NCBI RefSeq assembly: GCF_000186265.1
Contig: NC_014934.1
Coordinates: 4,650,001-4,714,000, forward strand
Source: Cellulophaga algicola DSM 14237
GTDB lineage: Bacteria; Bacteroidota; Bacteroidia; Flavobacteriales; Flavobacteriaceae
Reading direction: 5' to 3'
DNA length: 64,000 bases
Below are positions 1-64,000 of the stretch, one piece after another; positions within the stretch are counted from its first letter, which is position 1; each line of letters opens with the position of its first letter. The position numbers and the translations under genes were made by a program. A model generated the notes under the pieces. It saw only the letters and a list, made by a program, of their open reading frames with translations, had not been told where the DNA came from and ran no database searches.

Positions 1-3000
1 TTATGATCTAAAAATGGTTCTATTTCTTGTTCATATTGAGATAAAAATTCATGTGTTAACGATTTTTTAAAATCATATCTTTTCTGGTCTAACTCTTCCT
101 CTGTCTTTCGACCAATGGCAATTTCAAACTTAATCTCATTTCCAAACTCAAAATCGCCATCAGGTTCTCTCGTTATTATTGGATCAAGACTATTCAATAA
201 CTCCAGTTGTTCGGAGCCTAATTTATTTTTGAACTCCTCAAACACCTGTTCTCTATCAATTGGTGTTTCACCTTTTTTACAACCCGACCACTCTGAAGAA
301 CCACTATTAGTTCCTATTGTATATCTTGAAAAATCACCAAACCCCATAACAGAACGCCATAAGTGTCTGTAATTTTCATTGTCATATTTTCCTTTTAATT
401 CTTCATCAGAAGGAATTTCTTCCGGCCAATTGCTTTGATATGGTGGCCTAACCTTTGATAATTCAAAACTAAGCTCGTTACCAAGGTAATGCGCATATTC
501 AATTGCTCCTCTGGCGTAATCTCTTAATAATATGTGTGGGATTACGCCTGTTGGATCGCTAAAAATAGTTTTAAAAATGTATTCACTTAGCTCTGTTATT
601 TTCTCCTTTTGGTCAGTTCTTAATGTACATCCGTAAGCAACAGCGAATAGCCGTTCAGAAACATATGGATCATTAACTCCTTCGAACATTTTCAAGAGTT
701 TTAATAACACATCAATTCTATTGTGTAGTAAAGAGACCAATGCTTTTGTGGAGCAATCTCTGAGCTTTCTATTTGTGGAAGTATGGAACCATGCCAGCGT
801 GATGCTTGAAAGCAAAACCGATTCATCAGAAATGTGTGATTTGTCCGTCTGATTCCAAGCCCAATCTATAAGTCGTTTTACAGATGAATCATCACTATAT
901 ATATATTTAAGGAATTGTGTCCAATTTGCATCTCGCTCAGCGAGAGAGGATTTTATTAAATGATTGTGTAGAGAGTGAGCATTAAAAAAATGATTTGGAA
1001 TTCCCGTAACTGCAAGAATAGTTTCCCAGAAATAGTCATGTGTGCCTTGATAGGAAAACACATGTTCATTAACATAATTTTTTGACTCTTCGTTAATGGT
1101 TTCGACCTTTCTCCAAAGTAAACTTTCAACAAAAGACTCGACAATTGGATATTTATCTTTAAGATCTGGAATAAGAGTATAAAACTCATATCCTTTTTTC
1201 TCAGGAACCTGTATTGAAAAAGCTTCAATTAGTCCTTTATGTCTATAAATAGCATTTTCATCTTTTACATAACTGTGGAGTTTACCATTTTCAGCGAACT
1301 CTTTCTCTAATTCAGAATATTGTTCAAGTAAATATTGAACAGTTAGGTGGTCTTCAAATCTCTCATATGCTAGGTAAACTCCTTCTTCATAATCATTGTC
1401 TTCTTTCCAAAATCGGTTCTTTGATAGTACACCTTCTGTAATTAGGTCATCTATAAAGCTTTTTTTATCAATAAAACTTGAAATGGATTCATTAACAACT
1501 TGATAAGCTAGTTCATATGATATATATCTAAGTTGGTTGTCAACTTTGTATTTAATTAAAGCATAAATGGATTTTTGTACTAGGTTTAAACTATCTGAGT
1601 ATCCAACTCGTTTTGGTTTTGATAATACAATATTTACGTTTTTGACAAAAAAGTTAATAATTGTGGTGATCCCTTGAAGGCCATCAGGAATGCGGGTTAA
1701 TCCAGCTTTGTTTATTCCTTCACAAAATAGTTTTAAGAATAGTGGATTTTGAAATTCGGGATGTAACAATGGTACATTAGGCAGTTCAATTTTATAATTA
1801 TCAAAAAATAACTTACTTGCTTCATATTCAATATTCCTAAATCCAAAATGATGATGTTCTACAATGTCTATGCTAGACCTTTCTTCGTCAGGAAAAATTA
1901 AACTTTTATAGGAAGTTCTAATAGTTAACACTAGACCGAGCCATTCATATTTTTTTATTTCATTAATGAAACTTTTTACAAACTCATTCCAGAAGTAGTT
2001 CCCTTTGCCTTCATTGATCGCATCAATAAAAAGAACTATTCTCTTTTCTGACTCTTTAGCTCTTTGATTTAATTTTCTTAGAAAATCTTCAGCTTTAGAA
2101 TTGATTTGAAGTCTTTTGAAAATTTGTGTCCAAGGGTCTTCTTCTGTAACGAAATGCTGGCCAAGAAGAAAAACACTTTCATGCTCTTTCTTAATTCTTC
2201 TTGAAACTAAATCTCCAATTAAATGTGATTTCCCTATACCTGCTTCACCATCAAGGAGTAGAAAAGGGTTATTTGCAAGCTTGAATGAAGAACCATGAAT
2301 AAAATTTTGAATGGAAGTAAGCTCATGCTCAAATTCTCTAATGTTTCTTAGCTCAGAACCGTGTTTATGATAATATTGGTAATCATTTTTTTCTTTTTGT
2401 ACTTTGCGTTCTTCTGTTATGTAGTAATCATAGATTTGTTGTACGGAGCTATGAGCTTCATTCAATAAGTCATTAAACTCATTTACTGGAATTGAGGCAG
2501 TTCCTAAGAAATCAATTTTATGAAACAACGTCTGTAATTCATCAAAGGTATTTTCCAAACTCTCAAGACTTTCTTTTACTTCAGGTTGATTCTTTAATAC
2601 CTTTTTCCCTTTTATCAGAAGCTGATCAAAAAGCTTTGTTGATTTCCTTTTGAACTCTTCGGTTCTTCCTAGACCTTCGAATATTTCAGATACCTCAAGT
2701 TTTACATTTAGCTCAGGAGTATACCTTTTTCCTAGATCATCAATTGATGATTCACATTGCTCATGGAACCAATGTTGATCAGGTTGAAATATCGTTTCGG
2801 AGTGCAGAGTTTGAACCATTGAACTTATTGTGTCAATTTTTCTTTCTATGCTATTGAGACTTTCACCTAAATCAAAGATTTTGGTCTTGTAATTTTCTTC
2901 AATAAATAACTCCTTTAGTTTATTGTCATTGTTAATCTTTTCTTTGAAAATCCCATAAAACAAGTCCAATTCACTAGTGCTAGGGATCAAAATATTGGAG

Positions 3001-3305
3001 TTGTTTTTCAATAATTCAATGACAGAACTATAATCGGTTTGTGAATTATTGAATAGAATATACTTGTTTAATTCATCAAACAAAATTTGGGAATGATAAA
3101 AAGGGAACTTGTTGGAAGCGGTTTCTATTTGTTTTTTGGTTTCAAATTCATCAACTGTCTCATATATTATTTTCACCAGTCTATTTTGATACTTTTTTGT
3201 TGGAAAGAAAAATTTCTTAAGCCTTCCGTAACCTTGTTCTTTTATAAATTGATCAACAAATTTGAGAGATACGTATGTTATTATTGTAATTGATACTGGC
3301 TCCAT
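1..3305 (-). CDS. Very large STAND-type NTPase, Avs (AVAST)-like, 3' end outside window
   Basis: One uninterrupted reading frame runs from ATG at 3305 to the window edge (1101 codons, no stop). Residues 353-360 read GEAGIGKS (Walker A). About 70 residues later comes LFIDAINEG (Walker B), then LTIRTS (sensor-like Arg), a proline-rich NPLFLKLFCEG segment and a winged-helix-like stretch with YERFEDHL. The C-terminal 500 residues are helical and repeat-like, with RDYARGAIEYA. This order (N-terminal effector or adaptor, STAND ATPase, long helical sensor) fits the Avs/AVAST anti-phage ATPases, in which the C-terminal part binds a phage protein and the N-terminal domain acts. The first 350 residues are charged and helical; I see no PD-(D/E)XK, protease, TIR or SIR2 motif, so the effector is unknown. 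It has no visible operon partner on the start side. Confident for STAND ATPase; moderate for Avs affiliation. Confidence 0.75.
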   Translation of the reverse strand, partial: MEPVSITIITYVSLKFVDQFIKEQGYGRLKKFFFPTKKYQNRLVKIIYETVDEFETKKQIETASNKFPFYHSQILFDELNKYILFNNSQTDYSSVIELLKNNSNILIPSTSELDLFYGIFKEKINNDNKLKELFIEENYKTKIFDLGESLNSIERKIDTISSMVQTLHSETIFQPDQHWFHEQCESSIDDLGKRYTPELNVKLEVSEIFEGLGRTEEFKRKSTKLFDQLLIKGKKVLKNQPEVKESLESLENTFDELQTLFHKIDFLGTASIPVNEFNDLLNEAHSSVQQIYDYYITEERKVQKEKNDYQYYHKHGSELRNIREFEHELTSIQNFIHGSSFKLANNPFLLLDGEAGIGKSHLIGDLVSRRIKKEHESVFLLGQHFVTEEDPWTQIFKRLQINSKAEDFLRKLNQRAKESEKRIVLFIDAINEGKGNYFWNEFVKSFINEIKKYEWLGLVLTIRTSYKSLIFPDEERSSIDIVEHHHFGFRNIEYEASKLFFDNYKIELPNVPLLHPEFQNPLFLKLFCEGINKAGLTRIPDGLQGITTIINFFVKNVNIVLSKPKRVGYSDSLNLVQKSIYALIKYKVDNQLRYISYELAYQVVNESISSFIDKKSFIDDLITEGVLSKNRFWKEDNDYEEGVYLAYERFEDHLTVQYLLEQYSELEKEFAENGKLHSYVKDENAIYRHKGLIEAFSIQVPEKKGYEFYTLIPDLKDKYPIVESFVESLLWRKVETINEESKNYVNEHVFSYQGTHDYFWETILAVTGIPNHFFNAHSLHNHLIKSSLAERDANWTQFLKYIYSDDSSVKRLIDWAWNQTDKSHISDESVLLSSITLAWFHTSTNRKLRDCSTKALVSLLHNRIDVLLKLLKMFEGVNDPYVSERLFAVAYGCTLRTDQKEKITELSEYIFKTIFSDPTGVIPHILLRDYARGAIEYAHYLGNELSFELSKVRPPYQSNWPEEIPSDEELKGKYDNENYRHLWRSVMGFGDFSRYTIGTNSGSSEWSGCKKGETPIDREQVFEEFKNKLGSEQLELLNSLDPIITREPDGDFEFGNEIKFEIAIGRKTEEELDQKRYDFKKSLTHEFLSQYEQEIEPFLDH

Positions 3306-3930
3306 ATATTATTAAGTATTGTCATTTCCTAGCTAAGAATAGCTCTTTTGGTTTTTCTGCGTTGGCTTTGCGTTTTGGCAAAAACCAAATATGCTGTTTG
3401 TGTGGCTGGTTTTTTTGGTATGAAACACAACGTAATCATAACCGTATGTCTACTGTTTTTTTTTACTATTCGTATTAAAACCGCATACATACGGCTACTC
3501 GATTTATTTGCTACTTTTTAAACATAGTAATCCAAATACCCAAATTAAGGCGTGGCGAAAACTACATAAAAATTTGTGGGGGAAGTATTACGTTGCTAAT
3601 ATAAAACATAATTGGATTCAAAACCTTGCGGGATTCCGCAGAAATGGAAAATAATAGTAAAAAAAATCAATCTGTCACTAGACTGCATAGCGAAACCCAA
3701 TGAAAATCTTCCTAAAAGAAAGGAGGAAAATGCATAAGAATGCTTCTTTTTAAGAAATAGGAGCTATTCGTAAAATGGTAGGTCATGGTCTAACTCGTAG
3801 CTATTACAGATTAGCGCTACGCTAGTTATACCCGAAGCACAAGGCAGCTTCTTTAATAACTCTCAGCAAAGCTAAGGTACTTATAAAGAAGAATAAACGT
3901 GTTTTAATCACTAAACAGAAAGCTTACCGT
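3306..3930. other. Gene-free 625-bp segment with several hairpins
   Basis: No convincing ORF. It holds a 10-bp inverted repeat TTTGGTTTTT (3347-3356) / AAAAACCAAA (3380-3389), an 8-bp pair CCGTATGT (3442-3449) / ACATACGG (3487-3494), a tight stem TGCGG-GATT-CCGCA (3627-3640) and a TAGCG/CGCTA stem near 3815. It lies between the putative defence ATPase and a housekeeping-type gene, so it may mark an island junction or the remnant of a mobile or structured-RNA element. I could not assign it to a known family. Confidence 0.4.
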
Positions 3931-5487
3931 CTACCAATCTATAGGAAAATAATCTTTTAAGAATTTTCCTGCCCAATGTTTTCCGGTATTGATGCCATCA
4001 AATAAAGGATCCATCACCCGTGCAGCGCCATCTACAATATCTAAAGGCGGTTGAAAATCTTGTTCTTCTTGCTTCTTCTTTGCCATAGCTGCAGGGTCTT
4101 CATCCGTTACCCAACCCGTATCTACCGCATTCATAAAAATACCTTGCTTAGCCAAATCGCCTGCAGCCGTATGGGTTAACATATTCAAAGCCGCTTTGGC
4201 CATATTGGTATGCGGATGGCGCGATTCTTTAAAAGCACGGTGGAATTTGCCTTCCATTGCCGTAACATTTATAATATGTTTCTGGCCTGTAGGATTCTTT
4301 TTCATCACTTCCGCCAAACGGTTACACAAAACAAAAGGCGCGACAGCATTTACCAGCTGTACTTCTATCATTTCTGTAGTTTCTATTTCACCCAATTTCA
4401 AACGCCAACTGTTGGTATTTCGTAAATCTACCTGCTGTAAATCGGCATCCAACTCCCCTTCCGGGAATACTTCTTTAGCCACTAAAGCCTTATCAAAACT
4501 GTAGGGTATCTGTGATAATTTTGCCGAAGCACGTAAGCCTATTCCTGGTTCAGGGCCATGCCAAGTAACGGGCATATTCTGATTAGGAGACGCTGTAGAG
4601 GTAAGCTGTGTTAGCTCTTCTAAGCAACTGTTATGATCTTGCAATAATTCTTGTGCGAACTTAGGTAGCGAAGCCATAGGTTGTTCTTCATTCTCCATCA
4701 AATGGTGGTAGAACCCTGCAGGCCTGCGTACCGTTTGTGCGGCATTGTTAATTAGAATGTCTAAATGATCATACTGCTGTTCTATAAAATTACAGAAGAT
4801 TTCTACACTCGGAATATGGCGTAAATCTAAGCCGTGTATTTTTAATCGGTGTCCCCATTCCATAAAATCGGCTTCTTTAGAAAAGCGTAAAGCGGAATCT
4901 ACAGGAAAGCGCGTTGTTGCAATAACGGTTGCTCCGCCACGCAATAGCATTAAAGTGATATGGTAGCCAATTTTTAAGCGAGAGCCGGTAATCACGGCTA
5001 CTTGCCCTTTTACATTGGCGGATTGGAAACGTTTGGCATAATTAAAGTCGCCACACTCCGTACACATGGTATCGTAAAAATGGTGTAGCTTGGTAAAAGA
5101 TGTTTTACAGACATAGCAATTACGAGCAACTTCTAATTCTTGCTGCTCTTTATTTGCTAAATCTGCTGCTTGTAATAATTTTGGTGCCGTAAATATGTGG
5201 GCTTCTCGTGCATTCCGGATTCCCGTTTCTTTCCGTGCCACACGATCCATTTTATCTTGCTTGCGTTTGTTCGCCTTTTTGGCGTCTTTTTTACGACGGG
5301 AAAACTCGTCTCTATTCGGCCTAGAAAACTGCCCGCTTACTTTAAGCAATTCCGTTCTTTGTGCTAGGGGAATATCAAATATTTGATCGGTATGGGCAAC
5401 TAGTTGCCCTAGTATAGCAATGCATTTATCAATTTCTTCGGAGGAAATAGGAGATGAAATAGAAGGGTCTTCAGCGTTTGAATTCAT
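3931..5487 (-). CDS. SDR-family oxidoreductase with N-terminal zinc ribbon
   Basis: 518 aa, about twice the usual length of a short-chain dehydrogenase. The first 120 residues are charged and lysine/arginine rich. Cys124/Cys127 and Cys142/Cys145 form two CxxC knuckles that should bind zinc. The Rossmann fold begins at about 162 with [12 protein letters not shown] (TGxxxxxG nucleotide motif at 167-174) and continues with NNAA at 247-250, the classic SDR signature. Where the YxxxK catalytic motif is expected (about 425-429) the sequence reads TNMAK: the lysine remains but the tyrosine is replaced by threonine. The SDR fold is therefore clear, while ordinary dehydrogenase chemistry is doubtful. 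Substrate unknown. Monocistronic; its upstream side runs directly into the repeat array. Confidence 0.8.
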
Positions 5488-5622
5488 ATAAATTTTACTA
5501 TCCTATGATGCGTTTTTTTACTGTATTACTACTTCTCTATACTAATTATTCATCCGCTGGCGCTACTTCATAATTCACTCGAAGTGACAGCAGTGAACTG
5601 ATTTGTACTTGAGAATCTTTAT

Positions 5623-7119
5623 AACTACTACTCTTTTAATTATTTCTTTGTACCGTTGTCCTAACTTCAACTAGCTGTTCATTTTTTTCATCGATAAAAA
5701 AACGAACCAAACCTGCCTGCCGGCAGGCGGGAAAATCTAGGCTGACGAAACTAAGTCTAAATTTTTCTTTCAATCTCCTGAATTTCAGGGACTCGCTTTT
5801 AACCATCAAGAAAAACAAAACCTAGCGCTAAACTCAAACAGCCTGAAATTGCTACGGATGTTTCAATTCAAATTTTACGACAAATTTTCGATAGGCAGTT
5901 CTTTAATTCAACTAAATACATCAATCAGACTTTCATATTTTGTACTTAATACTCTTCACTTATAACTCAAATGTCAGTTCGAGTGGTTTTCGATAGAAAA
6001 TTGTATCGAGAACTTTTTACTACTCAAATACTTCTCAATACTAATCATTCATCCGCTAGCGCTACTTCATAATCCACTCGAAGTGACAGCGGTATTCTGA
6101 TTAGTAATTGAGAGGTATTATAACTACTACTCTTTTAATTATTTCTTTGTACCGTTGTCCTAACTTCAATTATCTGTTCATTTTTTTCATCGATAAAAAA
6201 ACGAACCAAACCTGCCTGCCGGCAGGCGGGAAAATCTAGGCTGACGAAACTAAGTCTAAATTTTTCTTTCAATCTCCTGAATTTCAGGAACTCGCTTTTA
6301 ATCATCAAGAAAAACAAAACCTAGCGCTAAGCTCAAACAGCCTGAAATTGCTACGGATATTTCAATTCAAATTTTACGACAAATTTTCGATAGGCCGTTC
6401 TTTAATTCAACTAAATACATCAATCAGACTTTCATATTTTGTACTTAATACTCGTTACTTATAACTCAAATGTCAGTTCGAGTGGTTTTCGATAGAAAAT
6501 TGTATCGAGAACTTTTTACTGCACGAATACTTCTCGATACTAATTATTTATCCGCTAGCGCTACTTCATAATTCACTCGAAGTGACAGCGGTGAACTGAT
6601 TTGCAATTGAGATGCTTTATAACTACTACTCTTTTAATTATTTCTTTGTACCGTTGTCCTAACTTCAATTATCTGTTCATTTTTTTCATCGATAAAAAAA
6701 CGAACCAAACCTGCCTGCCGGCAGGCGGGAAAATCTAGGCTGACGAAACTAAGTCTAAATTTTTCTTTCAATCTCCTGAATTTCAGGAACTCGCTTTTAA
6801 CCATCAAGAAAAATAAAACCTAGCGCCAAGCTCAAACAGCCTGAAATTGCTACGGATATTTCAATTCAAATTTTACGACAAATTTTCGATAGGCCGTTCT
6901 TTAATTCAACTAAATACATCAATCAGACTTTCATACATTGTACTTAATACTCTTTACTTATAACTCAAATGTCAGTTCGAGTGGTTTTCGATAGAAAATT
7001 GTATCGAGAACTTTTTACTGCTCGAATACTTCTCGATACTAATCATTCATCCGCTAGCGCTACTTCATAATTCACTCGAAGTGACAGCGGTGTGCTGTTT
7101 AGTAATTGAGATGCTTTAT
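5623..7119. repeat. Three consecutive long (499-bp) repeat units
   Basis: Units 5623-6121, 6122-6620 and 6621-7119 each equal one short unit plus an extra block of about 305 bp inserted after ACTACTACTCTTTT. The extra block contains the GC-rich palindrome CCTGCCGGCAGG (5716-5727, 6215-6226, 6714-6725), strikingly unlike its AT-rich surroundings, and a segment with CGATAAAAAAACGAACC. All three copies sit at exactly the same spacing and differ at few positions. This points to recent block duplication of the 499-bp unit rather than three separate insertions. Confidence 0.93.
5972..6088. repeat. 117-bp core of the element: nested inverted repeats (representative copy)
   Basis: The core is bounded by TGTCAGTTCGAGTG (5972-5985) and CACTCGAAGTGACA (6075-6088), which are inverted copies with one mismatch. 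Inside lies a second pair, GTATCGAGAA and TTCTCGATAC, also inverted (in this copy the right arm reads TTCTCAATAC). The element can thus fold into a two-level hairpin on either strand, in DNA or RNA. The same core recurs in each array unit. Its form resembles REP/MITE-type sequences mobilised in trans; no transposase gene is present in the window. Confidence 0.85.
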
Positions 7120-8665
7120 AACAATCACTCTATTTACTTAATACTATTTACTTATAACTCAAATGTCAGTTCGAGTGGTTTTCGATAGAAAATTGTATCG
7201 AGAACTTCTTACGGCTCAAATACTTCTCGATACTAATCATTCATCCGCTAGCGCTACTTCATAATTCACTCGAAGTGACAGCGGTATTCTGATTTGTAAT
7301 TGAGAATCTTGATAACTACTACTCTCTCCACTTAGTACTCTTTACTTATAACTCAAATGTCAGTTCGAGTGGTTTTCGATAGAAAATTGTATCGAGAACT
7401 TTTTACTACTCGAATACTTCTCGATACTAATTCTTCATCCGCTAGCGCTACTTCATAATTCACTCGAAGTGACAGCGGTGTGCTGATTTGTAATTGAGAA
7501 TCTTTATAACAATCACTCTTTATACTTAGTACTCTTTACTTATAACTCAAATGTCAGTTCGAGTGGTTTTCGATAGAAAATTGTATCGAGAACTTTTTAC
7601 TGCTCGAATACTTCTCGATACTAATCATTCATCCGCTAGCGCTACTTCATAATTCACTCGAAGTGACAGCGGTGTGTTGATTTCTAATTGAGAAGCTTTA
7701 TAACTACTACTCTCTCCACTTAGTACTCTTTACTTATAACTCAAATGTCAGTTCGAGTGGTTTTCGATAGAAAATTGTATCGAGAACTTTTTACTGCACA
7801 AATACTTCTCGATACTAATCATTCATCCGCTAGCGCTACTTCATAATTCACTCGAAGTGACAGCGGTGTGCTGATTTGTAATTGAGATGCATTATAACTA
7901 CTACTCTATTTACTTAGTACTCACTACTTGAAACTCAAATGTAAGTTCGAGTGGTTTTCGATAGAAAATTGTATCGAGAACTTTTTACTGCTCGAATACT
8001 TCTCGATACTAATTCTTCATCCGCTAGCGCTACTTCATAATTCACTCGAAGTGACAGCGGCGAACTGATTTGTAATTGAGAATCTTTATAACAATCACTC
8101 TATTTACTTAGTACTCTTTACTTATAACTCAAATGTCAGTTCGAGTGGTTTTCGATAGAAAATTGTATCGAGAACTTTTTACTACTCGATACTAATTATT
8201 CATCCGCTAGCGCTACTTCATAATTCACTCGAAGTGACAGCGGTATTCTGATTTGTAATTGAGAAGCTTTATAACTACTACTCTTTTCACGTACTACTTT
8301 TCACTCAGAATTCAAATGTCAGTTCGAGTGGTTTTCGATAGAAAATTGTATCGAGAACTTTTTACTGCTCGAATACTTCTCGATACTAATGATTCATCCA
8401 CTAGCGCTACTTCATAATTCACTCGAAGTGACAGCGGTGTTCCGACTTGTAATTGAGAAGCTTAATAACTACTACTCTTTTAATTACTTCTTGGTACTAT
8501 CTATTCAGAACTCAAATGTCAGTTCAAGTGGTTTTCGATAGAAAACTGTATCGAGAACTTTTTACTGCTCCAATACTTCTCGATACTAATCATTCATCCA
8601 CTAGCGCTACTTCATAATTCACTCGAAGTGACAACGGTGTGTTGTTTTTTATTGAGAGGTATTAG
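7120..8665. repeat. Eight short (about 194-bp) repeat units
   Basis: Units begin at 7120, 7314, 7508, 7702, 7896, 8090, 8273 and 8467. Six are exactly 194 bp, one is 183 bp (an 11-bp loss near 8185) and the last is 199 bp. Each contains the 117-bp core and a variable spacer of about 75 bp, in which single-base changes concentrate. The last two copies (from about 8300) are the most diverged, as expected at the edge of an array that expands from within. Confidence 0.93.
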
Positions 8666-8706
8666 AACAATCACACTTTTTACCTACAAATTCGTATTAA
8701 AAAAAA

Positions 8707-10023
8707 TTACTCCAGAACAGTAATTCTGACTTTCTTCTTTTTCAATTTAGTATTGCTTAGCTTTCGCACTAAATCATCAGCAATTGCTAAGGGTACAGCA
8801 ACAAAAGCACAATCTTGTTTTAATTCTATAGTTCCTAATTGATCTTTATTAATTTCGCCTTGCTTAAAGAACAATCCTGCGATATCTCCTTTAGAAATCT
8901 TATCTTTTCTACCGCCAGAAATAAATAAAGTCTCCCAATATTGTGCTTTTCGGGGTGCTTTTACCGAAATATTTGCACGGTTAGGGTTTTTAATAAATTC
9001 TGGAAATTCCTCTTTTTCCCAACGCATTACATAGGCAGTACCTTTTGTATTTACACGTGCTGTTCTCCCATTACGGTGCGTAAATTCTTCCTCAGAAGCT
9101 GGCACATCATAATGAATAATATATTTAAGCTCTGGTACATCTATACCTCTTGCGGCTAGATCTGTAGCAATTAAAAGCTGACTCGTACCATTTCTAAATT
9201 TGATTAAAGCACGGTCACGATCATACTGTTCCATCTCTCCTGAAAATGTAGAATGGCTAATTTTCTTTTCCGTCAAAAATTTATCTAAGTACTCTATATT
9301 TTCTTTTAGGTTACAAAAAACAATTCCTTGTTCATTCCCTAAATGCATTACTAAATCTAATAGCGTTTGAGATTTGTTTCTCAAAGGAGAAATTACCGTT
9401 TTAATCTCTAATTTCAGCGCTTTTTTCTCTTTTAGGTAATTGATAAGAACTGGCTTATCTAAACGTACAAATGGCGGAATCTCTATATTCTGAGTGGCGG
9501 AAGTTAAAATACGCTTATTAATACGCGGTACGTTTGCTATAATACCCTTCATCTCATCAGAAAAACCTTTATCCAAACATTTATCAAACTCATCTAGAAT
9601 CAATGTTTTTATACTCTCTTTAGAAAAACGATCATTCATAAAATGATCTAAAATTCTCCCTGGTGTTCCTATAAGAATAGCGGGATTATGCTTTAATTCC
9701 GACTTATCTTTGGCCATAGTACGACCACCATACACCGCATTTACCTTAAACCCTGTACCCATAATTCTAAGTACTTGCTCTATTTGTATGGCTAACTCGC
9801 GAGAAGGCACCACTATTAAGGCTTGCACTTCGTCAATGGTAGCATCTAATGTTTTTAAAAGCGGTAATAAAAACGCTAATGTTTTACCAGTTCCCGTTGG
9901 TGAAAGTAAAATGGTATTGGTTGTCTTTTCTATAACAGCAATAGCTTCCACTTGCATTGGGTTCAATTGATGAATATTCAGTTTTGCTAAAATATCCTCT
10001 TGATCTTTTATACTATTCGCCAT
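8707..10023 (-). CDS. DEAD-box RNA helicase with DbpA-type C-terminal RNA-binding domain
   Basis: 438 aa. Walker A SPTGTGKT (41-48), PSREL motif Ia (73-77), DEFD (144-147) in place of DEAD, SAT (175-177), ATDLAARGID and HRNGRTAR in the second RecA domain. The last 70 residues (from about 368, DKISKGDIAGLFF...) match the DbpA RNA-binding domain, which directs E. coli DbpA to 23S rRNA hairpin 92. A role in 50S subunit assembly is the likely reading. The third Asp-motif residue is Phe rather than Ala, unusual but conservative for Mg/ATP binding. The neighbouring helicase gene ends 5 bp upstream on the same strand, so the two are probably cotranscribed. Confidence 0.9.
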   Translation of the reverse strand: MANSIKDQEDILAKLNIHQLNPMQVEAIAVIEKTTNTILLSPTGTGKTLAFLLPLLKTLDATIDEVQALIVVPSRELAIQIEQVLRIMGTGFKVNAVYGGRTMAKDKSELKHNPAILIGTPGRILDHFMNDRFSKESIKTLILDEFDKCLDKGFSDEMKGIIANVPRINKRILTSATQNIEIPPFVRLDKPVLINYLKEKKALKLEIKTVISPLRNKSQTLLDLVMHLGNEQGIVFCNLKENIEYLDKFLTEKKISHSTFSGEMEQYDRDRALIKFRNGTSQLLIATDLAARGIDVPELKYIIHYDVPASEEEFTHRNGRTARVNTKGTAYVMRWEKEEFPEFIKNPNRANISVKAPRKAQYWETLFISGGRKDKISKGDIAGLFFKQGEINKDQLGTIELKQDCAFVAVPLAIADDLVRKLSNTKLKKKKVRITVLE

Positions 10024-10028
10024 TGCAA

Positions 10029-11369
10029 TTATATATTTTTCTTGTTTGTTGGTGTTTCTTCTTTTGGAAGAATATTGGTATTGTGCTCTAAATAATTCGC
10101 CAATACTTTATCTATTAATTCATCTTTTGTTAAATGATGAAAAACAGTTTTTATCTTATTTTTAAAATCTTCGGTAACGTCACGATTTGGTTTCGTTTTA
10201 AAAACTTTCTTAGCCCAAAGTAAGGCATTTGTTTCTTCAATACTCGCCGCATCTGCTTTTTCAATTTTATGAAACGTAATCCCTAGTTCTTTTTCAAAAA
10301 CAGGAATATCTGCAACTTCTTCTTGCTGTAAAATAGTAATAGAAAGTCCGTTTGCTCCTGCCCTAGCCGTTCTACCACTTCTATGCACATATAAATCATA
10401 CGTTTCTGGCAAGTGATAATTTACAACATATGATATATCCTTTACATCAATACCACGAGAGGCTAGATCTGTAGCTACTAAAATTTTTAGTTGCCCTTCT
10501 CTAAACTGCCCCATAACACGATCACGAATTACCTGCGTTAAACTCCCATGAAGTGCTCCCGATGAAAATTTGTTAATCGCTAAGTTCTTCGCTAGCTTAT
10601 TTACAGCAGCTTTTGTTTTACAGAAAATAATACCTTGTTCTCCTTCTCTAGAACTTAAGAAATGTAATAAAACATCTAATTTCTCAATAGGTTCTACGAC
10701 GATATATTGATGCTCAATACCTTGATGGCCGATAGTATCCATATCTGCCTCTAGGTGCATTACATTTTTATTCAAGTAATTCTGCACCAATTGCTTAATA
10801 GCGCCTGGCATAGTAGCTGTAAATAATAATGTTCTGCGCTCTTCTGGTAATTCTTTTACAATAGGATCTAGATCTTGCTTTAAAGCTGTCACCATTTCAT
10901 CTGCTTCATCTAACACCAAATACGAGGTATTTTTTATGTTGATGGCTTTCTGCTGAATTAAATCTACCAAACGTCCTGGTGTAGCAACAACTACGTGAGT
11001 TGCACTTTTTAATTTTTCAATCTGAGGTTTTATAGGTGTTCCTCCGCAAATTGATGCAATAACAATAGCCGGACTATATTTAGCAAACGAGACTAAATTG
11101 GCGTAAATCTGCTGTCCTAACTCCCTTGTAGGGGCCAAAATAACCACTTGAATATCGTTGTTTTTTGTATTTACCAATTGTAATAATGGCAGCCCAAATG
11201 CAGCTGTTTTTCCAGTACCCGTTTTTGCCAAAGCCACAATATCTTTCTTTGCAGTAAGTACTAGCGGAATGGTCTTCACCTGAATATCTGTAGGGGTAGT
11301 AATTTCTAAATCAGCTAAACTTTTTTGAAATACTTCGTTAACTCCTAGCTTGGAAAAATGCTTTGACAT
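10029..11369 (-). CDS. DEAD-box RNA helicase
   Basis: 446 aa with all canonical motifs: AKTGTGKT (48-55), PTREL (80-84), TPGR (130-133), DEAD (154-157), TAT (about 179-181), VATDLASRGIDV and HRSGRTARAG. It has no extra RNA-binding domain, only a short acidic/basic tail of about 70 residues, so it belongs to the compact RhlE/CsdA-like group used in ribosome assembly and cold adaptation. It lies immediately upstream of the DbpA-like helicase gene (5-bp gap) on the same strand. The start ATG at 11369 is supported by the Q-motif-like TPTDIQ starting near residue 25. Confidence 0.92.
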   Translation of the reverse strand: MSKHFSKLGVNEVFQKSLADLEITTPTDIQVKTIPLVLTAKKDIVALAKTGTGKTAAFGLPLLQLVNTKNNDIQVVILAPTRELGQQIYANLVSFAKYSPAIVIASICGGTPIKPQIEKLKSATHVVVATPGRLVDLIQQKAINIKNTSYLVLDEADEMVTALKQDLDPIVKELPEERRTLLFTATMPGAIKQLVQNYLNKNVMHLEADMDTIGHQGIEHQYIVVEPIEKLDVLLHFLSSREGEQGIIFCKTKAAVNKLAKNLAINKFSSGALHGSLTQVIRDRVMGQFREGQLKILVATDLASRGIDVKDISYVVNYHLPETYDLYVHRSGRTARAGANGLSITILQQEEVADIPVFEKELGITFHKIEKADAASIEETNALLWAKKVFKTKPNRDVTEDFKNKIKTVFHHLTKDELIDKVLANYLEHNTNILPKEETPTNKKNI

Positions 11370-11555
11370 AAAATAATTTTTCGCAAAGATAACTACAGTT
11401 TTTTTGGTATTGGTAAAGATTAGATGTTATCTGTTATTCATGAGCTTTTTTCCTAATCTAAACCCTTAATTTGAAGTGATTTATTGGATTTAACATGCAA
11501 TAGTTGTGCAGATAGTTTATATGCCCTAAACTTGTCTTGCAAAGCATTTGTGGCT

Positions 11556-12716
11556 ATGAGTATTAAATTTTATACCTCCATCTTTTTACTCTCCATTATT
11601 TTATGGAGCTGTGGGAACCCTAGTGTTGGAAAACCTAAAGCCGTACCTACCGTAGCTGCCTTACCAAAAGAAATTAAAACACCTTTGAACAATCCTAATA
11701 CTGCTGAAAAAGTACAATTAGGGAAACTCTTATTTTATGACCCTATTCTCTCTGGTGGTAAAGATATTTCTTGCGTAAGTTGCCATCATCCTGCAACGGG
11801 TTATGCTGAATTTTTAGACCTATCTATTGGTAGTAATGGAAAAGGCTTAGGTAGCAAACGAGTTTTTAATACCCCAAACACTATTCCGCTGATGAAGCGC
11901 AATTCTCCTACTATTTTAAATACCGCCTATAATGGCATTCAGGAAAAAGGCGATTATGATCCTGAAGCGGCCGCTATGTTTTGGGATGACCGCATCAAAA
12001 GCTTAGAGAAACAAGCTTTAGAGCCTATCAAAACCTTAGAAGAAATGAGGGGGCATCATTTTGATAAAAATCAGATTTTAACTGAGGTAGCAGTACGACT
12101 TGAAGCCATCCCAGAATACAAAAAACGCTTTGCCGCAGCATTTGGCTCCCATGAACCCATAGATAGTATTCATATTGCAAAAGCTATCGCTGCTTTTGAA
12201 CGCACTTTGGTCGCCAATAATTCGCGCTTTGATCAGTATATGTCTGGAGACAGCACTGCTATTTCCTTAGCTGAAAAAGAAGGTTTAGCGCTATTTAAAT
12301 CTGTGGGATGTATTAATTGCCATAGCGGTCCTATGTTCTCTGATTACAAGCTGCATGTGATTGGTGTTCCTGAAAACAAAAAAGTGTTGGTGCCAGACAG
12401 CGGTGCTGAAGAGCGTTTTGCTTTTAGAACACCCTCATTACGCAACCTACGTTTTACTGCTCCCTATATGCACAATGGCGTATTTCAAAATTTGAAAGAA
12501 GTTTTAGAATTCTATGAAGATATCTCCGTAGGCAAAACAAGAAATGAATCGGTTTCTAAAGCCATGTTTGACCCTTTGGTAGATGATTTGGAGCTAAGTG
12601 TTAAAGAAATGTCGCTACTAGTTTCATTTTTAAATACGTTGAATAATGATAATTTCGACAAAGAAATTCCCCTTACTGTTCCTAGTGGATTGGCCGTAGG
12701 AGGTAATATCCATTAA
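11556..12716 (+). CDS. Di-haem cytochrome c peroxidase (MauG/CCP family) lipoprotein
   Basis: 386 aa from ATG 11556. A longer reading from TTG 11484 is rejected because the sequence after ATG is a clean lipoprotein signal (MSIKFYTSIFLLSIILWSC). Two CxxCH haem-attachment motifs are visible: CVSCHH near the N-terminus and CINCHS about 180 residues later, with PTILN, PSLRN and APYMHNG motifs typical of bacterial CCPs. The family reduces hydrogen peroxide to water with electrons from small cytochromes in the periplasm; MauG-type members instead modify proteins. It is divergent from the helicase pair and convergent with the YHYH operon. Confidence 0.92.
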   Translation: MSIKFYTSIFLLSIILWSCGNPSVGKPKAVPTVAALPKEIKTPLNNPNTAEKVQLGKLLFYDPILSGGKDISCVSCHHPATGYAEFLDLSIGSNGKGLGSKRVFNTPNTIPLMKRNSPTILNTAYNGIQEKGDYDPEAAAMFWDDRIKSLEKQALEPIKTLEEMRGHHFDKNQILTEVAVRLEAIPEYKKRFAAAFGSHEPIDSIHIAKAIAAFERTLVANNSRFDQYMSGDSTAISLAEKEGLALFKSVGCINCHSGPMFSDYKLHVIGVPENKKVLVPDSGAEERFAFRTPSLRNLRFTAPYMHNGVFQNLKEVLEFYEDISVGKTRNESVSKAMFDPLVDDLELSVKEMSLLVSFLNTLNNDNFDKEIPLTVPSGLAVGGNIH

Positions 12717-12780
12717 ATTGATCATTTTTTTTCAATAAGAAATATAAGCTTCCGGCCCCCTAACTAGTAAAAACACAGAA

Positions 12781-12797
12781 GGAGCCTAAAAGGCTCC
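12781..12797 (-). terminator. Possible terminator hairpin
   Basis: GGAGCC-TAAAA-GGCTCC is a perfect 6-bp stem between the convergent peroxidase and DUF genes. The T-tract is weak on both strands, so termination efficiency is uncertain. Confidence 0.4.
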
Positions 12798-12886
12798 CTC
12801 ATCAACTTAAAACTAAAAGCCGAGAACTACTACATAACTCGACTCTTAATAAACAACTACTACGTACTACAATTAACTAACTCAAA

Positions 12887-13519
12887 TTATGATTTTTTTA
12901 CCACCTGTAGTGGCTTTTTCTCTTTGTAACTCATCCAGAAATAATTTACTACTCCCAGTAAAAAAACGACACTTCCAACGACGTATAATGTTGAATAATC
13001 TCTTTTCCCTTCTGTAGGTGCACTTATAAATGAATGTTCTTCTACCTTTAAATTCAAGGTATGTTGATTTTCATTATTCAATACAAATCTTGTCTTCGTA
13101 AACCCATTTTTAAATAATAATAAGGTACTCTGATTTTTATAGATCTCTTTAAAAATGGTGTTTTTCACCACTACATTTTTTAAGTTTTCAGGGATTCCAC
13201 TTAACTCAAAAACAACTTTTGTTTCGTGTCCCAGTTTTACCTGAGCACTTTTAATTTTATAGTTGACTTTGTCGTTAAACAAAAAACTTAAATTATTTTT
13301 CACATGAGCGATCACCATTTCTTTAAACTCTTCTGGGGTTTTGTATTCTTGTACTGGGTACATGGTTTTTATTTCATGTTGAAATGCTGTTAGTGCCCCT
13401 GAAATTTGTAATACCCAACTCCCATTATCTTGTTCTACCAACATCACCGTAGAAGCATCTGCCTGATGTGCTTGCACACTAAGACTAACAAAAAATAATG
13501 CAATTAATATTTTATACAT
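12887..13519 (-). CDS. Predicted membrane-anchored envelope protein, function unknown
   Basis: 210 aa with an N-terminal signal peptide (MYKILIALFFVSLSVQA) and one C-terminal transmembrane helix (about 175-195, YVVGSVVFLLGVVNYFWMSY) followed by a short basic cytoplasmic tail (KEKKPLQVVKKS). The middle is beta-rich and carries no motif I recognise. It lies 20 bp downstream of the YHYH lipoprotein gene on the same strand, so the two are likely cotranscribed. This protein may be its membrane partner, but that is inference from position only. Confidence 0.75.
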   Translation of the reverse strand: MYKILIALFFVSLSVQAHQADASTVMLVEQDNGSWVLQISGALTAFQHEIKTMYPVQEYKTPEEFKEMVIAHVKNNLSFLFNDKVNYKIKSAQVKLGHETKVVFELSGIPENLKNVVVKNTIFKEIYKNQSTLLLFKNGFTKTRFVLNNENQHTLNLKVEEHSFISAPTEGKRDYSTLYVVGSVVFLLGVVNYFWMSYKEKKPLQVVKKS

Positions 13520-13539
13520 GTTTTATGATTTTATAGGTA

Positions 13540-14559
13540 TTATTCTGCGTAAGCTCCTGACAAACAATTAATAAAACTATTTGTTCCTGGTGCAGCTACA
13601 TGATAATGATACCCTCTTGTATCATCTGAGTGTCCTCTACAATCATCTAAATCTGTTGGCTCATTTCCATCTGCATCTAATTGTGCATACATCCCAAAGC
13701 CATCCATAGCATATCCTATCTGAGCAGCATGGTCATCTGTTTGCGCTACTTGAGTAGATACGCCTGTTGCGGCATGATAATGATATCCTGCATTTAAATT
13801 AATATGTCCGCCAGCATCATCAAAAGGTGCTAAAGTATAGGCTCCTAAAATAGCATCTGTTGGAGCTGGAGCATCAAAAACAACACCGTTAAAAGCAAGT
13901 CCTCTATTGGAAGGTGCTGAAGCTGCCCCCGGAGGTCCAAAACCACCAAAAGAAAGTGCACTCGCTAATTTTACTGGGGTAACAGGTATGGTATACGTGT
14001 TACTCATATCTGTTACATATGATGGGAGACATTCTACACAGAAATTCTCATATTCCTCACCTACATCTGGATTTGCCGCATTAGCACAATCATCCTCTGT
14101 TTCTGTGGTATAAATGTCTCCATTCTCATCATACATCATCCAATTATCATCACCATAAAAAGTGGCCATATTTTCTATAAAAGCTCCATCAACATCATAC
14201 ACTTCTCCGCCTTCTAACCAAATACCTCCCGCCTCTGCACCATCTGAAATATTATCAGGACACCAAGGTCCCATGGTATGATCTGCTGGTGTACTTGTAG
14301 TTACAATTTGATAACAATCTCCCTCGGTACCGTCTGAAAGGGTACAGGGTACTAAAGTCACTGTAACCGCTCCACTATCGGTTAAAAAAAGACTAGGATC
14401 AACGTCCATGACAAGAGCATCACTCGTAGTTTCTTCTATTTCTGAATCAGCATCTGCATCTGAAGAACTATTACTACAGCTGCTACAGGCTACAAAAAAT
14501 GCCAAAGCCATCACTATCAATACTGCGTAAAATATATTTAATTTTTCAAAAATTTTCAT
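13540..14559 (-). CDS. YHYH-domain lipoprotein
   Basis: 339 aa. The signal MKIFEKLNIFYAVLIVMALAF followed by ..ACSSCSN gives a lipobox; a serine/aspartate/glutamate-rich linker follows. The C-terminal half contains YHYH twice (GYHYHAATG and GYHYHVAAPG) around DGFGMYAQLD and DDCRGHSDDTRG, the hallmark of the YHYH family. Its function is not established; His-rich pairs suggest metal binding. A second, shorter YHYH gene lies 20 kb away (34421-35227) in a cluster with SCO1. Both proteins belong in the cell envelope. Confidence 0.88.
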   Translation of the reverse strand: MKIFEKLNIFYAVLIVMALAFFVACSSCSNSSSDADADSEIEETTSDALVMDVDPSLFLTDSGAVTVTLVPCTLSDGTEGDCYQIVTTSTPADHTMGPWCPDNISDGAEAGGIWLEGGEVYDVDGAFIENMATFYGDDNWMMYDENGDIYTTETEDDCANAANPDVGEEYENFCVECLPSYVTDMSNTYTIPVTPVKLASALSFGGFGPPGAASAPSNRGLAFNGVVFDAPAPTDAILGAYTLAPFDDAGGHINLNAGYHYHAATGVSTQVAQTDDHAAQIGYAMDGFGMYAQLDADGNEPTDLDDCRGHSDDTRGYHYHVAAPGTNSFINCLSGAYAE

Positions 14560-14742
14560 GGCTTAATTGTTTAATTAATATTCTTTGATGGAGTAAATCT
14601 ACCCTATAAAAAGAATTCAAATTTTAACTATAAGCGAATCAAGAAAACTATTCAGCGAATGCCATTTCTAAATCAACGAAGCCTTTAGGGAAACAAGGAA
14701 ATAGCTCCTATGAGCGAAGAACTCAAAAATTTAACCATAAAA

Positions 14743-14766
14743 AAAGGAGCTCCTAGGAGCTCCTTT
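14743..14766 (-). terminator. Rho-independent terminator of the M3 peptidase gene
   Basis: AAAGGAGCTCCT and its perfect inverse form a 24-bp palindrome flanked by A- and T-runs, 25 bp after the peptidase stop codon on the minus strand. Confidence 0.8.
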
Positions 14767-14790
14767 AAAATTATATAAGAAAATAGATTT

Positions 14791-16914
14791 CTATTCTAAT
14801 CCTCTAGCTTTAAGCATCGGTTCTATTGTTGGATCAGAACCTCTCCAATCTTTATACATCTGCTCTAAATCTAAGGTGTTTCCTCTAGAAAGTACCATTT
14901 CTCTAAAACGTTGTCCGTTAGCACGTGTTAAACCTCCGTTATTTTCAAACCAGTTATAGGCATCGTGATGTAACATTTCTGTCCATAAATACGAATAATA
15001 TCCTGCAGCATAACCACCTCCAAAGATGTGCGCAAAATAAGTAGATCTATATCTAGGTGGTACCGCACTTACCACATCTAATTTTGTTTTTGCTAAGGCT
15101 TCTTTTTCAAAAACATTAGCATCTGCAATTTTAGTATCCGCAGCAATAACATGCCACTGCATATCTAAATTTGATGCTGCTAAGTTTTCTGTTAAGCTAT
15201 ACCCTTGATTAAAAGTTCCTGATTTTTTAATCTTGTCCAATAATGCTTGTGGAATTTGTTCTCCTGTCTTGTAGTGTACTGCATAGTTTTTTAGAATTTC
15301 AGGATATAAGGCCCAATTTTCATTAAACTGAGAAGGAAATTCTACAAAGTCTCTTGCTACTGCTGTTCCTGATAAAGAAGGATATTGCTGATCTGCAAAA
15401 AAGCCATGTAATGCATGACCAAATTCATGAAACATTGTTTCTACTTCATCATAGGTAAGCAGAGCTGGTTCACCTTCTGCTGGTTTTGGGTAATTACACA
15501 CATTATAAATCACTGGTTTTTTGTCATACAATTTAGACTGAGTAACAAAATTGCTCATCCAAGCACCACCACGTTTACTAGGTCTCGCAAAATAATCAGC
15601 ATAAAATAAGCCTAGTGCTTCCCCATTTTCTTCAAAAAGCTCATACACTAATACATCATCATGATAGGTAGGAATATCAACACGCTCTTTAAAAGTGATG
15701 CCGTATAACATTTTAGCAGCATAAAAAACACCCTTTTCTAAAACGGTCTTCGTTTCAAAATAAGGCTTAATTTGATTTTCATCCAAATCATATTTAGCAA
15801 TACGTACCATTTCTGCGTAATGGTTCCAATCCCAAGCTTCTAAAGTAAAATCCTCACCTTTGGTTTTTACCATTTGCTGAATTTCAGCTTCTTCATTTTT
15901 TGCTTTTGCTGTTGCTGCAGGAATTAAACCATTAAACATTTTAAAAACATTATCTGGAATTTCAGCCATCGTACCTTGAAGACTCCATGCTGCATAATTA
16001 GGAAAACCTAAAAGGGCTCCTTTTTTAGCCCGTAGTTCTGCTAGTTCTGTGATAATCCCCTTAGTATCCTGCGCAGAGCCATCTGTTCTATAGAAAGCCG
16101 CTTTAAATAATTTTTCTCTTGTAGCTCTATTTTCAAGACTCTGTAATAACGGTTGTTGTGTGGTGTTCAATAAAGGTATTTTCCAACCTTCGCCTTCCGT
16201 ATTCTCTAAGGATTTTAATTGTGCTTCAGAAAGTCCCGCTAATGCTGCTTTATCTGAAAAAACTAACGCTCCATTATTATTTGCTTCTAATAAAGTTTTA
16301 TTAAATTGATTTTCTAAAGCTGCTAATTTAGCATTGTACCCTTTTAAAACTTCTTTATCTTCTGGAGAAAGATTTGCCCCTGCCTTTTCGAACTGCTCAA
16401 AATAGTTCTCTATTAATTTTACAGCTTCAGCTTCTAATCCTAAGCTATCTTTTGTTTCCTGTAAGCGCTTTACGCGCTGAAATAGTTTATCATTTAAAAA
16501 AATAGCATCTTGTAACGCTGCAAATTTAGGAGCCATTTCTTCTTGAATCGCTTGAAGCATATCATTCGTATTTGCTCCTGTTAGACCGTAAAAGATATTA
16601 GAAACACGTTCTAATACTTCGCCACTTTTCTCTAAAGCTAAGATGGTATTGTCAAAAGTAGCTTCTGCCGTAGTATTGGCAATTTCCTGTATAGCTTTTT
16701 CTTGCAAGGCGATACCTTCATCTAAAGCTGGCTTAAAGTGATCGTTTGTAATTTTACTGAAATCTGGAGCAAAGTACGGTAATGTACTTTCTACCAGCAA
16801 TGGATTCTCTGAAGTATTCATAGCTTTTTCTGATGAAGATTCGTTTTTGCTTTTCGTGTCTTTACAACTCGTAAACAACACCGTAAACAAAAACATAATA
16901 CATACATTTTTCAT
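14791..16914 (-). CDS. dcp: M3-family oligopeptidase / peptidyl-dipeptidase (Dcp-like), lipoprotein
   Basis: 707 aa, the usual size for Dcp/OpdA. HEFGHALHG (HEXXH, about residues 494-498) binds the catalytic zinc; the third ligand Glu should lie in the following TENLAASNLD/VEFPSQFNENW region. N-terminal signal MKNVCIMFLFTVLFTSC has a lipobox, so the enzyme is exported and anchored in the envelope, unlike cytoplasmic OpdA. M3 enzymes hydrolyse short peptides; Dcp removes C-terminal dipeptides. Monocistronic, with its own terminator. Confidence 0.93.
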   Translation of the reverse strand: MKNVCIMFLFTVLFTSCKDTKSKNESSSEKAMNTSENPLLVESTLPYFAPDFSKITNDHFKPALDEGIALQEKAIQEIANTTAEATFDNTILALEKSGEVLERVSNIFYGLTGANTNDMLQAIQEEMAPKFAALQDAIFLNDKLFQRVKRLQETKDSLGLEAEAVKLIENYFEQFEKAGANLSPEDKEVLKGYNAKLAALENQFNKTLLEANNNGALVFSDKAALAGLSEAQLKSLENTEGEGWKIPLLNTTQQPLLQSLENRATREKLFKAAFYRTDGSAQDTKGIITELAELRAKKGALLGFPNYAAWSLQGTMAEIPDNVFKMFNGLIPAATAKAKNEEAEIQQMVKTKGEDFTLEAWDWNHYAEMVRIAKYDLDENQIKPYFETKTVLEKGVFYAAKMLYGITFKERVDIPTYHDDVLVYELFEENGEALGLFYADYFARPSKRGGAWMSNFVTQSKLYDKKPVIYNVCNYPKPAEGEPALLTYDEVETMFHEFGHALHGFFADQQYPSLSGTAVARDFVEFPSQFNENWALYPEILKNYAVHYKTGEQIPQALLDKIKKSGTFNQGYSLTENLAASNLDMQWHVIAADTKIADANVFEKEALAKTKLDVVSAVPPRYRSTYFAHIFGGGYAAGYYSYLWTEMLHHDAYNWFENNGGLTRANGQRFREMVLSRGNTLDLEQMYKDWRGSDPTIEPMLKARGLE

Positions 16915-17012
16915 GTAATTGGAATTAAAATTAGTCTCTGTAAAGATATAAAATTAGAACTGCATCTAGACGTAAATATATAAGGTGGAATTTACTATAA
17001 AAAAAAGCCGTA

Positions 17013-17471
17013 CTACTTTTCTTCTATTCTAAGTTCAAATTTTACTTTCCGTATGCCAAAATCTGTATCCCATTGTAGGACTTCCACAAAGCCTAATTTT
17101 TCATAAAGTTGCGAAGCTGGACCGTTATCTACTCCTGTTTCTACTACAAATAAAGTAGAATGGTAGTTTTCTAGGGTAAATAGCATCAATTTTCTCGCGA
17201 TTCCTTGTCTAAAAAAATCGGGATGAACTACTAAGCTTCTAATATGGATATGGCTTTCGCCTGGTATAATTTCAATCACTGCAGCTAAAACCTCCTCCTT
17301 AAAATATCCATAGAAATGCGTATCGCTTTTTTTGTAATTTTCAAGCGACCTCTTTAATGGCGGAAAATCTATCGCTTTTAATAATGCAGCTTCTATTGCA
17401 TACGATGCTTGAAAAATAACTTGCATTTTTTCTGCAACTTCCAGATCACTATTTTGAAGTTTTTTTATCAT
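17013..17471 (-). CDS. GNAT-family N-acetyltransferase
   Basis: 152 aa, single GNAT domain. Motif A is readable as VVHPDFFRQGIARKLM (about residues 82-97), the acetyl-CoA pyrophosphate-binding loop, followed by VETGVDNGPASQLYEKLGF (motif B). The substrate cannot be told. The gene stands alone, about 100 bp from the egtD stop and M3 peptidase start. Confidence 0.88.
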   Translation of the reverse strand: MIKKLQNSDLEVAEKMQVIFQASYAIEAALLKAIDFPPLKRSLENYKKSDTHFYGYFKEEVLAAVIEIIPGESHIHIRSLVVHPDFFRQGIARKLMLFTLENYHSTLFVVETGVDNGPASQLYEKLGFVEVLQWDTDFGIRKVKFELRIEEK

Positions 17472-17577
17472 CGTTGGAACATTACATATGTTTTTTTCAA
17501 TACACTAGAAACTCTTTTAGAGCATTTAAAATCTGGCCGCCAAATTAAATGACCTTAGCTTTTTTTTACGATAACCG

Positions 17578-18561
17578 TTATCCTTTAATTAGTAGATAAT
17601 CAGCAAAATAGTTCTTGCCGTCGGTAAATTTGGATTGAATGACCATAGCTGTTTCCGATAAAATAGCCTTTAAAATTTCTGTATCATATTTTCTAGAAAT
17701 CTCCGTGTGTATCTTTTCTCCTTCTTCAAAAGAAATATGCTGGTCTAAAGCAGCTATCCACACTTTTTGAGTTTTCTTACTTACTAAAAAGCTTTTAGCT
17801 ATTCCTGATTGCTCATCATATTCTGGAGCATGCTTAAAATTCCAAATGTCAAATTCTGCACCAAACTCTTTATTAATTCTGTTCAGTAAATTTAGATTAA
17901 ATGCAGCAGTAACTCCTTGTGCATCATTATATGCTGGCAAGACTACAGCCGATGGTTTGATACAATCAAGCCCCAAAAAAAGTTTATCGTTTGCGCTTAA
18001 GTTTTCAGAAAGTTGTTCCATGAAACTAGCTGCTTCATCATCTTCCATATTCCCTAAATTAGAGCCTAAGAAAAGTACCACTTTAGGGTGCTCACTATTC
18101 TTAAAACTCTCTAAAACTCCAAAATAATCGCCCTGTTGCGTTTTCACAGAAAGATTAGGAATTTCTTTTTTTAGATTTTCTTCTAGATCATCTAGCGCAT
18201 GTTGCGAAATATCTATGGGTAGGTAATCAAACTTAAAATCTTGGGCCACTAAAGGTTTTAGTAACTCTTTAGTTTTTGTACCATCTCCTGCACCTAATTC
18301 TATCAGCTCAAAATACGTGTCTTTATCCAACCCTAAAGCACTAATAATAGCATTGGGTTGCTCTCTTAAAATTTCATGCTCTGCCCTTGTCAAATAATAT
18401 TCTGGAAGATTCATTATTTTAACAAAGAGTTTATCACCTATTTCATCATAAAAGTAACGCGATGACAAAAATTTAGGACTACTATTAAGTCCTAAGTCTA
18501 CATGCGTTAAAAATGCTGTATCAATAGTTATTTCACTAGTCTGATTCCCGTGTACTGCCAT
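17578..18561 (-). CDS. egtD: L-histidine N-alpha-methyltransferase EgtD
   Basis: 327 aa. SPKFLSSRYFYDEIGDKLFVKIMNLPEYYLTRAE at the N-terminus and LIELGAGDGTKTKELL (SAM-binding loop, about 87-102) are signatures of the EgtD family, which trimethylates histidine to hercynine using three SAM. It overlaps the end of egtB by 34 bp on the same strand, which indicates translational coupling. Residues DISQHAL and LFLGSNLGNMEDDEA fit the family. With EgtB it supplies the two chemical steps specific to ergothioneine synthesis. Confidence 0.92.
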   Translation of the reverse strand: MAVHGNQTSEITIDTAFLTHVDLGLNSSPKFLSSRYFYDEIGDKLFVKIMNLPEYYLTRAEHEILREQPNAIISALGLDKDTYFELIELGAGDGTKTKELLKPLVAQDFKFDYLPIDISQHALDDLEENLKKEIPNLSVKTQQGDYFGVLESFKNSEHPKVVLFLGSNLGNMEDDEAASFMEQLSENLSANDKLFLGLDCIKPSAVVLPAYNDAQGVTAAFNLNLLNRINKEFGAEFDIWNFKHAPEYDEQSGIAKSFLVSKKTQKVWIAALDQHISFEEGEKIHTEISRKYDTEILKAILSETAMVIQSKFTDGKNYFADYLLIKG

Positions 18562-19685
18562 CTATATTTTGGATGAAAAAAGTTTCTATATGTATTTCTT
18601 TCATGACCTTCACTAGTAGCTACAGAGCTACCACGAAGTACCATGGTATTGATCATAAATTTGCCATTGTATTCTCCTACAGCGCCATCGGCAACTTTGA
18701 AATTAGGGTAAGGCAAGTACGCAGAATACGTCCACTCCCATCGTTTTCCCCAATTAAATTTTTCTGATGCTGCTTCCCATTCAAATTCTGTTGGGAGTCG
18801 CATGTTTTTAAACGTTGCAAAAGCCTGCGCTTCATAGAAGGAAACATGAGAAAGTATAGCGTCTAAATCTACAGGCTTTAAACCCGCCAGCGTGTAGTTA
18901 AACCAAGTACCCTCTTTCTGTATCCAATACAGTGGCGCAATGATATTTTCCTCTTGTACCCAAGACCAACCTTCATCTAACCAATATTTAAATTCTTGGT
19001 ACCCCCCAGCAACTATAAAAGCTATGAAATCTCTATTGGTTACTAAACCTTTAGCTAATTTATATTCATGTAAAAAAACCTTGTGCCTTCCTAGCTCATT
19101 ATCAAAACAAAACCCATCACCTTGATGGCCAATTTCATAAATACCTTCTGGCATTGCTAACCAACCGTCTGCTTTATTAGTATCCTGTACCAGGTTAAAA
19201 TTTTCATGGTAAACGGGATGAAGTGGATTGAAAGAAAACGTGTGTTTTAAATCTGTAAGTAATAATTCTTGATGTTGTTGCTCATGCTGAATGCCTAAGG
19301 TCACCAAGGTTTCTATTTCTAAAGATAGTTTGGACTTTAATAGGGCTACAATATGTTTATCTACATAGGATCTATAGCTATAAATTTCTTCGATAAGCGG
19401 TCTGGTCATAGCACCCCTCAGAGAACGTGTGGCCCTTTCACCGACTGTTTGGTAATAGCTATTAAAAAGGTAGGAGAAATCTTTGTTGAAAATAACATAG
19501 TTTTCGTCGAATTTTTTAAGAATCATTTCCTCAAAAAACCATGTAATATGTGCTAAATGCCATTTTGGTGGACTCGCAAAAGCAACGGGTTGTGCATTAT
19601 AATCTTCTGGTGCAAGTGGCGCACACAACGCTACGGAATGCGCTCGTGTTTTTTTAAATTGATGTATTAACTCGTGGTTAGTCAT
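18528..19685 (-). CDS. egtB: Ergothioneine sulfoxide synthase EgtB
   Basis: 385 aa. N-terminal DinB-like domain with WHLAH (His43/His46) and HEQQHQE (134-140; HX3HXE iron ligands), then the formylglycine-generating-enzyme-like domain ending TYRNFFHPKYRWQYTGIRLVK. EgtB is a non-haem iron enzyme joining hercynine to a thiol donor (gamma-glutamylcysteine or cysteine) with oxygen. There is no fused methyltransferase domain, so it is not OvoA. egtA, egtC and a C-S lyase are not next to it; a cysteine-using EgtB or an unlinked lyase is probable. Start ATG 19685. Confidence 0.92.
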   Translation of the reverse strand: MTNHELIHQFKKTRAHSVALCAPLAPEDYNAQPVAFASPPKWHLAHITWFFEEMILKKFDENYVIFNKDFSYLFNSYYQTVGERATRSLRGAMTRPLIEEIYSYRSYVDKHIVALLKSKLSLEIETLVTLGIQHEQQHQELLLTDLKHTFSFNPLHPVYHENFNLVQDTNKADGWLAMPEGIYEIGHQGDGFCFDNELGRHKVFLHEYKLAKGLVTNRDFIAFIVAGGYQEFKYWLDEGWSWVQEENIIAPLYWIQKEGTWFNYTLAGLKPVDLDAILSHVSFYEAQAFATFKNMRLPTEFEWEAASEKFNWGKRWEWTYSAYLPYPNFKVADGAVGEYNGKFMINTMVLRGSSVATSEGHERNTYRNFFHPKYRWQYTGIRLVK

Positions 19686-19880
19686 TTAAATAGGTCCTAT
19701 AAATCAAATGTAATAGCTTGTAAAAGCTACATTTTGCTCTATTGATTTTATTTTTAGTCGAGAAGAATTCAATTCCTTAACGAAAAATGTGATGTCCTAA
19801 AGTTAAAACTATTTTTTAAACCTAAACACTACAGGGATGCTAACAAATTATTAATTTCCTTATTTAAAATGAAATTTTTG

Positions 19881-22389
19881 CTAGAACTCCTTTTCTCCAA
19901 ATTCACTTTTTATAAACTTAGATTTGTTTTTATTGCCGTTAAAAGTATAGGATAGGTTTAAAGAAATCATATCTACTTCATACCTGTAATTGGTAGTCGT
20001 ATAAAACTCTCCTGGCTTGAATGTTGTAATTCGCTGCTCGTTAGATTTCAATAAGCCCATATCCATATTTTGCCATTGTACTATAGCGTTTAGCTTCCCT
20101 TTAAAAAAAGATTTTTTAAAGGCTAGATTAGGGGTGTAAAATTCAGAGTCTTCTCCTTGAGCTGTATTGATTTGCGACAAGTAATTAAAGGAAAATTGCA
20201 AAGAAGCGTTTTCCCAAAAAAAATAGGTGGAGTTCAAGTTCATTGAAAATATAGTAGCCTCTGTAGCCACCTCATAATCTCTAGTAATACCATCTCGATG
20301 CTCAAATGTGAAGAGACCATCAATGGCATAGCTGTAAACATTTGCTCCTAAATAAGTAGACCATTTTTTTGTAGGTTGCAGCTGTGCTCCTATTTCTAAA
20401 CCTAAGGCGTTACTCTTACCTACATTAGAATACACCCTATTCAAAACACTATCTAAAACAGCTCCATTAGCTTGGTAAGCTAAAGTATTTACCCTATTAA
20501 TAACATTATTCACCTGTCTATAATATGCGGTAGCATTGAACGTAGTATTGCCATCAAACTTCTTGACATATCCCAATTCTAACAAGTCTATAAATTCTGG
20601 TTTTAATTGATTGTCTCCTTGTTCAAAAACTTCAGAATGTTCACGCTCTGCAAAGCTATTCATTTTTAAAGTCGTGGTCCGTTCTACGCGCTTACTATAG
20701 GCTGCTTTTAAATTAGAATCTTTAGACAACCCATATTGTAAGGACGCAGAAGGGAATAATTTTACGAAATTTAGGGTATAGGTTTCTTCTGGTGCTTCCG
20801 TTTTCAAATCTTCCGAATATTTCCTGTTCATAGCTTCTATACGAGTGCCTCCCGCATAATCCCATTTACCTTTTGTTCCCGTAAGTTGTGCATAACCAGA
20901 GTGAAGCGTTCGTTGCAAACTAATATCACTAGAAAATTCTGGGACTAATACACCGTCGCGTTCGTAAACAAATTCTCCCGTATGGTCTAAATCTCTATAT
21001 TGATACCCTGTTTCTAAAACCCCAAAAGAAAAGGGTTTCCATTGATAATCAATGGTTGCACGATAGCCCTTTAACGGATTATCATTGGTATTGTATTCTT
21101 GCTGATAAAGCACACTACGGTCTATAATTCCTAAATTTTCGTTAACCGTAGGACCACCAAGGAATGTATATTCATATAATAAGGAGGTAGAAATTTTAGA
21201 TTCATTGGAGAATACATGCGAATAATCAAAACTACCAAGGGCAAAATCGCCTCTACGTGTTCTCAAATTATGATTAAAATATTGAAACGTATATACCCTA
21301 TTTTCACTACCTATGGGTGTTACTGCATTATTATCATAATACGCAATATCTGCCAAACGATCTACGGTGTGTTTCCCTGCGTAAAACCCTAAACTATAAC
21401 TATCTGATTTGTTAGGTGTAAATTCTACATTGAAACGCCCGTTATAACTAATATCATCAAAACTACGTTCTCCGTCTGACGGTAAAAATGTTTGCTTGTT
21501 TTCTGCTTGATTGATGATAAAAACATCTCCTTCTCTTCTACCTGTTTTATCATTGCGCTGGTAACTAGCACCCGCAGAAATATTCCAATGATCAGTACGT
21601 TTATTTAAGGTAGCATCAATTCCGTAGCGTTGTGCTGCTTCTTGAGTGTCATAATCTTGAATAGAAGGAAAACCTCCGCGAAGGTTAATCTGGGTAAACA
21701 CGCCGTTCGTGGCACCCTTTTTTGTAATAATATTTATAATCCCCCCTTACCTTCTGGATCATACTTTGCGGAAGGCGCAGTAATTAACTCTACCGATTGT
21801 AACGCATTTGCAGGGAGCTGAGCCAAGATAGCAGTAGCATCACCTTGGGTAGGCTTTCCATTGATAAGAACCGCAAAACCTTTGCTACCGCGAACACTAA
21901 TTTCGCCAAGGCCATCTACAGCAACCGATGGAATATTTTTAATCATAGCAATAGCTTTCCCCCTTGACTGTTTTGAAATTTCTTAGGGTCAAATACCTGA
22001 CGGTCTATCTTATGAATAACTGTGGCTCTTTCTCCTTGAATGACCACTTCGTTTAATTGGTTTCCAAGGATTAAACCTACAACTCCTATATCGTAAACAG
22101 GATTACTTTTTGTAATCACAATATTGGAAGTGATTTTGGGAGTGTACCCCAGAAATGATACTTCTAAATAATAAGTTTCTGGCGAGATATTATTGAGAAC
22201 AAAACCACCCTCTTGAGAAGTAATTACCCCAGTTACTAAAACACTATCTTTTTGAGTATAGAGAGCAGCAGTAGCATATTCCAAAGGCTCATTAGTATTT
22301 ACGTCTACTATTGTTCCTGTTATTTGGCCTGTTATACACTGCGACATCAGTATAAAATATAAGCATAATACGTTAAGTAGTATTTTCAT
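19881..22389 (-). pseudogene. TonB-dependent receptor, frameshifted twice
   Basis: Three fragments belong to one gene. 22389-21943 encodes the signal peptide, a carboxypeptidase-regulatory-like domain (GTIVDVNTNEPLEYATA) and the start of the plug. 21946-21734 encodes the plug (MIKNIPSVAVDGLGEISVRG...LINGKPTQG). 21701-19881 encodes the beta-barrel (outer membrane beta-barrel family). Frame 1 is lost after QNSQGG at a run of five G (21959-21963, minus strand) and frame 2 after PEGKGG at a run of six G (21741-21746). Adding one base at each restores a continuous protein: 2509+2 nt gives 837 codons. So either two 1-nt deletions disabled the gene, the G-runs vary by slippage, or these are sequencing errors. 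Ligand unknown; the AraC-type gene lies just upstream. Confidence 0.88.
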
Positions 22390-22472
22390 GAAGTAGTCTT
22401 GGTTATTTATAGAAAGCTACAAATCTAGATGCCTGCCCTCCTTTTCTGTGGTGTATTTGAATAAGAAATGGT

Positions 22473-23300
22473 TTATACTTCTAACACAGCATTTTTGCGG
22501 TATTGCAGGGGTGTTAAAGAAACATACCTTTTAAAATATTTTGTAAAATGAGACGTGTCTTTAAACGATAAATCATAGGCAATGGCATTAATAGATTTGT
22601 TGGTATATATCAATTGCCTTTTTATTTCCTTAATCATATGAATGGCAATTACATCAGAAGCTGTTTTACCAAAAGCTTTCTGAGATAGCACATTAAGATT
22701 TTGAGCACTTGTGTGTAATAAGCCTGCATAATACGAGACACTATTTACTAATTTTTCTGACAAAAAATTTAAAAATAAGACCGATTTATCCGTCGTTTCT
22801 GCTTGTGAAGCATCAGCGTAACTCACCATCTTAGCAAGAATTGCTTTTAAACCGCCTTCAATAACCTGTTGCAGCACTACTTTTTGATTCATTTCCCAAG
22901 TCAAGGCAGAAAATAATGCGAATAATGAAAAATCATTTTCGTCTGCCTGTATACATTGCGAGCTTGTTAATTGTAGTAATTGCTTAGGAATGGTATCGTC
23001 TAAACTATGTGCTAAAAATGATTCCTTTATCAATATAACATAGCCCACAGGTTCTGAAGTTATTTCCCAATGGTGGACTTCTTCTTTTTTAATGAAAAAA
23101 ATAGAATGCGGAGTAATTTCAAATTTCTCGAAATCTAAATAGTGAGCACCAGTACCTTTTATAAAGTAGACAATTTCTAAATACTTATCATGCTTATGAG
23201 GGCTTGTATATCGCTTCTGAACATCAAAAGGAACAATTTTAATACTTTCCGTACTAGAGATCTTATTGTATTTTTTAATTTCTTTTTCGTCCATTTTCAT
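22473..23300 (-). CDS. AraC-family transcriptional regulator
   Basis: 275 aa. N-terminal cupin-like sensor domain (KIVPFDVQKRYTSPHKHDKYLEIVYFIKGTG, with the His-rich SPHKHDK turn) and C-terminal pair of helix-turn-helices ending SFKDTSHFTKYFKRYVSLTPLQYRK, the AraC signature. It lies 83 bp upstream of the broken TonB receptor on the same strand and divergent from the TetR gene. It could regulate either; ligand unknown. Confidence 0.9.
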   Translation of the reverse strand: MKMDEKEIKKYNKISSTESIKIVPFDVQKRYTSPHKHDKYLEIVYFIKGTGAHYLDFEKFEITPHSIFFIKKEEVHHWEITSEPVGYVILIKESFLAHSLDDTIPKQLLQLTSSQCIQADENDFSLFALFSALTWEMNQKVVLQQVIEGGLKAILAKMVSYADASQAETTDKSVLFLNFLSEKLVNSVSYYAGLLHTSAQNLNVLSQKAFGKTASDVIAIHMIKEIKRQLIYTNKSINAIAYDLSFKDTSHFTKYFKRYVSLTPLQYRKNAVLEV

Positions 23301-23453
23301 ATCAATGTCACACTAAAACCAATTTACATTCTATACCACGTATACTACTTAAACGCAGGCTCCTATCTTATTTTTCGGTACTAAATATACTCTTGACAAT
23401 CCTAATAAATGTATTTTTTACACTTAATTATTTGTTAAATAATCACAAAAAAG

Positions 23454-23467
23454 AATGAACGTTCATT
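23454..23467. promoter_or_regulatory. Palindromic TetR-type operator
   Basis: AATGAACGTTCATT is a perfect 14-bp palindrome. It lies 9 bp upstream of the -7 element of the TetR gene, so a dimeric regulator bound here would block RNA polymerase. The half-site TGAAC is common in TetR-family operators. This indicates autoregulation and control of the operon below. Confidence 0.7.
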
Positions 23468-23475
23468 TTTTATAA

Positions 23476-23483
23476 TACCTTTG
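23476..23483 (+). promoter_or_regulatory. Bacteroidota-type -7 promoter element
   Basis: TACCTTTG matches the TAnnTTTG consensus and lies 18 bp before the ATG at 23502. No good -33 TTTG is seen at the usual distance; the operator occupies the spacer. Confidence 0.6.
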
Positions 23484-23501
23484 TATAAGAATTTAAGCAT
23501 C

Positions 23502-24080
23502 ATGGCAAAACTTCAAAAAAGTAAAGATAAAAGAGAAGCTTTAGTAAAAGCTACCATCTGTTTGGTAAATAATGATGGTTTCCATGCTGCTCCAATGTCA
23601 AAGATTGCCAAAATGGCAAATATATCTCCTGCTACAATTTATTTGTTTTTTGAAGGCAAACAAGATTTAGTAAACCAAGTATATATAGAAGTAAAAGCTT
23701 CTTTTTCGGACTATGCATTTGAAACATTTACGGATGACATGGACGTTGAGGCTGGATTTGAGTTAATCTGGAAACGCATTGCACATTTTAAATTAAAAGA
23801 ACGCGAGGAGGCTATGTTTTTAGCACAGTGTGACAATACTCCTATGATTGATGAACCTAGCCGTAAAGAGGGTATTAAACACTTACAACCCTTATTAGAT
23901 TTATGGCATCGTGGGAAAGAAGAAGGGGTGCTAAAACCAGTTTCTGATTACCTATTGTATGCCTACAGCATTAATCCGCTATCTTTTTTAATGTTAGCAC
24001 AACACCGTGGAGAATGTGTAATTACTGAAAAAACAATTATTGAGGCCTACCAAGCAGCTTGGGATAGCATTAAATTATAA
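23502..24080 (+). CDS. TetR-family transcriptional repressor
   Basis: 192 aa from ATG 23502. A TTG at 23481 in frame lies inside the promoter element and is not the start. The N-terminal helix-turn-helix reads MSKIAKMANISPATIYLFFEGKQDLVNQVY (about 30-60), typical of TetR/AcrR regulators; the rest is a helical ligand domain. It heads a five-gene run (to 27760) of nitroreductase, alkenal reductase, alcohol dehydrogenase and Hsp31/DJ-1 protein. By analogy with NemR it probably senses an electrophile and derepresses the detoxifying enzymes. Confidence 0.9.
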   Translation: MAKLQKSKDKREALVKATICLVNNDGFHAAPMSKIAKMANISPATIYLFFEGKQDLVNQVYIEVKASFSDYAFETFTDDMDVEAGFELIWKRIAHFKLKEREEAMFLAQCDNTPMIDEPSRKEGIKHLQPLLDLWHRGKEEGVLKPVSDYLLYAYSINPLSFLMLAQHRGECVITEKTIIEAYQAAWDSIKL

Positions 24081-24120
24081 AAGCAAAATAAAACTAAAAC
24101 CTAATTTTAAAAATACAAAA

Positions 24121-24753
24121 ATGGAATTATTAGATAAATTAAAGTGGAGATACGCGGCAAAAGCGATGAACGGTAAAAAAGTTCCTCAAGAAAAAATAGA
24201 TAATATTATTGAGGCTGCACGCCTTGCTCCCACTTCTAGTGGCTTACAACCTTTTGAAATTTACGTAATTACAAATCAAGAAGTAAAAGAAAAAATTAGG
24301 CCTGTAGCTTGGAACCAATCGGTAATCACAGATTGTTCTCACCTTTTGGTCTTTGCGGCTTGGGATACATATACCGCTGATCGTATAAATTACATGTTCG
24401 ATTTAACGAATGATATTAGAGGTTTTAAAAATGAAGGATGGGAAAGTTATCGTCAGATGTTATTAGGTTCTTATCCCCAAAAAGATGCAGAAGAAAACTT
24501 TAACCATGCCGCGAAACAGGCGTATATCGCTTTCTCAGAAGCAATAACTGCTGCGGCTTTTGAAAATGTAGACACTACTCCCCTTGAAGGTTTTGACCCT
24601 GCTGCTGTAGATGAAATTTTAGGATTAAGAGAAAAAGGCTTACGTAGTGCTGTTTTACTACCAATAGGCTATAGAGATGATACAAATGATTGGTTAGTTA
24701 ATTTACCAAAAGTGCGAAAAAGCACCGAAGATTTAGTAACCGTAATTGATTAA
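24121..24753 (+). CDS. NAD(P)H-dependent nitroreductase (NfsB-like)
   Basis: 210 aa from ATG 24121, 40 bp after the TetR stop. ATG is chosen over an upstream in-frame start that overlaps tetR because MELLDKLKWRYAAKAMNGKKV matches the family N-terminus. EAARLAPTSSGLQPFEIYVI is the FMN-binding loop of the nitroreductase family and RSAVLLPIGYRDDTNDW the C-terminal one. These flavoenzymes reduce quinones, nitro compounds and other electrophiles with NAD(P)H. Second gene of the TetR operon. Confidence 0.9.
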   Translation: MELLDKLKWRYAAKAMNGKKVPQEKIDNIIEAARLAPTSSGLQPFEIYVITNQEVKEKIRPVAWNQSVITDCSHLLVFAAWDTYTADRINYMFDLTNDIRGFKNEGWESYRQMLLGSYPQKDAEENFNHAAKQAYIAFSEAITAAAFENVDTTPLEGFDPAAVDEILGLREKGLRSAVLLPIGYRDDTNDWLVNLPKVRKSTEDLVTVID

Positions 24754-24765
24754 AAGAAAACTATT

Positions 24766-25764
24766 ATGAATAAGACGATACTATTAAAACAAAGACCTGT
24801 AGGCAAACCAACAGCATCCGAATTTGAATTTATACAAAGTGATGATCAGCTAACTATTAAGGAAGGTGAATTACTACTTGAAACGACTTATGTATCTGTA
24901 GACCCTTATTTAAGGGGACGCATGAGCGATGCAAAATCTTACATCCCTCCTTTTGAAGTAGGTAAACCTATCAGCTCTGGAGTTATAGCAAAAGTAATTG
25001 CATCTAAAAACAAGAATTTTAACGATGGAGACTACGTTTCTGGATCTTTAGAATGGAAGACACAACAAGTGTCAAACGGAGATGGTCTAACCAAAGTGAA
25101 TAAAGACTTAGCTCCTTTAAGTGCCTATTTAGGTATTTTGGGAATGACAGGTTTAACTGCATTTCTTGGGCTACACGAAATAGGAAAACCTAAAGCGGGA
25201 GAAACGATTGTTGTTTCTGGAGCTGCAGGTGCGGTAGGTAGCGTAGTTGGCCAAATTGCTAAAATTTTAGGCTTACATGTTATCGGTATTGCAGGTTCTG
25301 ATGAGAAAATAGAAATGCTTACTTCTGATTTTGGTTTTGATGCCGGAATCAATTACAATGAAACCAAAGACATGAGCGCTGCTATTAAGGCTGCTGCACC
25401 AAACGGCGTAGACATCTATTTTGATAATGTTGGAGGTCCTATTTCAGATGCTGTGCTATTTAATATTAACAGATTTGCTCGAATGATTATTTGTGGTGCC
25501 ATCTCTGTATATAATAGTACTGAGGTACCTACGGGAGTAAGCGTACAACCATTTTTGGTAAAAAACAGTGCATTAATGCAAGGCTTTATTGTTTCTAATT
25601 ATGCGGACAAATTTCCGGAAGCTATGAAACAATTATCAATATGGTTGTGTGAAGGAAAACTAAAATATACCGAAACTGTTGTAGAAGGTTTTGACAATAT
25701 TCCTAGTGCCTTCCTTGACTTATTTGATGGAAAAAACAAAGGGAAAATGATTGTGAAGATTTAA
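24766..25764 (+). CDS. NADP-dependent alkenal/one oxidoreductase (MDR superfamily)
   Basis: 332 aa, zinc-free medium-chain reductase of the leukotriene B4 dehydrogenase/CurA group. SVDPYLRGRMSD (about 46-57) near the N-terminus is a group signature. MTGLTAFLGLHEIGKPKAGETIVVSGAAGAVGS holds the nucleotide-binding AAGAVGS loop (about 151-157), and YFDNVGG follows. Members reduce the double bond of alpha,beta-unsaturated aldehydes and ketones. It begins 12 bp after the nitroreductase stop, so cotranscription is very likely. Confidence 0.9.
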   Translation: MNKTILLKQRPVGKPTASEFEFIQSDDQLTIKEGELLLETTYVSVDPYLRGRMSDAKSYIPPFEVGKPISSGVIAKVIASKNKNFNDGDYVSGSLEWKTQQVSNGDGLTKVNKDLAPLSAYLGILGMTGLTAFLGLHEIGKPKAGETIVVSGAAGAVGSVVGQIAKILGLHVIGIAGSDEKIEMLTSDFGFDAGINYNETKDMSAAIKAAAPNGVDIYFDNVGGPISDAVLFNINRFARMIICGAISVYNSTEVPTGVSVQPFLVKNSALMQGFIVSNYADKFPEAMKQLSIWLCEGKLKYTETVVEGFDNIPSAFLDLFDGKNKGKMIVKI

Positions 25765-25783
25765 GAAAATTAAAGAAAAAACT

Positions 25784-26944
25784 ATGAATAATTTTGAATA
25801 TAAAAATCCTACTAAAATAATTTTTGGAAAGGATACTATCGGAAAATTGACAAACGAAATTCCTGCTGATGCTAAAGTGCTTATGCTTTACGGTGGCGGA
25901 AGTATTAAAAAGAACGGTGTTTACGAGCAAGTAAAAACTGCCCTTGCTAAAACTGACCTTATTGAGTTTGGCGGTATTCCTGCAAATCCGGAGTATGCGG
26001 TCTTGATGGATGCCCTAAAAGTAATAAAAGAGGAGAAAATTACGTACTTATTAGCAGTAGGTGGTGGTTCTGTAATTGACGGGACTAAATTTTTAGCCGC
26101 AGCTGCTGAATATGAAGGAGCAGAACCATGGGAAATGCTAAAGAATAAAGAGCGCCCAACAAAAGGAATGCCTTTTGGAACTGTTCTTACCTTACCTGCT
26201 ACAGGTTCTGAAATGAATTCTGGACTTGTGATTACGAGAGAGGAAACTAAAGAGAAATTAGCTATGGGCGGACCAGCACTATTCCCTACCTTCTCTATCT
26301 TAGATCCATTAGTTATTACCTCTATTCCTGAACGCCAATTGGTAAACGGAGTAACTGATGCTTTTACGCATGTGCTAGAACAATATATGACCTACCCTGC
26401 CGGTGGTTTATTACAAGATAGGTTTGCAGAAAGTATTTTACAGACTTTGATAGAAGTAGGCCCTAAAGTAATTAAGGATCCAACAGATTACGAAGCTGGT
26501 GCTAATTTTATGTGGAGTTGTACGATGGCTCTAAACGGACTTATTCAACAAGGAGTTCCTGGAGATTGGGCAATACATATGATGGGTCATGAATTAACGG
26601 CTTTATTTGGTATTGATCATGCTAGAACCTTAGCTGTAGTGGCACCAAGTCATTACAAATATAATTTTGAAGCTAAAAAAGAAAAATTAGCGCAGTATGC
26701 AGAACGTGTTTGGAATGTTACGGAAGGAAGTATTGATGATAAGGCCTATGCCGGAATTGAGAAAACAGAAGCTTTTTTCCACCAACTAGGAATCAAAACG
26801 AAATTATCTGAATACACGGATAAATTTGAAGGTACTGCAGAAGAAATTGCTAAACGTTTCACAGACCGTGGCTGGTTAGGATTAGGAGAACGCCAGGCGT
26901 TAACTCCACAAGACGCAGAGAAAATTGTGAAAATGGCGTATTAA
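25784..26944 (+). CDS. Iron-containing alcohol dehydrogenase, YqhD/BDH-like
   Basis: 386 aa. MNNFEYKNPTKIIFGK at the N-terminus, GGGSVIDGTKFLA (cofactor-binding, about 97-109), TGSEMNSG, and the metal ligands in THVLEQYM and HMMGHELTALFGIDHARTLA (His-rich, about 265-285) place it with NADPH-dependent YqhD and butanol dehydrogenases. YqhD reduces many toxic short-chain aldehydes, including those from lipid peroxidation. It starts 19 bp after the MDR gene and fits aldehyde removal as the operon theme. Confidence 0.92.
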   Translation: MNNFEYKNPTKIIFGKDTIGKLTNEIPADAKVLMLYGGGSIKKNGVYEQVKTALAKTDLIEFGGIPANPEYAVLMDALKVIKEEKITYLLAVGGGSVIDGTKFLAAAAEYEGAEPWEMLKNKERPTKGMPFGTVLTLPATGSEMNSGLVITREETKEKLAMGGPALFPTFSILDPLVITSIPERQLVNGVTDAFTHVLEQYMTYPAGGLLQDRFAESILQTLIEVGPKVIKDPTDYEAGANFMWSCTMALNGLIQQGVPGDWAIHMMGHELTALFGIDHARTLAVVAPSHYKYNFEAKKEKLAQYAERVWNVTEGSIDDKAYAGIEKTEAFFHQLGIKTKLSEYTDKFEGTAEEIAKRFTDRGWLGLGERQALTPQDAEKIVKMAY

Positions 26945-26953
26945 TCGCATTTA

Positions 26954-27760
26954 ATGAATTACATAAAATCTGCAATACTAGTATTGAGTATTATAACAGG
27001 TGCTGCCTGTAAGAATGAAAAGAAACAAGCGTCTGAAGAAAGTTCAGAAGCGACAATAACAACTAAAAAAGAAGAAAAAATGAATGTATTATTTGTATTA
27101 ACATCTCACGATAAATTAGGAGATACAGGAAAAAAAACAGGATTTTGGGTAGAAGAATTTGCTAACCCATATTATACCTTATTAGATAAAGGTGCAAAAA
27201 TTACAATTGCTACGCCAAAAGGAGGAGCAGCACCAATAGACCCTAGTAGTGACTCACCAGACGCAGCTACCGCAGCTACAGATCGTTACAATAAAGACGC
27301 AGACGCTAAAGAAAGAATAGCGAACACCAAGAAATTATCGGATATGAATGCAGATGATTTTGATGCTGTTTTCTATCCTGGTGGACACGGACCTTTATGG
27401 GATTTAGCTAATGACGAAGCTTCTATCGCGCTTATTGAAACATTTAATAAACAAAAGAAACCTATCGCATTCGTATGTCACGCACCTGCAGCTTTAAAAA
27501 GTGTTAAAGATGTTGATGGAAGAACGCCGCTTGTAAAAGGTAAAAAAGTAACTGGTTTCACTAATTCTGAAGAATCAGCCGTACAATTAACGGATGTAGT
27601 TCCATTTTTAGTTGAAAATATGTTAATCGAAAACGGAGGTATTTATTCTAGCGTTGAAGATTGGGGAGCTTATGCTATTCAGGATGGTAACCTAATTACA
27701 GGTCAGAACCCTGCTTCTTCAGAGAAAGTAGCTGAAAAATTATTGGAAGCATTAAAGTAA
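26954..27760 (+). CDS. DJ-1/PfpI superfamily protein, Hsp31-like, exported lipoprotein
   Basis: 268 aa. Signal MNYIKSAILVLSIITGAAC gives a lipobox, so unlike cytoplasmic Hsp31 this copy is predicted in the envelope. An internal ATG after the acidic linker (MNVLFVLTSHDKL, about residue 43) could also give a cytosolic form. FYPGGHGPLWDL and AFVCHAPAAL contain the superfamily's elbow, with nucleophile Cys175 and His176. Hsp31 homologues act as glutathione-independent glyoxalases and chaperones. Last gene of the TetR operon, followed by a strong terminator. Confidence 0.88.
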   Translation: MNYIKSAILVLSIITGAACKNEKKQASEESSEATITTKKEEKMNVLFVLTSHDKLGDTGKKTGFWVEEFANPYYTLLDKGAKITIATPKGGAAPIDPSSDSPDAATAATDRYNKDADAKERIANTKKLSDMNADDFDAVFYPGGHGPLWDLANDEASIALIETFNKQKKPIAFVCHAPAALKSVKDVDGRTPLVKGKKVTGFTNSEESAVQLTDVVPFLVENMLIENGGIYSSVEDWGAYAIQDGNLITGQNPASSEKVAEKLLEALK

Positions 27761-27780
27761 GAGCTGCTATAATTTTATAA

Positions 27781-27817
27781 AAAAAACCTGCAGATTTTAA
27801 ATCTGCAGGTTTTTTTA
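27781..27817. terminator. Strong bidirectional terminator
   Basis: AACCTGCAGAT and ATCTGCAGGTT form an 11-bp stem with a short loop, flanked by A7 and T7 runs. It can end both the TetR operon (plus) and the convergent old yellow enzyme gene (minus). Confidence 0.9.
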
Positions 27818-27838
27818 TGTTTTAGTTTCTCTGTCTAC

Positions 27839-28948
27839 TTACACTTTAACTTGTGTAGTTTTTACAGGGTAATCTAAATATCCTTCTTTGCCCGGCGTAT
27901 AGAACGTATCACTATCCCAATCTGTTAATGGTACGCTATAAATAAAGCGATCTACTAAATCTGGATTAGAAATAAATGGTTTCCCGTAAGCTACTAAATC
28001 TGCATTACCTGCTTCAAGAACAGCATTACCCGTTTCATAAGTAAAACCAGAATTTATCATTAAAGTACCATCATATAGCGGTCTAAAATGTCTTGCTATT
28101 TCTGTAACTGCGAACGGAATTTCTGAAACATCTGTAAAAGGTTCTGATAAATGGATATACGCTAAATCATAATCATCATTCAACTTCTTAATAATATATT
28201 CAAAAGTAGGAATGGTTTCTTCATCCATAATAATACCAAACAACCCATCTAACGAAGGGTTAAATCTTGCTCCTACTTTTTCTTGAGGAATTACCGACTT
28301 AATAGCGTCTAATACTTCAAAGAAAAAACGTGCTCTATTCTCAATAGATCCTCCATACTCATCTGTTCTTACATTAGAAGTTCCGTTAAAAAATTGGTGA
28401 AACAAGTATCCGTTTGAAGAGTGAATTTCTACACCATCAAAACCAGCATCAATAGCGTTCTTAGCGGCATTTTTAAAATCTGAAATTGTAGTTTGTATAT
28501 CTTCTTTGGTCATGGCCTTTGGCGTAACCGTATCTTTGAAACCCGTTGGCGTATACGATTGGGCATTAGGGTTAATAGCAGAAGGCGCTAACGGCAGTGC
28601 TCCCTCATGAAAATCAGGGTGAGAAATTCTCCCTACGTGCCATAATTGAATGTAAATTTTACCGTCCTTATCGTGTACTTTCTTAACTACCTTCTTCCAT
28701 CCTTCAACTTGCGCTTCTGTAAAAATACCCGGAGTATTTACATATCCTACAGCATCTTGGGAAACCTGAGAACCTTCTGTAATTATTAATCCGGCAGATG
28801 CGCGTTGTGCATAGTACGCTCCTTGTAATTCTTCTGTGGCAACATTGCCCTCATTTGCAGCTCTTGAACGCGTCATTGGAGCCATAACAATTTTGTTTTT
28901 TAGAATTATATCTTTTAATTGATAAGCTTCAAATATTTTATCTTTCAT
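27839..28948 (-). CDS. Old yellow enzyme, NemA-like alkene reductase
   Basis: 369 aa TIM-barrel flavoenzyme. N-terminal LKNKIVMAPMTRSRA, LIITEGSQVS, IQLWHVGRISHPDF and GFDGVEIHSSNGYLFHQFF are OYE signatures (FMN and substrate His/Asn). Members reduce activated C=C bonds, N-ethylmaleimide and nitrate esters with NADPH. It is convergent with the electrophile operon and shares its terminator, though its promoter region (28949-29054) lacks the AATGAACGTTCATT operator; its regulation may differ. Confidence 0.93.
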   Translation of the reverse strand: MKDKIFEAYQLKDIILKNKIVMAPMTRSRAANEGNVATEELQGAYYAQRASAGLIITEGSQVSQDAVGYVNTPGIFTEAQVEGWKKVVKKVHDKDGKIYIQLWHVGRISHPDFHEGALPLAPSAINPNAQSYTPTGFKDTVTPKAMTKEDIQTTISDFKNAAKNAIDAGFDGVEIHSSNGYLFHQFFNGTSNVRTDEYGGSIENRARFFFEVLDAIKSVIPQEKVGARFNPSLDGLFGIIMDEETIPTFEYIIKKLNDDYDLAYIHLSEPFTDVSEIPFAVTEIARHFRPLYDGTLMINSGFTYETGNAVLEAGNADLVAYGKPFISNPDLVDRFIYSVPLTDWDSDTFYTPGKEGYLDYPVKTTQVKV

Positions 28949-29054
28949 CGTATTTTATTTTTTACTAAAATTACGAAATATGAGAAAAATTAGTAACGCA
29001 TTTAGCATTTTCTTGTGACGCTAAACCTCTTTAATTGTATCTTTCTTGCTTCAA

Positions 29055-29630
29055 ATGAAAAAACACCTTCACTTTAAAATTTACAAGCCTTTTGGCATGC
29101 TGAGTCAGTTTATCTCAAATGATGAAAAGGAAGCACGTAAAAAGCATTTCTTAGGAGAATTATATGATTTTCCTGAAGGAATTATGCCCGTTGGGCGCTT
29201 AGACGAAAAATCTGAAGGATTGTTATTACTGACCACCGACGGAAAATTAAGCGATACCATAAACCAATCTGGAATTGAAAAGGAGTATTACGCGCAATTG
29301 GATGGTGAAATACCCCATGAAGATATTCTGCAGCTAGAACGAGGAGTTCTTATCGGACTTTCAGGAAAAAAATACATCACCAAACCGTGTCGCGTAAAAG
29401 CACTTCTTGATCCTCCACTCTTAACCGATCCAGATAAAAAATTGCGGATAGGCACGCATCGTCCCAATTCATGGATAAGCATTACCATTACTGAGGGTAA
29501 ATTTAGGCAAGTACGCAAAATGACAGCCGCGGTCGGCTTTCCAACCTTACGATTAATTCGTGTTAGGATTGGCACACAAATTTTAGAAGACCTACAACCT
29601 GGTACTGTTGCGCAAATAGATTCTCTTTAG
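29055..29630 (+). CDS. rluE: 23S rRNA pseudouridine synthase RluE-type
   Basis: 191 aa from ATG 29055 (a TTG three codons earlier is less likely). HFKIYKPFGMLSQF at the N-terminus and VGRLDEKSEGLLLLTTDG (catalytic Asp in GRLD, about residue 50) mark the RsuA/RluE family; C-terminal ITEGKFRQVRKMTAAVGFPTLRLIRVRIG completes the domain. No S4 domain, as in RluE, which modifies U2457 of E. coli 23S rRNA. Divergent from the old yellow enzyme gene. Confidence 0.9.
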   Translation: MKKHLHFKIYKPFGMLSQFISNDEKEARKKHFLGELYDFPEGIMPVGRLDEKSEGLLLLTTDGKLSDTINQSGIEKEYYAQLDGEIPHEDILQLERGVLIGLSGKKYITKPCRVKALLDPPLLTDPDKKLRIGTHRPNSWISITITEGKFRQVRKMTAAVGFPTLRLIRVRIGTQILEDLQPGTVAQIDSL

Positions 29631-29636
29631 TGAGTA

Positions 29637-30329
29637 CTAGTCGGTAAGCTTAGAAATTGAAGTTAAATCTAGCGTCTTAAACACTACTTCGGTTCCTTCT
29701 GCTTGAATAGCAATTTGCCCACTTGTTTCATCAGCATTATAGCCATAGTTTACAAAATCACCATTCACCCATACTTTAATTTTATCTTCAAAACATTCTA
29801 TCGTCATGGAGTTCCATTCTCCTAAAGCATGTTCTGAGCCTTCGGTTAAATTTTTAATCCTACGCGCTTTTCCTTCTACAACTCCCCATTCGTTTTTTGG
29901 TCCTCTACGAAGGATCATATCTTCCGTAGTGATATCCATTTGAATACACCAAAAATCTCCCGCATTTTCATGTTCCATCTGCACCTCCATAGATTTTGGA
30001 AACATGCCATATAAGGCTCTCGGCGTAGAAGCATGAACAAGAATTCCACAATTACCTGGTTCTTTGGTAAAACGATATTCTATGTTTAATCTATAGTTCT
30101 TATAAATTTTATCGGTAATTAAATGCCCTCTTGGTTCTCCTAAACTCACCAAGTTCCCTTCTCTTACAATAAAAGAACTTGGTGCATCCTTTAGGCTATC
30201 TTTTGCAGGTACATCTACATGCCAGCCTGATAAATCTTTGCCGTTAAATAAAGGTTGGGTAGGTTCTGTACATGAACTTAATACTAGTACAAGAAGTGAA
30301 ATACTAAAAAAATTTGAAGCTAAAGACAT
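29637..30329 (-). CDS. DUF1080 (3-keto-disaccharide hydrolase-like) lipoprotein
   Basis: 230 aa. Lipobox after MSLASNFFSISLLVLVLSSC. LFNGKDLSGWHV, YRFTKEPGNCGILVHAST, ALGEWNSMTIECFEDKIKVWVNGDFVNYG and AIQAEGTEVVFKTL are characteristic of DUF1080 proteins, a concanavalin-like beta-sandwich family now linked to 3-keto-glycoside cleavage. It probably acts on carbohydrates in the envelope. Convergent with rluE and 23 bp downstream of the transporter gene, likely one transcript with it. Confidence 0.88.
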   Translation of the reverse strand: MSLASNFFSISLLVLVLSSCTEPTQPLFNGKDLSGWHVDVPAKDSLKDAPSSFIVREGNLVSLGEPRGHLITDKIYKNYRLNIEYRFTKEPGNCGILVHASTPRALYGMFPKSMEVQMEHENAGDFWCIQMDITTEDMILRRGPKNEWGVVEGKARRIKNLTEGSEHALGEWNSMTIECFEDKIKVWVNGDFVNYGYNADETSGQIAIQAEGTEVVFKTLDLTSISKLTD

Positions 30330-30352
30330 TGATTTCTAATTTTTAAAACTAA

Positions 30353-31300
30353 TTATTTAATATCCTCTGATGTATTTTTAAGTTTTCCTCTAAAATGTGA
30401 AAACATTACTAATTTCTTCTTCGTATTGATAAAAAATACGCCAGTTAATAGGACCCCTGCTGCCAGTATAGATTGACTCGTTATATTTTCATCTAAAACA
30501 TACCACCCTAAAAGTAATGCAATAACTGGATTTACATAACTAGATGTTGCTACTTTCTCAGGAGAAACCGTCTTTAATAAATAATTAAAAGCCGAAAAAG
30601 CTACAATACTCCCTAAAATAATTAAAAGCCCCATGGATAGTTGAACAGGTCCACTCCAAGTGCTTGGCCACGACCAATTTTCACCTAAGACCAAACTTGT
30701 TATTCCTAAAGTAATACCTGCAGTAACCATTTGATATGCCGTATTTACCAAGTAACTTTGAGGAAGTGTCGCTTTTGAAACAAATAAGCTCCCTGTAGAC
30801 CAACCCAATACACAAAAGAAGATAATGATCATTCCTAATAAGGACTCATCTTGTTGAACAATTTGTTTCTGACTTACTAATAAATAAATACCAATGACCC
30901 CTAAAATTACGCCTACAATAGACATAGGTTTAATTTTCTTTCCATCTACAACGCGCATTAGAATTAAAACAATAAGCGGCATTGCTGCAACCTCTAATGC
31001 TGCAAAACTGCTGTCTACATATTTTAAGCCCCATACGAATACACCATTCCCAAAGGTTAAGAATAGAAATCCTGCAATAAAACTATTTCTAAATTGTTTT
31101 AGTGTAATTTTTATAGAGATTCCAGAAACTTTACATATTCCGAAAATTAATAATCCTGCCGTGGTAAAGCGTATTCCTGCAAGCATATACGCAGGAAGTT
31201 CTGTAACGGCTATTTTATTTAGTAAATAGGTAGAACCCCATATTACATAAATAGCAAAAAAAGCAAGAATAATTAATAGGGTATTTGAAGACTTTGCCAT
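30353..31300 (-). CDS. EamA-family (DMT) transporter
   Basis: 315 aa with ten hydrophobic segments arranged as two five-helix EamA repeats. FAIYVIWGSTYLLNKIAV opens the first repeat; the second begins near LLGMIIIFFCVLGWSTGSLFVSK, with PEKVATSSYVNPVIALLLGW at the end of repeat two. The superfamily exports metabolites such as amino acids or purines; the substrate cannot be inferred. The C-terminal tail is basic. Confidence 0.9.
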   Translation of the reverse strand: MAKSSNTLLIILAFFAIYVIWGSTYLLNKIAVTELPAYMLAGIRFTTAGLLIFGICKVSGISIKITLKQFRNSFIAGFLFLTFGNGVFVWGLKYVDSSFAALEVAAMPLIVLILMRVVDGKKIKPMSIVGVILGVIGIYLLVSQKQIVQQDESLLGMIIIFFCVLGWSTGSLFVSKATLPQSYLVNTAYQMVTAGITLGITSLVLGENWSWPSTWSGPVQLSMGLLIILGSIVAFSAFNYLLKTVSPEKVATSSYVNPVIALLLGWYVLDENITSQSILAAGVLLTGVFFINTKKKLVMFSHFRGKLKNTSEDIK

Positions 31301-31460
31301 AAGAATGTCAACATTTTAAAATTCTATGCAAGATTAAGAATAAGTTTCTAAAAATTCATTAATTAGTCTACTTAGTTCTTCTGAAATTTTAAATTATTTA
31401 AGATTTATTATTTCAAGATTTACGTAATGGGTACCGCAAAAATTACAGAAAATTGTGCAA

Positions 31461-31496
31461 AAAAATAACCTTGCAATTAAATTGCAAGGTTATTTT
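31461..31496 (-). terminator. Terminator of the J-domain/KTSC gene
   Basis: AAATAACCTTGCAATT and its inverse form a long perfect stem with an A/T tail, 22 bp after the stop codon of the minus-strand gene at 31519. Confidence 0.85.
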
Positions 31497-31518
31497 AAAC
31501 ATATAGTAAGCATATAAT

Positions 31519-31968
31519 TTATGCTTCTTGTAAGGTCTTTTTAGACTTACGGTAAATGTAGCTATTAAAGATACTCCTTTTAGCAAAACGGTATTGTTTT
31601 GGAGAGTTGATTAACTTAACATAAATAGTTTTTGGAACCCCAAAATACTCATAAGTAGAGCCATCTAAAAAAGTAACTTCTAATAGTAAACCTTTATGTT
31701 GAAAATCTAAAATACCAGATTCATTCGTTAACTTAGTATACTCTTCTAAATTAGCCGCTTTTGTTTCAGGAGCAATACTTACTAAAAAATGATAACCATC
31801 TATAATTTGTCTACTCTTTAGCTCTGCTTCTTCTTTCTTAGCATCTCCTTCAAGAAACTTATCTGGGTGCCATTGCTTAACTAAACCTCGGTATGTATTT
31901 TTTAATTCTTTTAACTCGATATCCTTTTCAACAGAAAACAATTTTTTATACTCGTTGATGCGTTTCAT
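31519..31968 (-). CDS. Small J-domain protein fused to a KTSC domain
   Basis: 149 aa. The first 65 residues form a J-domain with KQWHPDKF (HPD at 34-36), the loop that stimulates DnaK ATPase. Residues about 88-140 (ILDFQHKGLLLEVTFLDGSTYEYFGVPKTIYVKLINSPK...IYRK) match KTSC, a small module of unknown function often found in lysyl-tRNA synthetase fusions and phage proteins. The fusion suggests a DnaK co-chaperone directed to a specific, unknown client. Own terminator. Confidence 0.85.
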   Translation of the reverse strand: MKRINEYKKLFSVEKDIELKELKNTYRGLVKQWHPDKFLEGDAKKEEAELKSRQIIDGYHFLVSIAPETKAANLEEYTKLTNESGILDFQHKGLLLEVTFLDGSTYEYFGVPKTIYVKLINSPKQYRFAKRSIFNSYIYRKSKKTLQEA

Positions 31969-32189
31969 TATCTTAACTTTTTCAAAATCAGGCGCGAAAC
32001 TACATCAATTAATTGGTTTTACCTCAATTTATTATGCTGATAATTTACTATTTTAATTATCAACTACCGGAACAGCTTAATTCACTAGTAATCTACGCTT
32101 TATCGAAAAAATTGACTTTGGAACTAATTAAATTTTAATTGCCTATTTAAATGTTAATATTGAACGTATTAACCATTAATTATAACCCT

Positions 32190-32252
32190 ATGAGAAAATC
32201 TATACTCTTATTTATTGTACTAATAGCTGTAATTTCTATAGCAGCTTATTAA
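32190..32252 (+). CDS. Candidate 20-aa hydrophobic peptide
   Basis: ATG AGA AAA TCT followed by 16 almost purely hydrophobic codons (ILLFIVLIAVISIAAY) and TAA. Two basic residues and one membrane-length helix make a plausible membrane microprotein or a bare signal sequence. No similar neighbour and no clear promoter; the hairpin at 32329 could end its transcript. Weak. Confidence 0.3.
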   Translation: MRKSILLFIVLIAVISIAAY

Positions 32253-32328
32253 AAATTTTAACTTAATACTTAAAAAATACCTTTTTAAAAATTGTAATTC
32301 TCAACTCAAAGAATTCCAAGCTAAACCA

Positions 32329-32358
32329 AAAAAGACCAGTCAAATGACTGGTCTTTTT
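32329..32358. terminator. Bidirectional terminator near FKBP gene
   Basis: AAAAGACCAGTCA and TGACTGGTCTTTTT form a 12-bp stem with a short loop, 90 bp after the FKBP stop codon. Confidence 0.8.
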
Positions 32359-32447
32359 AATTTATGTAAACATTTCCGCAAGAACTCTTTGTTTCATATA
32401 ATCATATACGGTCAAAGACCTTTATTGGATTTTTTGTTTAAAAAAAA

Positions 32448-32876
32448 TTATCCAATAGCAACAACTTCTAGTTCAAAAGTAAGCTCTTGTCCTGCTAAAG
32501 GGTGATTTGCATCAATAACAATAGCATCTTCTTTTACTTCTACAACACGTAATTGACGCTCTGTACCATCTGCATTTTTAGCCATAAGACCCATACCTAC
32601 TTCAGGCTTAATATCTTCTGGTAAGTCTGCTCTAGGAACACTTTGAAATAATTCTTTATTAATCTCTCCGTATGCTTCTGCAGAAGGGATAACAACAGTT
32701 TTCTTTTCATTAACTGCCATGTCTATCAAACCATTTTCAAAACCAGGAATTAAACTTTGTTGTCCTAATGTTACTTTTATTGGTTCTCTTTCTAAAGAGC
32801 TATCAAATATTTCTCCATTTTTTAGTTTTCCAGTATAATGTACTTGAACGGTATCATTCTCCTTAACTTTACTCAT
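32448..32876 (-). CDS. FKBP-type peptidyl-prolyl isomerase, SlyD-like
   Basis: 142 aa from ATG 32876. An upstream ATG at 32918 would add 14 residues (HQIKVEIYKYHKI) not seen in the family. VQVHYTGKLKNGEIFDSS and LIPGFENGL form the FKBP active site. The insert-in-flap (about 70-125, with EAYGEINKELFQSVPRADLP) is the SlyD type, giving chaperone as well as prolyl isomerase activity. It lacks SlyD's His-rich metal tail. Cytoplasmic. Confidence 0.9.
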   Translation of the reverse strand: MSKVKENDTVQVHYTGKLKNGEIFDSSLEREPIKVTLGQQSLIPGFENGLIDMAVNEKKTVVIPSAEAYGEINKELFQSVPRADLPEDIKPEVGMGLMAKNADGTERQLRVVEVKEDAIVIDANHPLAGQELTFELEVVAIG

Positions 32877-33082
32877 AATTTTGTGATATTTGTAAATTTC
32901 AACTTTAATTTGATGCAAACTTATGGGTTGTAAAATGGTTCAAAGAAAATATTGCAAGTTTTTATAAAAACTTAACGTTTTAAACCCTTTTTAAACCAAA
33001 AAATAGATGAAAAAATTAATTTCTCCATCTATTTATATTCAAAATCGTGAATTTACAGGTTTCAATTATTGTTAATAATGAT

Positions 33083-33757
33083 TTAGCCTTCTTTTTCTAA
33101 GCTCTTTATATCTACGACTAACTGAGCCATTGACGCTCTATTTAAGCCGTTATAGATACCTCTAATATGTTTATTTTTATCTATTAATAAAAAATTCTCT
33201 GAATGCAAGAAGTCATTTATATCTTTAGGAATCCCTAAATCATTTTCAACATAATATTCATTTCTTCCTAAGTTATAAATTTCAGTTTTATCGCCAGTTA
33301 CTAAATGCCATTTGTTAGCTATTACGCCAAACCTATCTGCATATATTTTAAGTTCTTTTACCGTATCAATTGTAGGGGTTACTGAATGTGATAAAAATAA
33401 TACGGAATCATCATCTTTAAACTTTTCCTGAAGCCCCACCATACTATTCGTCATTTGCGGGCAGATCCCTGGACAACTTGTAAAGAAAAAATCGGTGATA
33501 TATATTTTAGTATCAAAATTTTGTTGCGTCAGGGTATCCCCTAATTGGTTTACAAGCTTAAAATCTGGGATTTTATGAAACGCCTTTTCTTCTGGAGTAT
33601 TTGGCGTAATCCAATGTGGTGTAAAAGATTTTTCGTTATAATAAGGCAAACTTTCTACCCTACTCGTTTCTTTTACGTTAATAGCTTCTTTTTTAGTTTT
33701 TTCTTTACAACTTATACCTAAAGCAAGAAATAGAACAAGAACAATATACTTTTTCAT
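33083..33757 (-). CDS. SCO1/SenC-type copper chaperone, lipoprotein
   Basis: 224 aa. Lipobox after MKKYIVLVLFLALGISC. Thioredoxin-like fold with CPGIC (Cys95 and Cys99) and a conserved His at about 186 (DFLHSENF): the three copper ligands of SCO proteins, which load CuA of cytochrome oxidase subunit II. Its ATG overlaps the stop of the MORN gene by 4 bp (ATGA), so it is the last gene of an operon with MORN, YHYH and EF-hand lipoproteins. A periplasmic metal or redox function for the set is likely. Confidence 0.92.
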   Translation of the reverse strand: MKKYIVLVLFLALGISCKEKTKKEAINVKETSRVESLPYYNEKSFTPHWITPNTPEEKAFHKIPDFKLVNQLGDTLTQQNFDTKIYITDFFFTSCPGICPQMTNSMVGLQEKFKDDDSVLFLSHSVTPTIDTVKELKIYADRFGVIANKWHLVTGDKTEIYNLGRNEYYVENDLGIPKDINDFLHSENFLLIDKNKHIRGIYNGLNRASMAQLVVDIKSLEKEG

Positions 33758-34401
33758 AAACTTATTTTTTTTATTGAATCAGTTTTAATTACTATTTCAT
33801 CTTCTAATTGATAACATAAATTAGCTCGTTTTAACCCAAATACGCGACCATTTTTAGCCTCATAATTAACATATAAGGTACCATTTTTTAACCAAGCTTG
33901 CTGCATTCCTGTTTCTTTACCAAGCTCCAAATTACGTAATTTGGCTAATTGACCATTTTCATGCCATTGCTTTTGAACACCTTGCAAAAATCCATTTTTA
34001 TAGATTGACTCTTCTGCCAAGACACCATTCTCCCACCATGTTTTGTAAGAGCCTACTAACTTATTATGCTCATAATGAGACTGCCACCGCAATATGGCAT
34101 TTTCAGACCATCTTTTCGCTACTCCTTCTCTTTTACCGTTAATAAATCCAAGTTTTTCTCGTATAGTTCCATTGGAATAATATTTAACTGCATAGCCATT
34201 AAATGGTTTTTGATCATAAGACCAAACCCCTTTTAATGGATCTAGAATCAATTCGGTTTTTAACACCACCAAACTATCAACCACCTTGGGCGGTTCAACT
34301 TCATTCATACCGCTATCTACAGTACTTGCTATATTTTTCGAAGGTCTTTCCGAACATTGAACTAGAAATAAAAGAAGGAGTAGTAAAAAAAATGATTTCA
34401 T
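33754..34401 (-). CDS. MORN-repeat (YwqK-like) lipoprotein
   Basis: 215 aa from ATG 34401; the upstream in-frame start at 34446 would overlap the YHYH gene and precede a clean signal MKSFFLLLLLLFLVQC. At least five MORN_2-type repeats follow the pattern YxxGxxxxxxxWxxNGxLxxxxxY (for example TWWENGVLAEESIYKNG and QWHENGQLAKLRNLELG). These often form the antitoxin-like YwqK family, here as an exported protein whose partner is unknown. Same operon as SCO1 and YHYH. Confidence 0.88.
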   Translation of the reverse strand: MKSFFLLLLLLFLVQCSERPSKNIASTVDSGMNEVEPPKVVDSLVVLKTELILDPLKGVWSYDQKPFNGYAVKYYSNGTIREKLGFINGKREGVAKRWSENAILRWQSHYEHNKLVGSYKTWWENGVLAEESIYKNGFLQGVQKQWHENGQLAKLRNLELGKETGMQQAWLKNGTLYVNYEAKNGRVFGLKRANLCYQLEDEIVIKTDSIKKISL

Positions 34402-34420
34402 AATACTTAAATTATTTAAT

Positions 34421-35227
34421 TTAATACCCTTGATAAGGACCTGCAAAAGCTAGGTAAGAACCTGTTGTAGAATATACTTCATTAATAATATGATAATGAT
34501 ATTCTTCTGCTCCATCTGTATATTGAGTTGTAGCAGTATGCCCGCCAGAACTATCTAAATCTGTAGGGTATGTGCCAATAGCATCACATTGTCTTCCATA
34601 AAGAAAAACGCCGTCTAATAAAATACCTACTAATTCAGAATCATCATTTGTAAACGCTTTAGGCTCTAAATGATAATGATAAACTCCTGGTCCAATATGT
34701 GCCCCCGTCCAATCTAAACTACGTGCTGCTTGATCCAAATCTCCAGCACCTTCTTGATCGTTAAAAATTGAAGCTCCACTTACCGCAATACCTATTGTAT
34801 TTAATTGTGTTTCTACAGTACTACCCGTTAAATCAGGAGTAGCGTCTACGGTTATTGTTGTAGCATTGTTATTAGAATAAATCGTAGTACCCTCGCCTCC
34901 ATTTTCTGTTCCTGTTACAGATACATCTGGCTCATCTCTATAAAGTTCATCACCTTCTCCCCAATACACCGTTTCGTGATTTGGTAATCCTGTAGTTTCT
35001 ATAACCACATTGGAACCGTCTAAATAAATGGTAGTTGCATCTGCATTAAATGCAGCATAAGCCGCATGTAATTCTGTTACTGTTTCATCCTCTATATCTT
35101 CTACATCTTCAGAAACAGTATCATCAGAACTTTCACTATCACTACTGCAAGCTGTAATAGCAAATAATAACGTTAAGATTCCTGCTGCTACAGGCACATA
35201 TTTAAATACTAAATTCTTTTTTCTCAT
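34421..35227 (-). CDS. YHYH-domain lipoprotein
   Basis: 268 aa. Signal MRKKNLVFKYVPVAAGILTLLFAITAC with lipobox, then a run of Ser/Asp/Glu. YHYH occurs in VYHYHLEPKAF and EEYHYHIINEVYSTTGSYLAF; between them DGVFLYGRQCDAIGTYPTDLDSSGGHT matches the second half of the family domain. Paralogue of 13540-14559. It lies between the EF-hand and MORN genes, 19 bp before the latter's start, in one transcription unit. Confidence 0.9.
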   Translation of the reverse strand: MRKKNLVFKYVPVAAGILTLLFAITACSSDSESSDDTVSEDVEDIEDETVTELHAAYAAFNADATTIYLDGSNVVIETTGLPNHETVYWGEGDELYRDEPDVSVTGTENGGEGTTIYSNNNATTITVDATPDLTGSTVETQLNTIGIAVSGASIFNDQEGAGDLDQAARSLDWTGAHIGPGVYHYHLEPKAFTNDDSELVGILLDGVFLYGRQCDAIGTYPTDLDSSGGHTATTQYTDGAEEYHYHIINEVYSTTGSYLAFAGPYQGY

Positions 35228-35258
35228 GGTATTGTTTTAAAATTATTACTATTTGGGT

Positions 35259-35534
35259 TTAGTTACGTTCTGGACGTTCTGGTTTTGGAGCTTTTTTCAT
35301 TTCTTCTTCCGTAATGTAACCGTCTTCATCAGTATCTATTTCGGCAAAATTATCTTTCAATGGCCCTTTAACTTCATCTTTAGAAAGCATACCATCATCA
35401 TTTTTATCCATTTTCTCTAGAAGTTCTGTAAAAGTCGGCGGCTTTTTACCCTTTCCTTTCTCTTGTGCATTTCCGCAAGAAAACATTAATAAAAAAACGC
35501 CCATTACACCTAATTGAATTACTTTATTTTTCAT
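35259..35534 (-). CDS. EF-hand calcium-binding lipoprotein
   Basis: 91 aa from ATG 35534; the longer frame from 35600 is less likely because MKNKVIQLGVMGVFLLMFSC is a complete lipoprotein signal. Two EF-hand loops, DKNDDGMLSKDE (43-54) and DTDEDGYITEEE (67-78), have Asp/Asn ligands, central Gly and the position-12 Glu. Likely calcium-binding in the periplasm or outer-membrane inner leaflet. First gene of the operon that continues with YHYH, MORN and SCO1; divergent from the LytS/LytTR pair. Confidence 0.92.
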   Translation of the reverse strand: MKNKVIQLGVMGVFLLMFSCGNAQEKGKGKKPPTFTELLEKMDKNDDGMLSKDEVKGPLKDNFAEIDTDEDGYITEEEMKKAPKPERPERN

Positions 35535-35677
35535 GACTTTAATTTTAAGATTATACATTTCTACATCAAATTTCTTAAAAAGAAGAATACCAAATAGCAA
35601 GAATCAATGCATACAGAGAAGTAATCAGTAGAACCCATTTTCTGTTCAGTAAACTAACATTTATACAAAGAATTATC

Positions 35678-35689
35678 CCCTATATAGGG
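35678..35689. promoter_or_regulatory. Palindrome between divergent operons
   Basis: CCCTATATAGGG is a perfect 12-bp palindrome in the 190-bp gap between the EF-hand operon and the LytS-type kinase gene. It is a candidate regulator site; which protein would bind is unknown, since LytTR sites are normally direct repeats. Confidence 0.4.
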
Positions 35690-35724
35690 TTATGTCTTAA
35701 TTATAATTTACTTTTATTTGCGGT

Positions 35725-36768
35725 ATGAAAGCAACAAAGAGATTTATATTTCAATCCCTATTATGGATTATTATCTGGTTAGTACTATGGATTACCCAAA
35801 GTTTTGATTTTGGTTTTTTTAGGGAAAATTTACTTTCTTTACTCTTTCAGATACTACTCATAGCGGGCCTCATATTTTTTGCAGCACCTAAATTATTATT
35901 TAAAAAAAAATATTTAGTGTTTTTAATTATCGGACTTTCAGCTATAGTTTTAGGGAGCTATATAAGCTCTACTCTTTTTTCAATGCCACGACCGCCAATA
36001 CCATCCAGAATGCCTGGAGTAGAAAATATTCCTACCGGTATTCCTAGATATACTCCTAGAGGTGCTCCTTCAAAATTCTTGATTCATTTTTTACTCTTGG
36101 CCGTTTCCGCTGTTCTAGGTACTTTTTTAGAAACACTTTTATATGCTCAAAAAAAAGAAGAAGAGACTATAAAAAATAATAATGAACGCTTGGCAACAGA
36201 ACTAAAATTATTAAAATCTCAGATTAATCCACATTTTTTATTCAATACCCTGAATAATATTTATGCGTTATCTGCGATTAGCGCTACTAAAACACAAGAA
36301 TCTATTAGCTACTTGGCTAACATGTTACGGTATGTACTCTATGATTGCGAACAAGCTTTCGTACCTTTATCTAAAGAAATTTCATATATAGAAAACTACA
36401 TTAAATTATTTACCACAAAAAGTAGTAAAACATATCCAATATCAACTACCTATGAAATAGAAGTTAAAGGCGTATTAATTGCTCCTATGCTTATTATTCC
36501 ATTTGTAGAAAATGCTTTTAAACACAGTAATATTGAAAAAGTTGATAATACTTTTCTAACTATTAAAGTAACCAGTAAAGAAAATCAGATTTATTTTGAA
36601 GTTGAAAACAGCAAATCGATTACTGTAGAAATTAAAGATGAAGTTGGGGGTATAGGATTAGAAAATGTTAAAAAAAGATTAGCTATTTTGTACCCTGATA
36701 AACATGAGTTGATCATTCAAGATCTACCTGAAAGCTTTAAAGTAAGTTTAAAATTAAGTCTAAAATGA
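35725..36768 (+). CDS. LytS-type sensor histidine kinase
   Basis: 347 aa. Four membrane helices (about 8-25, 36-54, 63-82 and 118-138) with a proline-rich loop between the third and fourth, then the His_kinase domain: KLLKSQINPHFLFNTLNNIYALS with phosphorylated His170, and a short HATPase region (VPFVENAFKHSNIEK, EVGGIGLENVKKRL). It overlaps the response regulator gene by 4 bp (ATGA). It has no extracellular sensor domain, so the stimulus is probably sensed in the membrane. Confidence 0.93.
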   Translation: MKATKRFIFQSLLWIIIWLVLWITQSFDFGFFRENLLSLLFQILLIAGLIFFAAPKLLFKKKYLVFLIIGLSAIVLGSYISSTLFSMPRPPIPSRMPGVENIPTGIPRYTPRGAPSKFLIHFLLLAVSAVLGTFLETLLYAQKKEEETIKNNNERLATELKLLKSQINPHFLFNTLNNIYALSAISATKTQESISYLANMLRYVLYDCEQAFVPLSKEISYIENYIKLFTTKSSKTYPISTTYEIEVKGVLIAPMLIIPFVENAFKHSNIEKVDNTFLTIKVTSKENQIYFEVENSKSITVEIKDEVGGIGLENVKKRLAILYPDKHELIIQDLPESFKVSLKLSLK

Positions 36769-37448
36769 ATAAAATTAAATGTATAGTTATAGATGATGAA
36801 GAATTAGCTAGAACTTTAATTATAAAGTATATATCTGACACCCCTAACTTAGCATTAGTAGGAGATTTTGAAAATGCTTTGGAAGCCTTACCATTAATAA
36901 AGAATTCTGCTATAGATCTAATTTTTTTAGACATTCAAATGCCCGCTATAAATGGCACCGATTTTGCCAAAATCATTGGCGCAGATACCAATATTATTTT
37001 TACAACGGCTTATACCGAATATGCTCTAGAAGGTTATGAATTAAATGTAGTCGATTATTTATTAAAACCGATAACGTTTAATCGGTTTTTAAGCGCCGTA
37101 AATAAAGTTAAAAGTAAAGCGGTACCGTTAGAAAACATTGAAGATTCTATAACTGTAAAATCTGGTTATGATCTTTATAAAATTAAATACGCAGATATAT
37201 TATATATTAAAAGTGATAGTGAGTATGTAACCTTTTATACAGAAAGCAAAAAAATAATGAGCTTACAATCCTTAAAATCATTATTAAAACAAATACCACC
37301 TTCGCAATTTATGCGCGTGCATAGGTCTTACATTGTAAACAAAACTAAAGTTACTTCTTTAAAAGGTAGAGATCTTTTTATTACGGACTCATTAATTCCT
37401 ATTAGCGATAGTTATTATGATCAAGTAAAGTCCGAATTATTTCAATAA
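36765..37448 (+). CDS. LytTR-family response regulator
   Basis: 227 aa. Receiver domain with acidic pair Asp10/Asp11, phospho-acceptor Asp56 (FLDIQMP) and Lys in LLKPI; the C-terminal LytTR domain (about 130-227) contains YIKSDSEYVTFYT, FMRVHRSYIVN and SLKGRDLFI, the DNA-binding beta-fold signature. Cotranscribed with the kinase. It very likely controls the divergent EF-hand/YHYH/MORN/SCO1 operon, by position; no direct-repeat site was recognised. Confidence 0.94.
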   Translation: MNKIKCIVIDDEELARTLIIKYISDTPNLALVGDFENALEALPLIKNSAIDLIFLDIQMPAINGTDFAKIIGADTNIIFTTAYTEYALEGYELNVVDYLLKPITFNRFLSAVNKVKSKAVPLENIEDSITVKSGYDLYKIKYADILYIKSDSEYVTFYTESKKIMSLQSLKSLLKQIPPSQFMRVHRSYIVNKTKVTSLKGRDLFITDSLIPISDSYYDQVKSELFQ

Positions 37449-37488
37449 GAACTTATATTTAGCCTTTAAAAGGCAAAAGCTATTAAAA

Positions 37489-37529
37489 TAAAAAAGCAGT
37501 AAGTATAAGGTATAATTACTGCTTTTTTT
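37489..37529. terminator. Bidirectional terminator
   Basis: AAAAAAGCAGTAA and TTACTGCTTTTTT enclose a 13-nt loop between the convergent response-regulator and DEAH helicase genes. Confidence 0.88.
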
Positions 37530-37543
37530 ATGTTATTTATTTT

Positions 37544-39097
37544 TTAATCTTCAGGAGGAAATCCGTTTATTTCTTCAAAAACTTCATCGAAATTCTGACG
37601 GAGGTATGAGTTTAATTTTAGCTTATAATCATCTTTAAGCCATTTTAAAAAATTAAAAGTGCTACGACTTATGCATTTAGCATAACTCTGTATTCTGTAG
37701 TCAATGTCTTCATCTAGCAATTTTGCTAAACCTAATGCGTCATACACATCTTCACTATTTTCTATACAAATTTTACCGTGTTGCTCTATAGAACGCTCCA
37801 AAACTACTTTTGAAGATTCTCCTTTATAAGTTGCATCGATATAAACCTCTTTAATATCAAAATAAACTTCTTCAGATTTTTCAAATTGTACCCGGATTTC
37901 TTCGGGCATTTCATGTCTAAAATTACTTTCTATATCTTCATCATTCTGAAGACGTTCCATATAAAAGTTAGGAGACTTAAAAATCATTTGCCAATCTAGA
38001 TCTGCTCCCCAAGGACCAAATCTATGATAGTTATTCCCTAAATCTATCACTTTAAAAGATGATTTATTATTTAGAATACGCGATCCACGACCAATCATTT
38101 GATAGTAAAGCGTCAAAGATTTCGTTGCTCTGTTTAGAATAATCGTGTCTATTGTAGGTTCATCAAAACCTGTAGTTAAAATACTTACAGATGAAAGTAT
38201 AGCATCTGGTGTTTCTTTAAACCATTTTAATATTTGTTTACGCTGCTTTTTGGTTGCGGTATTATCTAAGTGCATCACTGGTAAACCAGCAGCTTTAAAT
38301 GTATAATAAATCTGAATAGACGTATTAATACCGTTGTTAAAAATCAGTGCTTTTTTACCCTTAGAATGTTTTAAATACGCTTGTAATGTTTTATCTAACA
38401 TTGCAGGGCTCGTATACAGGTCCTCTGAAGACTTAACTGTATAATCACCATTAGACCCCACTTCAAGAGAGGTTAACCCCATATCATACTGAAAAACTTC
38501 AGCACGTGCTAAGAATTCATTTTCAATTAAAGATTGTATCGATTCACCGGTTATAAGGTCATCGTAGTTATCTTTCATTGGAAGTTCTTTACTAGAACTC
38601 AATGGTGTTGCCGTTACCCCAAGGACAAACGCATTTTCAAAAAACTTAAATAATTTAGTAAAAGAATTATAGTGTGCTTCATCAATAATAACTAAACCGA
38701 TATCAGAAATATCTAATTTGCCATCATTTAAACGGTTATTCAAGGTCTCTACCATTGCAACAAAGCAAATATATTGATCTTGATCGTCTAAATTAGCCTT
38801 ACTATTTACCACTTTATTTGGCACCCCAAAATTAGTAAGCATGGTTGACGTTTGGTTACACAGTTCTACACGGTGTGTCAACACTAAAACTTTCCTCTTA
38901 TGGTTTTTCAAATACTGCCGTACCATTTCGGAGAAAATAACGGTTTTCCCTCCTCCTGTTGGTAATTGATACAGTAAGTGATAATTATCTGCTGCAGTAT
39001 CGAACTTTTCAAAAATTTTGTTAATCGCTCCTTGTTGGTAGCTATAAAGTTCTTTATCTGATTTTTTTTCTTGCAAGCCTGTTGCTGTCTCCGTCAT
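37544..39097 (-). CDS. SF2 DEAH-box helicase (copy 1)
   Basis: 517 aa. LPTGGGKT Walker A (about 45-52), VLTHRVEL, VIIDEAHYNSF (DEAH), GVTATPL and TTGFDEPTIDTIILNRAT...YYQMIGRGSRI (motif VI) form a type III restriction/UvrB-like ATPase with both RecA domains. The last 150 residues match no known domain. A paralogue of the same length lies at 57639-59183. It is not next to a methyltransferase or nuclease gene, so restriction is not indicated; nucleic-acid remodelling is the safest reading. Confidence 0.9.
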   Translation of the reverse strand: MTETATGLQEKKSDKELYSYQQGAINKIFEKFDTAADNYHLLYQLPTGGGKTVIFSEMVRQYLKNHKRKVLVLTHRVELCNQTSTMLTNFGVPNKVVNSKANLDDQDQYICFVAMVETLNNRLNDGKLDISDIGLVIIDEAHYNSFTKLFKFFENAFVLGVTATPLSSSKELPMKDNYDDLITGESIQSLIENEFLARAEVFQYDMGLTSLEVGSNGDYTVKSSEDLYTSPAMLDKTLQAYLKHSKGKKALIFNNGINTSIQIYYTFKAAGLPVMHLDNTATKKQRKQILKWFKETPDAILSSVSILTTGFDEPTIDTIILNRATKSLTLYYQMIGRGSRILNNKSSFKVIDLGNNYHRFGPWGADLDWQMIFKSPNFYMERLQNDEDIESNFRHEMPEEIRVQFEKSEEVYFDIKEVYIDATYKGESSKVVLERSIEQHGKICIENSEDVYDALGLAKLLDEDIDYRIQSYAKCISRSTFNFLKWLKDDYKLKLNSYLRQNFDEVFEEINGFPPED

Positions 39098-39220
39098 AAA
39101 TATCCTTTTCTAGGGGGAGTACAAAATTAAACCCTTTAAAAGGGCTTTACAAATTATTGCTAAAAAACAATTGAGTTTTTTGATTAAAAGTGAACTTAAT
39201 TAGATGAAAGTTTTGCAAAA

Positions 39221-40216
39221 CTATGCGCCTTTACCTAATTTACGCAAAGCCACCCATTGTTTTAACATATCTCTAGAATCACAAGCAGGATATCCCAACA
39301 CTGTTTTCCCTGCTGCTACATCTCCCATAACACCAGAACCAGCTCCCACAGTTACACCAGAATGTAAGGTAGTATGATCTTTTATTGATGCACTACCACC
39401 AATAATAACACCGTCTCCTAAGGTTACAGAACCTGCCAAGCCACTATGTCCTGCCATAATACAAGAACGACCTAATATAGAGTTATGCCCTATTTGCACA
39501 AGGTTGTCTATTTTAGTACCATCCCCAATTATTGTAGAACTAAATTTACCACGGTCTACACAAGAATTAGCACCTATTTCTACTCCATTGCCAATAACAA
39601 CATTTCCTATCTGAGGAATTTTGACTAAACCTCTACCATCAGGACTTGGTCTAAACCCAAAGCCATCAGATCCTATACTTACATTTGTATGAAAAATACA
39701 TTGGTGTCCAATAATTGTTCGTTCTCTAATAACCGTTCCTGACCAAATGGTACACCCCATCCCGATTGTACTATCATCCATCACCGTAACGTTGGGGTAT
39801 ATGGTAGTACCATCTCCAATGGTAACGTTTTTTCCAATATAACAGTTGGCACCAAGATGTACATTTGCCCCTAATTTAGCAGAAATATGTACTACTGCAC
39901 TCGGATGAATTTCTTCATCAAGTATAGGCATTCCTGGGTTAAAAAATCCCAGAATTTGAGCCATAGCCAAATCGGCAGATTCTACCTGAATAAGTGCTCT
40001 ATTTTCTCCTGGCTCAAGAGCTATTTTCTTATCGATAACTGCTACAGATGCTTTGGAAGAAGACCAAAGTTTAGCATATTTACGATTTCCAATAAAACTG
40101 ATATTATGAATTGTTGCTTTCTCTAATTGCTCTGGAGCATTAATTTCGTTTGAGGTATTTCCTAAAACAACTCCGTTTATAACAGCGTTAATTTCTGCTA
40201 TCGTGTATGATTTCAT
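39221..40216 (-). CDS. lpxD: LpxD-like UDP-3-O-acylglucosamine N-acyltransferase
   Basis: 331 aa. N-terminal uridine-binding domain (ISFIGNRKYAKLWSSSKASVAVI), then a left-handed beta-helix of hexapeptide repeats from about 105 to 300 (for example GANVHLGANCYIGKNVTIG) with the active-site region IDNLVQIGHNSILG and IMAGHSGLAGS. LpxD adds the N-linked hydroxyacyl chain in lipid A synthesis. The lpxC/fabZ/lpxA partners usually near lpxD in Bacteroidota are absent, so this may be a second, stand-alone copy. Confidence 0.85.
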   Translation of the reverse strand: MKSYTIAEINAVINGVVLGNTSNEINAPEQLEKATIHNISFIGNRKYAKLWSSSKASVAVIDKKIALEPGENRALIQVESADLAMAQILGFFNPGMPILDEEIHPSAVVHISAKLGANVHLGANCYIGKNVTIGDGTTIYPNVTVMDDSTIGMGCTIWSGTVIRERTIIGHQCIFHTNVSIGSDGFGFRPSPDGRGLVKIPQIGNVVIGNGVEIGANSCVDRGKFSSTIIGDGTKIDNLVQIGHNSILGRSCIMAGHSGLAGSVTLGDGVIIGGSASIKDHTTLHSGVTVGAGSGVMGDVAAGKTVLGYPACDSRDMLKQWVALRKLGKGA

Positions 40217-40261
40217 TACTTAAAATAAGATTGGTTGGGACTAAATATAGGCAATATTCCC

Positions 40262-41611
40262 TTACTTCTTCTTATTTCTTTTATTATAATTCTTATCACC
40301 CCTAGTTTGAGGCTTCTTATATTTTTGAGCTATAATACGTTGGTATGAACCACCTTGATTTTCTTTTTTATTTTTTTCTTTCTTTTCGTGAAAACTTCCC
40401 TGAGAATCTAAGGTATTTTGATTAGGATTATCTGCTTCAATAATTCTTGGGCGTTCTTCCGCAATAAGTTCTTCTGACAGTTCTACATTCTCAGGAATTG
40501 CCATTAATGGAATTTCATAATCCATAAGGGCTTCAATAGCTTCCTTTAAAGGCTCTTCCTTCTCTGTGTAAAATAAGACGGAATTTCCTTGGTGTTCTGC
40601 CCTACCCGATCTACCAATTCTATGCATGTAGTTTTCTGGGTAATTTGGCGTATCAAAATTAATTACATGGGTTATTTTATCTAAATCTAAACCACGAGCC
40701 ATTACATCTGTAGTTACAAGAATACGGTTTTTACCTTCATCAAATTGACGAATAGAACGCATTCTGTAATTCTGCGTTTTGTTAGAATGAATTACACAAG
40801 ATTCGTTACCAAAAGCAACTTCCATCTCTTCAAAAACCTTATCCGCAAAGCGTTTATTACTCACAAATACCAAAACTTTCTGATAGGTATCCTTATCTTT
40901 TAATAAGCGAATAAGTAAATTAATTTTAGTATAAAAATTAGGCACAGCATAACAAACTTGCTTAATATTATCTAAAGGAGTACCACTTACTGCTATAGAA
41001 ACTTTTTCTGGAGCTGTAAAAAAATCATCAATAAGTGCATCTACATCATCAGTCATCGTTGCAGAAAACATAATATTCTGTCTTCTTGCTGGCAATAAAT
41101 CAAAAAGATTAATCAGCTGAAAGCGAAAGCCCAAATCAAGCATGACATCAACTTCATCAATAACCAATTTTTTAACTTCTTTTAATTTTACCGCTTTTGA
41201 TAGCGCCAAATCATAAAGTCTACCTGGTGTTGCTACTAAAATATCTGTACCTTGAGCACACTGTTGCTTTTGGGTATTAATATTGGTACCTCCATAAACT
41301 CCTAAAACACGAATGTTTATATATTTTGCAAAACTTTCTATATTTTCTACAACTTGCAATACTAACTCTCTAGTAGGAACCAAAACCAAAACTCTTGGAT
41401 GAATTTGCTTAGAAAATGTTATTTCTTGCAGAATTGGCAACATATATGCCATTGTTTTCCCTGTACCCGTTTGTGCAATACCAACAATGTCTTTTCCTGA
41501 CATAACTACAGAAAAAGCCGCTTCTTGAATAGGTGTTGGAGCTGAAAATTTTAAATCTTCAATCGCGTAATTTAGTTGTTTTTTTAAGTTGAAATCTTCA
41601 AAAGAACTCAT
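40262..41611 (-). CDS. DEAD-box RNA helicase (RhlE-like)
   Basis: 449 aa. AQTGTGKT (46-53), PTREL, TPGR, DEVD (152-155) instead of DEAD, SAT, VTTDVMARGLDLDK and HRIGRSGRAE. The tail (about 390-449) is lysine/asparagine/glycine rich (KEKNKKENQGG...KKPQTRGDKNYNKRNKKK), typical of RhlE-type RNA-binding tails. It should act in ribosome or RNA turnover. Monocistronic, divergent from rlmF. Confidence 0.9.
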   Translation of the reverse strand: MSSFEDFNLKKQLNYAIEDLKFSAPTPIQEAAFSVVMSGKDIVGIAQTGTGKTMAYMLPILQEITFSKQIHPRVLVLVPTRELVLQVVENIESFAKYINIRVLGVYGGTNINTQKQQCAQGTDILVATPGRLYDLALSKAVKLKEVKKLVIDEVDVMLDLGFRFQLINLFDLLPARRQNIMFSATMTDDVDALIDDFFTAPEKVSIAVSGTPLDNIKQVCYAVPNFYTKINLLIRLLKDKDTYQKVLVFVSNKRFADKVFEEMEVAFGNESCVIHSNKTQNYRMRSIRQFDEGKNRILVTTDVMARGLDLDKITHVINFDTPNYPENYMHRIGRSGRAEHQGNSVLFYTEKEEPLKEAIEALMDYEIPLMAIPENVELSEELIAEERPRIIEADNPNQNTLDSQGSFHEKKEKNKKENQGGSYQRIIAQKYKKPQTRGDKNYNKRNKKK

Positions 41612-41705
41612 GGGAAACCTAGTTTATTTTTGCAAAGGTATGGTATTCTTCTTTGCCATTGTATAGCAACTTAACATACCTATCTTTGTAAGATAAAAAT
41701 ATAGT

Positions 41706-42557
41706 TTGCATCCAAAAAATTTACACCACGCACCTTACGATTTTCAGGCATTAAAAAATAGCCATGAAGCACTTGCTGAATTTGTTATTTTAAACAAGTA
41801 CAACACAGAAAGCATAGATTTCTCTAATCCAAATGCAGTACTAGAACTCAACAAAGCTTTATTAAAGCATCATTACAAGGTAGCCTCTTGGACACTCCCA
41901 AAAGGCTATTTATGTCCACCTATACCAGGAAGGGCAGATTATATTCACCATATATATGACTTGGTTGCCGCTACAAAAAGTAAAACACAATTAAAAGGAT
42001 TAGATATAGGGACAGGAGCAAATTGTATCTACCCAATACTTGGAGCACAACTCTATGGTTGGAAAATGGTTGGTAGTGATATTGACGCAGTTGCTCTTGC
42101 CTCTGCTGTTGAAAATACGGAACTACTTAAAGATAAGATTGAAATTAGAAGTCAAGAATCTAATGCTGATATTTTTAAGGGAATTATTAAAGACGGAGAG
42201 TATTTTGATTTTACCCTTTGCAATCCGCCCTTTCATGCTTCGGAGAAAGAAGCTATCGCTGGTACCCGTAGAAAATTAAAAAACTTAAAATCTAACGCTG
42301 CTTTTAAACAAAATTTTGGCGGACAAGCAAATGAACTTTGGTGTAATGGTGGGGAAGCTCTCTTTATAAAGAGAATGATAAAGCAAAGTATCCCTTTTAA
42401 AAATCAAGTAGGCTGGTTTACTTGTTTAGTCTCTAAAAGTGAAAATCTAGCAAAAATCTACAAACAATTAGACAAAGCCAAAGCTAGCTACCAAACCGTA
42501 GAAATGGAACAAGGAAATAAAAAAAGTAGATTTATTGCTTGGAAATTTTCAGCCTAA
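41706..42557 (+). CDS. rlmF: 23S rRNA (adenine-1618-N6)-methyltransferase RlmF
   Basis: 283 aa. HPKNLHHAPYDF at the N-terminus, GYLCPPIPGRADYIHHIYDL, LDIGTGANCIYPI (SAM loop) and FTLCNPPFHASEKEA (NPPF catalytic) match RlmF (YbiN). The start is TTG at 41706: an in-frame stop lies 4 codons upstream and no ATG lies before the conserved HPKN block. Modifies A1618 of 23S rRNA. 63 bp before recQ on the same strand. Confidence 0.92.
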   Translation: MHPKNLHHAPYDFQALKNSHEALAEFVILNKYNTESIDFSNPNAVLELNKALLKHHYKVASWTLPKGYLCPPIPGRADYIHHIYDLVAATKSKTQLKGLDIGTGANCIYPILGAQLYGWKMVGSDIDAVALASAVENTELLKDKIEIRSQESNADIFKGIIKDGEYFDFTLCNPPFHASEKEAIAGTRRKLKNLKSNAAFKQNFGGQANELWCNGGEALFIKRMIKQSIPFKNQVGWFTCLVSKSENLAKIYKQLDKAKASYQTVEMEQGNKKSRFIAWKFSA

Positions 42558-42620
42558 ATTGCACTTCCTAATTTTATCAATCTTATAAATCACGTAGTTT
42601 TACAAAATAGATTTTATTTT

Positions 42621-44729
42621 ATGTCGCTAACCAAATACAAAGAACAATTACACCCTACCTTAAAAAAATATTTTGGATACGATAGTTTCCGACCACAGCA
42701 AGAAACCATTATTTCTTCAGTTTTAGAACAAAAAGATGCTTTGGTAATTATGCCTACAGGTGGTGGAAAATCAATCTGTTTTCAATTGCCTTCTTTAATA
42801 TTCCCTAAAACTACCTTGGTAGTTTCTCCTTTAATCGCGTTGATGAAAGACCAAGTAGATGGTTGTAATGCAAATGGTATTGCCGCTGCGTATTTCAATA
42901 GCAGTCAATCAAGCGAGGAGCAACAAGAGATTATAACTAAGATTACAAAATCTGAATTAAATCTAATCTATGTAGCTCCAGAAAGCATGCCTGCCTTAGA
43001 TAATATATTAAATGAGACTTATATTAGTTGTATAGCTATTGATGAAGCCCATTGCATCTCTTCTTGGGGACATGATTTTAGACCTTCGTATCAGCAATTA
43101 GGTTTTTTAAAGAAAAAGATGCCGAATACGCCAATTATAGCATTAACGGCAACGGCTGACAAAGCCACACGACAAGATATTGTAACACAATTAAACATTA
43201 CAAAAGCAGAACAATTTATTACTTCTTTCGATAGAAAAAATATAAGCCTTACAGTAAGACCTGCCGATGGCAGAGTAGAACAGATTCTGAATTTCATAGA
43301 TAAAAGACCAAAATCTTCAGGTATTATTTATTGTTTGAGCAGAAAAACTACAGAGCAGTTAGTTAGCAAATTAAAAGCAAAAGGATTAAAAGCCGATGCC
43401 TACCATGCCGGACTTAGTTTTGACGAGCGAACAAAGGTTCAAGAAAATTTTATTTTCGATAAGACTAAAATTGTATGCGCTACCGTTGCTTTTGGTATGG
43501 GGATAGATAAGTCTAACGTACGCTGGGTGATTCACTATAATATGCCAAAAAATATAGAAGGATATTACCAAGAAATTGGGCGTGGCGGACGAGATGGATT
43601 AGCTGCTAGCGCCCTTCTCTTCCATAGTTATGCTGATGTCATACAATTAAGGCGTTTTACGGAAGGTGCCTCTAACCAAGAGGTACAAATTGCTAAGCTA
43701 GAACGCATGAAACAATTTGCGGAAGCTACAACCTGCAGGCGTAAAATATTATTAAGTTATTTTGGAGAACTACTAGCCGAAAATTGTGGTAATTGTGATG
43801 TTTGTAAAAGTCCGCCTCAAGTTTTTGACGGTACTGTTATTGCTCAAAAAATATTATCTACGATTGCCAGAGTAAAGGAAACTGAGGCAACAGGTGTTAT
43901 TATAGATGTCTTACGAGGTGCAAAAAATGCTGCTATTATTGAAAAAGGTTTAGAGACTATAAAAACCTATGGAATAGGGCATGATATTTCTTGGAAAGAT
44001 TGGCAGCATTACATTATCCAATTAATTAATCAAGGGTATGCCGAGATCGCATTTCAAAACCATAATGCCTTACAGTTAACCGCTTTTTCTAAAAATGTAC
44101 TCTTCAATGCAGCTAAAGTTTCATTAACTAAACCTATAGAAGCGCTAGAAAAAATTGGTAATCCGAAAGAAAAAGCAACTAAAAAGAAGAAAACTGGAGA
44201 CTTATTTGAACGTTTACGCATATTAAGACACAAGATAGCTTTAGACGAAGACATTCCAGCGTATTTAGTTTTTAGCGACGCTACTCTACAGGCCATAGAG
44301 CAATTTAGGCCAATGACTGATGACGAATTTCTAGAAATTAGCGGAGTTGGTCAACGAAAGCTGGAGGTATATGGAGATTTGTTTATTAACGAAATCATAG
44401 CGTTTAATAAAGAGAAGAAAGATAAAAAAACAGACACGCATAAGGTCACTTATGAACTGTACCAGCAGGGCTTAACCATAGATGAAATTTCTGAGAAAAG
44501 AAACTTAAAATCTACCACAGTATACTCACATATTGCTAAATTATACGGAGATGGAAAGCCTATTAATATTTATGATTTTGTAACCAAGAGTGAAGTTGAA
44601 GCTGTAAAAAAGGCTAAAATAGCTTTGGAAGAACCCGCAACTCTAAAACCATATTTTGATCATTTTGAGGAACAATTAGATTATTTCAAAATTCGATTAG
44701 CATTAGCGGTACTTGATAAAGAAAAATAA
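42621..44729 (+). CDS. recQ: ATP-dependent DNA helicase RecQ
   Basis: 702 aa. MPTGGGKS (44-51), [17 protein letters not shown] (141-157), [47 protein letters not shown], the Cys-rich zinc site [12 protein letters not shown]...NCGNCDVC, and a C-terminal HRDC domain ([25 protein letters not shown]). A further helix-turn-helix-like tail (about 605-660, [21 protein letters not shown]) follows, as in long RecQ proteins. 3'-5' helicase in recombination repair. Confidence 0.94.
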
Positions 44730-44730
44730 A

Positions 44731-44757
44731 AAAAGGGTGTTCAAATGAACACCCTTT
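44731..44757. terminator. Bidirectional terminator
   Basis: AAAGGGTGTTC and GAACACCCTTT with an AAAT loop, between recQ and the convergent cold-shock gene. Confidence 0.9.
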
Positions 44758-44781
44758 CTTTAATATAAAATTTTTCTAGAG

Positions 44782-45225
44782 TTAAACTTTCTTAACTCTA
44801 ACAGCATTCATTCCTTTCATGCCTCTTTCAAGTTCAAATTGAACCATGTTATTTTCTTTGATCTCTTCAAGGCAACCTTGAACATGTACAAAGAATTTTT
44901 CTTGTGTTTCTGTATCTTTTATAAATCCGTATCCTTTAGAATCGTTGAAAAACTCTACACGACCTTTACGTACTGGATCTATTACTTCGTCACTTTCTTC
45001 CTTCTTAGGTATACCTAGAACAATACTCTCAGCGTCTACTTTAACTTTTTTGGATGGATCCGGAGGGGTATCTACTAAATGTCCGTTCTCATCTACGTAA
45101 ACAAACATACTATCTTGGTCACCGCTTGCTTTACGTTGCTCTTTTTTCTTGGCCTTTTCTTCACGTTTTTTTAAACGCTTCTTCTCTCGTTCTTTTTTAC
45201 CAAAGGTTTCTTGTGCTCTCGCCAT
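44782..45225 (-). CDS. Cold-shock-domain protein with basic N-terminal extension
   Basis: 147 aa. The C-terminal 65 residues form a cold-shock domain: GRVEFFNDSKGYGFIKD (RNP1), EKFFVHVQG (RNP2) and GMKGMNAVRVKKV. The first 35 residues are a run of Lys/Arg/Glu (KKEREKKRLKKREEKAKKKEQRK), a likely RNA-binding arm, followed by an acidic linker. Predicted RNA chaperone. A 70-nt region upstream contains a GCTT-GTGAT-AAGC hairpin (45258-45270) that could be a leader element. Confidence 0.9.
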   Translation of the reverse strand: MARAQETFGKKEREKKRLKKREEKAKKKEQRKASGDQDSMFVYVDENGHLVDTPPDPSKKVKVDAESIVLGIPKKEESDEVIDPVRKGRVEFFNDSKGYGFIKDTETQEKFFVHVQGCLEEIKENNMVQFELERGMKGMNAVRVKKV

Positions 45226-45642
45226 TAAAATTATAAATTTAAATTAATATGAGACGTGCTTGTGATAAGCCGCCGTGAAGTTATTGAAATTCAAAATGAA
45301 CGATTGGTAAATAATGATTTGCCTAATAATCTATAAAGAAGTTGCAACAACGCGCAGATAATGAGCTTTATAATAACTCTCAATGCTTCTGCAAAGATAG
45401 TTAGTTTTTTTGATATAAAAAATGCAAAATGAAAAGTACATAAAATAATTTGAAATAGTAGTATTTTAACCCTAGACAATGCTTATATCTTTTTCTGTAT
45501 TGTTAACTTTACGTGAATAGATTCTTAAATAAATAACAATACACCAAATCAAAGTTATAAATTAACTAATTTTGCTGTATCGAACGCAACAATATAGAAA
45601 TGTGTCCGTTAGCAAAAAGTAATTAAAACTAATTTTCAGGTT
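45226..45642. other. 417-bp intergenic region
   Basis: Holds the probable leader of the cold-shock gene and, on the plus strand, a TAATTTTG -7-like element at 45567-45574, about 70 bp before the small ORF at 45643. ORFs that can be drawn in the opposite frame (45291-45479) have no support. Nothing else is seen. Confidence 0.5.
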
Positions 45643-45789
45643 ATGACGTATTTATCTCCAGAAATCGAAGCATTAGCTAAAAGAAAAGAAACAGCATCTT
45701 TAGTCAAAAAGGAAAACTCTTGTGGTATTTTTCAAGATTATGGGAAAATAACTTTCACTGAGACTGTGGGTGATAATCCCAAACAATAA
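45643..45789 (+). CDS. Small hypothetical protein, 48 aa
   Basis: ATG at 45643 to TAA at 45789; begins MTYLSPEIEALAKRKETA and ends ETVGDNPKQ, with a single Cys and a helical, charged first half. The composition is protein-like and a TAnnTTTG element lies about 70 bp upstream. No family recognised. It is convergent with mocA, 5 bp from that gene's end. Confidence 0.55.
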   Translation: MTYLSPEIEALAKRKETASLVKKENSCGIFQDYGKITFTETVGDNPKQ

Positions 45790-45794
45790 TATAT

Positions 45795-46388
45795 TTAATC
45801 TATTTTATTAAGTAACAATTGATAATCTTCCCAAGTATCAATATCAATATTATTTATTGAACTATTAATACTGAGTGCATTTTTATCATTTAAAAGTTTT
45901 TGTGCGCCAAAATCTTGATTTAGGTGTGTGAGTGGTACAAAATATTCTTTCGCGAATAACGCCGGCACTCCTTTTTTAGCTCCGTAATTGGTAGCCACCA
46001 GATGTTCATTTGAATTCTTAAATGCTGTAATCATCTGATTATAATAAGAAGCATCCACTAAAGGTTGATCTGCTAAACTCACCAAGATTGCATCATATTT
46101 TTCTGTTAAGTTGTTTAAATGAGCCACACCTTTTGCTATAGAACTTCCTATACCCAATTGCCAGTTTTCATTTCTTATAAGGGACACTCCGTCAAAATTT
46201 GCCTTTGAAACAATCAATTCATAATTAGCCCCCAACACAACAAAAACTTGGTCTGCCTCAGTATCCTTAGCGGTAGCTAGCGCATTCTCAAGAAATGTGC
46301 TATTTTTCCAAGGTAAGAGTTGTTTTATATGGGTTTGCATTCTTGACGATGCTCCTGCAGCTAAAACCAATAGTGCTACTTTTTTCAT
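45795..46388 (-). CDS. MocA-type molybdenum cofactor cytidylyltransferase
   Basis: 197 aa. LAAGASSRM (9-17) is the nucleotidyltransferase signature, with SLADQPLVD (metal/nucleotide) and GVPALF. MocA transfers CMP to molybdopterin for xanthine-dehydrogenase-type enzymes. It overlaps the upstream xdhC-like gene by 1 bp, a tight two-gene operon. The molybdoenzyme itself is not in the window. Confidence 0.9.
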   Translation of the reverse strand: MKKVALLVLAAGASSRMQTHIKQLLPWKNSTFLENALATAKDTEADQVFVVLGANYELIVSKANFDGVSLIRNENWQLGIGSSIAKGVAHLNNLTEKYDAILVSLADQPLVDASYYNQMITAFKNSNEHLVATNYGAKKGVPALFAKEYFVPLTHLNQDFGAQKLLNDKNALSINSSINNIDIDTWEDYQLLLNKID

Positions 46389-47398
46389 TAATTTGAAGAT
46401 TGATTTACCTTATCTCTCAGAAACATTGGATTTTCATTCCTAATTACCGCCATAATCTCAGCTAAAATTGACAACGCTATTTCTTGAGGAGTTATAGAAC
46501 CTATATTAAGTCCGGATGGACCATGAATAGCACTTATAAATTCTTCTGAAACTTCTGGATTTTTCTCAATAAGTTCATTTAACAACTTTTCCCGACGGTG
46601 CATTGGTCCTAAAATACCAATATAGATAGGAGAACTATCTTGCAAGGCTTGCAAATACAACAAATCCTTAGCATAACTATGATTCATTAAAACAAGTGCT
46701 GTTTGCTGGTCTACCCCAATAGGTTGAAAACTTTCAGGAGCACTCCTTATAAATTCTGTAATACCAGGAAAATCTGAGATTGATTTACCTTCTGAAGGAT
46801 GCGCAACGACAATAACCTCCCAACCCATTAAACCTGCCATAGCAGACAAAACAACAGCATCATGTTCCGCTCCAATAACCAACAGTTTAAAACATGGCAT
46901 CATCCGTTCTTCCAAAATTCTAAGCGCTGTATTTAGAGGATGCCTAAGACTAACAGGATAGCTACTATTTTGGAATTGTACTTTTGTTCCCAAACCAATT
47001 TCTTCTATAGCTTCTTTTTTATAAAATGAAGTAATCTTAAAAGTAATTCTACCCTTAAGCGCCTTATTAAACGTATCTACAAATAAGTCTGACAAACTAA
47101 AAGGTTCTAATAAAATGTATAACACACCTTCGCACCCTAAACGATACCGACCATCATAAGTCATTACTTTAGGAATTTCTGTTTTAAAAACAGATTGAGA
47201 TTGTACTAAAATTTCTTTTTCTACACAGCCACCGCTTACAGCACCAATCATGCTACCTCCTTCTAATAATAACATTCGTACCCCCGGTTTTCTATAAGAA
47301 GAACCCTCTAAAGCAACAACCGTCGCTAAAACTGTCTTTATACCCTGATCCCTAGCGGTTTGATACGCCGCTACTATTTTTTTAAATTCATGCGTCAT
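46388..47398 (-). CDS. XdhC-family molybdenum cofactor insertion protein
   Basis: 336 aa. SYRKPGVRMLLLEGGSMIGAVSGGCVEKEI (N-terminal XdhC motif), a central Rossmann-like segment (about 155-210) and the C-terminal IHGPSGLNIGSITPQEIALSILAEIMAV are typical. XdhC binds the cofactor from MocA, sulfurates it with a cysteine desulfurase and delivers it to xanthine or CO dehydrogenase. Overlaps mocA by one base. No xdhAB-like structural genes nearby. Confidence 0.92.
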   Translation of the reverse strand: MTHEFKKIVAAYQTARDQGIKTVLATVVALEGSSYRKPGVRMLLLEGGSMIGAVSGGCVEKEILVQSQSVFKTEIPKVMTYDGRYRLGCEGVLYILLEPFSLSDLFVDTFNKALKGRITFKITSFYKKEAIEEIGLGTKVQFQNSSYPVSLRHPLNTALRILEERMMPCFKLLVIGAEHDAVVLSAMAGLMGWEVIVVAHPSEGKSISDFPGITEFIRSAPESFQPIGVDQQTALVLMNHSYAKDLLYLQALQDSSPIYIGILGPMHRREKLLNELIEKNPEVSEEFISAIHGPSGLNIGSITPQEIALSILAEIMAVIRNENPMFLRDKVNQSSN

Positions 47399-47703
47399 AC
47401 GACTACCCTACTATTTGCTTTTATAAAAACTTAATTCAACAGGTTCCAAAACTACATTTATTTTTAATAGCCATGAGGGCATACTATTTGTTTTGGTTGT
47501 TGAACATAAGAGTACAAGGTATTGAAAATACTGGGCTTTTTGATGTAATTACTGCCTAACAACACTTTTTAACATAGTTTTAATAGGAGTTAAAATTAAG
47601 GGTAAGAATAAATCTTAACAATGTTTAACAGATTATCAAAAACATATACATAATTTTGTAGCACAATAAGCGTTATAACGCTTGAACATTTAAAAAATTG
47701 AAA
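47399..47703. promoter_or_regulatory. Intergenic region with Bacteroidota -7 element for the VWA gene
   Basis: TAATTTTG at 47651-47658 matches TAnnTTTG and precedes the ATG at 47704 by 45 bp. The rest of the 305-bp gap shows no other supported feature. Confidence 0.55.
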
Positions 47704-48795
47704 ATGAAAATATTATTTAAGTCATCAATTTATCTTATCGTTTTGTTTACGCTATTTTCTTGTGGAAATGCTGATAACGATGTTTTTTTTAACCCAAGCT
47801 CAGGTTCAGATTTAGGGGAAGGATCTACTGTAGATCCTTGTTTAGATTTAGGAGACAGTCAACTTACCCTATCTATACAAGATCAATTTACTACACTACC
47901 TGGAAAAGTTTCTATATTCTTTAAAGTATCAGATACAGAAGGTAATCCTGTACCAGGACTAACAGCTAATCAATTCACCATTTACGAGCAAGGTAGAAAT
48001 GATGATTGTTTTAATAAAATTTCTACTTCAGAAGCACAAGCAAGGATTTCTCCTAATGCACAAATATTTAATAACAGCACATTATTAGTTTTAGATTTAA
48101 GTAATAGTGTATTAAGCAGTAGTCTACAAGAATTGAAAACTGCCTCAGTTAGTTTTGTCAATAATGTAATGCCAGAAGTAGAATCTGAATCTAACAAAAT
48201 GGCAATCTATTGGTTTGATGGCGAAGATGAGCTTCATTTACTAAATGATCTCACCTCTTCTAAGGAAGATTTAATTGCTTCTATTGATGCTATTACAGAT
48301 GATATTAGTAATGACCCATCTACAGATTTATATGGTGCGGTAATAAAATCTACTGAAAAAGCAGAAAAATTAATTAAAGAAACAAAAAATAATGATATTA
48401 TTGGTGCTGCTTCAATTGTAATATTTACTGATGGAACGGATCAAGCATCTCGTTATACCGAAAAGGCTGCTTTAGACAAAGTAAAGAATGCAAGCTTGAA
48501 TATTTCATACTTTACAATTGGCTTAGGTAGTGAGATAGATACAGAGGTATTAGCGAGCATAGGAAAAACATCTAGTGTATTTGCAGGTAATAAAGCAGAA
48601 CTAGAAACAACGTTTAATGACATTTCTTATTTGGTATCGCAAAGAGCAAATAGCTTCTATCTTTTTGAATATTGTAGTCCAAAACGTGATGGTAGTGGCG
48701 ACAATAATTTAGCGATACAAGTAACATCAGGTAGTTTACAAGGTGCTGTACAAACAAAATTTAGTGCAAATGGTTTTACTGGTGGTTGTGAATAA
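47704..48795 (+). CDS. VWA-domain lipoprotein
   Basis: 363 aa from ATG 47704 (the TTG two codons earlier is less likely). Signal MKILFKSSIYLIVLFTLFSC with lipobox. VLDLSNSV (about 127-134) supplies the MIDAS DxSxS ligands of a von Willebrand A domain; VIFTDGTDQ is the third loop. An acidic Ig-like segment precedes it. Surface-exposed adhesion or sensing protein; no operon partner visible apart from the OmpA gene 140 bp downstream. Its own terminator follows. Confidence 0.9.
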   Translation: MKILFKSSIYLIVLFTLFSCGNADNDVFFNPSSGSDLGEGSTVDPCLDLGDSQLTLSIQDQFTTLPGKVSIFFKVSDTEGNPVPGLTANQFTIYEQGRNDDCFNKISTSEAQARISPNAQIFNNSTLLVLDLSNSVLSSSLQELKTASVSFVNNVMPEVESESNKMAIYWFDGEDELHLLNDLTSSKEDLIASIDAITDDISNDPSTDLYGAVIKSTEKAEKLIKETKNNDIIGAASIVIFTDGTDQASRYTEKAALDKVKNASLNISYFTIGLGSEIDTEVLASIGKTSSVFAGNKAELETTFNDISYLVSQRANSFYLFEYCSPKRDGSGDNNLAIQVTSGSLQGAVQTKFSANGFTGGCE

Positions 48796-48818
48796 CTATC
48801 AGATTAACAATATTTTAC

Positions 48819-48850
48819 AAGGCTACCCTATTTGGGTAGCCTTTGTTTTT
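48819..48850 (+). terminator. Terminator of VWA gene
   Basis: AAGGCTACCC-TATTT-GGGTAGCCTT then T-rich tract, 24 bp after the stop codon. Confidence 0.9.
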
Positions 48851-48937
48851 TTAAATCAAGACGTCTTTTTCCAAACTTTCATCGTAGATATTAACCAAGA
48901 ATGACATTGTTTATTAGAAATAACTAAAAATTTTAAA

Positions 48938-49765
48938 ATGAAAAAATTATCTGTAATCACCGTTTTATCGATTGTTGCTTTTAGCTCATGTGTATCGAAG
49001 AAAAAATATGTAGCATTAGAATCTGATCTAAATAATACAAAAAGCATTTTAACTAAGACTCAAGTTGAAAAAGAAGACCTTGAAGCTAAAATGACTAAAA
49101 TTGAAGCTAGAGTAACTGAGTATAATGATAAAATAAATTCATTAAAAGAAGTAAACGATTCTCAGTATAGTTCTGTTGATGATATTACTGTTATGAGTAA
49201 TAAGACTAAAGAGAAAATGAAAGCTACTTTAAGTAAAGTAGATCCAGCTCTTTTAGCAAACGCTAAAACAATGGAAGATTCTATTAACTTGGCAATTTCT
49301 TATAACTTAAAGAAATCTATCGCTGACGATGAAGATGATGTGAATATCAATATTGACAAAACTGTTGTAATGATTAACATTTCTGATAAATTACTTTTTA
49401 ACAGTGGTAGCTATACGGTTAGTAACAAAGCAAATAATATCCTTAAGAAAATTGCTGATGTTATCAATTCTGAACCAAGTATGGAAGTTATGGTTGAAGG
49501 TCATACAGATTCTAGAACTATACAAACTCCAATGTTTCAAGACAACTGGGATTTAAGTGTAAAAAGAGCAACCTCTGTAGTTCGTATTTTACAGAAAAAA
49601 TATAATGTAGCTCCTGAGAAGCTAATTGCTTCAGGAAGAAGTAGTTTTTTACCTTTAGTTGAAAATGACTCTAAAGAAAATAGATCTAAAAACAGAAGAA
49701 CAAGAATAGTTATTATTCCTAACTTAGATAAATTCTTTGCTTTATTAGATTCTGAAAATCTATAA
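48938..49765 (+). CDS. OmpA-family lipoprotein
   Basis: 275 aa. Signal MKKLSVITVLSIVAFSSC, a coiled coil at about 25-70 (many Lys/Glu heptads), then an OmpA C-terminal domain from about 140: VMVEGHTDSRTIQTP (peptidoglycan-binding Asp), WDLSVKRATSVVRIL, LIASGRSS and SKNRRTRIVI (conserved Arg). Anchors the outer membrane to the cell wall. Confidence 0.93.
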   Translation: MKKLSVITVLSIVAFSSCVSKKKYVALESDLNNTKSILTKTQVEKEDLEAKMTKIEARVTEYNDKINSLKEVNDSQYSSVDDITVMSNKTKEKMKATLSKVDPALLANAKTMEDSINLAISYNLKKSIADDEDDVNINIDKTVVMINISDKLLFNSGSYTVSNKANNILKKIADVINSEPSMEVMVEGHTDSRTIQTPMFQDNWDLSVKRATSVVRILQKKYNVAPEKLIASGRSSFLPLVENDSKENRSKNRRTRIVIIPNLDKFFALLDSENL

Positions 49766-49785
49766 TAAAGTTCTTTAAAATTATT

Positions 49786-49822
49786 AAAAAAAGGGGATGC
49801 TTCACAGCTTCCCCTTTTTTTT
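49786..49822 (+). terminator. Terminator of OmpA gene
   Basis: GGGGATGC and GCTTCCCC arms with an imperfect central pair, flanked by A7 and T8. Confidence 0.85.
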
Positions 49823-49938
49823 GTTTTTAAGTGTTGAGGTAGGGTATTTTAATTCTCAATTGTTCTATAATAAAGGATTACCCTAAACTCCTTACCTACT
49901 TATTATTTTGAGCTATGTAACACTAAAAAAGAATTCGT

Positions 49939-50115
49939 ATGAATGTTATGTATCAAATTATAGAACAAAGTTCTTTACACGGAATGTCTAACTGGATTAA
50001 AACACTCGCCATTGCGGTATTTAGTTTTATAGCTGTTTTACTTGCCATAATGTTAGTATCGCTTTTAATAAATTATGCTAATACTAGTATAACATTAGGC
50101 TATTTATACGAGTAA
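49939..50115 (+). CDS. Small single-pass membrane protein, 58 aa
   Basis: ATG at 49939 to TAA at 50115. An N-terminal polar stretch (MNVMYQIIEQSSLHGMSNW) precedes one membrane helix (about 21-45, IKTLAIAVFSFIAVLLAIMLVSLLI). No family recognised. Convergent with the M14 peptidase gene, 2 bp from its end. Confidence 0.55.
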   Translation: MNVMYQIIEQSSLHGMSNWIKTLAIAVFSFIAVLLAIMLVSLLINYANTSITLGYLYE

Positions 50116-50117
50116 TT

Positions 50118-51626
50118 TTACTTTAAAATTAAAGCATTTTTGAAGGCGCCTTTCTTTAATTTTAAATCTATTAAATACCCATTAACAATAGCGTAGTCTA
50201 AAGATCCATTTTTTTCTAATAAAAAAGAAGGGTTAACTCCTACTGCTAATCTTAACGTTGCTGCGGTTTTATAAGTACCTCTTGTAATATTCAAAGGCAT
50301 AGGAGATTCCGTAATTTTTTCAGGAATTCCGTCTACAACAACATACAAATACCCCTGTTTTAATAACTCGTAAGCATCTAATTTTAAAAACTCTGTCATA
50401 GTGGCTATACGCTTTGGGTACAGTTTACCTAGGGTTGCGGTATAACCAGAAGCATCAAAGGTTTCATACCCATAATAGGTAGACAAATCACCTTGTTCTA
50501 CAATATTACTGGAAACCCAGAAATCTTGGTGGTTAAGTTTATCCGTTTCAAATCTTTGAATCCCTAAGTCCAAAGTATACGTCTTTCCTAAAAGCTCATA
50601 ATTTATGTTTTCTATTTTTAAATCGAAAAGCTTACGATCATTCTCTGGTATTTTATCATAGTCCGCTATAGCAATCTCTGAATAACTTTTGGTAGATATT
50701 GTATATATAGCTGATAAGATAGATACATAATTCAGTTTTCTAATTTCTTGTTTTTCTGTATCGTTTTTATAGCCTCCAGATTCTATTAAGATAGCACTTG
50801 TCCCCCATTTTTGAATATTATCTCCAAATGCTCTTGGCTCAAAATCATCATTATATCTTCCTACTTGGCCTGGGGCATAATTCTGAATTATTCTATTCAT
50901 AAAAACAATTATTTTCATGGCATTACCACGTACATCATTAATCTCTTTTTCATAATTATAAGCAGGTGCTAAATATGAAATTGTAGCAGGTTTATCGGTA
51001 CGTTCTGCATTGTAATAAGTACTTTGATCATGCAAATTGAATCCGAAGTCTGCATTTAAACTGTCTCTTACCTTTTTTAATGTTCTTCCTTCTGGTGACT
51101 GTAAAGCAAGTGCATCTCTATTTATATCTATTCCTAGCGTATTTCTACGCGTAAACACCTCTGCTCCATCAGGGTTTAACATGGGTAAAAAGTGTAATGT
51201 TAAGTTACTCAAAATTGATTCTTTCTCTGTTTGAAACTCATTACTATCTAAAAAATTAAGAATATCAAAAATAGCTTGCGTAGCTGTAGGCTCATCTCCA
51301 TGCATTTGAGACCATAGAAAAACATTGGTCTCACCACTACCTACACTTATGAGAGATAATGGCCTACCCTCTATAGAGGTTCCCACTTTTTTAACGGTAT
51401 ACCCCTCTTTAGTTCTAAACTTGTCTATTAAAGGTTGAATTTCATTATGCTTTATTCTTCTTTTAGTTAAGGTTGGTTCTTTATAAGCATCATAGGTATC
51501 ATAGAGTTCCGTTGTTATATTGGTTTGCATAACCGGATTTGTTTTTGCACTCTCTCCTTTTATTTTTGATTGGCAAGAAGCAGTTAAGCTCACAATAAGT
51601 GTGATTAAAAGAAGCTGTAATTTCAT
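50118..51626 (-). CDS. M14-family zinc carboxypeptidase, lipoprotein
   Basis: 502 aa. Signal MKLQLLLITLIVSLTASC with lipobox. QMHGDEPT carries the His and Glu zinc ligands (HxxE); NLHDQ supplies the third His; ILIESGGYKND the catalytic Glu. Carboxypeptidases of this clan include peptidoglycan peptide-trimming enzymes, and the next upstream genes are an amidase and a 3D-domain protein, so a cell-wall role is likely. ATG overlaps the amidase stop by 4 bp. Confidence 0.88.
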   Translation of the reverse strand: MKLQLLLITLIVSLTASCQSKIKGESAKTNPVMQTNITTELYDTYDAYKEPTLTKRRIKHNEIQPLIDKFRTKEGYTVKKVGTSIEGRPLSLISVGSGETNVFLWSQMHGDEPTATQAIFDILNFLDSNEFQTEKESILSNLTLHFLPMLNPDGAEVFTRRNTLGIDINRDALALQSPEGRTLKKVRDSLNADFGFNLHDQSTYYNAERTDKPATISYLAPAYNYEKEINDVRGNAMKIIVFMNRIIQNYAPGQVGRYNDDFEPRAFGDNIQKWGTSAILIESGGYKNDTEKQEIRKLNYVSILSAIYTISTKSYSEIAIADYDKIPENDRKLFDLKIENINYELLGKTYTLDLGIQRFETDKLNHQDFWVSSNIVEQGDLSTYYGYETFDASGYTATLGKLYPKRIATMTEFLKLDAYELLKQGYLYVVVDGIPEKITESPMPLNITRGTYKTAATLRLAVGVNPSFLLEKNGSLDYAIVNGYLIDLKLKKGAFKNALILK

Positions 51627-52294
51627 TTTTTATTTATTTTTTTTGGAACTGATTTAAATTCTAATTTTCGAGTTGCCCTGCGTACTTTTCTCATAAATCG
51701 TTCTCCTGGGTCTGATTTAGCCGTGCGATACGAAGCATCCTTCTCGAGCCATAATTCATGGTCCTCAAAATTAGTATATTCATAATGACCAATTACATAG
51801 TCGATATCATATTTTTCTTTCAAATATTTTACCAACCAAATATTAGATTTTAATTGTTTTCTTGTCAGTGGCATATCTTCTGCTCCACCAACATTTTCTA
51901 CACCAATAGCACAATGATTTAAACCAATAACATGGCGCGCCATTGTTGTTTCTGGTAATAATTGATAAATGGTACCATCCTGATCTACTAAAAATTGTGA
52001 AGAGACATTTAACCCGCTTACATTTTCTAAATCTGGTCGCCAATTAGGTAGCTTAGCATCATAAAAAGCTTTGTATGACCCTTCTAAAGTAGGAATAACA
52101 GTCCAATGAAGTACAACCATCTTAGGAGCTATAGTTGATGTAGGCGTTTCAATACCATACCTATCTTTCATATATTCCAAAGTTAGCTGCTCCCGCTCAG
52201 CATCAAAAAGTATGGGTTTCTCTACTATTGTTCGTTTTATAGCACAAGACACCACCGTAAAGAACAGCACTATATACAAAAGATATTTTTTCAT
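51623..52294 (-). CDS. N-acetylmuramoyl-L-alanine amidase (Amidase_2)
   Basis: 223 aa lipoprotein (MKKYLLYIVLFFTVVSC). MVVLHWTVIP, SQFLVDQDGTIYQLLP and IGHYEYTNFEDHELWLEKDASYRTAKSDPG (with conserved His, Tyr, and Lys/Asp in KSDPG) match Amidase_2/AmpD-type enzymes that split the amide linking muramic acid to the peptide. Middle gene of the three-gene wall-hydrolase operon. Confidence 0.9.
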   Translation of the reverse strand: MKKYLLYIVLFFTVVSCAIKRTIVEKPILFDAEREQLTLEYMKDRYGIETPTSTIAPKMVVLHWTVIPTLEGSYKAFYDAKLPNWRPDLENVSGLNVSSQFLVDQDGTIYQLLPETTMARHVIGLNHCAIGVENVGGAEDMPLTRKQLKSNIWLVKYLKEKYDIDYVIGHYEYTNFEDHELWLEKDASYRTAKSDPGERFMRKVRRATRKLEFKSVPKKINKK

Positions 52295-52329
52295 TATTTA
52301 AATTACTATAAGTTTAATGCTATTTTGAA

Positions 52330-52779
52330 TTATTTTAATGCAGCAGACAAAAGACTACTATCTTTTTCTTTTAAATAAAAAATAGTTAGTTTTTTTTTAC
52401 CCCATTCTTTTGCTTTTCTCTTATTAACTCCCATATAAACATCTATTTTATTTCGGTGTCTAAAGTGCATTTTATCCTTTACCAAAAATGTATCTGGAAA
52501 GGTATCTATCCGCACCATAGTATTATACTTCAGTCCCTTTCTCATTAAATCTCTAGAAACTGCAATAGTTTTCATTCCTGGTTTTAGTGTGTCTCCCCAA
52601 GCTGCAATATTAGCATTTAAAGCGGTGGTTTGCCTTGGCAAAGAATTATAAGCAGTTACGGTTACATTAATAGGTTGCCAATCATGCAAATCTAATTGCT
52701 GCTTTTCTTCTCCATTGCACCCAACCAGCAAAACCAGTGCAAATAACATATAATAACATCGTTTTAAAACCATTATCAC
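52330..52779 (-). CDS. 3D-domain envelope lipoprotein
   Basis: 149 aa (ATG 52779; a second ATG two codons later is possible). Signal with lipobox MLFALVLLVGC. VTAYNSLPRQTTALNANIAAWGDTLKPGM, KYNTMVRIDTFPDTFLVKDKM and NKIDVYMG correspond to the 3D domain (three conserved Asp) shared with MltA-type lytic enzymes. Cell-wall cleavage or binding is likely. First gene of the operon with the amidase and M14 peptidase. Confidence 0.82.
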   Translation of the reverse strand: MIMVLKRCYYMLFALVLLVGCNGEEKQQLDLHDWQPINVTVTAYNSLPRQTTALNANIAAWGDTLKPGMKTIAVSRDLMRKGLKYNTMVRIDTFPDTFLVKDKMHFRHRNKIDVYMGVNKRKAKEWGKKKLTIFYLKEKDSSLLSAALK

Positions 52780-53008
52780 TATTTTTATTAAGAAGTTAAA
52801 ACCTTAATTCACTACTTAGAATACCTATCAGATACATGAAAATTTAATAGTATTGTTAGCTTGTGTTTTTTTTTAAGAATACCACCACTTAAATAACACG
52901 CAACTAGTAGTGCTTTTTCCTAAAATAAGTAAAGCTGTTGTAGCCCTACTTTATTAGTTATATTTATGCTTTATTTAAAGATACAATAAATCTACAAATC
53001 CATTTTAA

Positions 53009-54337
53009 ATGAGAATTTTCAAAATGATGTTGCTTTTTCTTCTTCTTGCATTACTTGTGATTGGATACTTAAACTATCCCAAATTAAATTTAATTGCTGG
53101 TTTTGCATCAAAAAATATGGCTTCTAGCATTTTTATCGGTAAAAGAACAGCTGCATCCGTAGCTAAAAATGATAACAATGTACCTCTTATAAAATTAGCA
53201 GATGTGAAAGTAGCTAAAAATAGTACAACAGGAACAGTGTTTGGATTAATGCCTCGAAAAACAGTTTATAGAGAAGGTTTGGGCTGTGTATTAGTTAATG
53301 ATACCTATGACGAAAACAAACCTTATTTACAACCAAACAGAGCAATTACAAAAGCTACAAACTTTCCTTTTGATAGCTCAAAACCTGCAGATATCTTATT
53401 TAATCATGTAGATTTTCCTAAATTAAATACCGCAATAGCACACAGTTTTTCAGATGCTGAGGTAAAGAAAACGCGTACGGTATTAGTCTATCATAAAGGA
53501 AAAATTATTGCTGAAAAATATGCTGATGGTTTTAATAAAGATTCGCGGATATTAGGATGGTCTATGACTAAAAGTATTTTAGCTACTTTATATGGAATGT
53601 TGGAATATGAAGGTAAAATAGATTTAAATACTCCTGCACCTATACTTGCTTGGCAAAATGATGAACGAAAAAATATTACTTTAAACCATTTATTACGCAT
53701 GCAAAGCGGACTTGCTTGGGATGAAAATTACACAACAATTTCTGATGTAACAAAAATGCTTTTTTTAGATAGTGACATGACGAAAGCTCAAGTAGAAAAA
53801 GAAGCTGTAGCCAAACCAACGGAAACGTGGAATTACTCTTCAGGAACTTCAAATTTGTTATCTGGAATTTTAAGAGATCGGTTTGCCAATCGTCAGGATT
53901 ATTTAGATTTTCCATATAAAACTTTAATCGATAAAATTGGAATGAATTCTATGCTATTGGAAGCAGATATGGATGGTAATTATATAGCATCTTCTTATTC
54001 TTGGGCAACCACGCGTGATTGGGCTAAATTTGGCATTTTATACCTTAACAAAGGAAATTGGAACGGTACGCAGTTATTTGATGAGAACTGGGTTAACTAT
54101 ATCACCACGCCAACAAAAAACTCTGAGGGTGTGTATGGTGCACATTTCTGGCTAAATGCCGGGGGTAAGTTTCCCGATGTACCCAGAGATATGTTTTCTG
54201 CTAACGGGTTTCAAGGACAATATGTATTTGTCATCCCATCTAAAGATTTAGTTGTCGTAAGAATGGGACTAGCCGAAAACCCTACTTTTGATGTTAATGA
54301 ATTTTTAAGTGAGATTATAAGTGCTATAAACGAGTAA
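53009..54337 (+). CDS. Class C beta-lactamase-like serine hydrolase, membrane-anchored
   Basis: 442 aa. One N-terminal hydrophobic segment (about 5-22), no lipobox. SMTK (185-188) is the SxxK nucleophile motif; YSSGTSN (276-282) the YxN-like motif; C-terminal GFQGQYVFVIPSKDLVVVRMG the KTG-like strand. Such proteins are esterases, DD-peptidase-like or esterase-like enzymes more often than beta-lactamases. Monocistronic. Confidence 0.88.
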   Translation: MRIFKMMLLFLLLALLVIGYLNYPKLNLIAGFASKNMASSIFIGKRTAASVAKNDNNVPLIKLADVKVAKNSTTGTVFGLMPRKTVYREGLGCVLVNDTYDENKPYLQPNRAITKATNFPFDSSKPADILFNHVDFPKLNTAIAHSFSDAEVKKTRTVLVYHKGKIIAEKYADGFNKDSRILGWSMTKSILATLYGMLEYEGKIDLNTPAPILAWQNDERKNITLNHLLRMQSGLAWDENYTTISDVTKMLFLDSDMTKAQVEKEAVAKPTETWNYSSGTSNLLSGILRDRFANRQDYLDFPYKTLIDKIGMNSMLLEADMDGNYIASSYSWATTRDWAKFGILYLNKGNWNGTQLFDENWVNYITTPTKNSEGVYGAHFWLNAGGKFPDVPRDMFSANGFQGQYVFVIPSKDLVVVRMGLAENPTFDVNEFLSEIISAINE

Positions 54338-54469
54338 TAGATAAACCAAAATTTCAGTACAAAACAATTTTTAAGAAACTCACCACAACTTTTCCTTAGT
54401 TGACAACAATATTTTCGAGAACACGTATTTGAGTATTAAATTTATAGTGTAGTTAAGATATTAGATTAG

Positions 54470-54500
54470 TTTTTCATTTTCATATAGTGTTCTCGTAAAA
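54470..54500 (+). repeat. 31-bp direct repeat, copy 1
   Basis: Identical to 55323-55353; begins TTTTTCATTTTCATATAGTG and ends TTCTCGTAAAA. It sits just before the hairpin at 54496. Similarity, with gaps, appears to extend about 120 bp upstream of the repeat (CACCACAA and ACAACAATA blocks) in both copies. In this copy CGAGAACAC (54414-54422) can pair with GTGTTCTCG in the repeat. Confidence 0.85.
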
Positions 54501-54532
54501 AGAGCTTTAACCAATGGTTAAAGCTCTTTTTT
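54496..54532. terminator. Strong bidirectional terminator
   Basis: AAAAGAGCTTTAACC and GGTTAAAGCTCTTTT with an AAT loop, between the hydrolase and the convergent half-helicase. Confidence 0.9.
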
Positions 54533-54553
54533 AATTTATAAACATTTTGTATT

Positions 54554-55168
54554 TTATTTTGTTTCTACAATGTGGGCATTCGCCATAAATGCATCTTGCA
54601 TGCGCGTCATACGTTCATCAAATTCAGTTCCAAAAACTACATATTGACATTTCTCAAGACTTTCTGGTGTTCTAATCAAATCAGAATATGCACTAGCTTT
54701 AATTAAAAACTCCGCATCTTCAACCATAAACATCTTAAGAGCTCCTAGATTAATTCCGTTTAAATAGAATATTTTATTCAAACGTTTTGGTGTTGCTATA
54801 ACCACATCTACACCATCATAAATATCGGCACGTTGGTCCTCTAAATTTTGCTCATCGTATGCACAATACACCCGCAAATCCATTCTTCGTATATACTTAT
54901 CAAACTCTGCTGCCAACTCAAGGGCAGATTTTTTATCTTTTACAAAAATCAATGCTCGAGGAGCATCTTCAAAAGGCTTACATTCTAATTTTTGGAGAAC
55001 TGCAATAACAATAGCTGTAGTTTTACCTGCACCTTCTGGTGCAATCCCAAAAACACTTGCACCGCCCTTTATTTTGGAAAGTACTGCTTTTTGAAATTCT
55101 GTATACTTCGTAATTCCTTGATTAGCTAAAACTTCTTTTAATTCTGGTTGTAATTTTTTAAACGACAT
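54554..55168 (-). CDS. Half-helicase: DEAD-box N-terminal RecA domain only
   Basis: 204 aa. EFQKAVLSKI (Q-motif-like), APEGAGKT Walker A (43-50), IFVKDKK and ATPKRL (Ib-like), then VEDAEF (EDAE at 150-153) where DEAD is expected, and VVFGTEF in place of SAT. The protein ends there; the second RecA domain needed for unwinding is absent and no remnant follows. It may be an ATP-binding regulator or decoy. Flanked on both sides by the duplicated 31-bp element and by terminators. Confidence 0.85.
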   Translation of the reverse strand: MSFKKLQPELKEVLANQGITKYTEFQKAVLSKIKGGASVFGIAPEGAGKTTAIVIAVLQKLECKPFEDAPRALIFVKDKKSALELAAEFDKYIRRMDLRVYCAYDEQNLEDQRADIYDGVDVVIATPKRLNKIFYLNGINLGALKMFMVEDAEFLIKASAYSDLIRTPESLEKCQYVVFGTEFDERMTRMQDAFMANAHIVETK

Positions 55169-55322
55169 AGTTTCGTGTATTCGTAATAATTTTTTCTATT
55201 CTTTTTTATGCCTAATAACACCTTTTAAAACATTCACCACAAAAATTGAGGTGTTCACAACAATAGTTTTCAAAAAGTGTATATCTTCTATACTTTAGCA
55301 GTGTAATCAAAACGAAATAAAA

Positions 55323-55353
55323 TTTTTCATTTTCATATAGTGTTCTCGTAAAA
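55323..55353 (+). repeat. 31-bp direct repeat, copy 2
   Basis: Identical over 31 bp to 54470-54500, 853 bp away; the next 30 bp form a hairpin in both places. Confidence 0.85.
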
Positions 55354-55384
55354 GGCCTTTTCTTAACTGAATAGGTCTTTTTTA
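55351..55384. terminator. Weak hairpin with T-tract after copy 2
   Basis: AAAGGCCT and AGGTCTTT (one G-U type mismatch) around a 14-nt loop, then T-rich sequence; downstream of menB on the minus strand. Confidence 0.6.
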
Positions 55385-55435
55385 ATTCCCTAAATTGAAA
55401 CTGATTTTATAGTATCTTATTTGCTATCCTATTTA

Positions 55436-56278
55436 TTAAGGAATCCATTTGTTTTTACCAAAGTCTGGCTTACGCTTTTCTAAAAAGGCATTTCTACCCT
55501 CTTTGGCTTCCTCTGTCATGTATGCCAAACGCGTAGCTTCACCAGCAAATACTTGTTGCCCTACCATACCGTCATCTGTTAAATTCATAGCAAATTTAAG
55601 CATCTTAATAGATGTTGGCGATTTTTCTAAAATCTCCTGTGCCCATTGAAAAGCAGTATCTTCTAATTCATCATGTGGAATCACAGCGTTTACCATTCCC
55701 ATTTCAAATGCTTCTTGAGCAGAATAATTTCTCCCTAAAAAGAAAATCTCTCTAGCTTTTTTCTGACCTACCATTTTTGCTAAATATGCAGAACCATAGC
55801 CGCCATCAAAACTAGTAACATCTGCATCTGTTTGCTTAAATATAGCGTGTTCTTTACTCGCCAACGTTAAATCACAAACCACATGCAAAGAATGTCCGCC
55901 ACCTACAGCCCAACCTGGAACCACCGCAATAACTGCCTTAGGCATAAAGCGGATTAAGCGTTGTACTTCTAATATATTTAAACGATGCATGCCATCTTCA
56001 CCAACATATCCTTGATCTCCCCTAGCCCTTTGATCGCCACCGCTGCAAAAAGAATACACACCATCTTTCGTTGATGGTCCTTCTGCGGCTAACAAAACAA
56101 CCCCTATTGAGGTATCTTCTTGCGCATCATAAAATGCTTGGTATAATTCACTCGTGGTTTTTGGTCTGAATGCATTACGCACATTTGGTCTATTAAAAGC
56201 AATACGCGCAACTCCATCACACTTTTTATAGGTAATATCTTCAAACTCCTTTACCGTTTTCCAGTCGATTTTTTTCAT
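55436..56278 (-). CDS. menB: 1,4-dihydroxy-2-naphthoyl-CoA synthase MenB
   Basis: 280 aa from ATG 56278 (a GTG at 56290 is less likely). Crotonase fold: IAFNRPNVRNAFRPKTTSEL, SFCSGGDQRARG (oxyanion loop and MenB-specific GGDQ), AVVPGWAVGGGHSLHVVCDL, TDADVTSFDGGYGSAYLAK. Closes the second ring of menaquinone. Other men genes are not adjacent. Confidence 0.94.
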   Translation of the reverse strand: MKKIDWKTVKEFEDITYKKCDGVARIAFNRPNVRNAFRPKTTSELYQAFYDAQEDTSIGVVLLAAEGPSTKDGVYSFCSGGDQRARGDQGYVGEDGMHRLNILEVQRLIRFMPKAVIAVVPGWAVGGGHSLHVVCDLTLASKEHAIFKQTDADVTSFDGGYGSAYLAKMVGQKKAREIFFLGRNYSAQEAFEMGMVNAVIPHDELEDTAFQWAQEILEKSPTSIKMLKFAMNLTDDGMVGQQVFAGEATRLAYMTEEAKEGRNAFLEKRKPDFGKNKWIP

Positions 56279-56400
56279 TTTGAATTTCACTTTAATGCCG
56301 TAAAGATAAGAGAAAATATATGGATAGTTTAGTGAAACACTAATGGTCTTTTAAGACTTTCAAACCGTTTTTAGAATGCTTCAAATGACAGCTTCGGTTT

Positions 56401-57630
56401 CTAAGAATTTTTTAGCTCAATCCACTTAGACATGTACTTGGTACCTTGCATGCTCTGATGTTGCAATAAACTCCCCACTACATTTCTTTCCCTGTGAAGC
56501 TGAAGGTTATTTTGAAGCACTACGAGAGTTTCCATAAATTGATTTGACAGACTAGCGGCATCATAATTTCTAGTGAGAATAGCAAATCCATTTAGCTGGG
56601 CCTCTTGCCATTTACGTTCATCCGTATACAACGCTACAGCTTTAGTTGCAAAGTCAGTCTCATCTATAGAAATCTCTCCATTCCAAGGTAGCTTATTTGC
56701 CATGCCCTCTGCACCAATGGGCGTAGTAACACTAGGAGTACCAAAGCGCATGCTGTCTAGCAATTTACCTTTTATTCCCGCTCCAAAACGTAGAGGAGCT
56801 AAATTTAACCTTGCATGAGTAAAAGTATCTTCTAAATGTTCCGTGAAGCCTTGAACATAGAAACCTTCAGTTGGTTTGTGCATTTCCAAAACTTGCTGAG
56901 AAAGGTATGACCCGTAAATATGTACTTTGCTTTCTGGCAAACACTGTCTTATAAGTGGCCAGATACTTGTTTTTAACCAAAGTACTGCATCAATATTTGG
57001 GGCGTGTTTGCCATTACCTATGCAGATAAAATCTTTTCGATTTTCAAAACTTGGATACTGCGCAATTTCTTTATCCGTAGGGGCTACTACCATAAAAGGT
57101 ACATACCGTAAGAGTACTGGATCTATTCTAGCTTCATCTTGTAAAAGTTGCATTTCAAAACTTGAAATAATCAATGAAATATCACAGCGAAATATACTTG
57201 CTAATTCTCGTTTAGCCATATCACTTTGAAGCCATAAAGAGGTAGAAAATGGACGGTCTTTCTTAAACAATTCGTGCCGTATAGTTCGCAGACTATGCAG
57301 ATCTTCTGTATCTAAAATACGCACCGCATTAGGGACTTGTTCCGCAACTCTCCATCCAAATTGTTCTTCAATTATAAAACGATCAAAAAGAACAACATCG
57401 GGCTGTAAATCTGAAATAAAGAGATCAAAAGTTGCACTATTCAATTCAATTTTTGCCTTGGATATATTTAAGCTTTTAAAATTTAACGTGAACTGAGACT
57501 CAGACGCCGTACTTGCAAATGTAACCTGGTAATCTTTCTGAAGAAAAACCTGAAGTAACTGCATAATTCTAGTTCCTGCAGCAGTAGTTAGCTCTGGCCA
57601 ATTAACGCCTATAAATAGCACTTTTTGCAT
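56401..57630 (-). CDS. Glycosyltransferase (GT4-like)
   Basis: 409 aa. N-terminal VLFIGVNWPELTTAAGTRIMQLLQVF and C-terminal domain with FICIGNGKHAPNIDAVLWL, VQGFTEHLEDTFTHARLNLAPLRFGAGIKGKLLDSMRFGTPSVTTPIGAEG, the nucleotide-sugar pocket of retaining GT-B enzymes. Acceptor unknown. No polysaccharide cluster flanks it. 8 bp downstream of the DEAH helicase gene (copy 2) on the same strand. Confidence 0.88.
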   Translation of the reverse strand: MQKVLFIGVNWPELTTAAGTRIMQLLQVFLQKDYQVTFASTASESQFTLNFKSLNISKAKIELNSATFDLFISDLQPDVVLFDRFIIEEQFGWRVAEQVPNAVRILDTEDLHSLRTIRHELFKKDRPFSTSLWLQSDMAKRELASIFRCDISLIISSFEMQLLQDEARIDPVLLRYVPFMVVAPTDKEIAQYPSFENRKDFICIGNGKHAPNIDAVLWLKTSIWPLIRQCLPESKVHIYGSYLSQQVLEMHKPTEGFYVQGFTEHLEDTFTHARLNLAPLRFGAGIKGKLLDSMRFGTPSVTTPIGAEGMANKLPWNGEISIDETDFATKAVALYTDERKWQEAQLNGFAILTRNYDAASLSNQFMETLVVLQNNLQLHRERNVVGSLLQHQSMQGTKYMSKWIELKNS

Positions 57631-57638
57631 TCGTATAG

Positions 57639-59183
57639 CTATAGTTTCTCAGAAAATTTTTGTGAGATTTTTAAACGTAATTTACGTTCATAATCTTCCG
57701 CCAACCACTCTTTATAATTTTTAGTATTGTTCATAATACAATACGAATATAAACGAACACGGTATTCAATATCATCTTTGAGTTTCTTGGCAAGAATACG
57801 AGCATCAAAAACATCTTCACTATTTTCAATGCAAATTCTAGCATGTTGGTTTATACTGCGCTCTAAAACTAGTTTAGATTTTTTACCTTCTGCAAAAACC
57901 TTTTTATACTCTTCTTTTACATCAAAACTTATATCTGCAGATTTAGAAAATTCAGCGCGCAAACTATTTGGCATTTCATAAACAAAATCACGCTCAATTT
58001 CTTCATCATTTCTAATATTTTCAAGATAAAAGTCTGGAAAAAGAAAAATTTCCTTCCAATCAATTGGAGCATCCCACATGCCAAAACGCGCTACATTATT
58101 CCCCATATCAATTACCGTAAATTTATCTTTATTTGGTAAAATACGCGAACCTCTACCAATCATTTGAAAATATAAGGTGAGTGATTTGGTTGCTCTATTT
58201 AAGATGATAGTTTCTACAGTAGGTTCATCAAAACCAGTGGTAAGAATACTCACAGAGGATAAGATTGCGCCTGGAGTTTCAGAAAACCATTTTAAAATTT
58301 CTTTACGCTCTGTAGCCGTATTTTTATTATCAAGGTGACGTATGGTATAGCCTGCTTTTTTAAAGGATTCATACACATAGCGTGATGTATTGATACCATT
58401 ATTAAAAATTAATGTTTTTGTACCCTTTGCTATATCTTCATAGGTTGATATTAACTTAGTAACCATACCATAATTACCATAAAGTTCATCAGAAGACTTT
58501 ACTGTATAATCACCACCAACACCTAATTTAAGCGTTTTTAAGCTTACATCTTTATGGTAAACTTCTGCTTTTGCTAAAAAATTCTTATCGATTAAGGATT
58601 GTATAGATTCTCCGACAATTAGCTTCTTGTAATTATCTTTCATCGGAAGTTTAATATTTGAACTTAGCGGAGTGGCTGTAACTCCCAAGATAACTGCATT
58701 CTCAAAATACTTAAAAAGTTTACGAAAAGAATTATAGTGAGCCTCATCAATAATTACAAGACCTATATCGTTAAGTTCTACTTTTTCTTCTTGAAGTCTA
58801 TTATTTAGTGTCTCTACCATGGCAACGAAACACATGTATTCGTTTTGATCTACAAGCTCCTTGACACTACTATTAATTACCTTATTTTTAACACCGAATG
58901 TTTTTAGCATTCTAGAAGTCTGAGCGCCCAATTCTATCCGATGGGTTAGCACTATAACTTTTTTCTTACGTTCGTTAATAAAACGACGTGCTATTTCTGA
59001 AAAAACTACTGTTTTACCGCCTCCAGTAGGTAATTGATATAAGAGATTAACATTATCATTAGAATCATTTAAAAACTTAAAAATTGTGTTTAAATCTTCT
59101 AACTGATAATCGTAAAGCGTCTTTTCTGTTGTATGATTTTGTACTTTCAAATGCTGCCCTATTTTTAAGTTTTTAGAGGTCAT
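57639..59183 (-). CDS. SF2 DEAH-box helicase (copy 2)
   Basis: 514 aa from ATG 59183 (a GTG at 59192 adds three residues). LPTGGGKT, VLTHRIEL, VIIDEAHYNSF, GVTATPL, ILTTGFDEPTVETIILNRATKSLTLYFQMIGRGSRI. Long identical blocks with 37544-39097 make them paralogues. The divergence is spread along the proteins; the C-terminal 150 residues are the least similar. Function unknown; ATP-dependent nucleic-acid remodelling. Confidence 0.92.
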   Translation of the reverse strand: MTSKNLKIGQHLKVQNHTTEKTLYDYQLEDLNTIFKFLNDSNDNVNLLYQLPTGGGKTVVFSEIARRFINERKKKVIVLTHRIELGAQTSRMLKTFGVKNKVINSSVKELVDQNEYMCFVAMVETLNNRLQEEKVELNDIGLVIIDEAHYNSFRKLFKYFENAVILGVTATPLSSNIKLPMKDNYKKLIVGESIQSLIDKNFLAKAEVYHKDVSLKTLKLGVGGDYTVKSSDELYGNYGMVTKLISTYEDIAKGTKTLIFNNGINTSRYVYESFKKAGYTIRHLDNKNTATERKEILKWFSETPGAILSSVSILTTGFDEPTVETIILNRATKSLTLYFQMIGRGSRILPNKDKFTVIDMGNNVARFGMWDAPIDWKEIFLFPDFYLENIRNDEEIERDFVYEMPNSLRAEFSKSADISFDVKEEYKKVFAEGKKSKLVLERSINQHARICIENSEDVFDARILAKKLKDDIEYRVRLYSYCIMNNTKNYKEWLAEDYERKLRLKISQKFSEKL

Positions 59184-59269
59184 TTCTGTCACTTACGTAC
59201 GAAAATGCCAATTTTACAAAACTAGAAGATTTTTCTGCTTAAATATAATATTAGTTCTTAAATAAATAT

Positions 59270-59782
59270 TTATACATCGATTTTATCGAGAACTCTGGAA
59301 AAATCCTCAAGATTTGGCCAACGTTGTGTTTCTACTGACGTATAAATAATTGCAATGCGTTTATTGAAATCTTGCAATAAATTTTCTTGGGAAATATAAA
59401 TTATGGCCTGATCAAATGAGTTGAGCATGCTTTTATAAAATGTATCTGCTACATTCTTTTCTGAAGAAAAAGATTGAGCTATTTCTAGATTATATAGCAT
59501 TAAATCTGCTAATAAATGAGACTCTACACCTAATTTTAAATAATGCTTTATAAATTTCTGAGCAATAGATCTTCGGCCACGCGCTCTTTTACGCCGCACA
59601 GGAAAATATTCATTTGAAATTTTAATTTTAGCATCTTGAATTAGCTTATCCTCTTTTGGATTAAAGATAAAATCATAATATTCCTTGACCACAGGAAACC
59701 GTACATATAAATCTACGAGCTGTGCTTCCAATTCTGCTTTTGGTGCATCTGATACAAATTTCTTTAGGGCCGTCTTACTCAT
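59270..59782 (-). CDS. DUF6155-family protein
   Basis: 170 aa, all-helical. MSKTALKKFVSDAPKAELEAQLVDLYVRFPVVKEYYDFIFNPKED is a family N-terminal signature I recognise; function is not established. A basic patch (RRKRARGRR, about 63-71) suggests nucleic-acid contact. It lies 78 bp upstream of the helicase gene on the same strand and divergent from rpoD. Confidence 0.75.
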   Translation of the reverse strand: MSKTALKKFVSDAPKAELEAQLVDLYVRFPVVKEYYDFIFNPKEDKLIQDAKIKISNEYFPVRRKRARGRRSIAQKFIKHYLKLGVESHLLADLMLYNLEIAQSFSSEKNVADTFYKSMLNSFDQAIIYISQENLLQDFNKRIAIIYTSVETQRWPNLEDFSRVLDKIDV

Positions 59783-59926
59783 AGGTTACAAAGATAAGCT
59801 GCAGAAAATTTGGAGACAACTTTTCTGATTCCTTAAATTTTTCATAAATAAGACCGTTATTTACCCATATATTAGGAAATGTCTTTTTTAAAACGTATAA
59901 TGTAAGTTCGAACAATAGATAGATAT

Positions 59927-60790
59927 ATGAGGCAATTAAAGATAATTAAGCAGGTTACTAATAGAGAGTCAAAATCATTAGATAAATACTTGCAAGATAT
60001 CAGCAAAATAGATTTAATAACCGCAAATGAGGAGGTTGATTTAGCGCAACGAATTAGAGAAGGTGATCAATTAGCTTTAGAAAAATTAACTACTGCAAAT
60101 TTACGTTTTGTAGTATCTGTTGCTAAGCAATACCAGAATCAAGGCTTAACATTGCCCGATTTAATTAATGAAGGAAACGTTGGTTTAGTAAAAGCTGCCA
60201 AGCGTTTTGATGAAACAAGAGGGTTTAAATTTATTTCATATGCCGTTTGGTGGATTAGACAAGCAATTTTACAAGCACTAGCAGAACAATCGCGTATTGT
60301 TAGGTTACCGTTGAATAAAATTGGTTCTATCAACAAAATTAAAAAAGCTTTTTCTTATTTAGAGCAAGCACATGAAAGACCTCCTTCTGCAGAAGAAATT
60401 GCAAAAGAATTAGAAATGACCGTGAGTGAAGTACAGCAGTCTTTGAAAAATACGGGAAGACACGTATCAATGGATGCTCCTTTAAAAGAAGGTGAAGATT
60501 CTAACTTATACAATGTGATTGGTTCTGGAGAATCTCCTAATCCTGATAAACAATTATTACAGCAGTCTTTAAATATTGAAATCAATAGAGCGTTAGAGAC
60601 TTTGTCACAACGTGAGGCAGATGTAGTAAAACTTTATTACGGAATTGGTGATCAGCATTCTATGACTTTAGAAGAAATAGGTCAGACTTTTGATTTAACA
60701 CGTGAGCGTGTACGTCAAATTAGAGAAAAGGCTATTCGTAAATTAAAACACAATTCTCGAAGTAAAATACTTAAAACTTATTTAGGTTAA
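59927..60790 (+). CDS. rpoD: Primary RNA polymerase sigma factor RpoD/SigA
   Basis: 287 aa without region 1.1, as usual in Bacteroidota. DLIQRI-like region 1.2, region 2 ([56 protein letters not shown]), region 3, and region 4.2 ([18 protein letters not shown]). It recognises the TAnnTTTG type of promoter. Followed by a terminator. Confidence 0.96.
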
Positions 60791-60794
60791 AATA

Positions 60795-60826
60795 AAAAAA
60801 GGCTCGCAATTTGCGAGCCTTTTTTA
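60795..60826. terminator. Bidirectional terminator of rpoD and the microprotein genes
   Basis: AAAGGCTCGCAA and TTGCGAGCCTTT, an almost loopless stem with A7 and T7 flanks. Confidence 0.92.
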
Positions 60827-60845
60827 TTGGTACAATTCTCTTTTT

Positions 60846-60947
60846 CTAAGAACGACTTAATTCGTTTATATTATAATTTCCTAATATTTCATTCAAGTTA
60901 TTGATGAAATTTACATAAGCTGAGTTTTCTTGATTCTTGTTTGCCAT
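60846..60947 (-). CDS. Microprotein, 33 aa (paralogue of next)
   Basis: ATG at 60947 to TAG at 60846. It begins MANKNQENS and holds AYVNFINNLNEILGNYNINEL. The YxxFxxxLNEIL core recurs in the neighbouring 32-aa ORF with similar spacing, so both are likely real genes of one family. Helical, no Cys. It lies 56 bp from the rpoD stop on the opposite strand and uses the shared terminator. Confidence 0.6.
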   Translation of the reverse strand: MANKNQENSAYVNFINNLNEILGNYNINELSRS

Positions 60948-60980
60948 AGGTTTATTTTTTTTGTACGTTACTTCCTCTTT

Positions 60981-61079
60981 TTAAAAGAAATCTAATTCTA
61001 CTAATTCATTTAAGCTTAATATCTCATTGAGATCTTGTAAGAATGATAAATATTCTTCGCCGTAGGTATCGTAAAGCAT
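60981..61079 (-). CDS. Microprotein, 32 aa (paralogue of previous)
   Basis: ATG at 61079 to TAA at 60981. It contains EEYLSFLQDLNEILSLNELVEL, with the YxxFxxxLNEIL core shared with the 33-aa ORF 33 bp downstream. Strongly acidic at the N-terminus and hydrophobic at the C-terminus (LDFF). No family recognised. Tandem paralogues in one transcript argue against chance. A weak -7-like TACATTTA lies at 61108-61115 on the minus strand. Confidence 0.6.
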   Translation of the reverse strand: MLYDTYGEEYLSFLQDLNEILSLNELVELDFF

Positions 61080-61201
61080 AATTAAAAGATTTGGGTTAAT
61101 TACACTATAAATGTATATGAATAGTTGAAGTGTTACAATTTAATGTGGTGAAACTGCTGAAAAATGTTGTCAAATTAAATCGGAGAAAAAAAGACGTACG
61201 T

Positions 61202-62434
61202 TTAAAACTTAACTTGATAGATAAAACCTACAGTACCTGCAATAAAGAAGCTTCCTGGATCAAAGCTTAATTCTTGTCTCGTAACACCTGCCATTGTTTT
61301 CAAGGTATTAGGATTGTTTCTAAACGTAAATTGATACTCTAAATTAAGCTGCTGAGTTTCTAAATACAACAAAGTTTCTGCTAGTAATGTGGTTCCACTC
61401 TTAAACTGCTTAATATCGGAAGTGTAGCCATAACTAAAATTGGCTCCCCAATAATTATAATTATCTTTTAAATACTTACGTGCTAAAATATTTCCTGAGA
61501 CACTAAAGCTATTCCCTTCTGACGGGGTTATATAGGGACGAAGCGAAAAAAAGTAATTACCACTATATAAACCAAATGAAGCAGTATAAATATAAACATC
61601 ACTTGTAATAAAATTAAGATAACGCGCACCTAAAGAAACTTCCATAGCTTTTGGCAAGTTTACATAAAGCTCTGCTCCTGCTCTATGTTTAGGAAAAATA
61701 CCAGCTTCTGAAAAACCATAATTAGCATACATATATGCTTTTTTAGAAAATTGAGGGTATGCATCAACTTCATATTGAATGCCACTAGTATTAAATCTAT
61801 TAGCATAGTTTATTCTAGGGATGATGCTCCCATATTTTGTTTTTAGAGTATAACTTATACTCGTCAGATACATTGGGTCATACACTTTATTAAAAACGTC
61901 TATACTCCCAGAGATATCAATACTATTCTTGGGCTCTAATACACTAGCCTTAGTACTATCTAATTCTGGAACAGATAACGCTATACGTTGTAACTTTTCA
62001 ATAGCCTGGATAGCCTCTTCCTTTAACCCTATGATAGTTATGTCTTCCTTTAAATAAAGTAAAGCCTTATTAGACAAGCCTATGGCCGTACTATAGTTCT
62101 TACCATAGATTTCATTCTTTATAGCTGCCACCCATACATCTTTATTGTTTTTATCGGAAGAGGTTATTTTATTGAATTGTAATCTAGCCTCATCATATGC
62201 ACCATCCCAACTATATGTTTTTGCTAATAAGGTACGTACATCTGTATAATTAGGGTATTTAGAAAGTATTAAGCGTAAGGTATCTCTAGCCTCTGCCCTA
62301 TTTCCCGTAAAAGCAATTTCTCGGGCATTTAAAAAGGAAGCATCTGCATTGCCAGAATATGCCAATTTTTGAGCGCTAATCTTAAACATTGTTAGACACA
62401 TAACCAATACTATGTAGATTATTTTCATGAACAT
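61202..62434 (-). CDS. YaiO-family outer-membrane protein with TPR-like N-terminal part
   Basis: 410 aa. Signal MKIIYIVLVMCLTMFKISAQ, then TPR-like helices (about 35-150; AREIAFTGNRAEARDTLRLILSKYPNYTDVRTLLAKTYSWDGAYDEA), then a beta-barrel domain from 170 (YGSIIPRINYANRF, YGFSEAGIFPKHRAGAELYVNLP). YaiO proteins are outer-membrane partners in polysaccharide systems. It begins 1 bp after the sulfatase gene, in one operon. Confidence 0.9.
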   Translation of the reverse strand: MFMKIIYIVLVMCLTMFKISAQKLAYSGNADASFLNAREIAFTGNRAEARDTLRLILSKYPNYTDVRTLLAKTYSWDGAYDEARLQFNKITSSDKNNKDVWVAAIKNEIYGKNYSTAIGLSNKALLYLKEDITIIGLKEEAIQAIEKLQRIALSVPELDSTKASVLEPKNSIDISGSIDVFNKVYDPMYLTSISYTLKTKYGSIIPRINYANRFNTSGIQYEVDAYPQFSKKAYMYANYGFSEAGIFPKHRAGAELYVNLPKAMEVSLGARYLNFITSDVYIYTASFGLYSGNYFFSLRPYITPSEGNSFSVSGNILARKYLKDNYNYWGANFSYGYTSDIKQFKSGTTLLAETLLYLETQQLNLEYQFTFRNNPNTLKTMAGVTRQELSFDPGSFFIAGTVGFIYQVKF

Positions 62435-62435
62435 T

Positions 62436-64000
62436 TTATATTTCTGAAGCCATATATGCTTCTATATTAGCGTTAACAATTAAGGTGTTGGACTCTTTTC
62501 CTTTTTTTTGTACTATTTGATACGACCGTTTTACCTTCTTACCAACTTCTTTACTTTTTATATTATTATCTTCTATCCTTTCATACAAAAACAAGACTTT
62601 TTCATTTGTATCGGACCAAAAATAAATATCTAACATTGCCAGATAGATATCATCATAATTAGGATTAGTTTCTAGGCATTCCTCTAAAATCAATGAAGCT
62701 TCTTTATAGGCTCCGCTCCAAGCTGTTACACGTCCTTTTAAAATCTTAGCATCGATATGACTTGGCACTTCTGACAGTATAAAATTAATTAACAATAAAG
62801 CCTTATCATACCGACCATCAAAAGCAAATTGCCTTGCTGTTTCATAGGCATTATCAAAATCTCTACCATTAAATTGACTATTTATCCAAACAATCTCTTC
62901 ACTCGTAAATTTATTTTTTTCAACCTTATAAGGCGCATACTCTTCTGGCAGAATCTTATTTTCTTTAGTAACATAAGCGTTTAAACCTTTAAAATTATTT
63001 AAAAGCACTTCATAATTACGGGTATCCACATCAAGCTCCTCTAATACCAGGTTCTTTCTAATGCTAAATAAATTACCACTACTATAAAAGCACTCCTTTG
63101 CTATAAAATCATTGAGCTCATTTTTATTTCGCATTAAGGGAATGTTTTTAGCGCTTCTAAATTCAGCATGCATATCTAGACCACTACCTAGCCAAGACGT
63201 TTTTTTAGGTAACTTAATGTTATATTTTTTAGAGAGCATAGCCAAAATACTAGGCACAACATCTAAATGAGAAGACACCGCACTAATTTTTTTAGGTTCT
63301 TTTAACAACGGACTATAAAATAACATGGGCACATGAAAGCGACTCAAAGTATTGTTCTGAGGAATAGGGACCAAACGATGATCACCAGTAATCACAAAAA
63401 TTGTATTGCTATAAGAGGGTTTCTTTTTGTAAGCAAGCATAAAATCTCGGAGTGCTTCATCTCCATAAAGCAAGCAACTAAAAATAGCCTTATTTTTCGC
63501 TATCAATTTACGCGTACGCTTTTCATAGCGGTTAGAAGTTTCTAGAATAGCCGCTACTTTAGCATCATAAAAACCTTGATTTGGCAATAAAAAAGGCTCA
63601 TGCGTAGTTAAGGTCATAAAAACATCTAACCTTGGAATACTATCTGGCCTATAAACAGCCATTGCTTTTTTGTACAGCTCCTTGTCAGGATAGCCCCAAG
63701 AAGCACCTGCAGCGTCTGTTGGTTGTAATTTATAGATTCGCTCGTACTTACTTCTATCAACTAGAACATCTATATTCTCACTTCTTAAAAATTGATCTAA
63801 ATGATTAAAAGAGCTATTAGCCCCCATATAAAAATTAGTATGGTACCCATTGTTTTTTAAGACACTAAATAGAGTAACCTTATTGGGCATATCTTTCAGG
63901 TTCATGAATCCGTTTTTGCCAAACGGCAACGATCCTAATAGGGATGGAATTACCCCGAATGTTCTTCCTGTATTACTCAAAAAATGGTCAAAATAGAGTG
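62436..64000 (-). CDS. LTA-synthase-like sulfatase/phosphatase with C-terminal TPRs, 5' end outside window
   Basis: At least 521 codons, open to the window edge; the in-frame TTG at 63980 is not the start because the residues before it (LYFDHFLSNTGRT) continue the domain. SNTGRTFGVIPSLLGSLPFG, TLTTHEPF, FVITGDHRLVP (metal-binding Asp-His) and SRFHVPMLFYSP match the alkaline-phosphatase superfamily (LtaS/OpgB type); the nucleophile Thr should lie upstream. From about residue 390 TPR-like repeats (YDKALLLINFILSEVPSHIDAKILKGRVTAWSG) echo those of the YaiO partner. Likely a membrane enzyme transferring or removing a phospho- or sulfo-group on glycans. Confidence 0.88.
   Translation of the reverse strand, partial: LYFDHFLSNTGRTFGVIPSLLGSLPFGKNGFMNLKDMPNKVTLFSVLKNNGYHTNFYMGANSSFNHLDQFLRSENIDVLVDRSKYERIYKLQPTDAAGASWGYPDKELYKKAMAVYRPDSIPRLDVFMTLTTHEPFLLPNQGFYDAKVAAILETSNRYEKRTRKLIAKNKAIFSCLLYGDEALRDFMLAYKKKPSYSNTIFVITGDHRLVPIPQNNTLSRFHVPMLFYSPLLKEPKKISAVSSHLDVVPSILAMLSKKYNIKLPKKTSWLGSGLDMHAEFRSAKNIPLMRNKNELNDFIAKECFYSSGNLFSIRKNLVLEELDVDTRNYEVLLNNFKGLNAYVTKENKILPEEYAPYKVEKNKFTSEEIVWINSQFNGRDFDNAYETARQFAFDGRYDKALLLINFILSEVPSHIDAKILKGRVTAWSGAYKEASLILEECLETNPNYDDIYLAMLDIYFWSDTNEKVLFLYERIEDNNIKSKEVGKKVKRSYQIVQKKGKESNTLIVNANIEAYMASEI

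Follow-up and report, generated by a model that had tools for sequence, protein, structure and literature searches.

The question raised by this locus is how a palindromic element came to fill an intergenic gap as a regular head-to-tail array, and whether anything still acts on it. The window, by which we mean the whole stretch of 64,000 nucleotides analysed, covers positions 4650001–4714000 of a single-contig Cellulophaga chromosome of 4,888,353 bp (genome G000). The array occupies the whole gap between a short-chain dehydrogenase gene (window positions 3931..5487, − strand), whose start faces it, and a DbpA-like DEAD-box helicase gene (8707..10023, − strand), whose end faces it. Eleven complete elements lie together with one truncated copy at 5530–8633; ten of the eleven measure 117 bp and the other 106 bp. 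Tandem Repeats Finder returned periods of 499 bp (5530–7122) and 194 bp (6941–8683). Counting of closing feet (CACTCGAAGTGACA, with at most 2 mismatches) gave 12 copies, at successive intervals of 499, 499, 499, 194 (five times), 183, 194 and 200 bp. These intervals bear out the original prediction, which had counted 11 copies with three spacings of 499 bp and eight short ones, six of them exactly 194 bp; the array is real.

All copies are read on the + strand. The truncated first copy (5530..5589) retains the second half only and ends in the closing foot (5576–5589); it is followed by the spacer of the first long, 499-bp unit (5590..5971), which holds an insert of ∼305 bp. Complete elements 1 (5972..6088, 117 bp) and 2 (6471..6587) are likewise each followed by a long spacer with an insert, and from element 3 (6970..7086) onward the spacers are short. 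Elements 4 (7164..7280), 5 (7358..7474), 6 (7552..7668), 7 (7746..7862) and 8 (7940..8056) precede the 106-bp element 9 (8134..8239), which is 11 bp shorter, and the array closes with elements 10 (8317..8433) and 11 (8517..8633). The long units carry ∼305 extra bases each, and most of this segment also adjoins an array at 4602 kb of the same chromosome (94% identity, 263 bases). A part of the insert, ∼70 bp long, was found again elsewhere. No tRNA or tmRNA was found, and no ORF of at least 100 amino acids overlaps the array. The array does not look like a CRISPR array, the repeats being 117 bp long and the spacers themselves repeated.

Read in one direction, the element runs TGTCAGTTCGAGTG – inner hairpin – GTATCGAGAAC – short link – CTTCTCGATAC – inner part – CACTCGAAGTGACA. 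It consists of two REP-like half-hairpins facing each other, the second being the inverted partner of the first, with TGTC at the outer end of both and with variable inner hairpins. As a hairpin, each half can be read from its foot (S)TTC/GAA(S) through a GA/GA step and a G-C pair to the variable inner hairpin. In element 6, half 1 (7552–7593, + strand) has a G..C foot and the inner hairpin TTTTC-GATA-GAAAA, the central stem is formed by GTATCGAGAA and TTCTCGATAC, and half 2 has a C..G foot on the − strand (these assignments were made partly by eye). On either strand, the whole element folds with an outer stem that has a single fixed mismatch, with side hairpins and with a 10-bp stem at the centre. 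For the copy at 7552–7668 the DNA fold gave a z score of −3.8 on the + strand (equalled by none of 200 shuffles) and −3.3 on the − strand (equalled by 1 of 200), and the RNA fold −4.4 and −3.9, respectively (0 of 200 shuffles each). The earlier description of a palindromic intergenic element is supported, as is the predicted fold in the copy examined. Taken alone, half 1 folded weakly better than shuffles as DNA (z −1.6) and half 2 no better (z 0.03), with folding parameters that, as far as checked, hold no bonus for the GA/GA step.

Among 232 unique halves, drawn from the fetched loci and from 61 pattern matches, the foot bases were G..C in 109, C..G in 118 and other in 5, and are coupled in 227 of the 232; the pattern itself already required G or C at the foot, and the coupling may rest on two old types rather than on many events. 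The inner hairpins differ strongly between loci with their pairing mostly kept, the inner stem score of the 232 halves being 6.19 compared with 2.72 (sd 0.08) in 200 shuffles. One family in genome G041 shows a G-C to A-T stem exchange, together with single C-A and T-T mispairs. Head-to-head orientation was found for 60 of the 87 unique neighbouring halves (gap of at most 60, fetched loci); 57 of these 60 unique dimers join a G..C half with a C..G half, and the gap is 15–19 in 58. Furthermore, 19 of 46 nonredundant halves have a central loop of the GNA/GNNA type, to which unusual stability in DNA is ascribed (PMC4686876), against a mean of 5.5 and a maximum of 15 in 500 shuffles. Inner-stem mispairs are more often G-T than A-C (78 vs 14 in all halves; 20 vs 8, p = 0.036, in the nonredundant ones), which is a weak strand signal. 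The loops and the G-T excess lean towards recognition of a folded single strand, and the folded form of the element may be what is recognised.

The element is by no means confined to the window. The genome-wide search that had been proposed as a check was made with a 131-bp core query and returned 52 matches in G000, in other arrays and in single copies, and the foot motif with up to 2 mismatches matched 106 times compared with 9 for the control. Further arrays lie at 4602 kb (5 copies), 1680–1686 kb (29 closing and 18 opening feet), 4551 kb (4 copies) and 3185 kb (4 half elements with a 116-bp period); single, half or worn copies lie at 795, 1531, 3689 and 4474 kb, and weaker matches at 1635 and 3782 kb. 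The core was matched in 10 of 18 Cellulophaga genomes, G000 included, and a strict half pattern in 116 of 299 genomes of the Flavobacteriaceae (none with the pattern read backward as a control). Tandem runs are present in other genera as well, and the family also has a short form, TGTCAGTTCGAGCGCAGTCGAGAAC. Of 119 genomes sampled from the class, 13 have a related short palindrome, TGTCATTCCGAGCGAAGCGAGGAATCT and variants (up to 1 mismatch); neither it nor these variants occur in G000. Arrays are a habit of the element in this genus. The original prediction had held that such elements are normally scattered singly, which does not agree with the commonness of arrays in the genus, nor with the tandem clusters described in print (PMC3116915, PMC3733652).

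The history of the array was examined at orthologous loci. Complete and truncated copies at the window locus number 12 in G000, 7 in G008, 5 in G010 and 5 in Cellulophaga baltica DSM 24729, the last being a draft assembly whose count may be collapsed. For one flanking gene, the dehydrogenase, the nearest named relative is that of C. baltica DSM 24729 (97% identical). The helicase–dehydrogenase gap, measured between tblastn matches, is 3223, 2051, 1314 and 984 bp in the same order. The gene pair was found at 23 other listed loci, none of which has a BLAST match to the core; 20 of them (Arenibacter, Maribacter and two further MAGs) have a gap of 65–85 bp, and longer gaps occur at L021 (427 bp), L083 (788 bp) and L090 (1380 bp). 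At the 4602-kb locus the complete copies number 5, 6, 4 and 3 in G000, G008, G010 and C. baltica DSM 24729, respectively. A more direct view of amplification is given by the single element at 795 kb of G000 (L017), whose flanks are orthologous to those of an array in G008 (L169) with 8 opening and 9 closing feet and a 154-bp period, giving 1 copy in one species vs 9 in the other. By eye, the spacer of L169 is similar to the sequence on the right of the single copy.

In a tree of 43 units, those of the window locus and those of the 4602-kb locus form two groups (100/99), indicating that copies multiply within a locus. The window's own units in G000 are clustered beyond chance (3 changes vs a shuffled mean of 10.0); no clustering beyond chance was seen for the window-locus units of G008 and of C. 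baltica. Together with the pattern at L017 and L169, the tree suggests that copies multiply in place and get shuffled. Because of L169 and the unit tree, local duplication of the element with its flank, by slippage or unequal recombination, appears to be the best-supported route. The predicted expansion by duplication is thus upheld, and the predicted variation in copy number is found between species (12, 7, 5 and 5 here; 1 vs 9 at the other site).

Divergence, given throughout as raw differences, was compared between elements, spacers and fourfold sites. Between G000 and three relatives, the elements of the window locus differ by 6.8–7.5%, its spacers by 18–21% and the fourfold sites of the two flanking genes by 33–34%; the elements of the 4602-kb locus differ by 9.6–10.1%. 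The contrast is weaker in the closest pair, C. baltica and G010 (elements 7.1%, fourfold sites 17.5%). Over all six species pairs element divergence stays within 6.2–7.5% and hardly rises with species divergence, so that part of it represents unit-to-unit variety, not time. Across the 25 complete units of the window locus, minor bases occupy 12 of 1398 cells (0.86%) in paired columns and 102 of 1516 (6.7%) in unpaired ones, and across 18 units of the 4602-kb locus 1.7% and 10.1%, respectively, where the paired columns take in the family-wide conserved feet and effects of sequence and structure are not separated.

Within genomes, eight array sets were compared, leaving aside the 1680-kb array and the 1887-kb array of G008; two of the eight hold only two units each. 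The element was less variable than the spacer in five, and in the short window units the difference was 2.7% for the element and 16.7% for the spacer, so that the exact register does not imply an expansion that was recent and clean. In the other three it was as variable as the spacer or more so (6.0 vs 3.7% in the two long window units, 9.5 vs 5.6% at the 4602-kb locus and 6.8 vs 5.0% at locus A of G008). Gene conversion alone would not be expected to slow the rate of the core, and selection is the likely cause of its low divergence. Something probably still acts on the core, since it is steadier than either the spacers or the fourfold sites.

Signs of mobility were considered in other genomes. 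Ten nearly identical copies are scattered over 3 Mb in G225; they form the middle of a 182–184-bp element with its own terminal inverted repeats (9 of 10 measured). They were rejected as proof of the dimer's own mobility, and the dimer of G225 may be carried by a different mobile element. The related half elements of G118 have, by eye, an abrupt start at TGTCA preceded by differing flanks, which is what modules moving or recombining as whole units should show. For a copy in a CusA-like gene, an insertion into a clean empty site was rejected: most homologues of the gene lack the element stretch and are too divergent there for a sharp boundary.

Taken together, we assign a probability of about 0.7 to the reading that the array is a TGTC-type REP dimer amplified in place, with a copy number that fluctuates and a core that is probably still acted on. 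A dimer of two TGTC-tagged REP-like hairpins would have come into the short gap between the dbpA-like helicase and dehydrogenase genes in the ancestor of the C. baltica group. The element and the adjoining spacer would then have been duplicated head to tail in place, through slippage of replication at the hairpins, through unequal recombination of the direct repeats or through both, and the number of copies would since have risen and fallen separately in each species. The core, and most of all its paired positions, has stayed more constant than its surroundings, and a factor would probably still recognise it, as folded single strand, cruciform DNA or RNA.

Other origins for the array fare considerably worse. 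Tandem repeats are often misassembled, but this genome is a single contig, the units differ from one another, and orthologous arrays are present in two more single-contig genomes as well as in the C. baltica draft, so that an assembly artefact is hardly credible. Equally implausible is rolling-type replication of an excised circle followed by reinsertion, which the original prediction had allowed as a mechanism. It would accord with a head-to-tail order in fixed register, but nothing further was found in its favour: no Rep or relaxase appeared among the neighbour families looked up (dehydrogenase, helicase, Avs2-like, IS1595 transposase), the exact half pattern had no match in IMG/VR, and window positions 7200–7800 had no blastn match in phage and plasmid collections. 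The spacer differences among the short units and the duplication of element plus flank seen at L169 also count against it. More can be said for a REPIN mobilised by a Y1 transposase of RAYT or IS200 type, with the arrays as a by-product of the enzyme. The dimers are REPIN-like, many halves carry the GNA/GNNA loops described above, and the genes of G000 include a single RAYT-type one (82.7 bits against a cut-off of 80) as well as four of 146 aa with a Y1 domain, probably of IS200 type. Over the family, a RAYT above the cut-off and the half element occur together in 31 of 299 genomes (odds ratio 2.4, p = 0.004), and any RAYT match and the half element in 57 of 299 (odds ratio 1.6, p = 0.054), in statistics that ignore kinship among the genomes. 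Against this, 7 of the 14 genomes with at least 10 half-pattern matches have no RAYT match, and a search of these seven for a Y1 transposase gave no match in any. Of 59 RAYT loci, 2 have the foot motif (4 motifs in all) at a distance of up to about 1.5 kb, where about one would be expected from control neighbourhoods (6 motifs in 1.26 Mb), and in Cellulophaga it is near 1 of 30 RAYT-match loci; the RAYT of G000 is flanked by different palindromes (by eye). As a candidate partner, RAYT is mostly negative at its flanks and weakly positive in genome-level co-occurrence. Because seven element-rich genomes lack both RAYT and Y1 matches, a Y1 transposase is not needed for the present abundance, although an enzyme since lost or of another family may have been involved, and mobilisation by Y1 enzymes is improbable as the explanation of the arrays.

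The strongest competitor, though still an unlikely one, is that the array serves the cell, as serial terminators, structured RNA or sites for nucleoid or replication proteins, with selection on the array itself. The cores are constrained, and arrays persist at orthologous sites in four species. Moreover, 18 terminator-like sites were found where 1.4 (sd 1.3) are expected, and ten of the 18 lie on the + strand, each in a different element; promoter-like sites numbered 3, fewer than the shuffled mean of 10.0. For 26 arrays of at least three feet, with orthologues counted and ORFs called in a simple way, the reading frames on the two sides were codirectional in 16 cases, convergent in 9 and divergent in 1 (p = 0.005 vs one quarter for the bias, the orthologues in the set not being independent). 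A terminator role agrees poorly with the orientation of both flanking genes on the − strand, opposite to the ten hairpins, and with the T-run, which by eye is not kept in the 1680-kb array. A structured RNA finds no support in Rfam, which gave no match to the window or to the array. Furthermore, copy number varies freely between species, and at 20 of the 23 other loci the gene pair persists with its short gap and without a core match. Of similarly low probability is a more far-reaching proposal, in which asymmetric REP dimers throughout the family (a G..C and a C..G half, a gap of 15–19 nt, and a cloverleaf-like fold with exchanged, mostly paired inner hairpins) would be recognised as folded single-stranded DNA by a factor other than Y1, the arrays being kept by selection with copy number as a tunable trait. 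Amplification of the dimer in place remains the reading that we prefer.

The array resembles known bacterial palindromic repeats and looks like a relative of theirs that was amplified in tandem. BIME-2 of Escherichia coli consists of alternating tandem REPs of the GTAG type whose copy number differs between strains, and the dRS3 repeats of Neisseria form NIME arrays. Tandem repetition with variable copy number is what BIME-2 shares with the array, and its GTAG type sets it apart. The dRS3 repeats, CGTC-1 elements found mostly in large clusters (PMC3733652), are likewise CGTC-type palindromes; they differ in sequence and unit. In Pseudomonas fluorescens SBW25, 16 tandem clusters of near-identical REPINs with flanks are described, the largest with four REPINs and one REP, and three adjoin RAYT genes (PMC3116915). 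The flavobacterial element is like these REPINs in that two inverted REPs form one hairpin and in being extragenic and found in tandem clusters with flanking sequence; unlike them, its arrays reach 12 copies here and 29 closing feet at 1680 kb, no RAYT adjacency was found for them, and the halves carry variable inner hairpins. CGTC/TGTC-tagged REPs, which also occur in Bacteroidetes, are described as lacking a dedicated transposase and as being for the most part head-to-head dimers, with clusters called rare apart from Neisseria and Wolbachia (PMC3733652). Our element shares with them the terminal TGTC tetranucleotide, the predominance of head-to-head dimers and a location that is intergenic and sometimes inside genes. 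The published stems of 8–9 bp, with loops of 4–5 bases, A-T in the first two positions and mostly CCA tails, differ from its foot of about 5 bp (A-T as the first pair, then G-C or C-G), its GA/GA step and its long variable hairpin (PMC3733652). The element works like a REPIN, its two inverted REPs folding together, and resembles the TGTC REPs, but fits neither the stem-loop description of the latter nor the RAYT link of the former, its REPs not flanking the RAYT gene of G000. No description of the flavobacterial element or its arrays was found in the open-licence papers searched; since tandem REPIN clusters and head-to-head REP dimers are already in print, we file it as a variant of known repeats.

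REP-type repeats are usually explained by RAYT transposases. The relative described here is present in 116 of 299 Flavobacteriaceae genomes and is abundant also where no Y1 match exists at all. Its core differs between species about one fifth as much as fourfold sites do (three relatives; less markedly in the closest pair), and the copy number of its arrays differs between close species. Low divergence of the core combined with variable arrays makes the question whether such repeats are selfish, useful or both testable at defined loci.

Predicted terminator-like hairpins, each an 11-bp stem followed by a T-run, were found on the + strand in 10 of the 11 complete elements of the window array (window 5985-8559), and both flanking genes run the opposite way. 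The long (499-bp) units of this array each hold an insert of ∼305 bp (window 5621-5931, 6120-6430 and 6619-6929; see also L103 and L108). Inside this insert lies a repeat of ∼70 bp (with CCTGCCTGCCGGCAGGCGGG), which also occurs at 1659-1665 kb and at 299 kb, with shorter matches at further sites. A further short repeat, 20-22 bp long (TTCAACAACTGTCATTGAA or a variant form) and frequently doubled, is found in the spacers of the large array (L015 3674-8945; L172).

An Avs2-like protein of 1499 aa (window 1-3305, - strand; L019 8806-13305) is encoded next to the dehydrogenase gene; the left window edge cuts its frame. Screened against the PADLOC models, this protein matched Avs2 anti-phage models, with a best E of 0. 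The same locus, L019, carries a transposase gene (1656-2549) that by eye is almost identical to one in L108 (9869-10762); one of the two was tested and matched the ISXO2/IS1595 type.

In relatives, RAYT-like (REP-associated Y1 transposase type) genes or gene clusters were located at distances of about 10-145 kb from both arrays (L143, L145, L148, L155, L158 and L161; G001 contig 18, G010 2.43 Mb and G008 4.68-4.76 Mb), several of the genes containing stops. The foot motif was sought near these genes, and none was found within about 1.5 kb.

One element lies in frame within a CusA-like efflux gene of C. algicola, a 1288-aa open frame (L107 2504-2598, 4474 kb), in a stretch absent from most homologues. 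Mosaic clusters in another genome, G118 (L297-L302), appear by eye to join TGTCAC half elements and ATTCC-type REPs with further small repeats in varying order. G225 (L287-L296) harbours a 182-184-bp element with inverted ends ACCCGTTGTGCATTTT, in 10 dispersed copies (9 measured); several copies are flanked, as judged by eye, by target-site-like repeats, and the REP dimer forms the middle of this element.
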